Assembly (NCBI RefSeq): GCF_013139515.1
Contig: NZ_WTAR01000070.1
Location: 1-35,742 of the forward strand
Length of the DNA stretch: 35,742 nucleotides
Source of the DNA: Lutibacter sp.
GTDB taxonomy: Bacteria; Bacteroidota; Bacteroidia; Flavobacteriales; Flavobacteriaceae
Direction of reading: 5' to 3'
Shown: positions 1-35,742 of the stretch, in pieces
Layout of the letters: the number at the start of each line of letters is the position of its first letter
Numbering within the stretch: the first letter of the stretch is position 1
Notes under the pieces: model-generated
What the model was told of the DNA's origin: nothing
What the model saw: only the letters and a program-made list of their open reading frames with translations
Database searches by the model: none
Position numbers and translations under genes: made by a program

Positions 1-23
1 TTTTCTGTTTTTATTGATTTCAT
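1..23 (-). CDS. start of a leftward CDS running off the window (partial)
   Basis: An ATG at 23-21 on the minus strand opens a frame reading MKSIKTE up to the window edge. It is called only because a good Bacteroidota promoter (TACATTTG at 58-51, with a TTTG at 83-80) sits 27 bases upstream of the ATG at a natural distance. Seven codons do not allow any assignment. It could also be a chance ATG. Confidence 0.35.
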
Positions 24-50
24 AATAAGTTGTTTTTAAGTTTGATACTG

Positions 51-83
51 CAAATGTATATTGTTTTTATAGTACTATGCAAA
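51..83 (-). promoter_or_regulatory. Bacteroidota-type promoter, leftward
   Basis: The minus strand has TACATTTG (58-51), matching the -7 consensus TAnnTTTG, and TTTG at 83-80 in the position of the -33 box. Two direct copies of AGTACTA (71-77 and 88-94) flank the -33 box. Confidence 0.5.
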
Positions 84-227
84 ACAAAGTACTATTTTAT
101 GAAATATTTAACATTGTTGTGATTTAATTTCATATTTTAAAAAGTACTGTAAGCTTTACTATGACAAGTAGACTATTCAAAAAAAAATAAGTTACTTTGT
201 TTAACATACTTTAACTAATTTTAACAA

Positions 228-590
228 ATGATTAAGAAAACACTAGTGTTGGGAGCATCTGAAAACCCTAAACGATATTCAAATATTGCAATAAAGAGAT
301 TGAAGTCAATAGGTATTGAGGTAAAAGCAATAGGAAGAAGAAAAGGAACTATTGAAGGTGTTTTAATTGAAACTAACTTAATTGATTTTGAAGATATCCA
401 TACAATTACGTTGTACTTAAGTGCTAAAAATCAACCTGAGTTTTATAAGTATATTATAGGTTTAAAACCTAAACGTGTATTATTTAATCCCGGAACAGAA
501 AACCCATACTTTGAGCAACTATTAACTAAAAATAGCATTGCTTTTGAACGGGCTTGTACGTTGGTTTTAATAAGTATTGGTGCTTATTAA
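228..590 (+). CDS. CoA-binding domain protein (YccU-like)
   Basis: A 120-residue single-domain protein with a Rossmann start (KTLVLGASENPKRYSNIA) typical of the CoA-binding_2 / YccU family. The Gly-Ala-Ser loop binds the nucleotide part of CoA in related proteins, and the NPGTEN segment near residue 90 is the usual second conserved patch. The length fits the family. Role and ligand are not established. Family members are small cytosolic proteins without a catalytic domain. The gene stands alone: it points right and converges on cbpM with 31 bp between stops. Upstream, TTACTTTG at 192-199 is a poor match to a -7 box. The ATG start is preceded by an A/T-rich leader without a clear Shine-Dalgarno, as usual in this phylum. 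Confidence 0.8.
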   Translation: MIKKTLVLGASENPKRYSNIAIKRLKSIGIEVKAIGRRKGTIEGVLIETNLIDFEDIHTITLYLSAKNQPEFYKYIIGLKPKRVLFNPGTENPYFEQLLTKNSIAFERACTLVLISIGAY

Positions 591-621
591 TAAAAGTGAA
601 GAAACTAAACGGTTTTAATTC

Positions 622-900
622 CTATAATTTATTTTTAGTAATAATTAACTCATTTTGTAATTCTTCAATTTTTTCAAGTAAATTTAATACAACATCAATT
701 CCTTCTATATTAACGTTTAATTCTTGATGTATTCTAATCATTTTTTCAAGATTCGTAATTTTATTAAGATGTATGTATTGAACCTCCTCAACTGAAATGA
801 TTTCTACCAACCCAAATTCATTTAAACTATTAAAAAATGAAATTTCAACATTATAGTGTGTACATAAATTGTTTAGAAGTATTAAGTTTTTTGTGCTCAT
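622..900 (-). CDS. CbpM-like chaperone modulator (MerR-type)
   Basis: A 92-residue protein of the size and layout of CbpM: an N-terminal MerR-like helical part ([20 protein letters not shown]) and a C-terminal helix rich in Leu, Ile, Glu and Asn (residues about 55-92) suited to coiled coil. CbpM in Escherichia coli binds the J-domain of CbpA and blocks its co-chaperone and DNA-binding activity. The start codon overlaps the stop of cbpA by ATGA (897-900), which implies translational coupling and supports a partner role. Sequence alone gives only a moderate match, and the context carries much of the call. Confidence 0.75.
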
Positions 901-1790
901 GACATTCTTAATTTAGAAAGTTCGGTGAATAGTTCCTTTTCTTTTTCTGTAAGTTTTGTAGGTGTAATTATTTGATAAGTAATATATAAATCGCCAAAAG
1001 AGCCTTCTTTTTTATAAATAGGAAAGCCTTTTCCTTTTAGCTTCACTTTTGTTCCATTTTGAGTTTCAGGTTTTATTTTTAGCCTCACTTTTGCATCAAA
1101 AGTAGCTACAGTAATATCACTACCTAATAGTGCTTTGTATAAATTTAATTCTACAGTTGTATATAAATTACCATTTTCAAGTTTAAATTTTGTGTTATTA
1201 GTAATTGCGAATTTAATATGCAAGTCACCTTTTGGCCCTCCATTTATTCCTTCACCGCCATAATTTTTAATTTTTATAATTTGACCATTTTTCACTCCGG
1301 CTGGTATGGTAAGTCTTATATTTTTTCCATTTACAGTTAATGTACGTTTATGAGTTTTATAAACATCTTTTAAGTTAAGTTGTAATTCGGCATGGTAATC
1401 TTGACCTCTAAATTTAATAGAATTTCTACTGTTTCTTGATGAACGACCGCCAAACATAGATTCAAAAAAGTCAGAGTAATCACTTTCATTAAAACCATCT
1501 CTAGATTCTTGTTGTGAACTTTGTTGGTATTGCTGTTGTTTTTCTGCTTTTTCAAAATGCTCAGCATGTTCCCAGTCCTTTCCATATTTATCGTATTTTT
1601 TACGATTTTCTTTATGGCTTAAAACTTCATTGGCTTCATTAATTTCTTTGAATTTTTTTTCAGCTTCTTTGTTATTTGGATTTAAGTCTGGATGGTATTT
1701 TCTAGCTAATTTTCGATATGCTTTTTTAATGTCACCTTCTGTTGCACTTTTTTTAATGCCTAATATTTTATAATAGTCTATAAAAGCCAT
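897..1790 (-). CDS. cbpA: J-domain co-chaperone, CbpA type
   Basis: A 297-residue class II DnaJ protein. Residues 1-68 form the J-domain, with the HPD motif at 33-35 that stimulates DnaK ATPase. A linker follows that is rich in Gln, Ser, Gly and Phe (about 80-125). The DnaJ C-terminal substrate-binding domains then run from about 130 to 290 (including [20 protein letters not shown]). The CxxCxGxG zinc-finger repeats of true DnaJ are absent, which separates it from DnaJ and fits CbpA. It is first in a two-gene unit with the CbpM-like gene, overlapping by 4 bp. It acts in the cytosol with DnaK on unfolded clients and may bind DNA as the E. coli protein does. The upstream region has two loose -7 boxes (TACATTTA and TAACTTTA). 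Confidence 0.9.
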
Positions 1791-2086
1791 TTTTGTAATT
1801 TTTTAAATGTAGAAATTGACTTAAAGTTACGGATTAATTTTTGTTTTGAATATTTAGATTATCATAATTTCTGCTTTAAATTATAAAAACCAATGTTGCA
1901 TTTTTATAATAAACTCAGCTAAACAAATTACGTATTCATAATTCATGGCTGGTGGTGAGATGTTTTTTAATGTAATATTTATTTGATTTACGCTGCAATT
2001 TATGTACTAGTATAATTTTTAAAGCTCCAATAAATTTAAATCCATTAAATAAGACTTGTAACGGATTAATAAGCCCTCATATTTTT
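1791..2086. other. intergenic gap, no gene recognised
   Basis: The 296 bp upstream of cbpA and downstream of the 2087 gene show no credible reading frame or RNA. The cbpA promoter must lie at its left end, near 1800-1830 (minus-strand TACATTTA and TAACTTTA). The 10-mer ACGGATTAAT occurs twice (1829-1838 and 2061-2070), but I see no larger repeat around it. Confidence 0.5.
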
Positions 2087-2944
2087 TTATTTATATCTTT
2101 TAGATGAAACAGCTCTACCATTTTCATAATAAGTAGTATAATTTAAAGTGCCATTATAGTCATACATTTTCCAAGTACCAGTTTGTTTTCCTCTATAGAC
2201 TTTACCTCCCCATTCTTTATTTCCATTGCGATAATATGTTTGAGAACTAGTTTTTTTTCCATTGGAGAATTGTTCAGTAGTTTCTAGTATTCCATAACTA
2301 TCATAATACTTTACTTTTGTTGTTTGTCCATTAGATAAATATTCACGGCTTTTTATTTCTCCAGACTTATTGTAAACTCTCCATGTTCCTATCCTTTTCC
2401 CATTTAAAAATTCACCAATTTGGAAACGTTTACCATTGCTATGATAATATATCCAAGTTCCTGTTTGGTAATATTTGTATTCTCCGTTCAATTTCATCCA
2501 TTTTTGAGTTCCTTTATGTTTTAAATTCCCATTAGAATAATATTCTTTTTTTTCTCTGGTTAATTTAATACCTCTATTTGTATTTGTTTGAGGTGTAGTT
2601 TTTCTGTTTGTATATGTTACATTTTTATTGTTTGTAGAAGTAGATTTTCCGATGTATTTCCCGTTTTCCCAAACCCCTTCTTTTGTAGTTCCATCAGCAT
2701 AATAATAAATTCCTTTACTATGTTTTTCTCCTCTTTTCCAATTTCCAATATATTTATTGCCACTTTTGTAATAATAATAGGTTCCTTTGCCATGTCTTTT
2801 TCCATCTTTCCAATTTCCAACATATTTAGATCTACTTTTATATTCAAATCTCCCAAAGCCGTTTTCACAGTCTCCTGAAACACATTGGGCAAAGTTATAA
2901 TTAGTTAGAAGTGTTATTATTAAGGTTATAATTATTTTTTTCAT
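2087..2944 (-). CDS. exported MORN / YwqK-family repeat protein
   Basis: 285 residues. A signal peptide (about 1-19, ending NFAQ) leads to three or four classic MORN repeats at about 20-100 (Y-x-G-x-W-K-x-G-K-x-x-G-K-G-x-Y). A low-complexity Asn/Thr linker (about 100-120) is followed by MORN_2 (YwqK) repeats to the end, such as YYSNGNLKHKG and YNKSGEIKSREYLSNG. Such repeats form elongated beta-hairpin stacks. Families carrying them are annotated as YwqK-type antitoxins by homology, but the signal peptide argues against a cytosolic antitoxin here. It lies 32 bp downstream of a longer paralogue-like gene on the same strand, so co-transcription is likely. Function unknown; it may bind envelope lipids or partners. 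Confidence 0.75.
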   Translation of the reverse strand: MKKIIITLIITLLTNYNFAQCVSGDCENGFGRFEYKSRSKYVGNWKDGKRHGKGTYYYYKSGNKYIGNWKRGEKHSKGIYYYADGTTKEGVWENGKYIGKSTSTNNKNVTYTNRKTTPQTNTNRGIKLTREKKEYYSNGNLKHKGTQKWMKLNGEYKYYQTGTWIYYHSNGKRFQIGEFLNGKRIGTWRVYNKSGEIKSREYLSNGQTTKVKYYDSYGILETTEQFSNGKKTSSQTYYRNGNKEWGGKVYRGKQTGTWKMYDYNGTLNYTTYYENGRAVSSKRYK

Positions 2945-2976
2945 AATAAAAGTATTTTTAAATAAAATTTTAATAG

Positions 2977-4488
2977 CTAATTACAGGTAAATGTTTTTGT
3001 CTGTTTGCTGTATTCTTTGTTTTGTAAATCCCATTTTTTAAAGCCATAATTTTTCCCCTTATAAGTTCTATAATTTGTACCACTCCATTCTCCAGTTTTA
3101 TCATATGCAAAATAATAAAGAATAGCATTTTTAGTGTTATGAACATACACTTCTTCTCCAACTTTAATACTCCACCAGCCTTTATTCTCCCAGTTACCTT
3201 CAGAATTTAAAATCCGTATTAAAACACTAATAGTGTTACTACATTTATTTTTAAAATAAATTTTATAATATTCTTCTTTTTTTACGTGTTTATCACTTTC
3301 TTTACCTATTAAAACACCATCAATCCAAGTTTCTTTATCATCTATTAGATCATTTTTAAATACATATTTAATTGTTTTAATAAGTACATTGTTTTTATAA
3401 TGTTTTTCGCTATTAATGTAATTTTCCTCATTTACTAAATAAATAATTCCATCTTTCACTTTCTTAATTTCTTTACCGTTTTGGTAAATTTTATAATATT
3501 CTTGTGTAGCATCTGAATTATAATACAACCATTTCCCTTCTTTTTCACCTACTATATAGTTTCCAATTTTATATAAATAATGTTTTTTTGAATGTATGTT
3601 TGTAATATACTCTTTCCATTCTCCATCTCTTTCTCCATTTAAATATAAACCTTCTTCATCTAAATTTCCACTACTGTATTTATCATACATTTTCCAATAG
3701 CCGTTTTTTATTCCATTAATATAAGTTCCTTCAATTATTGTTTTTCCATTATCGCTATATTCTTTCCAATAACCATTTTTTTCTCCTTCCAAATAGTAAC
3801 CTTCCTCATCTAAATTTCCATTTTCATAATATAAAAAACACTTACCATGTCTTTTACCTTCCTTATAACTTGTTTTGCGGTAAGTATTACTATTTTCATA
3901 TTTTTGAAGATACACACCATTTCTTATTCCATCTATAATAGTCATAGACCATTTAAGATTGCCATTTTCATAGTATTCTTTAACATGACCATCTGTTTCA
4001 TCATTAATATAATTTGCAGAAAATTTTAATGTTCCATTTTCATAGTATGTTTTATAAGCTCCTTGTTTTTTTTTACCAATAAAAGAAGCTTTTTCTTTTA
4101 GATTTCCATTTCTGTGAAAGTCGTTTTTTATCCAAACACCTATTTCTTCATCTGCTTTGTAGTCTCCAGATTTTACTAAAATTCCATCTTTATTATATTC
4201 TTTATAAGCACCATTTTTTTCGCCATTAATCATATTTCCTTCTGCTTCAAGTTGCCCATTTTCATAATACCCTTTTACTACTCCCGAGGGAACACCATTT
4301 ACATAAGTTACAATTGCTCCAACTTGCCCATTTTCGTGATAATATTTCCAAAGGCCATCTTCTTTTCCATTTTTATAATTACCAATTTCTTTCAGTTGAC
4401 CGTTATCGTAGTATGTTTTTTGAGGGTCATTTTGGGAATAAGTTATAATTGTAATAAGACTGAAGAGTATTAAAAATTTAAATTTCAT
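2977..4488 (-). CDS. exported YwqK repeat protein with C-terminal DUF1036-like domain
   Basis: 503 residues. Residues 1-18 are a signal peptide (ending TYSQ). About 12 MORN_2/YwqK repeats of roughly 23 residues follow from 24 to about 400, each built on YYENGNLK-x-x-G-x-Y-x-x-G-x-x-x-G. The last 97 residues (407-503) are different: YFKNKCSNTISVLIRI, then NKGWWSIKVGEE and a run of aromatic residues (YYFAYDKTGEW). This matches the DUF1036 pattern of a conserved Cys, GWW and aromatic strands. DUF1036 is usually a small secreted domain of unknown role. I see no toxin domain. The gene lies 49 bp downstream of the 4538-4969 gene and 32 bp upstream of the 285-residue MORN gene, all leftward, so the three probably form one transcript. 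Confidence 0.75.
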   Translation of the reverse strand: MKFKFLILFSLITIITYSQNDPQKTYYDNGQLKEIGNYKNGKEDGLWKYYHENGQVGAIVTYVNGVPSGVVKGYYENGQLEAEGNMINGEKNGAYKEYNKDGILVKSGDYKADEEIGVWIKNDFHRNGNLKEKASFIGKKKQGAYKTYYENGTLKFSANYINDETDGHVKEYYENGNLKWSMTIIDGIRNGVYLQKYENSNTYRKTSYKEGKRHGKCFLYYENGNLDEEGYYLEGEKNGYWKEYSDNGKTIIEGTYINGIKNGYWKMYDKYSSGNLDEEGLYLNGERDGEWKEYITNIHSKKHYLYKIGNYIVGEKEGKWLYYNSDATQEYYKIYQNGKEIKKVKDGIIYLVNEENYINSEKHYKNNVLIKTIKYVFKNDLIDDKETWIDGVLIGKESDKHVKKEEYYKIYFKNKCSNTISVLIRILNSEGNWENKGWWSIKVGEEVYVHNTKNAILYYFAYDKTGEWSGTNYRTYKGKNYGFKKWDLQNKEYSKQTKTFTCN

Positions 4489-4537
4489 TTTAGGAGTTTT
4501 AAGAAGAGTTAATTAAATTTTAAAAAATAATAATAGT

Positions 4538-4969
4538 TTAAAAAGTTCCTTTTTTAGAAACAGAAAAGTCATCACTTTTTTTCCAAGACCAATCATACTG
4601 ACTTAAATTACTAACAGCACGTTTTTCTGCTTCAGCAAAAGAATTTTTACTAGCTCCTAAACCAAATGAAGTAATTGCAATTCCTTTATAATTTGTTCTA
4701 TGAGCTTCAACAACCACCCAATAACCACTTGTAAGTTTGTGGCCTCGAGATTCGCCACCAGTTAAAGTGTAAACTTTTTTAAAGCCTTTATCTTTCAATT
4801 TTTGTTTCGCAGTAGCTTCTGTTTTATATCCGTTATTCCAAGCTATTTGCCACTTTAAAGAAGAGCCGTTGTCATCTTTTGCAACGGCAATTCCTATTTG
4901 AGCATGTAAAGTAAATCCTGTCCATAGTAACATTCCCCATAAAACGAGTAACGACTTATATTTTAGCAT
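4538..4969 (-). CDS. small exported protein, weakly DUF4189-like
   Basis: 143 residues with a clear signal peptide (about 1-24, ending HAQ). The mature part is one short domain with WQIAWNNGYKTEATAKQKLKDKG, a central strand GYWVVVEAH and a C-terminal SFAEAEKRAVSNL helix. This arrangement of Trp/Ala-rich helices resembles the DUF4189 fold, but the paired cysteines common there are absent (no Cys in the mature protein), so the match is tentative. It is the first gene of the leftward cluster with the two YwqK proteins. A perfect inverted repeat (5020-5038) lies 51-69 bp upstream of its start, next to a candidate -7 box. Function unknown. Confidence 0.65.
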   Translation of the reverse strand: MLKYKSLLVLWGMLLWTGFTLHAQIGIAVAKDDNGSSLKWQIAWNNGYKTEATAKQKLKDKGFKKVYTLTGGESRGHKLTSGYWVVVEAHRTNYKGIAITSFGLGASKNSFAEAEKRAVSNLSQYDWSWKKSDDFSVSKKGTF

Positions 4970-4990
4970 TTTTTAACTTTTTCAGTTATG

Positions 4991-5038
4991 TAAACTTAAA
5001 ACTGTCAAGCTAAGTATGCAATACTCATATTGAGTATT
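4991..5038 (-). promoter_or_regulatory. candidate promoter and palindromic operator
   Basis: The minus strand reads TAAGTTTA at 4998-4991, a possible -7 box. Positions 5020-5038 hold a perfect inverted repeat, AATACTCA-TAT-TGAGTATT, 21 bp upstream of that box, where an operator would sit. It could instead be a hairpin, since the plus strand has T6 after it, but no rightward gene ends here. The leftward regulator gene 5081-5851 is next to it. Confidence 0.4.
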
Positions 5039-5080
5039 TTTTATGTAACTAATTGATTTTAAAGTTTTAAAGAGTAAGGT

Positions 5081-5851
5081 TTATAGTAAATTAATATTAT
5101 TGTTAAAGTAACTTCTTAATCCACCTGTTGAAGAAAGGTTGAATTTTTTTAAAATATTACGTCTGTGTGTATCAACAGTATGTTTACTAATGCTCAATTT
5201 TTCAGCCATTTCTTTACTTGTATTTTTTTGAAGTAAAAGTCTTATTATATCACGTTCTCTATTACTAACTGCATCCAATAAATTTTTATTTGAGAAGTTA
5301 GAAAAGTACAAGGTTTCATATTCTTTTTTTTTATTTAAATATTTTGCTGAAGCGCAAATATCCATTTTTATACCTGCATCTAAAACAGTATAGTGTGCTA
5401 AACCTATAATTGGTTTATTAGAATCATCAAATTGTAAAGGAGTAGTGTTTTGAATGATATTTACATATTTTCCTTTTGAGTTTTTAATGCGGTAATTCCA
5501 AGTATAACTCATTTTACTACGTTTTTTTGGATCTAAATTTTTCATGGTAAAATCCATAAGAGACTGTAAGGTTTTTACCCAAAGTTCAATATCTTCAGGA
5601 TGAAATCTTGACCAAAAATATTTCATGCCACCCTCTAACATATCATTGTTTTCTAAACCTGTACAAGAGGTAAAATTTTTACTCACATATTCAAAACCTT
5701 GCAAAACAGTATTTGTTATACAAAAAAACGTAGCATTATACGGATAATAAAAATCTAATTCTATTAGTTTTTTTATATGCTCTTTTATCTCAACTTCTTC
5801 AAAAGTTTCAAAAATATCTTTATAAATTGTATTTAATGTGTTGGCTTTCAA
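5081..5851 (-). CDS. PAS domain LuxR-type transcriptional regulator
   Basis: 256 residues. About 30-170 is a PAS-like sensory domain: FFCITNTVLQGFEYVSKNF, WSRFHPEDIELW, then the PAC-like YRIKNSKGKYVNIIQNTTPL. The C-terminal part (about 188-250) is a LuxR/GerE helix-turn-helix: VSNRERDIIRLLLQ, SKEMAEKLSISKHTVDTHRR. It carries no response-regulator receiver domain, so the signal is probably sensed by PAS directly. The only start is TTG at 5851. An in-frame TAA lies 12 bp upstream and the next Met is residue 71, inside PAS. Inverted ATACTC/GAGTAT half-sites occur before this gene (5886-5908) and before 4538-4969, so it may regulate itself and the exported-protein cluster. Confidence 0.85.
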   Translation of the reverse strand: MKANTLNTIYKDIFETFEEVEIKEHIKKLIELDFYYPYNATFFCITNTVLQGFEYVSKNFTSCTGLENNDMLEGGMKYFWSRFHPEDIELWVKTLQSLMDFTMKNLDPKKRSKMSYTWNYRIKNSKGKYVNIIQNTTPLQFDDSNKPIIGLAHYTVLDAGIKMDICASAKYLNKKKEYETLYFSNFSNKNLLDAVSNRERDIIRLLLQKNTSKEMAEKLSISKHTVDTHRRNILKKFNLSSTGGLRSYFNNNINLL

Positions 5852-5885
5852 ATTATAATGTTTTTAAAGACTCAAAAAAGTAAAT

Positions 5886-5908
5886 ATACTCTTTTTTTTA
5901 ATGAGTAT
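5886..5908. promoter_or_regulatory. inverted ATACTC / GAGTAT half-sites upstream of the luxR gene
   Basis: ATACTC (5886-5891) and GAGTAT (5903-5908) are separated by 11 bp. The same half-sites, 5 bp apart, form the palindrome at 5020-5038. This is a candidate autoregulatory site for the LuxR-type regulator. It is also 105 bp upstream of the rightward ABC exporter. Confidence 0.3.
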
Positions 5909-6012
5909 TCAAGTTGAACTTACCGAGTGTATAATAACTTATAATCAAATTGATTTCTACTGCCTAATTGTCATTTGTACTATTTTGGCTTAATTTTAGA
6001 CTATATTGAACT

Positions 6013-7749
6013 ATGAGTAAAAATAAAGTATCATTTTATTGGGCATTTAAAGAATTTATTTGGCCACGAAAAAACATCGTTTTTTTAGGAATTGTTTTAA
6101 TAATTTTTAGAAGTTTAGCAGGTTTGGTGTTGCCTTATGCAAGTAAAAATTTGATTGATGACGTTATTCCGTCGCAAGATATACAAGCTTTAACAACCTT
6201 GTTAATAATTGTTTGTATAGCAATATTAATACAAGCTATAAGTTCATTTTCATTAACACGTTTATTAAGTGTTGAAGCGCAACATCTAATTTCATTATTA
6301 AGAGCAAAAGTTCAAAAAAAACTATTGACATTACCAATTAGTTTTTTCGATAATAATAAATCTGGAGCCTTAGTTTCTCGTGTAATGACTGATGTTGAAG
6401 GTGTCCGAAATTTAGTTGGAACAGGCTTGGTACAATTGGTTGGTGGAACTTTTACTGCAATTATTTCATTAATTATTTTAATTAAAATAAATGCTTTAAT
6501 GACATTTTTTGTGTTAGTACCCGTTTCAATTTTTGCATTCATTGCATTGAAAGCTTTCGGATACATTCGCCCAATTTTTAGAGCTCGTGGAAAAATTAAT
6601 GCTGAAGTTACTGGTAGATTGACTGAAACATTAAACGGTGTTAGAGTAATTAAAGGGTTTAATGCTGAAAACCAGGAGAATAAATCATTTGAAAATGGTG
6701 TTGAACGTTTGTTTTTAAATGTGAAAAAAAGTTTAACAGCTACAGCTTTAATTACTAGTTCTTCAACTTTTTTATTGGGATTGGCTTCCGCAGGAATTAT
6801 GGGAATTGGAGGTTATTTTATTATGCAAAATAGTATGACTTATGGTGAATTTATTTCTTTCACTTTGTTTTTAGGTTTTCTAATTGCGCCTATAGTTCAA
6901 ATGAGTAATATTGGAAGTCAATTAACTGAAGCTATGGCTGGGTTAGATAGAACTGAAGAATTAATGAATATGACTGAAGAAGACAACCCTGAAGTTAGAA
7001 CTATAAAATTGGATGATATTAAAGGAGATATGCTTTTTAAAAATGTATCTTTTAGTTATGAAGAAAATAAAGAAGTATTACACAATATTTCATTTGAAGC
7101 ACCTTCAGGAAGTGTAACTGCTTTGGTTGGTTCATCAGGTTCTGGAAAATCTACAATTGCAGGTTTGGCGGCCACTTTTTTAAATCCTTCAGAGGGTACA
7201 GTTACTATTGATGGAATTGATTTATCTCAAGTTAATTTAAGTAGTTTTAGAAGTAAACTAGGTGTAGTATTACAAGATGATTTTTTATACGAAGGAACTA
7301 TTCGCGAAAATATTTTATTTCCTCGCCCAAATGCAACAGAAGAAGAATTATTAAGCGCGGTTAAAGGAGCTTATGTAAATGAATTTACAGATAGATTTGA
7401 TGAAGGTTTAGATACCGTAATTGGTGAACGTGGTGTTAAATTATCTGGTGGTCAGCGTCAGCGAATAACTATTGCTAGAGCTTTGTTGGCAAATCCAAAA
7501 GTTATAATTTTAGATGAGGCAACTTCAAATTTAGATACTGAAAGCGAATCGTATATTCAAAAAAGTTTACAGAAATTAATGAAGGACAGAACTACGTTTG
7601 TAATTGCGCATAGGTTAAGTACTATTATAAAAGCAGATCAAATATTAGTAATTGAAAACGGTAATATTGTTGAACGTGGAAAACACGATGAATTAATAGC
7701 CAAGAAGGGAAGATATTTTGATTTATATACCTACCAAAGTAGGATATAA
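6013..7749 (+). CDS. ABC exporter, MsbA/BmrA-like (fused TMD-NBD)
   Basis: 578 residues, the usual length for a type IV (type I exporter fold) half-transporter acting as a homodimer in the inner membrane. Six transmembrane segments lie between about 20 and 310. The nucleotide-binding domain follows, with Walker A (GSSGSGKST, near 374-382), Q-loop (VVLQDDFLYEG), signature LSGGQRQR (near 477), Walker B VIILDEATSNLD (near 497-508) and the switch His in IAHRLS. Family members export lipids (MsbA) or drugs. I cannot tell the substrate here. The gene stands alone, rightward, with its stop 19 bp from the convergent dus gene. The name MsbA is plausible but not proven. Confidence 0.9.
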   Translation: MSKNKVSFYWAFKEFIWPRKNIVFLGIVLIIFRSLAGLVLPYASKNLIDDVIPSQDIQALTTLLIIVCIAILIQAISSFSLTRLLSVEAQHLISLLRAKVQKKLLTLPISFFDNNKSGALVSRVMTDVEGVRNLVGTGLVQLVGGTFTAIISLIILIKINALMTFFVLVPVSIFAFIALKAFGYIRPIFRARGKINAEVTGRLTETLNGVRVIKGFNAENQENKSFENGVERLFLNVKKSLTATALITSSSTFLLGLASAGIMGIGGYFIMQNSMTYGEFISFTLFLGFLIAPIVQMSNIGSQLTEAMAGLDRTEELMNMTEEDNPEVRTIKLDDIKGDMLFKNVSFSYEENKEVLHNISFEAPSGSVTALVGSSGSGKSTIAGLAATFLNPSEGTVTIDGIDLSQVNLSSFRSKLGVVLQDDFLYEGTIRENILFPRPNATEEELLSAVKGAYVNEFTDRFDEGLDTVIGERGVKLSGGQRQRITIARALLANPKVIILDEATSNLDTESESYIQKSLQKLMKDRTTFVIAHRLSTIIKADQILVIENGNIVERGKHDELIAKKGRYFDLYTYQSRI

Positions 7750-7768
7750 TAATTGCGATTTTGGGTTC

Positions 7769-8722
7769 TTAGAAATTTTCTTCAGCATTTAAAATTTCAT
7801 TAACAGCAGTTTCATAGGCTCTAATATTCTTCGCTTTTTTTATTTTTTTTAGAGCTTTACGTGGGTTTGAAAAAAGTGTAGAAAAATATTCCCACAAATG
7901 ATACATTTTTAATAATAAATGTGAAGCTCCTGATAATGATTCGCTGTAACCTTCATAAAGTGTGTCATGAAACGCTTTAAATAATTCAATTTTGTTTGCA
8001 GGATAATTGGAAGTATTATTTTTTATCATACTTGGTAAAAAAGGATCTGAAATAAGTCCTCTGCCAATCATCCAGTGATTAATACTTGGAAACCGCTGCT
8101 GCATTTCATTAAATTTTGCAACAGATGTAATATCACCATTATAATACAATGTATGGTTTGTGTTATCAATACATTTTTGAAAAGCGTTTAAATCTACGCC
8201 TCCTTTGTACAATTGTTTACCAATACGAGCGTGTATTGCAATATTTTTAATAGGGTAGGTGTCTAGTATTGGTAATGTTTTAAGTATTTCATCACTATTT
8301 TCATAGCCTAAACGCATTTTCATAGATACTACAATATCAGATTCTGCATGTACTTTTTTAAGAATACTATTAATTTTTTCAGGCTGACTGATTAAACCAG
8401 AACCCATACCACATTTTGTAACCATTGGATACGGGCAACCTAAATTCCAGTTTAATTCTTTATAACCAAGTTGCTGAACATAGTTGGCTACAAACAAAAA
8501 TTCATCAGCATCATTGGTTATTATTTGAGGAATAACTTCTAATCCAATATTGTTTTCAGGAAGAATATCTCGTTGGTAAGCAGGTTTTATTACACGTTTC
8601 CCGTTCAATCTAATATAGGGTGAATAAAAGGTGTCAATTCCTCCAAAGTAGTTGTTAAAGGCATTTCTAAACCTAAAATCGGTAAATCCTTGTAAAGGAG
8701 AAGATAGTAATGTGTAATTCAT
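7769..8722 (-). CDS. tRNA-dihydrouridine synthase
   Basis: 317 residues. An FMN-dependent TIM-barrel enzyme that reduces uridine to dihydrouridine in tRNA. It opens with LLSSPLQGFTDFRFRNAF, the family's first strand and FMN loop. It contains NWNLGCPYPMV with the catalytic Cys of the GCP motif, the VSMKMRLGYE strand, AIHARIGKQLYKG and the FMN phosphate site MIGRGLISDP. A longer frame from 8752 is open, but a clear -7 box (8746-8739) lies inside it and the family start is MNYTLLSSP, so the ATG at 8722 is chosen. It resembles the DusC-like flavobacterial group; which uridine it modifies is not visible. It converges on the ABC exporter and follows the methyltransferase gene. Confidence 0.9.
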   Translation of the reverse strand: MNYTLLSSPLQGFTDFRFRNAFNNYFGGIDTFYSPYIRLNGKRVIKPAYQRDILPENNIGLEVIPQIITNDADEFLFVANYVQQLGYKELNWNLGCPYPMVTKCGMGSGLISQPEKINSILKKVHAESDIVVSMKMRLGYENSDEILKTLPILDTYPIKNIAIHARIGKQLYKGGVDLNAFQKCIDNTNHTLYYNGDITSVAKFNEMQQRFPSINHWMIGRGLISDPFLPSMIKNNTSNYPANKIELFKAFHDTLYEGYSESLSGASHLLLKMYHLWEYFSTLFSNPRKALKKIKKAKNIRAYETAVNEILNAEENF

Positions 8723-8738
8723 ATGATTTGCAGTTGTG

Positions 8739-8746
8739 CAAATATA
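8739..8746 (-). promoter_or_regulatory. -7 promoter box of the dus gene
   Basis: The minus strand reads TATATTTG, an exact match to TAnnTTTG, 16 bp upstream of the ATG at 8722. It excludes the longer start at 8752. Confidence 0.65.
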
Positions 8747-8784
8747 ATACACTTTGAAATGTAAAAATATTTAATGTTTAAAAT

Positions 8785-9405
8785 TTACTGTTTTTTACAA
8801 ATCATTAAGAATAATGGATACTTTTTTGTTTCAGATTCAAGATTTTTTTCAATTTCAAAACAAATTTTATAGTGTTCAATAGTAAAACCATTATTTATTA
8901 AAAGTAGGCTTAATTTTTCTTTGTCAAACCCATTATGCCCATCAAAATTTGGATGTTTGTTATGAAATGAGCCATCTTCTTCAACCAAGTCGGCAATGCA
9001 TACATAGCCATTTGTTTTTAATAGGGAATTAAATATTTTGGCAACTTTTTCGAGGTTTATTATATGATGAAGCGTCATTAACATATAAATTACGTTAAAT
9101 GTGCCAATATTTAAATCTTCTTCAAGAAGGTCAACTAGAAGAGGTTTGAAATTTAATAAATGCTGTTTTTCAATTTTTTCTTGTAAAACATCAATCATTC
9201 CTTTTGAGTTGTCGGCAAGTAAAATTGTTTTAAATGCGTCTTTTAATTGAAAGCTCAATAAACCAGTTCCACAACCAAATTCTAAGGCAGTGTCGGTTGA
9301 TTTAGGATTGGTAAAGTTTATAATCTCTTTAGCAAATATTTTTGCTCTTTCCGTTTTTTTAGGGTCATTATTCCATTCTTTGGCTTGCTTATCAAAGTGT
9401 TTCAT
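8785..9405 (-). CDS. class I SAM-dependent methyltransferase
   Basis: 206 residues with a Rossmann methyltransferase fold. Motif I is ALEFGCGTGLLSFQL near residue 40, the acidic end of strand 2 is in LLADNSKGMI, and motif IV is in GTFNVIYMLMTLHHI. The rest holds a late strand YVCIADLVEEDGSF and a C-terminal sheet with HYKICFEIEK. Proteins of this kind (Methyltransf_11/25 type) act on small molecules or quinones. Nothing here shows the substrate. The gene lies 62 bp upstream of dus on the same strand, but dus has its own promoter. A candidate -7 box, TACATTTA, lies at 9437-9430. Confidence 0.8.
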   Translation of the reverse strand: MKHFDKQAKEWNNDPKKTERAKIFAKEIINFTNPKSTDTALEFGCGTGLLSFQLKDAFKTILLADNSKGMIDVLQEKIEKQHLLNFKPLLVDLLEEDLNIGTFNVIYMLMTLHHIINLEKVAKIFNSLLKTNGYVCIADLVEEDGSFHNKHPNFDGHNGFDKEKLSLLLINNGFTIEHYKICFEIEKNLESETKKYPLFLMICKKQ

Positions 9406-9478
9406 TAAAATAGACTACTAATATTTAGGTAAATGTACTTAAAGTTAATAGAACAGATAAGGTGTATGAAAAAAGTAA

Positions 9479-9518
9479 CGTGTAACTAAACTATTAAATT
9501 TAATAGTTTAGTTACACG
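9479..9518 (-). terminator. terminator of hbpS: perfect 40-bp palindrome
   Basis: The two 20-bp arms (CGTGTAACTAAACTATTAAA and its complement) are perfectly complementary with no spacer. On the minus strand the hairpin is followed by TTACTTTTTTC, so it fits a factor-independent terminator for hbpS, whose stop is 26 bp before it. The stretch between stop and hairpin carries CCCAACCCC. A near copy lies at 10237-10280. Confidence 0.7.
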
Positions 9519-9543
9519 CCGAAAAAAGGGGTTGGGATATATT

Positions 9544-10005
9544 TTAGTTAGTTGTTGATGCTCCAGCTTCTGCAACTGCGTGATCGTTTTCAACTGAACT
9601 TCCACTTACACCAATAGCACCAATAACTTCACCTGCTTCATTTTTAATAGGAACTCCACCCGGAAAAGTAATTAAACCGCCATTTGAATGCTCAATATTA
9701 TATAAAGAACCTCCAGGTTGTGAAAGGCTTCCAATAATTCCAGTATTCATATTAAAGTAACGAGCTGTTTTAGCTTTCTTTAGCGAAATATCAGCTGAAC
9801 CTAACCAAGCACCATCCATACGTACAAAAGCAACTAAGTTTGCACCTGCATCAACTATAGATATGTTCATTTTTGTGTCTAAAGAAATTGCTTTTTCTTT
9901 TGCAACTGCAATCATTTTTTCAGCTTGCTCTAAAGAAATACCATTTTGGCTAAATCCTATAAAAGAACAAATCATAAATACCAGTAATAAGGTTGTTTTT
10001 TTCAT
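9544..10005 (-). CDS. secreted GlcG/HbpS (DUF336) family protein
   Basis: 153 residues: a signal peptide (1-19, ending GFSQ), then one GlcG/HbpS domain. Seen are [16 protein letters not shown], the strand [19 protein letters not shown], then [26 protein letters not shown] and the closing [20 protein letters not shown]. HbpS in Streptomyces binds haem and relays oxidative stress to a sensor kinase. Other members are linked to glycolate or corrinoid metabolism. Haem binding is not shown by this sequence. A palindromic terminator follows it. Upstream lie a -7 box and a direct-repeat operator also found beside the AraC gene. Regulation by that AraC protein is the simplest reading. Family call strong, function unknown. 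Confidence 0.85.
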
Positions 10006-10038
10006 TTTTTAGTTTTAATTATTTAAATTATAATACTG

Positions 10039-10046
10039 CAAATATA
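10039..10046 (-). promoter_or_regulatory. -7 promoter box of hbpS
   Basis: The minus strand reads TATATTTG, a perfect TAnnTTTG, 33 bp upstream of the hbpS ATG. No clear TTG -33 box is present. Exactly 29 bp separate it from the operator at 10076-10112, as in the orphan unit. Confidence 0.65.
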
Positions 10047-10075
10047 GTTTGATTTTTAAACGATTTATTACGGTC

Positions 10076-10112
10076 AAAGTTCAGAAATTTATGAAAAAAG
10101 GTCAATTATTTG
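10076..10112 (-). promoter_or_regulatory. direct-repeat operator upstream of hbpS (candidate AraC site)
   Basis: The plus strand shows AAAGTTCA (10076-10083) and AAAGGTCA (10097-10104), two half-sites 21 bp apart, that is on the same face of the helix. The 37-bp element matches 10385-10421 at 32 of 37 positions. Spacing and orientation suit a dimeric AraC-family activator; the araC gene is adjacent. Confidence 0.55.
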
Positions 10113-10229
10113 TGTAACGTAAATTAAAATAAAATACTTCTGAAATTTGAGGTATAATAATCAGTTAAATTTTACGAACCCCTAAATAAAAGATAGATAT
10201 TTAGTTTTTTTAAATAGTGAAAGTTCTTT

Positions 10230-10341
10230 AAAAAGTAACGTGTAACTAAACTATTAAATTTAATAGCGAAGTTACACGTTGTAAAGGGGTTGGGGTATTT
10301 TTATAGTATTATAATATAACTAACCAATAATATATATATAT
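10230..10341 (-). ncRNA. orphan transcription unit: candidate small RNA or gene-deletion scar
   Basis: A promoter (10355-10348) and a terminator (10280-10237), both near copies of those of hbpS, bracket about 110 bp with no reading frame. The predicted RNA starts near 10341, passes an A/T-only stretch and a CCCCAACCCC segment, and ends in the long hairpin. The leader and 3' segment resemble the hbpS untranslated regions, as if the coding part had been removed. Whether it makes a functional RNA cannot be seen from sequence. Confidence 0.35.
10237..10280 (-). terminator. second copy of the palindromic terminator
   Basis: A 44-bp inverted repeat whose 22-bp arms differ at three adjacent positions (AAA against TCG when compared), so the stem has one internal mismatch patch. 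On the minus strand it is followed by ACTTTTTAAAG. It and its flanks match 9474-9535 closely, down to a shared GGGGTTGGG on the plus strand. No gene ends into it. Confidence 0.6.
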
Positions 10342-10347
10342 AATATG

Positions 10348-10355
10348 TAAATATA
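10348..10355 (-). promoter_or_regulatory. -7 box of the orphan unit
   Basis: The minus strand reads TATATTTA (one mismatch to TAnnTTTG), aligned with the hbpS box at 10039-10046 and at the same 29-bp distance from its operator. Confidence 0.45.
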
Positions 10356-10384
10356 GTAGAACTTTAACCTTATAGGTTATTGTT

Positions 10385-10421
10385 AAAGTTCAAAAGCTTA
10401 TGAAAAAAGTTCAATTAATTG
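10385..10421 (-). promoter_or_regulatory. direct-repeat operator next to the araC stop codon
   Basis: AAAGTTCA at 10385-10392 and again at 10406-10413, with 21 bp between repeat starts. It is the cleaner of the two copies of this 37-bp element and ends one base before the araC stop codon. Confidence 0.55.
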
Positions 10422-10422
10422 G

Positions 10423-11271
10423 TTATTTAACTTTTTTTGGACTAAAACCAAATTCTTTTTTAAAAGCACTGCTAAAATTTGAAAGGTTATTATAACCAAA
10501 ATCTTCGTAAATTTCTGAAGGTTTTACGTTTTCTACTTGTAGTTTTTCTTTTGCTTTATGCAGTCTTTGTTTTAGAAACCATTTACCTGGATTTACGCCA
10601 TATTCATTTGAAAAATGACGTTTAAATGTGGATAAACTCATATTGCATAAAAAAGCGATTTCTTCTAATTTTAAATTAGTATAAAGATTAGTTTCTATAA
10701 TTTTTCTAAAAGAATAATCACTATTTGACGAGGTTAAAGAATATAAATATTGAATAAAATTCACACCATATTTATCTGCTAAATAAAGCATTAATTCTTC
10801 AAATTTAACACTTAAAAGGTTCTCTGAAAATTTGGAGTCTAAAACTTGTATTGATGTTAAAGAATTTACAAACGAAGCTGTATATTCATCGTTTTCAATT
10901 ACAAAATATGGAGCTTCATCAGGTTTTTTATTTATTTCTAATGAAAAAGATTTATGATGTTTGTGCAAAAAATCTTCTACATTTTTTTGCGAGAAAAAAA
11001 ACAATTTACAAAAATAAACAAAGTCTTTGTTTAGAAGCTCGGTCATTAAAATATTTCCACTTTTTATTATAATAGATTGCTTCTCATTAACTGCTACTGA
11101 ATTATTTGCAAAATGAACTTGTTTTTCTCCAATTTGTAAAAAACTAAACATGTGTAAGTTTAATTTTACTTTACTTTTTACAACATCATCAGTCATTCTA
11201 AAATCATGAACAAATAAACTTGATTGCTCCGGTTTGCTTTCTCTAAATATTTCAGGAATGTTTTGAACCAT
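10423..11271 (-). CDS. AraC-family transcriptional regulator
   Basis: 282 residues. The N-terminal part (about 1-170) is a cupin-like ligand or dimerisation region as in flavobacterial AraC proteins (NLHMFSFLQIGEKQVHFANN). The C-terminal part (about 185-282) is the double helix-turn-helix, with LKLEEIAFLCNMSLSTFKRH and the family signature around YGVNPGKWFLKQRL and IYEDFGYNNLSNFSSAFKKE, closing with FGFSPKKVK. AraC proteins bind two direct repeats about 21 bp apart near -35. Such repeats lie directly downstream of this gene and upstream of hbpS, which suggests it controls both. The inducer is unknown. Its own -7 box abuts the terminator of the DUF3570 operon. Confidence 0.9.
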   Translation of the reverse strand: MVQNIPEIFRESKPEQSSLFVHDFRMTDDVVKSKVKLNLHMFSFLQIGEKQVHFANNSVAVNEKQSIIIKSGNILMTELLNKDFVYFCKLFFFSQKNVEDFLHKHHKSFSLEINKKPDEAPYFVIENDEYTASFVNSLTSIQVLDSKFSENLLSVKFEELMLYLADKYGVNFIQYLYSLTSSNSDYSFRKIIETNLYTNLKLEEIAFLCNMSLSTFKRHFSNEYGVNPGKWFLKQRLHKAKEKLQVENVKPSEIYEDFGYNNLSNFSSAFKKEFGFSPKKVK

Positions 11272-11296
11272 ATGAAAATCTGCTATAATTTAATTG

Positions 11297-11304
11297 CAAA
11301 ATTA
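11297..11304 (-). promoter_or_regulatory. -7 promoter box of the araC gene
   Basis: The minus strand reads TAATTTTG, a match to TAnnTTTG, 25 bp upstream of the ATG at 11271. Its outer edge is the first base of the upstream operon's terminator stem. Confidence 0.55.
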
Positions 11305-11344
11305 AAAACTATAATTTGAATTAATTACTCAAATTATAGTTTTT
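11304..11344 (-). terminator. terminator of the DUF3570 operon
   Basis: A 16-bp perfect stem (11304-11319 with 11329-11344) and a 9-nt loop, A-rich on one side and T-rich on the other, 18 bp after the DUF3570 stop. On the minus strand it runs into TTTTTAATTTTG, which doubles as the araC -7 box. Confidence 0.75.
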
Positions 11345-11362
11345 TTTGTAAAAATCAAAATA

Positions 11363-12652
11363 TTAATCCATAATAAATTTAAAACCTGCTGTAATTATGC
11401 CTGATTTAAGCTCTGAATTTCGTTCATAATTATTGTATTTTAAATCAATACTTTCCAATCCAAATTTCCAAATTCTAGTTTTAGTAAATATATCAGTATA
11501 AGTTATTCCAAAACCATATTGGTTTGCTGTATATTTAGATAAATCATAATCAGAAGTAAAGAATTTTTCTGTAGAAACATGTTTTTCATGAGGCGCAAAA
11601 TAATCAGCTTCAGTTTGTTTATAATATCTGTATGAAGGGTACAAAGTAAATTTATCAGTAATTTTAATTGGCACTTCAATACTTGCAGTATGTGAGTTAA
11701 TTCCCCAATCATCTGAATAATAACGATAGTATGTTCTTACTACAAAAGTTTCATTAATATAAAAATTTAAGCGTCCACCAATCGCAATTTTTGATCTAGT
11801 ATTAGGCATTTGTTCAATAGCGTCTGCAAGTTGGAAGTTATCTATAAATGAATCTACTATATCACTAAAATTAATTCTATGAAAAGGTGTTGATAAAAGC
11901 CCTTGCTGATTTACATAATCTAGCATTAAAGAACCTTGTACGCTTTTAGAAAGTATTTGAGAAACTCCAACTCCAACAGTATAAGAGTTTCTATTTTTAC
12001 TATCAAATTCTGAAAAAACAGGATTGTAATTAGAATTTCCTGTAATTGCACCATATTTACTTGGGTTTGATGTAGTTAGTTCAGAAGGGTATAATGGTTT
12101 CCAAGTATCTAAATAAGCAGAAGCATTGATATTAATTTCAGTATTTTTTTCATTAAAAAGTTTGGTATAACTACTACCAAAACCTAGTGAAAAATAATCA
12201 TGTTCTGAAGAAACAGAAAGTTTGGCTGACCAAATATTGTTTCTGTCATCTGAACTATGACTGTAAGAAGCTGTTAAATTTGACCAAACATCTCCATTTG
12301 ATGCACCAGAAGAAGCTTGAAATGGATCAGCAAAACCATCATCAAAAGGGTCAATATTACTTGAAGATGCTGATGTATATGCTGAAATTCCTGTATCAAT
12401 AGTTAAAACATCATCATCATTTAGCGGTATAGCAACAATAAATGTTGCAGTAACATCAGTTAATTCTTCGCTTCCAATTCCTCCACTTGTTGCAGCATTA
12501 TCACCATCTTGTGAATAATAACTAGTTAAAAAATCTACTTCAATAGTTTCTAATACACGTTTTTTATATGTGTTTATAGAATCTTGCTTTTTTTCCTGTG
12601 CAAACCCTATTGCAACAGTAAAAGTTAATATGCTAATAAATGTTTTTTTCAT
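11363..12652 (-). CDS. DUF3570 outer-membrane beta-barrel protein
   Basis: 429 residues: a signal peptide (1-19, ending GFAQ) and then alternating amphipathic strands with many aromatic residues to the C terminus (GIITAGFKFIMD), as in outer-membrane barrels. The pattern (ETIEVDFLTSYYSQDGDN, a strand HDYFSLGFGSSYTKLF, late YRYYSDDWGINSH) and the neighbours fit DUF3570. Residues 114-118 are SSGAS in an Asp/Gly-rich loop, similar to flavinylation sites (D-x-x-S/T-G-A-T/S) used by ApbE. The usual Asp is Gln here, so this is a hypothesis. It is last in the thioredoxin-ApbE-DUF4266-DUF3570 operon, 9 bp after DUF4266. Substrate or partner unknown. Confidence 0.8.
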   Translation of the reverse strand: MKKTFISILTFTVAIGFAQEKKQDSINTYKKRVLETIEVDFLTSYYSQDGDNAATSGGIGSEELTDVTATFIVAIPLNDDDVLTIDTGISAYTSASSSNIDPFDDGFADPFQASSGASNGDVWSNLTASYSHSSDDRNNIWSAKLSVSSEHDYFSLGFGSSYTKLFNEKNTEININASAYLDTWKPLYPSELTTSNPSKYGAITGNSNYNPVFSEFDSKNRNSYTVGVGVSQILSKSVQGSLMLDYVNQQGLLSTPFHRINFSDIVDSFIDNFQLADAIEQMPNTRSKIAIGGRLNFYINETFVVRTYYRYYSDDWGINSHTASIEVPIKITDKFTLYPSYRYYKQTEADYFAPHEKHVSTEKFFTSDYDLSKYTANQYGFGITYTDIFTKTRIWKFGLESIDLKYNNYERNSELKSGIITAGFKFIMD

Positions 12653-12661
12653 TTTCTTAAT

Positions 12662-12874
12662 TTAATTACATCCGCAGCCTCCGCCAGTTTTTCCTCCGTT
12701 TGCTCCTGCTGAAGCTTCACGATATGATTGAAATGTTGTTTCCAAACGGTGTGAGCTTTTGTCACTAAGTGACATGTCAGGGTCATTAATTTTTACTTTT
12801 TCGTATCCTTTAACTGCTACGCAAGAAGTTAAGAAACAAGTTGCTATACCAAGCAAAGTAAGTTTTTTTATCAT
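12662..12874 (-). CDS. DUF4266 lipoprotein with C-terminal CGCN
   Basis: 70 residues. The signal peptide ends in the lipobox LTSC (lipid-modified Cys18). The mature part is only about 52 residues: a short KGYEKVKINDPDMS segment, a helix ending SYREASAG, then a Gly-rich tail ending GGGCGCN (Cys67, Cys69). That tail is the hallmark of DUF4266 as I know the family. Two Cys as CxC at the very end could hold a metal, a disulfide or a covalent cofactor. The start overlaps the apbE stop as ATGA, so both are made together, and the DUF3570 barrel follows within 9 bp. Predicted to be anchored in the envelope; function unknown. Confidence 0.8.
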   Translation of the reverse strand: MIKKLTLLGIATCFLTSCVAVKGYEKVKINDPDMSLSDKSSHRLETTFQSYREASAGANGGKTGGGCGCN

Positions 12875-13854
12875 GATTTCTCTATTTTTATATTTTTTGA
12901 AGTAATAATATTTCCTTTGTCATCAATAATTATACATTCAATTTTTGGTAATTGGTTTATTATGTTTAAGCCAACATCTTTTCCCATTACAAAAACTGAA
13001 GTAGCTAATGCATCAGCAATTTCAGCTTTTGGGGCAAAAACGGTAACACTTATAATTCCACTTGAAGGAAGCCCTGTTCTAGGGTCAATAATATGCGTAT
13101 ATTTTTTATTGTTAAAAGTTACATGCTTTTCGTAATTTCCAGACGTTACAACTGCACCTTCTTTAATTGGTAAAACAGCAAATACTTTATTTTTATTAAA
13201 AGGATTTTTTATTGCAATTTTCCATTCATTACCATTAGCTTGTTTTCCCCAAGTATTCATATCGCCAGATGCGTTTATAATTCCTGCAAATACACCTTTT
13301 TTAATTAATAATTCTTTAGCTTTATCTGCTGCATACCCTTTGCCTATAGCTCCAAAGCCAATTTTCATTCCGGGTAATTTTAAAAAGACAGTTGAATTTT
13401 CTTTATTTATAACAATGTTTTTATAACCTACTTTTGCTACGGAATTTTTAATTTTTTCTTCAGAAGGCATTTTGGTCATACTGCCATCAAACTTCCAAAT
13501 CTTGTCCATAGAAGCGTAACTAATATCAAAAGCACCATCTGTGATTTTTGAAATCTGTATAGCTCGGTTAATAAGGTTTAATAATTCTAAATTAACCTTA
13601 ACAGGTTTAATACCTGCATTTCTATTTATTTCTGAAGTTTGAGAATTAATATCCCAAGACGAAATTATTTTTTCAATTCTTGAAATTTCTCCAATGGATA
13701 TGTCAATATAATTAGTTGCTTTTTTAGCATCTTTTTCAACAACAGTAATATCAAACCTGCTTCCCATTAATTTAAGCGTACGTTTAAATTCTTGTTGAGA
13801 ATACAAGCTAAATGTTGTTAATACGAGAATTACTATGCTAAATATATTTTTCAA
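12871..13854 (-). CDS. apbE: ApbE-family FAD:protein FMN transferase
   Basis: 327 residues with a Sec signal peptide (1-20, no lipobox Cys), so it acts in the periplasm. ApbE splits FAD and attaches FMN to a Thr or Ser of target proteins, with Mg2+. Seen are LMGSRFDITV (about 29-38), GAFDISYASMDKIW (107-120), GKGYAAD (171-177), NASGDM (194-199, where the family usually has NLGGDI), HIIDPRTG (254-261) and ADALAT (280-285), which supplies the Mg/flavin site. The NASGDM variant keeps the Gly-Asp pair. It is second in an operon after a thioredoxin-like protein and overlaps the DUF4266 gene by 4 bp. No NqrC or FMN-binding domain target is encoded nearby, so its target may be in the operon. Confidence 0.9.
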   Translation of the reverse strand: MKNIFSIVILVLTTFSLYSQQEFKRTLKLMGSRFDITVVEKDAKKATNYIDISIGEISRIEKIISSWDINSQTSEINRNAGIKPVKVNLELLNLINRAIQISKITDGAFDISYASMDKIWKFDGSMTKMPSEEKIKNSVAKVGYKNIVINKENSTVFLKLPGMKIGFGAIGKGYAADKAKELLIKKGVFAGIINASGDMNTWGKQANGNEWKIAIKNPFNKNKVFAVLPIKEGAVVTSGNYEKHVTFNNKKYTHIIDPRTGLPSSGIISVTVFAPKAEIADALATSVFVMGKDVGLNIINQLPKIECIIIDDKGNIITSKNIKIEKS

Positions 13855-13865
13855 CAGTTATCTAT

Positions 13866-14300
13866 TTAAAATGAAGCAAGTAGTTTAATGTATTTTTTAG
13901 GTGTCATTTTTTTGTAACCAGTTTCACCTAAAACTTTTCCATTTTCATTTAATATTATAACTCTTGGAAGGAAACCTTGTTTATTATAAATTTCAGAAAG
14001 CTGATAGTTTTTTTCTTGTTGTTTGGCTGTTAATTTATTTATTTTTCTTTTTGGAAAATCAACTTTTACCATCACAAAATTATTTTTCGCATAGGCTTTA
14101 AACTCTTCTTGGCTCCAAATTTCCTTGTCTAATTTAATACAGGGTCCACACCAATCTGATCCTTGAAAAACGAGGATTAAATTTTTATGTTCTTTTGATG
14201 CAATTTCTTTAGCAAGTTTAAAATCGGTGTGCCATTCTTGTGCGTTAATTGTTGCAATTGTAGAAGTTAATAGAAAACTTAAAAATATTTTTTTTATCAT
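13866..14300 (-). CDS. periplasmic thioredoxin-like protein (CGPC)
   Basis: 144 residues from the ATG at 14300. A longer frame from 14351 would put 17 odd residues in front of a standard signal peptide (MIKKIFLSFLL, ending INAQ), so it was rejected. The mature protein is a thioredoxin_7-type domain: NLILVFQGSDWCGPC with the redox motif CGPC at 51-54, and the cis-Pro loop QGFLPRVIIL. It is first of the four-gene operon, 11 bp before apbE. Probable role: reduce or form disulfides, or deliver electrons, for the envelope proteins of the operon. The CGCN tail of the DUF4266 protein is an attractive but unproven client. Confidence 0.85.
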   Translation of the reverse strand: MIKKIFLSFLLTSTIATINAQEWHTDFKLAKEIASKEHKNLILVFQGSDWCGPCIKLDKEIWSQEEFKAYAKNNFVMVKVDFPKRKINKLTAKQQEKNYQLSEIYNKQGFLPRVIILNENGKVLGETGYKKMTPKKYIKLLASF

Positions 14301-14515
14301 TATTGTGTTATTTAGGATTAAGTAGTCGTTTAAAACGATATGGAAATACAATTATTATTCTTATTAACGTATTTTTAACTTATTCAAAAAGCAAAGAAAA
14401 TAATGCTTGTTTTGTATTTAAACAAACTATTTTTGGATTACCCTACCTTGTAATTGATATTAAATAAGCTATTTCGGTAATAATTATAAATAAAGAAATT
14501 ATAAATATTATTTTA

Positions 14516-15433
14516 TTAATTAATCTCAAAAACTTTACCTGCTTCAGCTAAAAAAGTATTTTCAAAAATTTCTTGAGCTTCAGTTTTAAAATCATCAATA
14601 TTTTTATATCTACCACTATAATGACCGATAATTAATTGATTAACTGTTGCTTGTTTTGCTATGCTAGCTGCTTGTTTTGCTGTAGAATGTTTAGTTGTTG
14701 CTGCTAACTCTTCTTTATCATTTAAAAAAGTAGTTTCGTGATATAAACAGTTTACATTTTTTATGATAGGTATAATTTCTGGAAAATAGGAAGTGTCACT
14801 ACAAAATGCATAACTTATTGGTTTTAGAGGCTCAAAAGTAAGTGTTTCATTTTCTAAAACAGTTCCGTTTTGAAGCTTAAAGTCTCTACCAATTTTCAGG
14901 TTTTGATAATCGCAAGTTTCAATTTCTTTGTGATTAACTATTGCATTCATATTTAATTTACGTTCTCCTATTTTTTCTTTAAACAGAAAACCATTGGTAT
15001 AAATTCTATGTTTTAAAGGTATAGTATGTACTTCAACTTTATTATCTTCAAAAAGTAATTCACTTTTGGTTGAGGTAAGTTCATGAAAATATAGTGGGTA
15101 ATGTGTCCAAGAGTTTGAAAGTTTTAATTGCACTGTAATAATTTCTTTTAATCCTTTTGGAGCATAAATGTGTAATTCAGATTCTCTATTTAGTAACCTA
15201 AAAGTAGAAATTAAACCAACCAGTCCAAAAATGTGGTCACCGTGTAAATGAGAAATAAAAATGTGCTTTATTTTTGAAAATTTTATACCGTACTTTCTAA
15301 GTTGTACTTGGGTTCCTTCTCCACAATCAATTAAGAAGTTATGATTTTTAATTTCTAAAAATTGTGATGTTGGGTGAGCATTAACTCTTGGTGTAGCAGA
15401 ATGGCAGCCTAAAATTGTGAGTTTTAAACTCAT
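14516..15433 (-). CDS. rnz: ribonuclease Z
   Basis: 305 residues, the normal length of short-form tRNase Z, a metallo-beta-lactamase endonuclease that removes 3' trailers from tRNA precursors. The zinc motif HxHxDH is seen in SHLHGDHIFG (near 61-66). Further family marks are GEGTQVQLRKYGI at the start, the HETTFL and KHSTAKQAA motifs (zinc and AxDH-like region) and IGHYSGRY. It ends a leftward operon after pyrR, pyrB, a STAS protein and a T9SS-tag protein. Its ATG overlaps the stop of the T9SS-tag gene as ATGA (15430-15433). Start is well supported by MSLKLTILGCHSATPR. Confidence 0.95.
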   Translation of the reverse strand: MSLKLTILGCHSATPRVNAHPTSQFLEIKNHNFLIDCGEGTQVQLRKYGIKFSKIKHIFISHLHGDHIFGLVGLISTFRLLNRESELHIYAPKGLKEIITVQLKLSNSWTHYPLYFHELTSTKSELLFEDNKVEVHTIPLKHRIYTNGFLFKEKIGERKLNMNAIVNHKEIETCDYQNLKIGRDFKLQNGTVLENETLTFEPLKPISYAFCSDTSYFPEIIPIIKNVNCLYHETTFLNDKEELAATTKHSTAKQAASIAKQATVNQLIIGHYSGRYKNIDDFKTEAQEIFENTFLAEAGKVFEIN

Positions 15434-15792
15434 CTAATTATCAATCTTTTTGATATAATTTCGTTTTCAACTTGTAATGTATAAATATACATTCCTTTAA
15501 TTAAATCATCACGATAAAATGTGATGGTATTGTAGCCAATTTTAGTATTAACTTGTTGAATATAAACCGTTTTTCCTAATAAATTTTTTACTGAAAATTC
15601 TACAATTTGCTCTTTAGAAGCTTCAAAATTAATTTTGGTAGTTACATTAAAAGGGTTTGGATATGCAGAAACTGATGACAATATGGGTTGATGTGTATTT
15701 TTATTAATAACAATGGACCCCTTTTCGTTTTGCTGCGCAAAAGAAAAAGTAAATACGAATAAAAAAGTTATTAAAAGTAATTGTTTCATCAA
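15430..15792 (-). CDS. tag-only protein: signal peptide plus T9SS type A sorting domain
   Basis: 120 residues. A signal peptide (1-19, ending FAQQ) is followed by about 20 residues of linker and then a complete type A C-terminal sorting domain: SAYPNPFNVTTKINF, VKNLLGKTVY, LIKGMYIYTLQVENE and SKRLIIR. T9SS cargo normally has a catalytic or adhesive domain before this tag. Here almost nothing precedes it. No frame for a cargo domain lies upstream; the STAS gene ends 13 bp away. It may be a remnant, a minimal surface peptide or a structural partner. It overlaps rnz by 4 bp, so its translation is coupled to a housekeeping gene. Confidence 0.85.
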   Translation of the reverse strand: MMKQLLLITFLFVFTFSFAQQNEKGSIVINKNTHQPILSSVSAYPNPFNVTTKINFEASKEQIVEFSVKNLLGKTVYIQQVNTKIGYNTITFYRDDLIKGMYIYTLQVENEIISKRLIIR

Positions 15793-15805
15793 TAAGCTAC
15801 TTGTT

Positions 15806-16138
15806 TTAAAATCCTAAATCTCGTTCAATAGCATCCATTTCTAGAGTATCTATTGCTTCTGTTAATGTTGGTGCAACATTTAATTCTTCAGGTAAATTAT
15901 CAATATTTATACCTTTACAAATAAGCACAAAACTTGTGCCGTTTTTTAAATGTTGGTTGCTTATTTCCAAAAATAAGACTATTTCTTCAATTTGTATGTT
16001 AATTTTTTCTGAAAAATTAATAATTAAATGTTCTTTTTCAAACTCAGAATAACGATTTTTAAGCTCAGTGTAAAAATTTTGAACGGAATTATTGTCTAGT
16101 TTTAAGAGTGTATAATTTTCTGTTTTAGAAATAAACAT
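15806..16138 (-). CDS. STAS-like protein (anti-sigma-factor antagonist type)
   Basis: 110 residues. The order of strands and helices (YTLLKLDNNSVQNFYTELK, HLIINFSEK, then ILFLEISNQHLKNGTSFVLICKG pattern, and a last helix APTLTEAIDTLEMDAIERD) fits a small STAS domain. The C terminus EMDAIERDLGF is a flavobacterial hallmark. Such proteins are often labelled ribonuclease Z because rnz follows, but no metallo-beta-lactamase motif is present. The classic phosphorylated Ser of SpoIIAA is not obvious. It lies 5 bp downstream of pyrB and 13 bp upstream of the T9SS-tag gene. No anti-sigma kinase is encoded nearby. Role unknown. Confidence 0.75.
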   Translation of the reverse strand: MFISKTENYTLLKLDNNSVQNFYTELKNRYSEFEKEHLIINFSEKINIQIEEIVLFLEISNQHLKNGTSFVLICKGINIDNLPEELNVAPTLTEAIDTLEMDAIERDLGF

Positions 16139-16143
16139 AAAAG

Positions 16144-17073
16144 TTATTGTTTAATTTGTTGTGCTAATAAATAGATAACCGCCATACGAATAGCAACTCC
16201 ATTTTCAACTTGATTTAAGATAATTGATTGGTTAGAATCAGCTACATCACTTGAAATTTCTACACCTCTATTTATAGGCCCAGGATGCATAATCACAATT
16301 TTTTTATCAAGTGAATCTAGCATTTTTTTGTTGATACCAAATAATTGAGAATATTCTCTAGTTGAAGGGAAATAATTAATTTCCATACGTTCATTTTGAA
16401 CTCTTAAAACATTAGCAACATCGCACCATTCTAATGCTTTATTTATATTGTACTCAATACCAACACCTAAACTTTTAATGTATTTAGGGATTAAGGTTTT
16501 TGGCCCGCAAACTTTAACTTCAGCACCTTGTAATTTTAAAGCATATATATTTGAAAGTGCTACGCGAGAATGTAAAATATCACCAATAATAACTATTTTT
16601 TTTCCTGTAACATCTCCCAATTTTTCACGAATTGAGTAAGAATCTAGTAATGCTTGTGTTGGGTGTTCGTGTGTTCCATCTCCTGCGTTCACAATTTTTG
16701 CATCTACATGTTTTGATAAAAAATCGCAAGCACCTACATTTGGATGTCTCATCACAATAATATCAACTTTCATGGATAAAATATTGTTAGCAGTATCTAT
16801 TAAAGTTTCTCCTTTTTTAACTGATGATTGACTTGCTGAAAAGTTAATAACATCAGCAGATAAACGCTTTTCTGCTAGCTCAAAAGAAAGTTTAGTTCTA
16901 GTGCTGTTTTCAAAAAATAAATTGGCAATGGTAATATCTCTTAGTGAAGGTACTTTTTTAATTGGTCTGTTAATTACTTCTTTAAAATGGTCGGCTGTTT
17001 TAAAAATTAAATCAATGTCAGCTTTATTTATGTGTTTTATTCCTAAAAGGTTTTGTGTGCTTAACTGACTCAT
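16144..17073 (-). CDS. pyrB: aspartate carbamoyltransferase catalytic chain
   Basis: 309 residues. Carbamoyl phosphate plus aspartate gives N-carbamoylaspartate, the committed step of pyrimidine synthesis. The carbamoyl-phosphate motif is FFENSTRTKLSFE (near 53-65, with STRT). Other marks are SVKKGETL (the 80s loop), VMRHP, NAGDGTHEHPTQALLD, the LKLQGAEVKVCGP strand and IMHPGPINRGVEI near the C terminus. No pyrI regulatory chain is visible, as expected in this phylum. It lies 2 bp after pyrR on the same strand, so the two are translated from one mRNA and controlled together. Confidence 0.97.
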   Translation of the reverse strand: MSQLSTQNLLGIKHINKADIDLIFKTADHFKEVINRPIKKVPSLRDITIANLFFENSTRTKLSFELAEKRLSADVINFSASQSSVKKGETLIDTANNILSMKVDIIVMRHPNVGACDFLSKHVDAKIVNAGDGTHEHPTQALLDSYSIREKLGDVTGKKIVIIGDILHSRVALSNIYALKLQGAEVKVCGPKTLIPKYIKSLGVGIEYNINKALEWCDVANVLRVQNERMEINYFPSTREYSQLFGINKKMLDSLDKKIVIMHPGPINRGVEISSDVADSNQSIILNQVENGVAIRMAVIYLLAQQIKQ

Positions 17074-17075
17074 AA

Positions 17076-17615
17076 TTATTTATTTATAATATATACTGCA
17101 TCTTTACTATCTTTTTCTTTCCAATGTACAGTAACTTTTTCTTCGTTAATTACATCAACTTGTCTTCCAATATAATCTGGTTGAATAGGTAAATGACGAC
17201 TAAATCTTCTGTCAATTAATACTAAAAGTTCAATATCTGACGGTCTTCCAAACGATTGAATTGCGGTTAAAGCAGCTCTAATACTTCGTCCTGAAAAAAG
17301 CACATCATCAATAAAAACTACATTTTTATCTTCAACAATAAAATCTATAAGAGTTTTATTTGCTTCTAAAGGCTCATCACGTCTTCTAAAATCGTCTCTA
17401 TAAAAAGTAATGTCTAAATGACCTAGTTTTATAGTTGAAATAGCGTAATCGTTTTGTAAAATGGCAACCAAACGTTTTGCTAAATAAATACCTCTAGGCT
17501 GAATTCCTATAAGAACTGTGTTTTTGAAGTTGTTATGTTTTTCAATTAACTGACACGCTAATCGATGTAATATGATGTGAATTTCTTTTGAGTTAAGTAG
17601 TGTTTTTTTACTCAT
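17076..17615 (-). CDS. pyrR: PyrR bifunctional regulator / uracil phosphoribosyltransferase
   Basis: 179 residues from the ATG at 17615 (MSKKTLLNS). The longer frame from 17630 would start almost at the predicted transcription start. A type I phosphoribosyltransferase fold with the PRPP loop FIDDVLFSGRSIRAAL and the PyrR-type GIQPRGIYLAKRL and DITFYRDDF. In Gram-positive bacteria PyrR binds pyr mRNA and causes attenuation. In Bacteroidota this role is less clear, and I saw no obvious attenuator in the short leader. First gene of pyrR-pyrB-STAS-tag-rnz. A TATATTTG box and a short palindrome at the start site lie just upstream. Confidence 0.93.
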   Translation of the reverse strand: MSKKTLLNSKEIHIILHRLACQLIEKHNNFKNTVLIGIQPRGIYLAKRLVAILQNDYAISTIKLGHLDITFYRDDFRRRDEPLEANKTLIDFIVEDKNVVFIDDVLFSGRSIRAALTAIQSFGRPSDIELLVLIDRRFSRHLPIQPDYIGRQVDVINEEKVTVHWKEKDSKDAVYIINK

Positions 17616-17622
17616 GGTAATA

Positions 17623-17649
17623 CCAAACATTGTTTGGAATACAAATATA
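17623..17649 (-). promoter_or_regulatory. pyrR promoter with a palindrome at the start site
   Basis: TATATTTG on the minus strand (17649-17642) matches the -7 consensus 27 bp upstream of the pyrR ATG. CCAAACA-T-TGTTTGG (17623-17637) covers the expected transcription start, so it could be an operator or a hairpin at the 5' end of the mRNA. Confidence 0.6.
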
Positions 17650-17752
17650 CAGCATTTTGTTAATTAATTTGTTAAAAAGATTAGAACTTAATTTTAAAAA
17701 CACTAAAAAGTTCTTGTACATTTATTCTTATAGAAAAAAGAAATCTACAGAT

Positions 17753-19147
17753 ATGTCTTTGACTCCTAAAGAAAACAATATCCCGTTATCAAAATTTGAA
17801 TCAATGCTTAAAACAAATAGCGTTTATTTTTTTGACTCGGTTGAGTTTGAGGAAATTATACACTATTATTTAGATTCAGGAAAAATTTCATTGGCAAAAA
17901 AAGCAATTAAATTAGGCCTGACACAGCACCCTAAATCAGTTTTATTAAAATTACTAAAAGCTGAATTGTTGATTTTTGATGGAGAGAATGAGAGGGCTTC
18001 AAGCTTGTTAAAAGAATTACAAGCAATTGAACCTACAAATTCTGAAATATATGTTCAACAAGCAAATTTGTATTCTAAAAAACATCTGCACACTGAAGCA
18101 ATTAATTTATTGACAGTTGCTTTAGAATTTACGGATGATGAAGCTGATATTTTATCTATGATAGGTATGGAATATTTGTTTTTAGATGATTTTAATGAAG
18201 CAAGGCTAAACTTTGCAAAATGTTTAGAGGTAGATTTTGAAGATTATTCATCACTTTACAATGTAATTTATTGTTTTGATATGCAAAATGAGCATATAGA
18301 AGCAATTGATTATTTGAACAATTACATTAACAAAGATCCATATAGTGAAATTGCTTGGCATCAATTAGGTCGTCAATATTTTATTTTAAAAAATTATAAA
18401 GAAGCCTTGCGAGCATTTGATTATGCTGTATTAATTGATGAATATTTTGTAGGTGCTTACCTTGAAAAAGCAAAAACATTAGAAGAGTTAAAACGTTTTG
18501 AAGAAGCTATTGACAATTACAAAATTACATTAGATTTAGATGATCCAACATCGTTTGTGTTTTTACGAATAGGTGAGTGCTTTGAAAAATTGAATAAAAC
18601 AACTAATGCAATTCAATACTATAAAAAGGCAGTTCATGAAGATCCTTTATTAGATAAAGGCTGGATGGCAATTACTAATTTATATGTAAAAGAAAAAAAA
18701 TACTCAAAAGCAATATTTTATATTGATAAAGCTATTGAAATTGACGAGCAAAATTCTATATATTGGCGTAAATATGCTGAAATTAATTTAAATTTAGATC
18801 TTTTTGAAGAAGCTGTAAACGCATTTCAAAAATGCATTTCATTAAATGATAATGATTTAGTTATTTGGCTAGGTTTAAGTGATACATTATGTTTTTTAGG
18901 AGAATATGAAGATGCGTTAAAAAATTTATTAAAAGCAAAAACTTATTTTAAAGATTTTGCTGAAATAGAGTATAGGCTTAGTGGTTTATGTTTTAGATTT
19001 AAAAATTTTAAAAATGGAGAAAGATATTTAAAAACTGCATTGTTAATAGATTTTGAATATCAAATTATTTTAAAAGAATTATTTCCTGATGTGTATAAAT
19101 TACCAGAAGTAATTGATATTATAAATAGTTCCAAAAAAACTTCATAA
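17753..19147 (+). CDS. tetratricopeptide repeat protein
   Basis: 464 residues from the ATG at 17753. The frame is open back to 17630, but that part (Leu, Lys and Tyr-rich, no repeat) looks untranslated. From about 20 to 440 the protein is a run of 34-residue TPR units with the usual Trp/Leu, Gly/Tyr, Ala and Pro spacing, for example IAWHQLGRQYFILKNYKEAL and AYLEKAKTLEELKRFEEAI. No signal peptide, membrane segment or enzyme domain is seen, so it is probably a cytosolic scaffold. It is divergent from pyrR (137 bp) and ends 38 bp before the DUF368 pair, which has its own promoter. Partner unknown. Confidence 0.85.
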   Translation: MSLTPKENNIPLSKFESMLKTNSVYFFDSVEFEEIIHYYLDSGKISLAKKAIKLGLTQHPKSVLLKLLKAELLIFDGENERASSLLKELQAIEPTNSEIYVQQANLYSKKHLHTEAINLLTVALEFTDDEADILSMIGMEYLFLDDFNEARLNFAKCLEVDFEDYSSLYNVIYCFDMQNEHIEAIDYLNNYINKDPYSEIAWHQLGRQYFILKNYKEALRAFDYAVLIDEYFVGAYLEKAKTLEELKRFEEAIDNYKITLDLDDPTSFVFLRIGECFEKLNKTTNAIQYYKKAVHEDPLLDKGWMAITNLYVKEKKYSKAIFYIDKAIEIDEQNSIYWRKYAEINLNLDLFEEAVNAFQKCISLNDNDLVIWLGLSDTLCFLGEYEDALKNLLKAKTYFKDFAEIEYRLSGLCFRFKNFKNGERYLKTALLIDFEYQIILKELFPDVYKLPEVIDIINSSKKTS

Positions 19148-19155
19148 TAAAATGC

Positions 19156-19163
19156 TACATTTG
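19156..19163 (+). promoter_or_regulatory. -7 promoter box of the DUF368-aroE operon
   Basis: TACATTTG matches TAnnTTTG, 22 bp upstream of the ATG at 19186. No clear -33 TTG is visible. Confidence 0.6.
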
Positions 19164-19185
19164 TCAATCTAAGTTAAAAATACAA

Positions 19186-20118
19186 ATGCAGCAACGAAAA
19201 TTTATTCATTATTTTATAATTTCATTAAAAGGAATGGCTATGGGCGCAGCCGATGTTGTCCCTGGAGTTTCGGGTGGTACAATTGCTTTTATATCAGGAA
19301 TTTATGAAGAGTTATTGTCTTCAATTAGCGCTGTTAATTGGGCTACATTAAAACTCCTAAAAACAAATGGTATTAAAGCGGCTTGGAAAGCTATAAATGG
19401 TAATTTTTTATTAGCATTAGTAATAGGCATATTTACCAGTATTTTATCTTTAGCAAAACTAATTTCTTGGTTGTTAGAAAATCACACAATATTGGTTTGG
19501 TCGTTCTTTTTTGGATTGGTATTAGCAAGTATTTTATACATTGGAAAACAAATAACAACTTGGAGTAGTATTGCTATTTTAGGTTTATTAGTTGGAGCTG
19601 TAGTGGCTTATTATATTACAACATTACAACCATTAATTTCTGAAAATTCATCACCAATATTCTTGTTTTTAGCAGGTTCTTTAGCAATTTGCGCAATGAT
19701 TTTACCTGGAATTTCAGGTGCTTTTATTTTAGTATTGTTAGGAGCATATAAGCCAGTTTTAGACGCAATTCATAATAGAGATTTTAAATTAATAGCAATT
19801 ATAGCATTTGGAGCAATTGTAGGATTGTTATCTTTTTCGAAAGTATTAAAGTGGTTATTTAATAATTATAGAAATTATACCTTGGCAGTATTAACAGGTT
19901 TTATCTTGGGCTCTTTAAATAAAATTTGGCCTTGGAAAGAAACCTTAACTTGGCGAACAAATTCTCATGGAATAAAAGTTCCATTTAATCAACAAAGTAT
20001 TTCACCATTTTCTTTTGATGGTGATTCACAATTAACAATGGCAATTCTATTATCTATTATTGGATTTGTAGTAATCATTTTATTAGAACGAATAGCAAAT
20101 AGTTCAGAGAAGATTTAA
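19186..20118 (+). CDS. DUF368 (PopT-like) polyprenyl-phosphate transporter, copy 1
   Basis: 310 residues, integral membrane, about 8 hydrophobic segments. The family's two matching re-entrant motifs are present: GAADVVPGVSGGT near residues 22-34 and ILPGISGAFILVLLGAYK near 172-189, an internal repeat with inverted topology. DUF368 proteins (PopT family) are known to recycle undecaprenyl phosphate across the membrane for peptidoglycan and other wall polymers. First gene of a three-gene unit with a second DUF368 gene (3 bp downstream) and aroE. Its own promoter box lies at 19156-19163. The exact lipid moved by this copy is inferred from the family. Confidence 0.88.
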   Translation: MQQRKFIHYFIISLKGMAMGAADVVPGVSGGTIAFISGIYEELLSSISAVNWATLKLLKTNGIKAAWKAINGNFLLALVIGIFTSILSLAKLISWLLENHTILVWSFFFGLVLASILYIGKQITTWSSIAILGLLVGAVVAYYITTLQPLISENSSPIFLFLAGSLAICAMILPGISGAFILVLLGAYKPVLDAIHNRDFKLIAIIAFGAIVGLLSFSKVLKWLFNNYRNYTLAVLTGFILGSLNKIWPWKETLTWRTNSHGIKVPFNQQSISPFSFDGDSQLTMAILLSIIGFVVIILLERIANSSEKI

Positions 20119-20121
20119 AAA

Positions 20122-21144
20122 ATGGCGAAAGAACGTAGCATATTAGATAAGTTTTTCCTTTTTATAAAAGGACTTTCTATGGGTGCTGCAAATAAAGTTC
20201 CAGGTGTATCTGGAGGTACAGTTTCTTTCGTATTAGGTTTTTATGAAGAAATGATTTATTCATTCAGAAAAATTAACTATAAAGCTTTTTTATTACTTAT
20301 AAATGGCCGGTTTAAAAGCTTTTACAAGTATACAAATGCAACATTTTTATTACTTGTATTTGGAGGAAGCATGTTTAGTTATTTTAGTGTTTCACTAGTT
20401 TTAGATTATTTGCTACAACATTACGAATTATATGTTTGGAGTTCTTTTTTTGGTATGATTTTAGGATCAATCTATTACATTTCAAAAGATTTTAACGATT
20501 GGAGAACAAGTAACATAATTTCAATACTCATTGGTATTGCGCTTGGTATTGCCATAAGTTTTATGAATCCAGCAAAGGAAAACGATAATTTATGGTTTGT
20601 TTTTGCTTGTGGTATAATTGGAGTTTCAGGCATGACTTTACCTGGGCTTTCAGGATCGTTTATATTAATTTTATTAGGGAATTATGTATTACTTTTAGTA
20701 GATTCTGTAACCATGTTATATAAAACTTTTGCTGAAATTTTCACAGGAGATTTTAGTTTTATGAACAATGAAGAAAGAATGCGATATCTTAAAATAATAG
20801 CTTCATTTACAGCTGGTTCAGCTTTTGGTTTGGTTTTTACATCTCATATTTTAGGGTATGTTTTAAAACGTTGGCACCAAATAGTAACAGCATTAATTAT
20901 AGGTTTTATAACAGGATCATTAGGTATTGTTTGGCCATGGAAAAGGGAAGTGTTTAAAATTGAAAATGGAAAAGAATTAATTGACATTCATGGAAATAAA
21001 GTAATTGAAAATTTTCAACGATATTTCCCAGATTTTTCTCAACAGGAAACCTGGTTTGCAATATTTTATATAATTATAGGTTTAGGAATTATTTTATTAA
21101 TTGATAGATACGGAACAGAACGTAAAGAATATATAGATGGATAA
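20122..21144 (+). CDS. DUF368 (PopT-like) polyprenyl-phosphate transporter, copy 2
   Basis: 340 residues with the same layout as its upstream neighbour: GAANKVPGVSGGT near residues 22-34 and TLPGLSGSFILILLGNYV near 171-188. It is about 30 residues longer, with an extra soluble loop (IFTGDFSFMNNEERMRY) before the later membrane segments. Both copies share KIWPWKE / IVWPWKR in the same place. The pair must come from an old duplication, since the sequences have diverged widely, and the two may work as a heteromer or on different lipids. The start lies 3 bp after copy 1; its end overlaps aroE by 8 bp. Confidence 0.88.
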   Translation: MAKERSILDKFFLFIKGLSMGAANKVPGVSGGTVSFVLGFYEEMIYSFRKINYKAFLLLINGRFKSFYKYTNATFLLLVFGGSMFSYFSVSLVLDYLLQHYELYVWSSFFGMILGSIYYISKDFNDWRTSNIISILIGIALGIAISFMNPAKENDNLWFVFACGIIGVSGMTLPGLSGSFILILLGNYVLLLVDSVTMLYKTFAEIFTGDFSFMNNEERMRYLKIIASFTAGSAFGLVFTSHILGYVLKRWHQIVTALIIGFITGSLGIVWPWKREVFKIENGKELIDIHGNKVIENFQRYFPDFSQQETWFAIFYIIIGLGIILLIDRYGTERKEYIDG

Positions 21145-21883
21145 TCGTAATAAATTTGGTTTAATAGGAAAAAATATTTCTTATTCATTTTCAAGAAAAT
21201 ACTTTAAAGAAAAATTTCAAAAATTAGGTTTAAATAAGTGTAAATACGATAATTATGACATTCCTGAAATTGAAGAGTTTCCTTTTATAACGTATCAGCA
21301 AGAAGATGATTTTCAGGGGTTTAGTGTTACAATACCATACAAGCAATCAATTATAAAATATTTAGATGAAGTTGAAGGTGATGCAAAAGAAATTGGAGCA
21401 GTAAACACCATAAAAGTAACAAGTAACAATAAGCTAATAGGTTATAATACAGATGTATATGGGTTTAAAAAATCAATAGAACATTTATTGAAAAAGCATC
21501 ATAGTAAAGCTCTTATTTTAGGAACTGGTGGCGCTTCTAAAGCAGTAGCTTATGCTTTAGAAAAACTAAAGATACAATATCAATTTGTTTCTAGAAATGT
21601 ATCAGATAATAGTTTGTTGTATTCAATTTTAGATCAACAAATTATAGAAGAACATACAGTAATTATTAATTGTACACCATTAGGAACACATCCAAATATA
21701 GATAGCTCTCCAAATATTCCATACCAATTTATTACAGATAAACATTTACTATTTGACTTAATATACAACCCTTCCGAGACTAAATTTTTACACGAAGGTA
21801 AAAAAAGAGGTGCTGCTATAAAAAATGGCCTTGAAATGCTTGAAATGCAAGCAGAAAAGTCTTGGGAAATATGGAATTCCTAA
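21137..21883 (+). CDS. aroE: shikimate dehydrogenase
   Basis: 248 residues, short as usual in Bacteroidota. Reduces 3-dehydroshikimate with NADPH in the aromatic amino acid pathway. The shikimate-binding N terminus has GKNISYSFSRKYF and the catalytic Lys in SVTIPYKQSI (the family's N-x-T-x-P-x-K region, with S for N), plus EIGAVNTI and GYNTDVYGF with its Asp. The NADP domain starts at ALILGTGGASKAVAYAL. NCTPLGTHP and the late GLEMLEMQAEKSWEIW are family marks. The first 8 bp overlap the DUF368 gene, so it is cotranscribed and coupled. Confidence 0.93.
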   Translation: MDNRNKFGLIGKNISYSFSRKYFKEKFQKLGLNKCKYDNYDIPEIEEFPFITYQQEDDFQGFSVTIPYKQSIIKYLDEVEGDAKEIGAVNTIKVTSNNKLIGYNTDVYGFKKSIEHLLKKHHSKALILGTGGASKAVAYALEKLKIQYQFVSRNVSDNSLLYSILDQQIIEEHTVIINCTPLGTHPNIDSSPNIPYQFITDKHLLFDLIYNPSETKFLHEGKKRGAAIKNGLEMLEMQAEKSWEIWNS

Positions 21884-22009
21884 AAAAGAATTTATTAAAT
21901 TTACGCAACTATTAATAAGTATTACATCTTATAGAAAGATAGTAATTTTAAAAATGCTTATTTTTAAGTTATTAATTATTATAATGAATTGAACCTTAAA
22001 CATTCTCAT

Positions 22010-24046
22010 ATGTTAGACGAAAGTAAAATAGTGCCAAGTGAAGAAAAAAGTGATTTAACTCCTCAAACTTCTGAAATTTCAGAAAAAAATAAACAAACAA
22101 ATTTAACTCCAGAAAATAGTTCTCCTTCTAATACTGATGAAAGTAATATAGATGAAGAAAAGCTATTAGAGGTAAATAAAAAAAGTGAATTAACACTAGA
22201 AACTTCTCAAGAAACTATTGATAAAACAGTAGAAGGTTTGTCTGAAAAAGAAAAACCTTCATCTGATGTAGCTATTGACGAAATTGAAAATAAGATAGCT
22301 GAAACTTCTGAAAATATTGATTATGATACTGTTGAATTAGTTGATTACGAAAAACTTAGCCTTGAAGAATTAGTTGGTAAGTTAAGTAAATTGGTTAAAG
22401 AACATCCAGTTCAAAGTATTCATAATAATGTAAATAACATTAAGAATACATTTAATGTTAAATTTGGTGAATTACTTAAAAAAGAAAAAGCAGCTTTTTT
22501 AGAAGCAGGTGGAGATGTTGTAGATTTTAAATATGAAAACCCAATAAAGTCTAATTACAATAGTATACTTTACGATTATAAAATTAAAAAAACTGAGTTT
22601 TATGCAAAGCAAGATAGTCAGCTAAACGATAATCTTCAAAATAAACTTTCTTTAATAGAAGATTTGAAGCATTTAATTGACAATGCTGATGGAACAACAA
22701 TGTATAAAGTATTTAAAGGTATTCAAGATAGATGGAAAGAAATTGGACCAATACCTAGAGCAAAATATAATGACACTTGGAGAACTTACCATCATCACGT
22801 TGAGCGTTTTTATGATTTATTACATTTAAATAATGATTTACGTGATTTAGATTTTAAACATAATTATGAAGAAAAGCTTTCACTTGTTGTTAAAGCTGAA
22901 GAATTAGCTGAGTTAGAAGATATTAATTTTGCATTTAATGAACTTCAAATTTTACACAAACTATGGAAAGAAGATGTTGGCCCGGTTGGTCGTGAGCATA
23001 GAGAAGAGGTTTGGGATCGTTTTAGTGCTGCAACAAAAAAAGTACACGATAAAAGGCATGATTTCTTCAAAGATTTAAGATCTAAATTTGATGAAAATGT
23101 TGATAAAAAACTGGCTGTTATTGAAGCAATAGAAGTTATTGACACTTCAAAAAATGCGAGTAGAAGTGATTGGCAAAAAAGCATTAAAGAACTAGAAAGT
23201 TTAAGAACTAAATTTTTTGACATTGGTCAGGTGCCAAGAGTGAAAAATAAAGAAATTTGGGATAAATTTAAAGGAGCTACCAAAAAGTTTAATAATGATA
23301 AAAATATCTTTTTTAAGGATATTAAAAAAGATTACTTAGAAAATTTAAAAGCAAAGCAAGCACTTTTAGAGCAGGCAATTGCATTAAAAGAAAGTGAAGA
23401 TTGGGACAGTGCAACTGATGTCATGAAGAAGATTCAGAACGATTGGAAAAAAATTGGTCACGTACCACGTAAATATTCTGATAAGTTATGGAAAGAATTT
23501 AAAGATGCTTGTAACCATTATTTTGATAGATTACATTCTGAACAAGATGCAGGAAATAAAGTTGAATTAGAGGTTTATAATAATAAGAGAGAATTTTTAA
23601 ATACAATTAAAGCAGAAGTAGAAGACAGCACAAATATTACTTTAGATAAGCTTAAAGAGTATATTAATAGCTGGAGAGATATGGGTAGAGTGCCTTTTGA
23701 AAAGAAATATATTGAAGCTAAATTTAATAAACTTATAGATAAAATTACAAACGCCAGCTCTATTGATAAAGTTGAAATTGAGATGATTAAGTTTGAAAAC
23801 CTAGTAAATGGTTACTTAGAGCAAAAAAACTATCATAAATTGAATGGAGAGCAACTTTTTGTCAGAAAAAAGGTTGATGAAACCGTTAGAGAAATTCAAC
23901 AGTTAGAAAATAACATTGGGTTTATTTCAAATGCATCTGCAGATAATCCTTTACTTAAAAATGTAATGGATAATATAAATGATTATAATGTTAAATTAAA
24001 AATTTGGAAAACTAAGTTAGCTTACTTAGTAAAACTAGATTATTAA
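22010..24046 (+). CDS. DUF349 repeat protein
   Basis: 678 residues from the ATG at 22010 (a TTG seven codons upstream is also open, but ATG is preferred). Residues 1-110 are Glu, Ser and Thr-rich and look disordered. From about 170 to 560 there are about five DUF349 units of roughly 70-75 residues, each with the mark W-K-x-I-G-x-V/I-P-R and W-x-x-F, for example RWKEIGPIPRAKYNDTWRTY. The rest is predicted all-helical and coiled-coil prone. No signal peptide or membrane segment. Function in Bacteroidota is unknown. The gene stands alone, 126 bp after aroE, and ends in a strong bidirectional terminator that shares its stop codon. Confidence 0.88.
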   Translation: MLDESKIVPSEEKSDLTPQTSEISEKNKQTNLTPENSSPSNTDESNIDEEKLLEVNKKSELTLETSQETIDKTVEGLSEKEKPSSDVAIDEIENKIAETSENIDYDTVELVDYEKLSLEELVGKLSKLVKEHPVQSIHNNVNNIKNTFNVKFGELLKKEKAAFLEAGGDVVDFKYENPIKSNYNSILYDYKIKKTEFYAKQDSQLNDNLQNKLSLIEDLKHLIDNADGTTMYKVFKGIQDRWKEIGPIPRAKYNDTWRTYHHHVERFYDLLHLNNDLRDLDFKHNYEEKLSLVVKAEELAELEDINFAFNELQILHKLWKEDVGPVGREHREEVWDRFSAATKKVHDKRHDFFKDLRSKFDENVDKKLAVIEAIEVIDTSKNASRSDWQKSIKELESLRTKFFDIGQVPRVKNKEIWDKFKGATKKFNNDKNIFFKDIKKDYLENLKAKQALLEQAIALKESEDWDSATDVMKKIQNDWKKIGHVPRKYSDKLWKEFKDACNHYFDRLHSEQDAGNKVELEVYNNKREFLNTIKAEVEDSTNITLDKLKEYINSWRDMGRVPFEKKYIEAKFNKLIDKITNASSIDKVEIEMIKFENLVNGYLEQKNYHKLNGEQLFVRKKVDETVREIQQLENNIGFISNASADNPLLKNVMDNINDYNVKLKIWKTKLAYLVKLDY

Positions 24047-24120
24047 AAAAGAAGCAGTTTAAATTTGAAATATGTCATTAAACAGACAGTTGTTTTTCAA
24101 ATTTAAACTGCTTCTTTTTT
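24045..24120. terminator. bidirectional terminator between the DUF349 and YceI genes
   Basis: A perfect 26-bp stem (24045-24070 with 24095-24120) and a 24-nt loop. The arms begin with A6 and end with T6 on either strand, so it can stop transcription in both directions. The left arm starts inside the DUF349 stop codon and the right arm ends inside the stop codon of the convergent YceI gene. Confidence 0.9.
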
Positions 24121-24733
24121 ACTTATATATTAAATTAGTAGTAACTTCAATTTTAACTTCATTCCAAGTTTTTGGAATTCCATCTTCACCAGAATGTAAA
24201 TCTTTACAAGCTGTATTTAAAGCTTTTAAAGCAAGTTGAGCTTTCCAGTTGTCTAAATCCATTAAAGATTCAATACTAACCGTTTGGTCTTTAATTGTGA
24301 ATGATATTGGTAGGTCATGAGAAATTCCGTTCATTGTTAAATTAACAGAACCTGAAGTTTCATTAATTATAGTTAATGTTCCAGAAATAACTTCAGTATC
24401 GTTCATACTTCCGAAGAAAAATTTCTTCAATTTTGTATCTCTAATAGTGTCTTTTGTGAAAATACTACTTACAGGAATGATAAATTTTAAGCCATTTAAA
24501 GCTTCTGTAACTGTTGAGCCTGTTTTAGGACTTTCAATAGTAACACTGTTAAATATCCCTTTTACAGGAACTTTATTAGTGGTTTTATATGCGGTCCAAT
24601 TAATTGTTGTTGATTTTGATTCAACAACATAACTTTTTTCGGTTTGTTTGTTTTCTTTTTTTATAGTCTCTTTACAAGATGAAAAAGTAATTATAGTTAA
24701 AAACAAGATATAAATTAGTTGTAGTTTTTTCAT
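24119..24733 (-). CDS. YceI-family lipoprotein
   Basis: 204 residues. The signal peptide ends in TFSSC (lipid-modified Cys20). The mature part has the lipocalin-like YceI fold: STTINWTAYKTTNKVPVKGIF, the ETSGSVNLTMNGIS strand and the C-terminal WNEVKIEV. YceI proteins bind an isoprenoid (polyprenyl) chain in a barrel and are found in the periplasm. Here a lipid anchor holds it at a membrane. It is last of the leftward rsfS-ftsH-LUD-cdsA-psd-ACBP run, 8 bp after the ACBP gene. Ligand and role are inferred from the family. Confidence 0.85.
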   Translation of the reverse strand: MKKLQLIYILFLTIITFSSCKETIKKENKQTEKSYVVESKSTTINWTAYKTTNKVPVKGIFNSVTIESPKTGSTVTEALNGLKFIIPVSSIFTKDTIRDTKLKKFFFGSMNDTEVISGTLTIINETSGSVNLTMNGISHDLPISFTIKDQTVSIESLMDLDNWKAQLALKALNTACKDLHSGEDGIPKTWNEVKIEVTTNLIYK

Positions 24734-24741
24734 AAGATTAA

Positions 24742-25002
24742 TTATTTTAAATGTTTATTTACAAGATTTATGTATTCTTTTTTTGCTTCATTTTCGGTTA
24801 AATGATTTAATTGAAGCCAAGCATTTAATTTAAAAGAATTTCTTAATTGTACATTACCTGAAGGTTGCTCGTAATTATTTCCTTTTGTAGCTTGCTTATA
24901 ATACGCATAAAATTGGAGCATTACATCAGGTGGAAGTTTTATACTTGTGTTACAAGCAAATGTGTATGCGTTTTCAAATTCTATATCTAATTCTTTTCCC
25001 AT
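24742..25002 (-). CDS. acyl-CoA-binding protein
   Basis: 86 residues, the normal ACBP size. A four-helix bundle that carries long-chain acyl-CoA in the cytosol. The family core is clear: IKLPPDVMLQFYAYYKQATKG followed by NVQLRNSFKLNAWLQL, then the closing NEAKKEYINLVNKHL, with the Tyr and Lys residues that hold the acyl-CoA phosphate in known structures. ACBPs are typical of eukaryotes and scattered in bacteria. It sits 12 bp after psd, in a run of phospholipid genes, which fits a role in acyl-chain supply. Confidence 0.9.
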   Translation of the reverse strand: MGKELDIEFENAYTFACNTSIKLPPDVMLQFYAYYKQATKGNNYEQPSGNVQLRNSFKLNAWLQLNHLTENEAKKEYINLVNKHLK

Positions 25003-25014
25003 AAATATAAAAGA

Positions 25015-25665
25015 TTAAAGAGAAGCTATTATTTGTTCTCCACCTCGTACTTTATCGTTTAATTTTACGTTAATTTTAGAATTTAAAGGCAAAAACAAGT
25101 CTACACGAGAACCAAACTTAATAAAACCAGCATCTTCTCCTTGAATAACATTTTCAGATGTTTTTGCATAGTTTACAATTCTTTTTGCCAATGCACCTGC
25201 AACTTGACGATATAATATTTCACCAACAGTATTATTTTGAACTACAATTGTTGTACGTTCATTTTCTTCAGATGCTTTTGGGTGCCAAGCTACTAAATAT
25301 TTACCAGGGTGATATTTACTATAATTAACTTTTCCACTAATTGGATATCTTGTTACATGAACATTTATAGGCGACATAAATATAGAAACTTGTAAACGTT
25401 TATCTTTAAAATATTCTTTTTCAAATACTTCTTCAATAACAACAACTTTTCCATCAACAGGTGCAATTATATGTTGCTCGTTTAAAATGGTGTTTCTTTT
25501 CGGGTTTCTGAAAAATTGGAGAACTATGATATAAAAAAGCAATAAAACTATTGCTATTAGTTTATTTAACCAATTTATAGAAATTAAATTATCAGTTAAT
25601 ATAATTCCACCACCAACTACAAACGTGGAAATTAAAATAATGGTATAACCTTCTTTGTGAAACAT
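25015..25665 (-). CDS. psd: phosphatidylserine decarboxylase proenzyme
   Basis: 216 residues, the short form found in Bacteroidota and archaea. It makes phosphatidylethanolamine from phosphatidylserine with a pyruvoyl cofactor. The self-cleavage site is GSR in FIKFGSRVDLFLPL (near 180), where Ser becomes the pyruvoyl group. APVDGKVVVIEE and FMSPINVHVTRYPISG are the other conserved parts. Two hydrophobic segments at the N terminus (about 7-45) anchor it to the inner membrane. It starts 2 bp after the cdsA stop, so CDP-diacylglycerol synthesis and PE formation are in one transcript. Confidence 0.94.
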   Translation of the reverse strand: MFHKEGYTIILISTFVVGGGIILTDNLISINWLNKLIAIVLLLFYIIVLQFFRNPKRNTILNEQHIIAPVDGKVVVIEEVFEKEYFKDKRLQVSIFMSPINVHVTRYPISGKVNYSKYHPGKYLVAWHPKASEENERTTIVVQNNTVGEILYRQVAGALAKRIVNYAKTSENVIQGEDAGFIKFGSRVDLFLPLNSKINVKLNDKVRGGEQIIASL

Positions 25666-25667
25666 AA

Positions 25668-26483
25668 TTATTGAACGAAATATAAATAAATAAAAATAAA
25701 CGGAGCAGCAAAAATAACACTGTCAAACCTATCTAAAAAGCCACCGTGACCGGGTATAAAATTACTACTATCTTTTACGCAAGCTTGCCTTTTAAACATA
25801 GATTCTATTAAATCTCCTAAAACACCAAATATACTTACAATTCCTGCAATTACAACCCATTGTATTAATGAAAGTGTTATAAATCTTTGGGCTAAAAAAT
25901 AACTTAATATAAAAGTGAATATCATTCCTCCAATAAACCCTTCAATTGTTTTATTGGGCGATATGCGTTCTAACAGTTTGTGTTTTCCGAAGTTTTTACC
26001 AACTAGAAAGGCAAAAGAGTCATTTGTCCAAATTAAAAGAAAAACGCCTAAAATTATTGTATTTACATAATTAAATGAAGTGTTTAAAAATGGAATTTGG
26101 ACAATTAATGTAAATGGTACAACAATGTATATTATTGACAAAAATATTTTCCCTAAATGACTGATAACTTCTTCTTTTTTAGCAAAAAGAATAGAGGCAA
26201 ATGTTATAAATATTGTTAAAAATAAACCACCTCCAACATATTCAAAAATCATTTTTGAAGGTACATCTTCAACATTTAATATGTTTCCAAAAACAAAAAG
26301 AAGTGATCCAATTATATAGGGGAATACACTTTTTAATTGAATCATTTTTTTAAATTCATACAAGCAAAGCATCATCAAAAGATAGAATAGCACGATGAAA
26401 GAAATTTTACTATAAAGAATTGAAAATATTAAAACACTTACAAATACTAAGCCTGAAAGTGCACGTTTTAAAAAGTTATTCAT
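25668..26483 (-). CDS. cdsA: phosphatidate cytidylyltransferase
   Basis: 271 residues, integral membrane with about 8 hydrophobic segments. It makes CDP-diacylglycerol from phosphatidic acid and CTP, the branch point of phospholipid synthesis. The C-terminal signature is present: GVLGDLIESMFKRQACVKDS followed by the GHGGFLDRFDSVIFAAP part with its Asp pair. SPNKTIEGFIGGM is also typical. It lies 3 bp after the LUD gene and 2 bp before psd. Start MNNFLKRALSGLVFV is the family's usual one. Confidence 0.95.
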   Translation of the reverse strand: MNNFLKRALSGLVFVSVLIFSILYSKISFIVLFYLLMMLCLYEFKKMIQLKSVFPYIIGSLLFVFGNILNVEDVPSKMIFEYVGGGLFLTIFITFASILFAKKEEVISHLGKIFLSIIYIVVPFTLIVQIPFLNTSFNYVNTIILGVFLLIWTNDSFAFLVGKNFGKHKLLERISPNKTIEGFIGGMIFTFILSYFLAQRFITLSLIQWVVIAGIVSIFGVLGDLIESMFKRQACVKDSSNFIPGHGGFLDRFDSVIFAAPFIFIYLYFVQ

Positions 26484-26486
26484 AAA

Positions 26487-27074
26487 TTATAAATCTTCAA
26501 AGAGCAGCAAATATAAGTTTTTTGCATTAGTATTTCCATAATTCATAAAATCTATATCTTTTGAATTAGGATTGTAATTTTTAATTGCGCTAATATTACT
26601 TGGTATGTTACCTTGGTAACGTGTTTTTATTCCTGTTAAACTATCACCATTATTTTTTACTAACTGGCTTGTGGTTGCGTATACTATGAAATTTCCTGAT
26701 AATTCAGAAATTTTACATTCTTTTAACTGGTTTGAGGAAAATAAAATACTTCCGTTTTCAGAAATTAAGTGTTCGCAACTTATAAAAATAGGATGTGAGC
26801 TGTTAAAATTATCTATTGTTTTAACTTGAATGGTTTTAACTAATTTTAGTAAGTCATAATCATTACAAGTAATTGTTTCCCAAGAATTTTCTTCAGTAAT
26901 ATTAGCTAAATTTAGAGTTACCTCTTCTAAAGAGGTGCAATAGAGAAACTTACCATTATTTTTTAAGAAATTTTGTACAAATATCTGATCTAACGGTAAT
27001 TCGTTTTCTTCTAATGAGAGCTCTTTAGGTTCATTTTCACTAGGGTATTTAAATAACTTTTTGAAAAAACTCAT
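26487..27074 (-). CDS. LUD-domain protein (LutC-like)
   Basis: 195 residues. The LUD domain is known from LutB/LutC lactate utilisation proteins. Seen here are FVQNFLKNNGKFLYCTSLEE, an internal ENGSILFSSNQ and IVYATTSQLVKNNGDSL, then GIKTRYQGNI; the last part is the LUD nucleoside-like pocket region. No lutA or lutB is nearby, and its place between ftsH and cdsA is common in this family of bacteria, so lactate use is not implied. It begins 43 bp after ftsH and ends 3 bp before cdsA. Function unknown. Confidence 0.8.
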   Translation of the reverse strand: MSFFKKLFKYPSENEPKELSLEENELPLDQIFVQNFLKNNGKFLYCTSLEEVTLNLANITEENSWETITCNDYDLLKLVKTIQVKTIDNFNSSHPIFISCEHLISENGSILFSSNQLKECKISELSGNFIVYATTSQLVKNNGDSLTGIKTRYQGNIPSNISAIKNYNPNSKDIDFMNYGNTNAKNLYLLLFEDL

Positions 27075-27117
27075 GGATTGTTTAGAATAACTTCAAAATT
27101 ATAAAAAAGATATGAAT

Positions 27118-29121
27118 TTACTCTTGTGTTTCTGATGAATTTTCAGTGTTTGTTTCTTCAACGTTTTCTTCAATGTTTTCTTCATCTTTATTTTTAGGAG
27201 CTACAGGTTCTTCTGTTTTAAATGGTCTTTTACCAAAAATGGCCTCTAAATCTTTTTTGAAAATAACTTCTTTCTCTAATAATAACTCAGCAAGTGTTGT
27301 TAACTTATCTTTATTATCACTTAATATTTTAATTGCTCTTTGATATTGTTCTTCAATAATTTCTGAAATTTCTTTATCAATAACCCGAGCAGTTTCTTCG
27401 CTATAAGGTTTTGTGAAATTATATTCAGACTGACCAGAAGAATCGTAATAAGTTATGTTACCAATTTTTTTATTCAATCCATAAACAGTAACCATTGCTC
27501 TTGCCTGACGCGTTATTTTCTCAAGATCATTTAAAGCTCCTGTAGATATTTTATCAAATATTAATTCTTCTGCTGCTCTCCCCGCAAGTGTTGCACACAT
27601 TTCATCTAACATTTGTTCAGTTTGCACAATTTGGCGTTCTTCTGGTAAGTACCAAGCAGCTCCTAATGATTGTCCTCTAGGAACTATAGTCACTTTTACA
27701 AGTGGTGCCGCGTGTTCTAACATCCAACTTGCAGTTGCGTGCCCAGCTTCATGAAAAGCGATAGTTTTCTTTTCTTTAGGCGTAATAATTTTATTTTTCT
27801 TTTCAAGTCCACCAACAATTCTATCAACAGCATCTAAAAAGTCTTGATGTTCTACTGCTTTTTTACTATTTCTAGCGGCTATTAGTGCAGCTTCATTACA
27901 TAAATTTGCAATATCAGCACCTGAAAAACCTGGAGTTTGTTGAGATAAAAAATCTAGATCAACATTCTTACTTAATTTTAAAGGTTTTATATGAACTTTA
28001 AAAATTTCAGCACGTTCAGTTAAGTTGGGTAAATCTACATAGATTTGACGATCAAAACGCCCAGCACGCATTAATGCTTTATCTAATACATCAGCTCTAT
28101 TCGTTGCTGCTAGCACAATTACATTAGAGTCTGTTCCAAAACCATCCATTTCAGTTAGTAATTGATTTAAAGTGTTTTCTCTTTCATCATTACCTCCTGT
28201 AATATTATTTTTACCACGTGATCTACCAATAGCATCAATTTCATCAATAAATATAATTGCTGGTGCTTTTTGTTGTGCTTGTTTAAATAAATCTCTAACT
28301 CTTGAAGCTCCTACACCAACAAACATTTCAACAAAATCTGAGCCTGAAAGTGAGAAAAAAGGTACGTTTGCTTCTCCTGCAACGGCTTTAGCTAATAATG
28401 TTTTACCAGTTCCTGGAGGACCTACTAATAAAGCTCCTTTAGGAATTTTACCACCAAGTGATGTATATTTATCAGGACTTTTTAAGAAATCAACTATTTC
28501 TTGAATTTCTTCTTTTGCACCTTCTAAACCTGCTACATCTTTAAATGAAGTTTTTACTTTTTGGTCTTGGTCAAATAACTTTGCTTTAGATTTTCCAATG
28601 TTAAAAATTTGCCCTCCACCACCAGAGCCACCACCAGACATGCGTTTCATAAAGTAAATCCACAAACCAATTAAAAATATAAATGGTAAGTACATAAATA
28701 GTTGATCTAAAATATTAGTTTGTTCTTCATATTTTAAATCAAAATCTAGCTCAGCTTCGGTTTTTACCTTTTTTAATTCGTTGTCAAAATTTTGCAAATC
28801 TCCAAAAGAGTAATTGTACATTGGTGAATTTGCAGTGTAAAGCGATCCTTTATTTTTTTTATGTTGTTCTTTGTCAGAAGCTTCATTTTTAATGTAAATA
28901 TTAGCTACACTTCGGTTAACAATTACAATTTTTTCAATATCATTTTCAACTAAAATAGTATTAAATTCATTTTGGCTTAAGTTTTTTGAGCCTAAACTAT
29001 CACTATTTAAAAACTGATAACCAATTATTAATAAGAAAACGGCACCATAAATCCAGTAAAAATTAAATTTAGGTGTTTTTATATTTTTATTTTTTGAAGT
29101 ATCTTTTTTATCCTGACTCAT
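27118..29121 (-). CDS. ftsH: ATP-dependent zinc metalloprotease FtsH
   Basis: 667 residues. A hexameric inner-membrane AAA+ protease for misfolded membrane proteins and regulatory substrates. Two membrane segments (about 23-40 and 140-158) enclose a periplasmic domain. The AAA module has Walker A GPPGTGKT at 234-241, Walker [12 protein letters not shown] and the second region of homology ([20 protein letters not shown]). The zinc site HEAGH is at 457-461. The C terminus ends in an acidic Glu/Asn/Thr-rich tail. It follows rsfS by 32 bp and leads into LUD-cdsA-psd, which ties protease and phospholipid genes in one run. Confidence 0.97.
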
Positions 29122-29153
29122 ATTTTTTTATTTCAATAAGTTTATAAAACTTT

Positions 29154-29525
29154 CTAATTTGATGAAGAAATAGTTGTGATTTTTGCATCGCCCCAAAGGC
29201 TTTCAATATCATAATAATCACGTATGTGTTTTTGAAATATGTGGACTACAATATTTACATAATCTAATAAAACCCATTCAGCAACATCTTCACCTTCAAC
29301 GTGCCAAGGTTTATCTGTTGTAGTTTTGCTAACTTGTTTTTGAACAATGCCAGAAATTGCATTTACATGTGTATTAGAGGTTCCTGTACATATTATAAAA
29401 TAATCACAAACTGTATTTTCAATTTCTCTCAAATCTAAAATTTGAATATCAACACCTTTAATTTCATCTATAGCTTTTAAAACTGCTGCTATTGTGTCGT
29501 CTGCTTTTATATTTTTCTTTGTCAT
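29154..29525 (-). CDS. rsfS: ribosomal silencing factor RsfS
   Basis: 123 residues from the ATG at 29525. An 8-residue longer frame is rejected because MTKKN is the usual start and the extension lies close to the promoter. RsfS binds uL14 on the 50S subunit and blocks joining with 30S under starvation. Family marks are DIQILDLREI, DYFIICTGTSNTHVNAI, WHVEGEDVAEWVLLDY and VVHIFQKHIRDYYDIESLWGDA. First gene of the leftward run with ftsH; divergent from birA. A consensus -7 box lies at 29554-29547. Confidence 0.95.
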   Translation of the reverse strand: MTKKNIKADDTIAAVLKAIDEIKGVDIQILDLREIENTVCDYFIICTGTSNTHVNAISGIVQKQVSKTTTDKPWHVEGEDVAEWVLLDYVNIVVHIFQKHIRDYYDIESLWGDAKITTISSSN

Positions 29526-29546
29526 TAAAGTATTTTTAATTTGGTG

Positions 29547-29554
29547 CAAAGTTA
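29547..29554 (-). promoter_or_regulatory. -7 promoter box of the rsfS-ftsH operon
   Basis: The minus strand reads TAACTTTG, a match to TAnnTTTG, 21 bp upstream of the rsfS ATG. Confidence 0.6.
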
Positions 29555-29584
29555 TTGTTTTTTTATAATAATTTAGCTTTTAAA

Positions 29585-29592
29585 TATTTTTG
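29585..29592 (+). promoter_or_regulatory. -7 promoter box of birA
   Basis: TATTTTTG matches TAnnTTTG, 20 bp upstream of the birA ATG. It is back to back with the rsfS promoter, 30 bp away. Confidence 0.5.
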
Positions 29593-29612
29593 TTAAAATA
29601 TTAGCTTTCTAT

Positions 29613-30353
29613 ATGATTATAATCAAACTTAATGCCATTGATTCTACAAATTCTTACTTGAAGAAGCAAGCTGAAAATACTGCTTTAGAATGTTATACAG
29701 TAGTTGTTGCAGAAGATCAGTTTAGAGGTAGAGGGCAAGTGGGAGCTTCTTGGGTTTCTGATAAGGGTAAAAATCTAACATTCAGTACGTTAATTAATTT
29801 TGAAAATTTTAAAATTGAAGATCAATTTTACTTAAGTATGGTTATTTCTTTAAGTGTTTTACAAGTTTTAAATAAACGTATTAACATACAATTAACAGTT
29901 AAATGGCCAAACGACATTTTGGCAGAAAAAGACAAAGTTGCGGGAATTTTAATTGAAAATGTATTGAGTGGAAAATTGATAAAACAATCTGTAATTGGAA
30001 TTGGGTTAAATGTAAACCAAAAAGAGTTTCCAAAAAACATTAGGAGAGTAACTTCATTAAAAAATATTTCAGGAATTAGTTTTGATAAAGATGAATTAAT
30101 GAGAGATATTGTAAATACTATAAAAAAAAATATCAGTTATATTAAAGATGCTAAATTTGGAGAATTAAAAAGACTATACATAGCAACACTCTACAAATTT
30201 AATAAACCGACAATGTTTGAAGATGTAAACGGAACTATTTTTTTAGGTAAAATAGTAGATGTTTTTAAAGATGGTAGGTTGGTAATTGAGTTGAAAGATG
30301 AAACAACTCACAAATTTAGTTTGAAAAAAATTAAATTTGCGAGTCGTAAATAG
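29613..30353 (+). CDS. birA: biotin--[acetyl-CoA-carboxylase] ligase
   Basis: 246 residues. It activates biotin to biotinyl-AMP and transfers it to carboxylase carrier proteins. The biotinyl-AMP loop is GRGQVGASWVSDKGKNL, and TVKWPNDILAEKDKVAGILIE is the biotin-binding strand. A small C-terminal domain (about 200-246) closes the protein. No N-terminal helix-turn-helix is present, so unlike E. coli BirA it does not act as a biotin operon repressor. The gene is single, rightward, and converges with the SRPBCC gene with 10 bp between stops. Confidence 0.94.
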   Translation: MIIIKLNAIDSTNSYLKKQAENTALECYTVVVAEDQFRGRGQVGASWVSDKGKNLTFSTLINFENFKIEDQFYLSMVISLSVLQVLNKRINIQLTVKWPNDILAEKDKVAGILIENVLSGKLIKQSVIGIGLNVNQKEFPKNIRRVTSLKNISGISFDKDELMRDIVNTIKKNISYIKDAKFGELKRLYIATLYKFNKPTMFEDVNGTIFLGKIVDVFKDGRLVIELKDETTHKFSLKKIKFASRK

Positions 30354-30363
30354 TTGTATTTTT

Positions 30364-30753
30364 TTAAAGCTTTTCAGCTTGTTCGGTTAAAGTGTCAATA
30401 AAATTTTGAAGTGGTTTTTTAACCATCATTGCCATCATAGGATTAAAATCGCCATCAAACAAAAGTTGTGTTTCACAAGTAGTTGAAGAAACTTCATTAA
30501 TAATTGCAGTTAGCGAAAAATTTAATTTACTACTCGCAGCTCCTAATGTAATTTTATCAAATTCATTTTTCTCTTTTACCACCAATCTAATTTCTGGCAT
30601 TCCTTTTAAACTAAAAATAAACGAATCTCCGTCAACTTCAAATTTATCAGTATTCTCAGGCATTAATTGTTCAAAATTTTTCAAATTACATAAAAAATCA
30701 AAATATTCTTTTTGAGATTTATTTATAATTGCTTTTTTACTTTCTAAGTTCAT
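30364..30753 (-). CDS. SRPBCC (START-like) domain protein
   Basis: 129 residues. The helix-grip pattern is visible: LESKKAIINKSQKEYFDFLCN, PENTDKFEVDGDSFIFSLKG, the VSSTTCETQLLFDGDF strand and a long C-terminal helix MVKKPLQNFIDTLTEQAEK. SRPBCC domains form a deep cavity for lipids or other hydrophobic ligands, or act as lyases. No catalytic residue can be named. The start overlaps the pyrE stop as ATGA (30750-30753), so it is made together with pyrE. Role unknown; this pairing recurs in flavobacteria as far as I know. Confidence 0.8.
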   Translation of the reverse strand: MNLESKKAIINKSQKEYFDFLCNLKNFEQLMPENTDKFEVDGDSFIFSLKGMPEIRLVVKEKNEFDKITLGAASSKLNFSLTAIINEVSSTTCETQLLFDGDFNPMMAMMVKKPLQNFIDTLTEQAEKL

Positions 30754-31412
30754 AATTTTGTATTAATAGTTTGTTTCCAATCGCTAGGGTTTGTTCTCCA
30801 CTGTTGAAGTGTTTCTAATTCGTTTTCAGAAATATAATTACTGTCAAGAGATTGTTCTAATAAATGTTCATAATCACTTAATGTATTTAAGTTAACTCCT
30901 GCTTTTTCAAAGTTTTTAGTTGCAATATCAAATCCATATGAAAAAATGGCAACCATTCCCTTTACATTAGTTCCTTCAACTTCTTTTAGCGCTTTTACAG
31001 CATTTAAACTGCTTTTTCCAGTGCTAATTAAATCTTCAACAACAACAATATTTTTGTTTTTTTCAAGTAAACCTTCAATCTGATTTTTTCTACCATGTTG
31101 TTTAGGTTCTGGTCTCACATATATAAAAGGAACATTCAATTCTTGAGCCACCAATACACCAATTGCAATTGCACCAGTTGCAACACCAGCAATAACATCA
31201 GGCTTACCATATTCTTTCTCAATAATTTTGGCCAAATTTTCACTTAAATAATTTCTAATTTTCGGAAAAGAAAGCGTAGTTCTATTGTCGCAATAAATAG
31301 GAGATTTCCAACCTGAAGCCCATGTAAAAGGTTCATTAGGTTGCAATTTTATAGCTTTTATTTGTAACAATAATTCGGCTGTTCTTTTTGCAGTATCTTT
31401 GTTCAAAATCAT
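30750..31412 (-). CDS. pyrE: orotate phosphoribosyltransferase
   Basis: 220 residues from the ATG at 31412 (MILNKDTAKRTAELL, the usual start). The frame is open 31 codons further but crosses the Nudix start region. It converts orotate and PRPP to OMP. The PRPP loop VVVVEDLISTGKSSLNAV is present, and FTWASGWKSPIYCDNR and GVATGAIAIG are typical of PyrE. A -7 box TACATTTG (31424-31417) lies only 4 bp before the ATG, so the mRNA is expected to have almost no 5' leader. Coupled with the SRPBCC gene. The other pyr genes here (pyrR, pyrB) are 14 kb away. Confidence 0.95.
   Translation of the reverse strand: MILNKDTAKRTAELLLQIKAIKLQPNEPFTWASGWKSPIYCDNRTTLSFPKIRNYLSENLAKIIEKEYGKPDVIAGVATGAIAIGVLVAQELNVPFIYVRPEPKQHGRKNQIEGLLEKNKNIVVVEDLISTGKSSLNAVKALKEVEGTNVKGMVAIFSYGFDIATKNFEKAGVNLNTLSDYEHLLEQSLDSNYISENELETLQQWRTNPSDWKQTINTKL
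31394..31401 (+). promoter_or_regulatory. -7 promoter box of the Nudix gene, inside pyrE
   Basis: TATCTTTG matches TAnnTTTG, 18 bp upstream of the Nudix ATG at 31420. It lies within codons 4-7 of pyrE on the opposite strand. Confidence 0.5.
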
Positions 31413-31416
31413 AATG

Positions 31417-31424
31417 CAAATGTA
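31417..31424 (-). promoter_or_regulatory. -7 promoter box of pyrE, overlapping the Nudix start codon
   Basis: The minus strand reads TACATTTG, a match to TAnnTTTG, 4 bp upstream of the pyrE ATG. It covers the ATG of the divergent Nudix gene (31420). Confidence 0.5.
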
Positions 31425-32001
31425 TAAAGTTTTTGCGAATGACTGTTCAATTATTTTGACAGATACTAATAATTTTTCAACAAATTTTTTAAAATTTAAC
31501 TTCAATAGTTGTAATATTTCTGAAATTGTTGAAACTCTTTTTCAGAATAAGACAGGCGGCATTTGTTTGTTGTGTGATGATTTAGAAACATGTTGGCAAA
31601 AATTCCAATCTGTTTTTAAAGTTCAAAAAGCAGCAGGAGGTAAGGTTTTAGATTCAAAAAACGAAGTACTTTTTATTTATCGATTAGATAAATGGGATTT
31701 GCCAAAAGGAAAATTAGAAAAAGGTGAATCTATTTCAGAATGTGCAATTAGAGAAGTTGAAGAAGAATGTGGAATTACTAATTTACAAATTGAAAATGAG
31801 CTTCAAACAACCTATCATATTTTTAAGAGAAAAGGAAAAACAATTTTAAAAATTACGTATTGGTTTTTAATGAATACTAATTATAAAGGTAATTTAACTC
31901 CTCAAATTGAAGAAGGTATTGAAAAAGTTGAATTTAAAAATAGTAAAGAAACCAAAGAGGCGCTTAAAAACACCTACGAAAATATCAAATTGTTGTTTTG
32001 A
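31420..32001 (+). CDS. Nudix hydrolase
   Basis: 193 residues from the ATG at 31420 (MYKVFANDCSIILTD). Another ATG two codons upstream is possible. The complete Nudix box is at about 101-123: G-x5-E-x7-REVEEECGI, with the metal-binding Glu residues intact. An N-terminal extension of about 80 residues (ILTDTNNFSTNFLKFN) precedes it. The family cleaves nucleoside diphosphate-linked compounds; the substrate is not visible. It is divergent from pyrE with only 7 bp between start codons, so the two promoters overlap each other's gene. Confidence 0.88.
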   Translation: MYKVFANDCSIILTDTNNFSTNFLKFNFNSCNISEIVETLFQNKTGGICLLCDDLETCWQKFQSVFKVQKAAGGKVLDSKNEVLFIYRLDKWDLPKGKLEKGESISECAIREVEEECGITNLQIENELQTTYHIFKRKGKTILKITYWFLMNTNYKGNLTPQIEEGIEKVEFKNSKETKEALKNTYENIKLLF

Positions 32002-32089
32002 GAATTTATTAATAATTACACGAATACCTTTTCGTTAATTCTGTGGGCTGTTAATTTATAAATAATCTTAGCCAATTAATTTTTTACCC

Positions 32090-32097
32090 TATATTTG
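32090..32097 (+). promoter_or_regulatory. -7 promoter box of the SulP gene
   Basis: TATATTTG matches TAnnTTTG, 23 bp upstream of the ATG at 32121. Confidence 0.6.
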
Positions 32098-32120
32098 CCG
32101 CTTTTTACAAATAACTACTT

Positions 32121-33725
32121 ATGACTGAATTTATTGAAAAACGCGTATCAAACATTAGAAATGAAATATTTTCAGGAATAACTGTAGCCTTAGCCTTAGT
32201 TCCAGAAGCAGTTGCTTTTGCTTTTGTGGCAGGTGTTGATCCGCTAGTAGGATTGTATGCTGCATTTATGGTTGGTTTAATTACTTCAATTTTTGGAGGA
32301 AGACCAGGTATGATTTCAGGCGCAACAGGCGCTTTAGCAGTTGTAATGGTTACATTGGTAGCAAAAGGTAATGAAATGGGAAATCCTGATGAAAATTTAG
32401 GTTTATACTATTTATTTGCAACGGTAATTTTAATGGGTATTATTCAAGTTTTGGCAGGTTTATTAAAACTTGGGAAGTTTGTTCGTTTAATTCCACATTC
32501 TGTAATGATGGGGTTTGTGAACGGTTTAGCGATTGTTATTTTTATTTCTCAATTGGGAATGTTTAAAAATACGGTGAATGGGAAAAAAGCTTGGTTACAA
32601 GGAAATCAGTTGTATTTAATGGTTGGTTTGGTTGTATTAACTATGTTAATCATGTGGGGTTTACCAAAAATTAAACAACTTCAAAAATTACCTGAAGCCT
32701 TAATTGCTATTTTAGTTGTAAGTACTTTAGCTATTTTATTAAAATTTGACGTAGCAACAGTAGGCTCATTTATTAGAGATGGTGGCGGGGAAGGTTTAAA
32801 AGGCGGTTTACCAACCTTAAATTTAGATACTTTTTCAAAAGTACCATTTACACTAGATTCAATAATTTTTATTTTACCTTATGCTTTAATATTGGCTGCA
32901 ATTGGATTAATTGAATCGTTAATGACGTTAAATTTAATTGATGATTTAACTGAAACTCGTGGAAATGGAAATAGAGAATGTGTAGCGCAAGGAAGCGCCA
33001 ATATAGTTACAGGTTTGTTTGGAGGTATGGGTGGTTGCGCTATGATTGGTCAATCTATTATTAACATTAAAGGTGGAGCAAGAGGAAGGCTATCAGGAAT
33101 TGTAGCAGCAGTTCTACTATTAATATTTATTTTATTTGGTTCAAGTTATATTGAAAGAGTTCCTATCTCAGCGTTAGTTGGTGTTATGTTTATGGTAGTA
33201 ATTGGAACTTTTGCTTGGAGTAGTTTTAGAATTTTAAATAAAATACCTAAAACTGATTTATTCGTTTTAGTATTAGTATCAGCCTTAACAGTAATTTTCG
33301 ATTTAGCTATAGCTGTTATTGCAGGTGTTATTGTAAGTGCTTTAGTATTTTCTTGGGAAAACGCCACTAGAATTAGAGCCCGAAAATCAGTTAGAAAAGA
33401 TGGTACTAAAGTATATGAGATTTGGGGCCCATTATTCTTTGGTTCTATTATAACTTTTAATGATAAGTTTGATGTTAAAAATGATCCTCAAAATGTAGAA
33501 ATAGATTTTATGGAATCTAGAATCAGTGATCATTCTGCACTAGAAGCTATTTTTAACATTGTTGAAAAATATGAAACAGCTGGTAAAAAAGTTCATTTAA
33601 AGCATTTAAGTGAAGAGTGTAAAATACTTTTATATAAATCGAATGCAAGATTTCATGAAGTAATTATTAATGATATTGATGACCCTAGATACCATATTGC
33701 TGAAAATCCAGAAGAATTTAATTAA
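32121..33725 (+). CDS. SulP-family inorganic anion transporter
   Basis: 534 residues, with 10 or more membrane segments (about 14-400) and a C-terminal STAS domain (about 430-520). The family opening is VSNIRNEIFSGITVALALVPEA, with VDPLVGLYAAF and the GATGALAVV motif. Later parts are LIESLMTLNLIDDLTETRGNG, the helix with GGMGGCAMIGQSIIN and ALVGVMFMVVIGTFAWSSF. SulP proteins move sulfate, bicarbonate or other anions with Na+ or H+. Which anion is not clear here. The STAS part (EIWGPLFFGSIITFNDKF) is shorter than in plant proteins. Its last 8 bp overlap the convergent mobA-like gene. Confidence 0.93.
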   Translation: MTEFIEKRVSNIRNEIFSGITVALALVPEAVAFAFVAGVDPLVGLYAAFMVGLITSIFGGRPGMISGATGALAVVMVTLVAKGNEMGNPDENLGLYYLFATVILMGIIQVLAGLLKLGKFVRLIPHSVMMGFVNGLAIVIFISQLGMFKNTVNGKKAWLQGNQLYLMVGLVVLTMLIMWGLPKIKQLQKLPEALIAILVVSTLAILLKFDVATVGSFIRDGGGEGLKGGLPTLNLDTFSKVPFTLDSIIFILPYALILAAIGLIESLMTLNLIDDLTETRGNGNRECVAQGSANIVTGLFGGMGGCAMIGQSIINIKGGARGRLSGIVAAVLLLIFILFGSSYIERVPISALVGVMFMVVIGTFAWSSFRILNKIPKTDLFVLVLVSALTVIFDLAIAVIAGVIVSALVFSWENATRIRARKSVRKDGTKVYEIWGPLFFGSIITFNDKFDVKNDPQNVEIDFMESRISDHSALEAIFNIVEKYETAGKKVHLKHLSEECKILLYKSNARFHEVIINDIDDPRYHIAENPEEFN

Positions 33726-34350
33726 TCTTATTTAAAAAAGAAATCCAATCTTTTTTAGTATTTATATTTCTTAAAATATTCCTATCAGAAACTTCAATTT
33801 TTGAAATTTTGGTAGGATTTATTTTTTTAATTTGGAAATCTAATCTAGCATTCTTATCAGCTATCTTTAAAGCGAATAGCTGTTTCCAAAAAGTGAAATC
33901 CATTTTTATTGGATGCCCATTTTTACCTTCATAATTTGGAATTACGACTGTGTTTTTTGTCTCAATTATTTTTTGAAGTTCTTTTGAATTTAAAATTGGA
34001 ACATCAATATGATTTAACAGTACGTCGTTTGAAGTGTTTATATTTTTTAATACGGTTTGAAGTGTTGAAAAAGAACCTAGTTCAGGATTTTTATTAATAA
34101 CAACTTTTATATGTAGTCCCTGAAAATTTACAAAATTTGTGACTGCATCTTCTAACCAAGGAATTGCCTTAAAATAATTTTCAAAATTAAAGCCTAAGCC
34201 AATATAAACCGCTGAAATTGTTGTTTTTGAAATTCTGCTTAACTGCTCTAAAACCCAAAAAGTATGTTGATATTTTAGTAACCCTTTATCAACACCCATT
34301 CGTTCAGATTTTCCGCCAGCTAACAGTACAAAAACGGTATTACTTTCCAT
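33718..34350 (-). CDS. MobA-like nucleotidyltransferase (molybdenum cofactor)
   Basis: 210 residues, NTP_transf_3 fold. The GTP-binding start FVLLAGGKSERMGVDKGLLKY has the L-A-G-G-x-S-x-R-M-G-x-D-K mark of MobA/MocA. A central NHIDVPIL holds the family Asp for Mg2+, and GKNGHPIKM resembles the G-x-x-G-H-P segment of MocA. MocA adds CMP to the molybdopterin cofactor for xanthine-dehydrogenase type enzymes and MobA adds GMP. The xdhC and large-subunit genes upstream favour the MocA-like role. It overlaps xdhC by 11 bp. Confidence 0.85.
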   Translation of the reverse strand: MESNTVFVLLAGGKSERMGVDKGLLKYQHTFWVLEQLSRISKTTISAVYIGLGFNFENYFKAIPWLEDAVTNFVNFQGLHIKVVINKNPELGSFSTLQTVLKNINTSNDVLLNHIDVPILNSKELQKIIETKNTVVIPNYEGKNGHPIKMDFTFWKQLFALKIADKNARLDFQIKKINPTKISKIEVSDRNILRNINTKKDWISFLNKIN

Positions 34351-35101
34351 AATAGACTTTCAATAATTCTGCAGCAACACTAATGGCAATTTCTTTTGGT
34401 GTATGACCACCAATATCTAAACCAACCGGACAATGAACAGGGGAGATTCCTGTTTCAAAATTCAATTCATTTCTTAACATGTTATTAAACTTGTTCTTTT
34501 TGGTTTTACTGCCAATTAAACCAATATACTTGGTTTTTGAATCTAAAGCCAAAGCGGTAATTTCAAAATCTAATTTATGATTGTGTGTCATAATTACCAC
34601 ATAACAATTTGTTCCCCAATTTATATGTTGTTTATATAAGTCAAAATCAATATCAGAATATGCAATGCTTTTATCAACGTCAATAGTATTTCTCCAATTT
34701 TCACGAGTATCTAACAATGTAATATTAAAAGGAGTGTCTTTTAAAACTGTACAAATTTCAACGCCAATATGTCCTGCGCCAAAAAGATATAATTCAGGAG
34801 TTTGATTCATAGGTTCTATAATTAACTCAACTTTTCCGCCACAACATTGTTCAAATTCTGGTCCTAAAGTATATGAGAATTCTTTTATTTTATTTTCATT
34901 AATTGCAATTATGGTTTCATCAATTACTTGAAACTCTAATTTACCGCCACCAATAGTTCCAAAAATTTCTTTTTGTTTGGTAACAATCATTTTTGAAGCT
35001 ACTTTACAAGGCGCAGAACCTAAAATTTTTGTAACCGTAACTAAAGCTATTGGCTGTTTTTTAGATTTAAAATCTAACAATAATTCTATCCAATTATTCA
35101 T
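34340..35101 (-). CDS. XdhC-family molybdenum cofactor insertion protein
   Basis: 253 residues. XdhC binds the molybdenum cofactor and helps sulfurate and insert it into xanthine-dehydrogenase type enzymes. The N-terminal XdhC_CoxI domain shows IALVTVTKILGSAPCKVASK, FGTIGGGKLEF and QCCGGKVELIIEP (with the Cys pair). The C-terminal Rossmann domain begins at LYLFGAGHIGVEI, with YIGLIGSKTKKNKF and CPVGLDIGGHTPKEIAISVA. It starts 6 bp after the stop of the large-subunit gene and overlaps the mobA-like gene, so the three form one unit. Confidence 0.92.
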   Translation of the reverse strand: MNNWIELLLDFKSKKQPIALVTVTKILGSAPCKVASKMIVTKQKEIFGTIGGGKLEFQVIDETIIAINENKIKEFSYTLGPEFEQCCGGKVELIIEPMNQTPELYLFGAGHIGVEICTVLKDTPFNITLLDTRENWRNTIDVDKSIAYSDIDFDLYKQHINWGTNCYVVIMTHNHKLDFEITALALDSKTKYIGLIGSKTKKNKFNNMLRNELNFETGISPVHCPVGLDIGGHTPKEIAISVAAELLKVYYGK

Positions 35102-35107
35102 AAAGTT

Positions 35108-35742
35108 TTAAACTAAGCCGTAATCTGATAAGGGTAAATTATAATACCTTTTTCCTGTTAATTTGTAAATTGCGTTTACAATTGCAGGAGCAATAACTGG
35201 CACACCAGGTTCTCCAACACCAGTTGGCCTTTCGCTACTTTCAATAATTTCAACATGAACTTTTGGAGCTTGATGTATACGTGCCATTTGATAATCATGA
35301 TAATTGCTTTGTTCAATTGCTCCATTTTTAGCAGTTATTTTCCCGTAAAAAGCTAGTGACATTCCAAAAACTGCTGATCCTTGCATTTGAGCTTCAACAG
35401 TATTTTTATTTACAACTGTACCACAATCAATAGCTGTAAATACATTATGAACTTTTACTTTAGTATCAATTACAGAAACCTCAACAACTGATGCAACATA
35501 GGTATAAAAACTATAATGAACTGCCAATCCGTATGCGTGTCCTTCAGGAAGTTCTTTTCCCCATTCGGCATTTTTAGTGGCAATTTTTAATACATTTTTA
35601 AGCCTGGAAGTATCATATTTAATTTCATCAGGAGTATCTTCAATTCTATCATTTCCAATTAAATTTAATCGAAATTCTAGTGGGTCTTTATCAGCAGCAA
35701 AAGCCAATTCATCAGCAAACACATTTTCTGAAAATCCGTGAG
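35108..35742 (-). CDS. molybdopterin-binding oxidoreductase large subunit, C-terminal part (partial)
   Basis: About 211 residues up to the window edge, where the frame is still open (a GTG at 35722 is internal, not a start). It matches the end of xanthine/aldehyde oxidase type large subunits: VFADELAFAADKDPLEFRLN, AYGLAVHYSFYTYVASVVEV, FTAIDCGTVVNKNTVEAQMQ, and TGVGEPGVPVIAPAIVNAIY. The Glu in GVGE is the catalytic base by family knowledge. The layout is closest to isoquinoline 1-oxidoreductase beta-type (IorB) subunits of Bacteroidota. Substrate not visible. xdhC and a mobA-like gene follow it. Confidence 0.9.
   Translation of the reverse strand, partial: HGFSENVFADELAFAADKDPLEFRLNLIGNDRIEDTPDEIKYDTSRLKNVLKIATKNAEWGKELPEGHAYGLAVHYSFYTYVASVVEVSVIDTKVKVHNVFTAIDCGTVVNKNTVEAQMQGSAVFGMSLAFYGKITAKNGAIEQSNYHDYQMARIHQAPKVHVEIIESSERPTGVGEPGVPVIAPAIVNAIYKLTGKRYYNLPLSDYGLV

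Follow-up and report, generated by a model that had tools for sequence, protein, structure and literature searches.

Organization of the araC-hbpS locus

The window analyzed here is a stretch of 35,742 nucleotides from Lutibacter sp. (contig NZ_WTAR01000070.1 of assembly GCF_013139515.1). It carries on its minus strand the gene of an AraC-family regulator with ExsA_N and HTH_18 Pfam domains (araC, 10423-11271) and, further downstream, an hbpS-like gene encoding 153 amino acids (hbpS, 9544-10005; PF03928 match, 8.3e-39). The hbpS gene is preceded by an operator (10068-10105), identified with the family profile described below, and by a -7 box, TATATTTG (10039-10046), and it is followed by a terminator hairpin with a fully paired stem (9477-9520), which was both called by the terminator scan and recovered by folding. 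Between araC and hbpS, at 10230-10421 and on the same strand, lies a second set of control elements without a gene. The order along the minus strand is thus araC, the gene-less unit (10414-10230), a spacer (10229-10113), the hbpS operator and promoter (10105-10039), hbpS and the hbpS terminator. On the far side of the locus, a methyltransferase gene (8785-9405) separates the hbpS terminator from a Dus gene; at locus L037 (genome G012), a Dus reading frame directly follows the hbpS terminator, with no methyltransferase gene in between.

An earlier note on this DNA had described the gene-less unit as repeating the hbpS operator, -7 box and palindromic terminator, arranged and oriented as they are at hbpS, and the coordinates agree with this description, including the equal gap of 29 bp between the operator end as then defined and the box in the two units. 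The operator copy proposed at 10385-10421 is identical to 10076-10112 at 32 of 37 positions, but the 37-bp limits are shifted by 7-8 bp with respect to the site defined by the relatives, which is a 38-bp AraC-type direct repeat at 10377-10414 (TTGAACTTTTTTCATAAGCTTTTGAACTTTAACAATAA). The -7 box does lie at 10348-10355, 21 bp from the operator end; it reads TATATTTA instead of the TATATTTG present at hbpS, the final G of TAnnTTTG being replaced by A. The terminator copy (10237-10280) is a 44-nt hairpin with 22-nt arms and a T tract extending to about 10230, but its palindrome is imperfect, with one internal mismatch block. The distance from the box to the stem amounts to 67 bp (10281-10347) and not to about 110 bp as previously stated, some 110 nt being the length of the putative transcript. 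These 67 bp consist of an AT-rich remnant leader and the CCCCAACCCC 3'UTR motif. The unit is devoid of any reading frame, as the note had it: on the minus strand between 10229 and 10376, no stretch from start to stop is longer than 8 codons.

The likeness between the two units exceeds what chance would give. The terminator stretches 10230-10285 and 9470-9525 are identical at 50 of 56 positions, and the best chance matches among 200 pairs simulated from the local dinucleotide composition were 28/37 for the operator and 38/56 for the terminator. For the CCCCAACCCC part, there is a match to the 3' end of hbpS that no shuffle among 500 equalled, and the terminator sequence of the gene-less unit has no further occurrence in the genome. 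Fold energies are -21.0 kcal/mol for the gene-less terminator and -25.6 kcal/mol for that of hbpS. The terminator scan called only the hbpS hairpin and missed the gene-less copy, probably because of the mismatch block breaking its stem. The stem of the terminator at loci L039 and L040 is likewise imperfect, and the mismatch block CTTCG, which occupies the 5' arm at 10237-10280 in the window, is found on the 3' arm there, as if it had switched arms within the palindrome. The genome is a draft of 157 contigs; with 6 mismatches in 56 bases and 7 in 38 between the two copies in the window, a simple misassembly of a repeat is unlikely. The gene-less unit, found in one genome so far, is judged to be a genuine remnant of an hbpS unit and not a chance likeness.

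The spacer (10113-10229) shows no secure homology to either flank: its similarity to the araC tail was matched by 23 of 500 shuffles, which does not make an araC remnant secure, and homology to the DNA past the hbpS terminator, matched by 78 of 500 shuffles, was rejected. The second half-site of the gene-less unit is connected to the operator-box spacer by a perfect inverted repeat of 10 bp (GAACTTTAAC / GTTAAAGTTC, 10359-10391); both 10-mers are otherwise absent from 10000-10500, so that the hbpS copy has no such repeat.

The operator and the -7 box in the family

Relatives of araC were collected by scanning 84,980 bacterial and archaeal species genomes, which yielded 241 stretches, and the best 80 of these 241 (L038-L117) were kept; nearly all of them are labelled Bacteroidota, L050 being labelled Moraxellaceae. 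With a profile refined on the 1.2 kb after araC, trained on the scored loci themselves with the window left out, a 38-bp site was found downstream of araC in 77 of these best 80 of 241 loci. L060, L078 and L091 were dropped from the set, and L041 and L090 pass weakly, with scores of 18.1 and 18.8. The site is a direct repeat with a period of 21 bp, in which the repeated parts are the TGAnCT halves and the TAA following them. Such a repeat would fit two subunits of an AraC-family activator, and we take it to resemble ExsA sites; the araC product is presumed to bind both operators in the window.

The gene-less operator has a profile score of 47.3 and the hbpS operator one of 41.5, the maximum in 20 simulated windows being 3.4. 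It outscores the working hbpS operator, and also 25 of the 77 family operators retained from the best 80 of 241 loci. Of the 24 positions with a conservation of 85% or more across the family loci, it has the commonest base at 23. Lying directly downstream of araC, it has the family-consensus direct repeat in its usual place. The two operators of the window are identical at 31 of 38 positions and at all 24 family-conserved ones, while only 9 of the 21 bases of the operator-box spacer agree in an ungapped comparison. Up to 3 mismatches, these two copies are the only occurrences of the operator pattern in the genome.

In 73 of the 77 loci (again from the best 80 of 241), a TAnnTTT box is located 21-22 bp after the operator, and four loci have no such box. 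The final base of these 73 boxes is G in 69, A in three and C in one. In a study on Flavobacterium psychrophilum, TAnnTTTG is given as the -7 consensus of sigma-A promoters (PMC9723704). The spacing of 21 bp in the gene-less unit fits this pattern, and its sequence, TATATTTA, departs from it. Since a box with a final A also precedes an intact hbpS gene in L063, L081 and L093, the altered box is no proof that the promoter is dead.

Relatives of the locus and origin of the gene-less unit

An ORF of at least 80 amino acids starts 15-124 bp past the operator in 76 of the 77 loci (best 80 of 241), and in the remaining one, L099, the contig ends inside hbpS. The gene-less unit, in which no gene starts within about 125 bp of the operator, therefore stands out. 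Based on length and N-terminal motif, with one member scanned per class other than hbpS, the next genes in these loci from the best 80 of 241 were assigned to hbpS (44), to an aldehyde-dehydrogenase-like class of about 500 amino acids (22), to a 383-aa iron-alcohol-dehydrogenase-like class (8) and to a 396-aa formaldehyde-dehydrogenase-like class (2). The best match of the aldehyde-dehydrogenase-like protein of L098 is the acetaldehyde dehydrogenase ExaC (821 bits, below the cut-off of 900), the protein of L059 matches iron alcohol dehydrogenases below the cut-offs, and that of L082 matches glutathione-independent formaldehyde dehydrogenase above the cut-off. At L082, two operators 1.3 kb apart precede the formaldehyde dehydrogenase gene and hbpS, respectively; two serial operators thus follow a single araC gene as in the window, but each of those at L082 has its own gene. 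The closest counterpart of the gene-less unit is the araC-operator-hbpS unit of Bacteroidota (44 of the 77 loci, the nearest being L038-L040), which it resembles in operator sequence, in operator-box spacing and in its place directly after araC, and, in the case of L038-L040, also in having a hairpin terminator preceded by a CCCC stretch. It differs from that unit in having no gene, in the replacement of the final G of the -7 box and in accompanying, as an additional copy, a unit that is intact.

Apart from the genome of the window, only two of 38 genomes of the genus, G012 and G014, carry close orthologues of both araC (85 and 76%) and hbpS (88 and 89%); in four others, hbpS is present at 56-59%. 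The nearest relatives are L038 (Lutibacter sp. UBA4458, corresponding to G012), L040 (corresponding to G014) and L039. Each of the three has a single operator, 12-18 bp past the last aligned araC base, followed by hbpS, the match to which starts 113-118 bases after that base. The gene-less operator begins 8 bp past the araC stop codon and hence occupies the position of the ancestral hbpS promoter. The comparison with close relatives proposed in the earlier note thus reveals that this place is taken by just one operator-hbpS unit, which is the ancestral arrangement. L039 and L040 (HGW-Bacteroidetes-2 and -3) have identical operators and hbpS 3' ends that are 97% identical, a likeness possibly due to recent transfer or to binning contamination; judging from the position and sequence of its operator, L039 appears to be the same as genome G299, which belongs to another genus.

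No further gene-less unit was found in the 38 genomes of the genus, in 397 genomes drawn from the larger group of the family and searched with the operator pattern, or in the best 80 of the 241 loci. In G012 and G014, the DNA of the unit matched parts of the control elements; eight other genomes of the genus gave matches to stretches of 24-75 bp, some of these stretches overlapping the operator. With up to 2 mismatches, the operator pattern matched 23 of the 397 drawn genomes (G012 and G014 lie outside this draw), with two sites only in G000 and G261, and two operators within 310 bp occur only in the window's genome among these 23. The sites of G261 are 1.3 kb apart, and one of them is identical to a sequence seen in L082. 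Two tandem hbpS genes were not found at any locus among the best 80 of 241.

The simplest account of these data is a tandem duplication of the hbpS unit, after which about 450 bp, namely the ORF, disappeared from the copy nearer to araC. Judging from the sequence comparisons, we give this reading a probability of roughly 0.7. The option of a lost hbpS paralogue raised in the earlier note is well supported, since the flanks of the gap are homologous to hbpS, the breakpoints fall near the ends of the ORF and L038-L040 carry a single unit. When the two units of the window were aligned with a single long deletion allowed, the 12 best solutions lay within about 2 points of each other; in them, the hbpS-unit sequence is kept until 11-13 bp before the start codon (10016-10018) and resumes at 9553-9575, 10-32 nt before the ORF end, so that the deleted length is 440-463 bp. 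A direct repeat, AACTAAAA, occurs just outside the start codon (10007-10014) and across the stop codon (9542-9549). It is a plausible slippage site, a chance match in such AT-rich DNA being expected about one time in five according to a rough estimate. No residue of the hbpS coding sequence was detected within 10303-10347 of the gene-less unit (301 of 500 shuffles did as well), and the match of its leader to the hbpS leader past the box is not beyond chance (200 of 500 shuffles). The lost gene is therefore deduced from the flanks, and the absence of coding residues would be expected after a near-total excision of the ORF.

The ancestral order would have been araC directly followed by the operator, the promoter, hbpS and the terminator. 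After a tandem duplication in this lineage, the araC-proximal copy would have lost essentially its coding sequence, joining promoter and terminator. The signals that might date these events are inconsistent. The two operators of the window differ at 7 of 38 positions, while the hbpS operator differs from that of L038 at 4 and the gene-less operator at 5, which would place hbpS nearer to L038; the 3'UTR/terminator identities (0.86 between the window copies, 0.84 between hbpS and L038, 0.80 between the gene-less unit and L038) would place the window copies slightly nearer to each other.

Possible roles of the leftover elements

Even with no hbpS copy behind it, the leftover operator can probably still be bound by the regulator today, and the leftover terminator probably stops araC read-through ahead of the promoter of the working hbpS gene. 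RNA made from the leftover promoter would be short, about 110 nt, and untranslated, most probably with no function of its own. The loss of the -7 G and the mismatch block, with its weaker fold, count against a function. On the other hand, unless the loss of the ORF is recent, an undecayed operator next to a spacer with 9 of 21 bases in common is not what would be expected of a neutral relic of great age. Either the loss is recent, or the operator and the terminator are still useful, for example by offering the regulator a further site and by terminating araC transcripts; a decoy or an insulator role is possible.

The alternative that comes next, which we hold to be rather unlikely, is that the operator was kept after the loss of the ORF as a site for the regulator beside its own gene, serving titration or feedback, and the terminator as the end of the araC transcript, uncoupling araC from hbpS. 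The high profile score of the gene-less operator is in line with such retention, as are the hairpin, which still folds, and the araC-hbpS gaps of L038-L040, which fold weakly (-8.5 to -11.7 kcal/mol) and have no terminator-like hairpin; with only two operators found in the genome, the extra one doubles their number. However, the presence of the unit in one genome only makes conservation inseparable from a recent loss of the ORF, and the 309 bp between the operators correspond to about 29.4 turns at 10.5 bp per turn, which is out of phase for looping.

The earlier note had also considered a co-regulated small RNA. According to this explanation, which we find improbable, the unit would encode a functional RNA some 110 nt long under the same control as hbpS; this RNA might be the hbpS 3'UTR (CCCC motif and hairpin) freed from its gene. 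The promoter-to-terminator layout has the right spacing, CCCC precedes the hairpin in both window copies and downstream of hbpS in the 3'UTRs of L038-L040, the three nearest relatives, and the whole putative transcript (10341-10229) folds better than shuffled sequences (z -4.49). The 61-nt leader alone is unstructured, however (z +1.73; its fold was equalled or bettered by 195 of 200 shuffles), which means that the good fold of the whole transcript comes from the terminator. CCCC occurs in only 4 of 47 hbpS 3'UTR rows, in one of them inside a stem, the base of 47 being overstated since at least three rows (L044, L046 and L063) show upstream DNA; a 3'UTR RNA conserved throughout the family was rejected on this count. 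An Rfam search of 9400-10500 gave three matches, all below the gathering scores and none within the gene-less unit, two of them to a microRNA family on the hbpS palindrome. Independent small transcripts have been reported in a flavobacterium, F. psychrophilum (PMC9723704), and the gene-less unit is like them in layout only, as a small unit without a protein-coding gene. They were found as transcripts and, according to that article, many may have homologues in the genus, whereas the gene-less unit is known from its sequence and in one genome. Of two features by which a small RNA was judged, conservation of the unit was not found in the relatives searched and structure beyond the terminator is absent from the leader; in addition, the -7 box is without its G. 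The small-RNA option thus received no positive support. Slightly less probable again is the birth of a non-coding RNA gene in one step by near-exact excision of the ORF, after which the activator would drive a 110-nt RNA made of the leader and the hbpS 3'UTR hairpin.

A target of the regulator other than hbpS, for instance a formaldehyde dehydrogenase gene, is hardly credible as the lost gene: the two operators of L082 are compatible with this reading, as is the location of hbpS about 1.5 kb after araC in L060 and L090 (the intervening gene being assigned by its shared N-terminus only), but in its 3'UTR motif and terminator the gene-less unit agrees with hbpS of its own genome and with the counterparts of that gene in relatives, and hbpS directly follows araC in the nearest relatives.

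Duplication of the hbpS unit followed by loss of one ORF remains the preferred reading, and the gene-less unit is then a tidy but fairly ordinary evolutionary scar. It would provide a clear example of the disappearance of a duplicated gene with its control elements left behind, the ancestral state being visible in relatives. The sharply defined operator of an AraC-family regulator is a by-product which may be more useful than the scar itself. Neither the operator nor its regulon was found described in a limited literature search, and the exact 17-mer TTGACCTTTTTTCATAA likewise gave no match. The presence of this operator in Bacteroidota before hbpS and before ExaC-like aldehyde dehydrogenase, iron-alcohol-dehydrogenase-like and formaldehyde-dehydrogenase-like genes suggests that the regulator may control an alcohol/aldehyde regulon including an HbpS-like protein.
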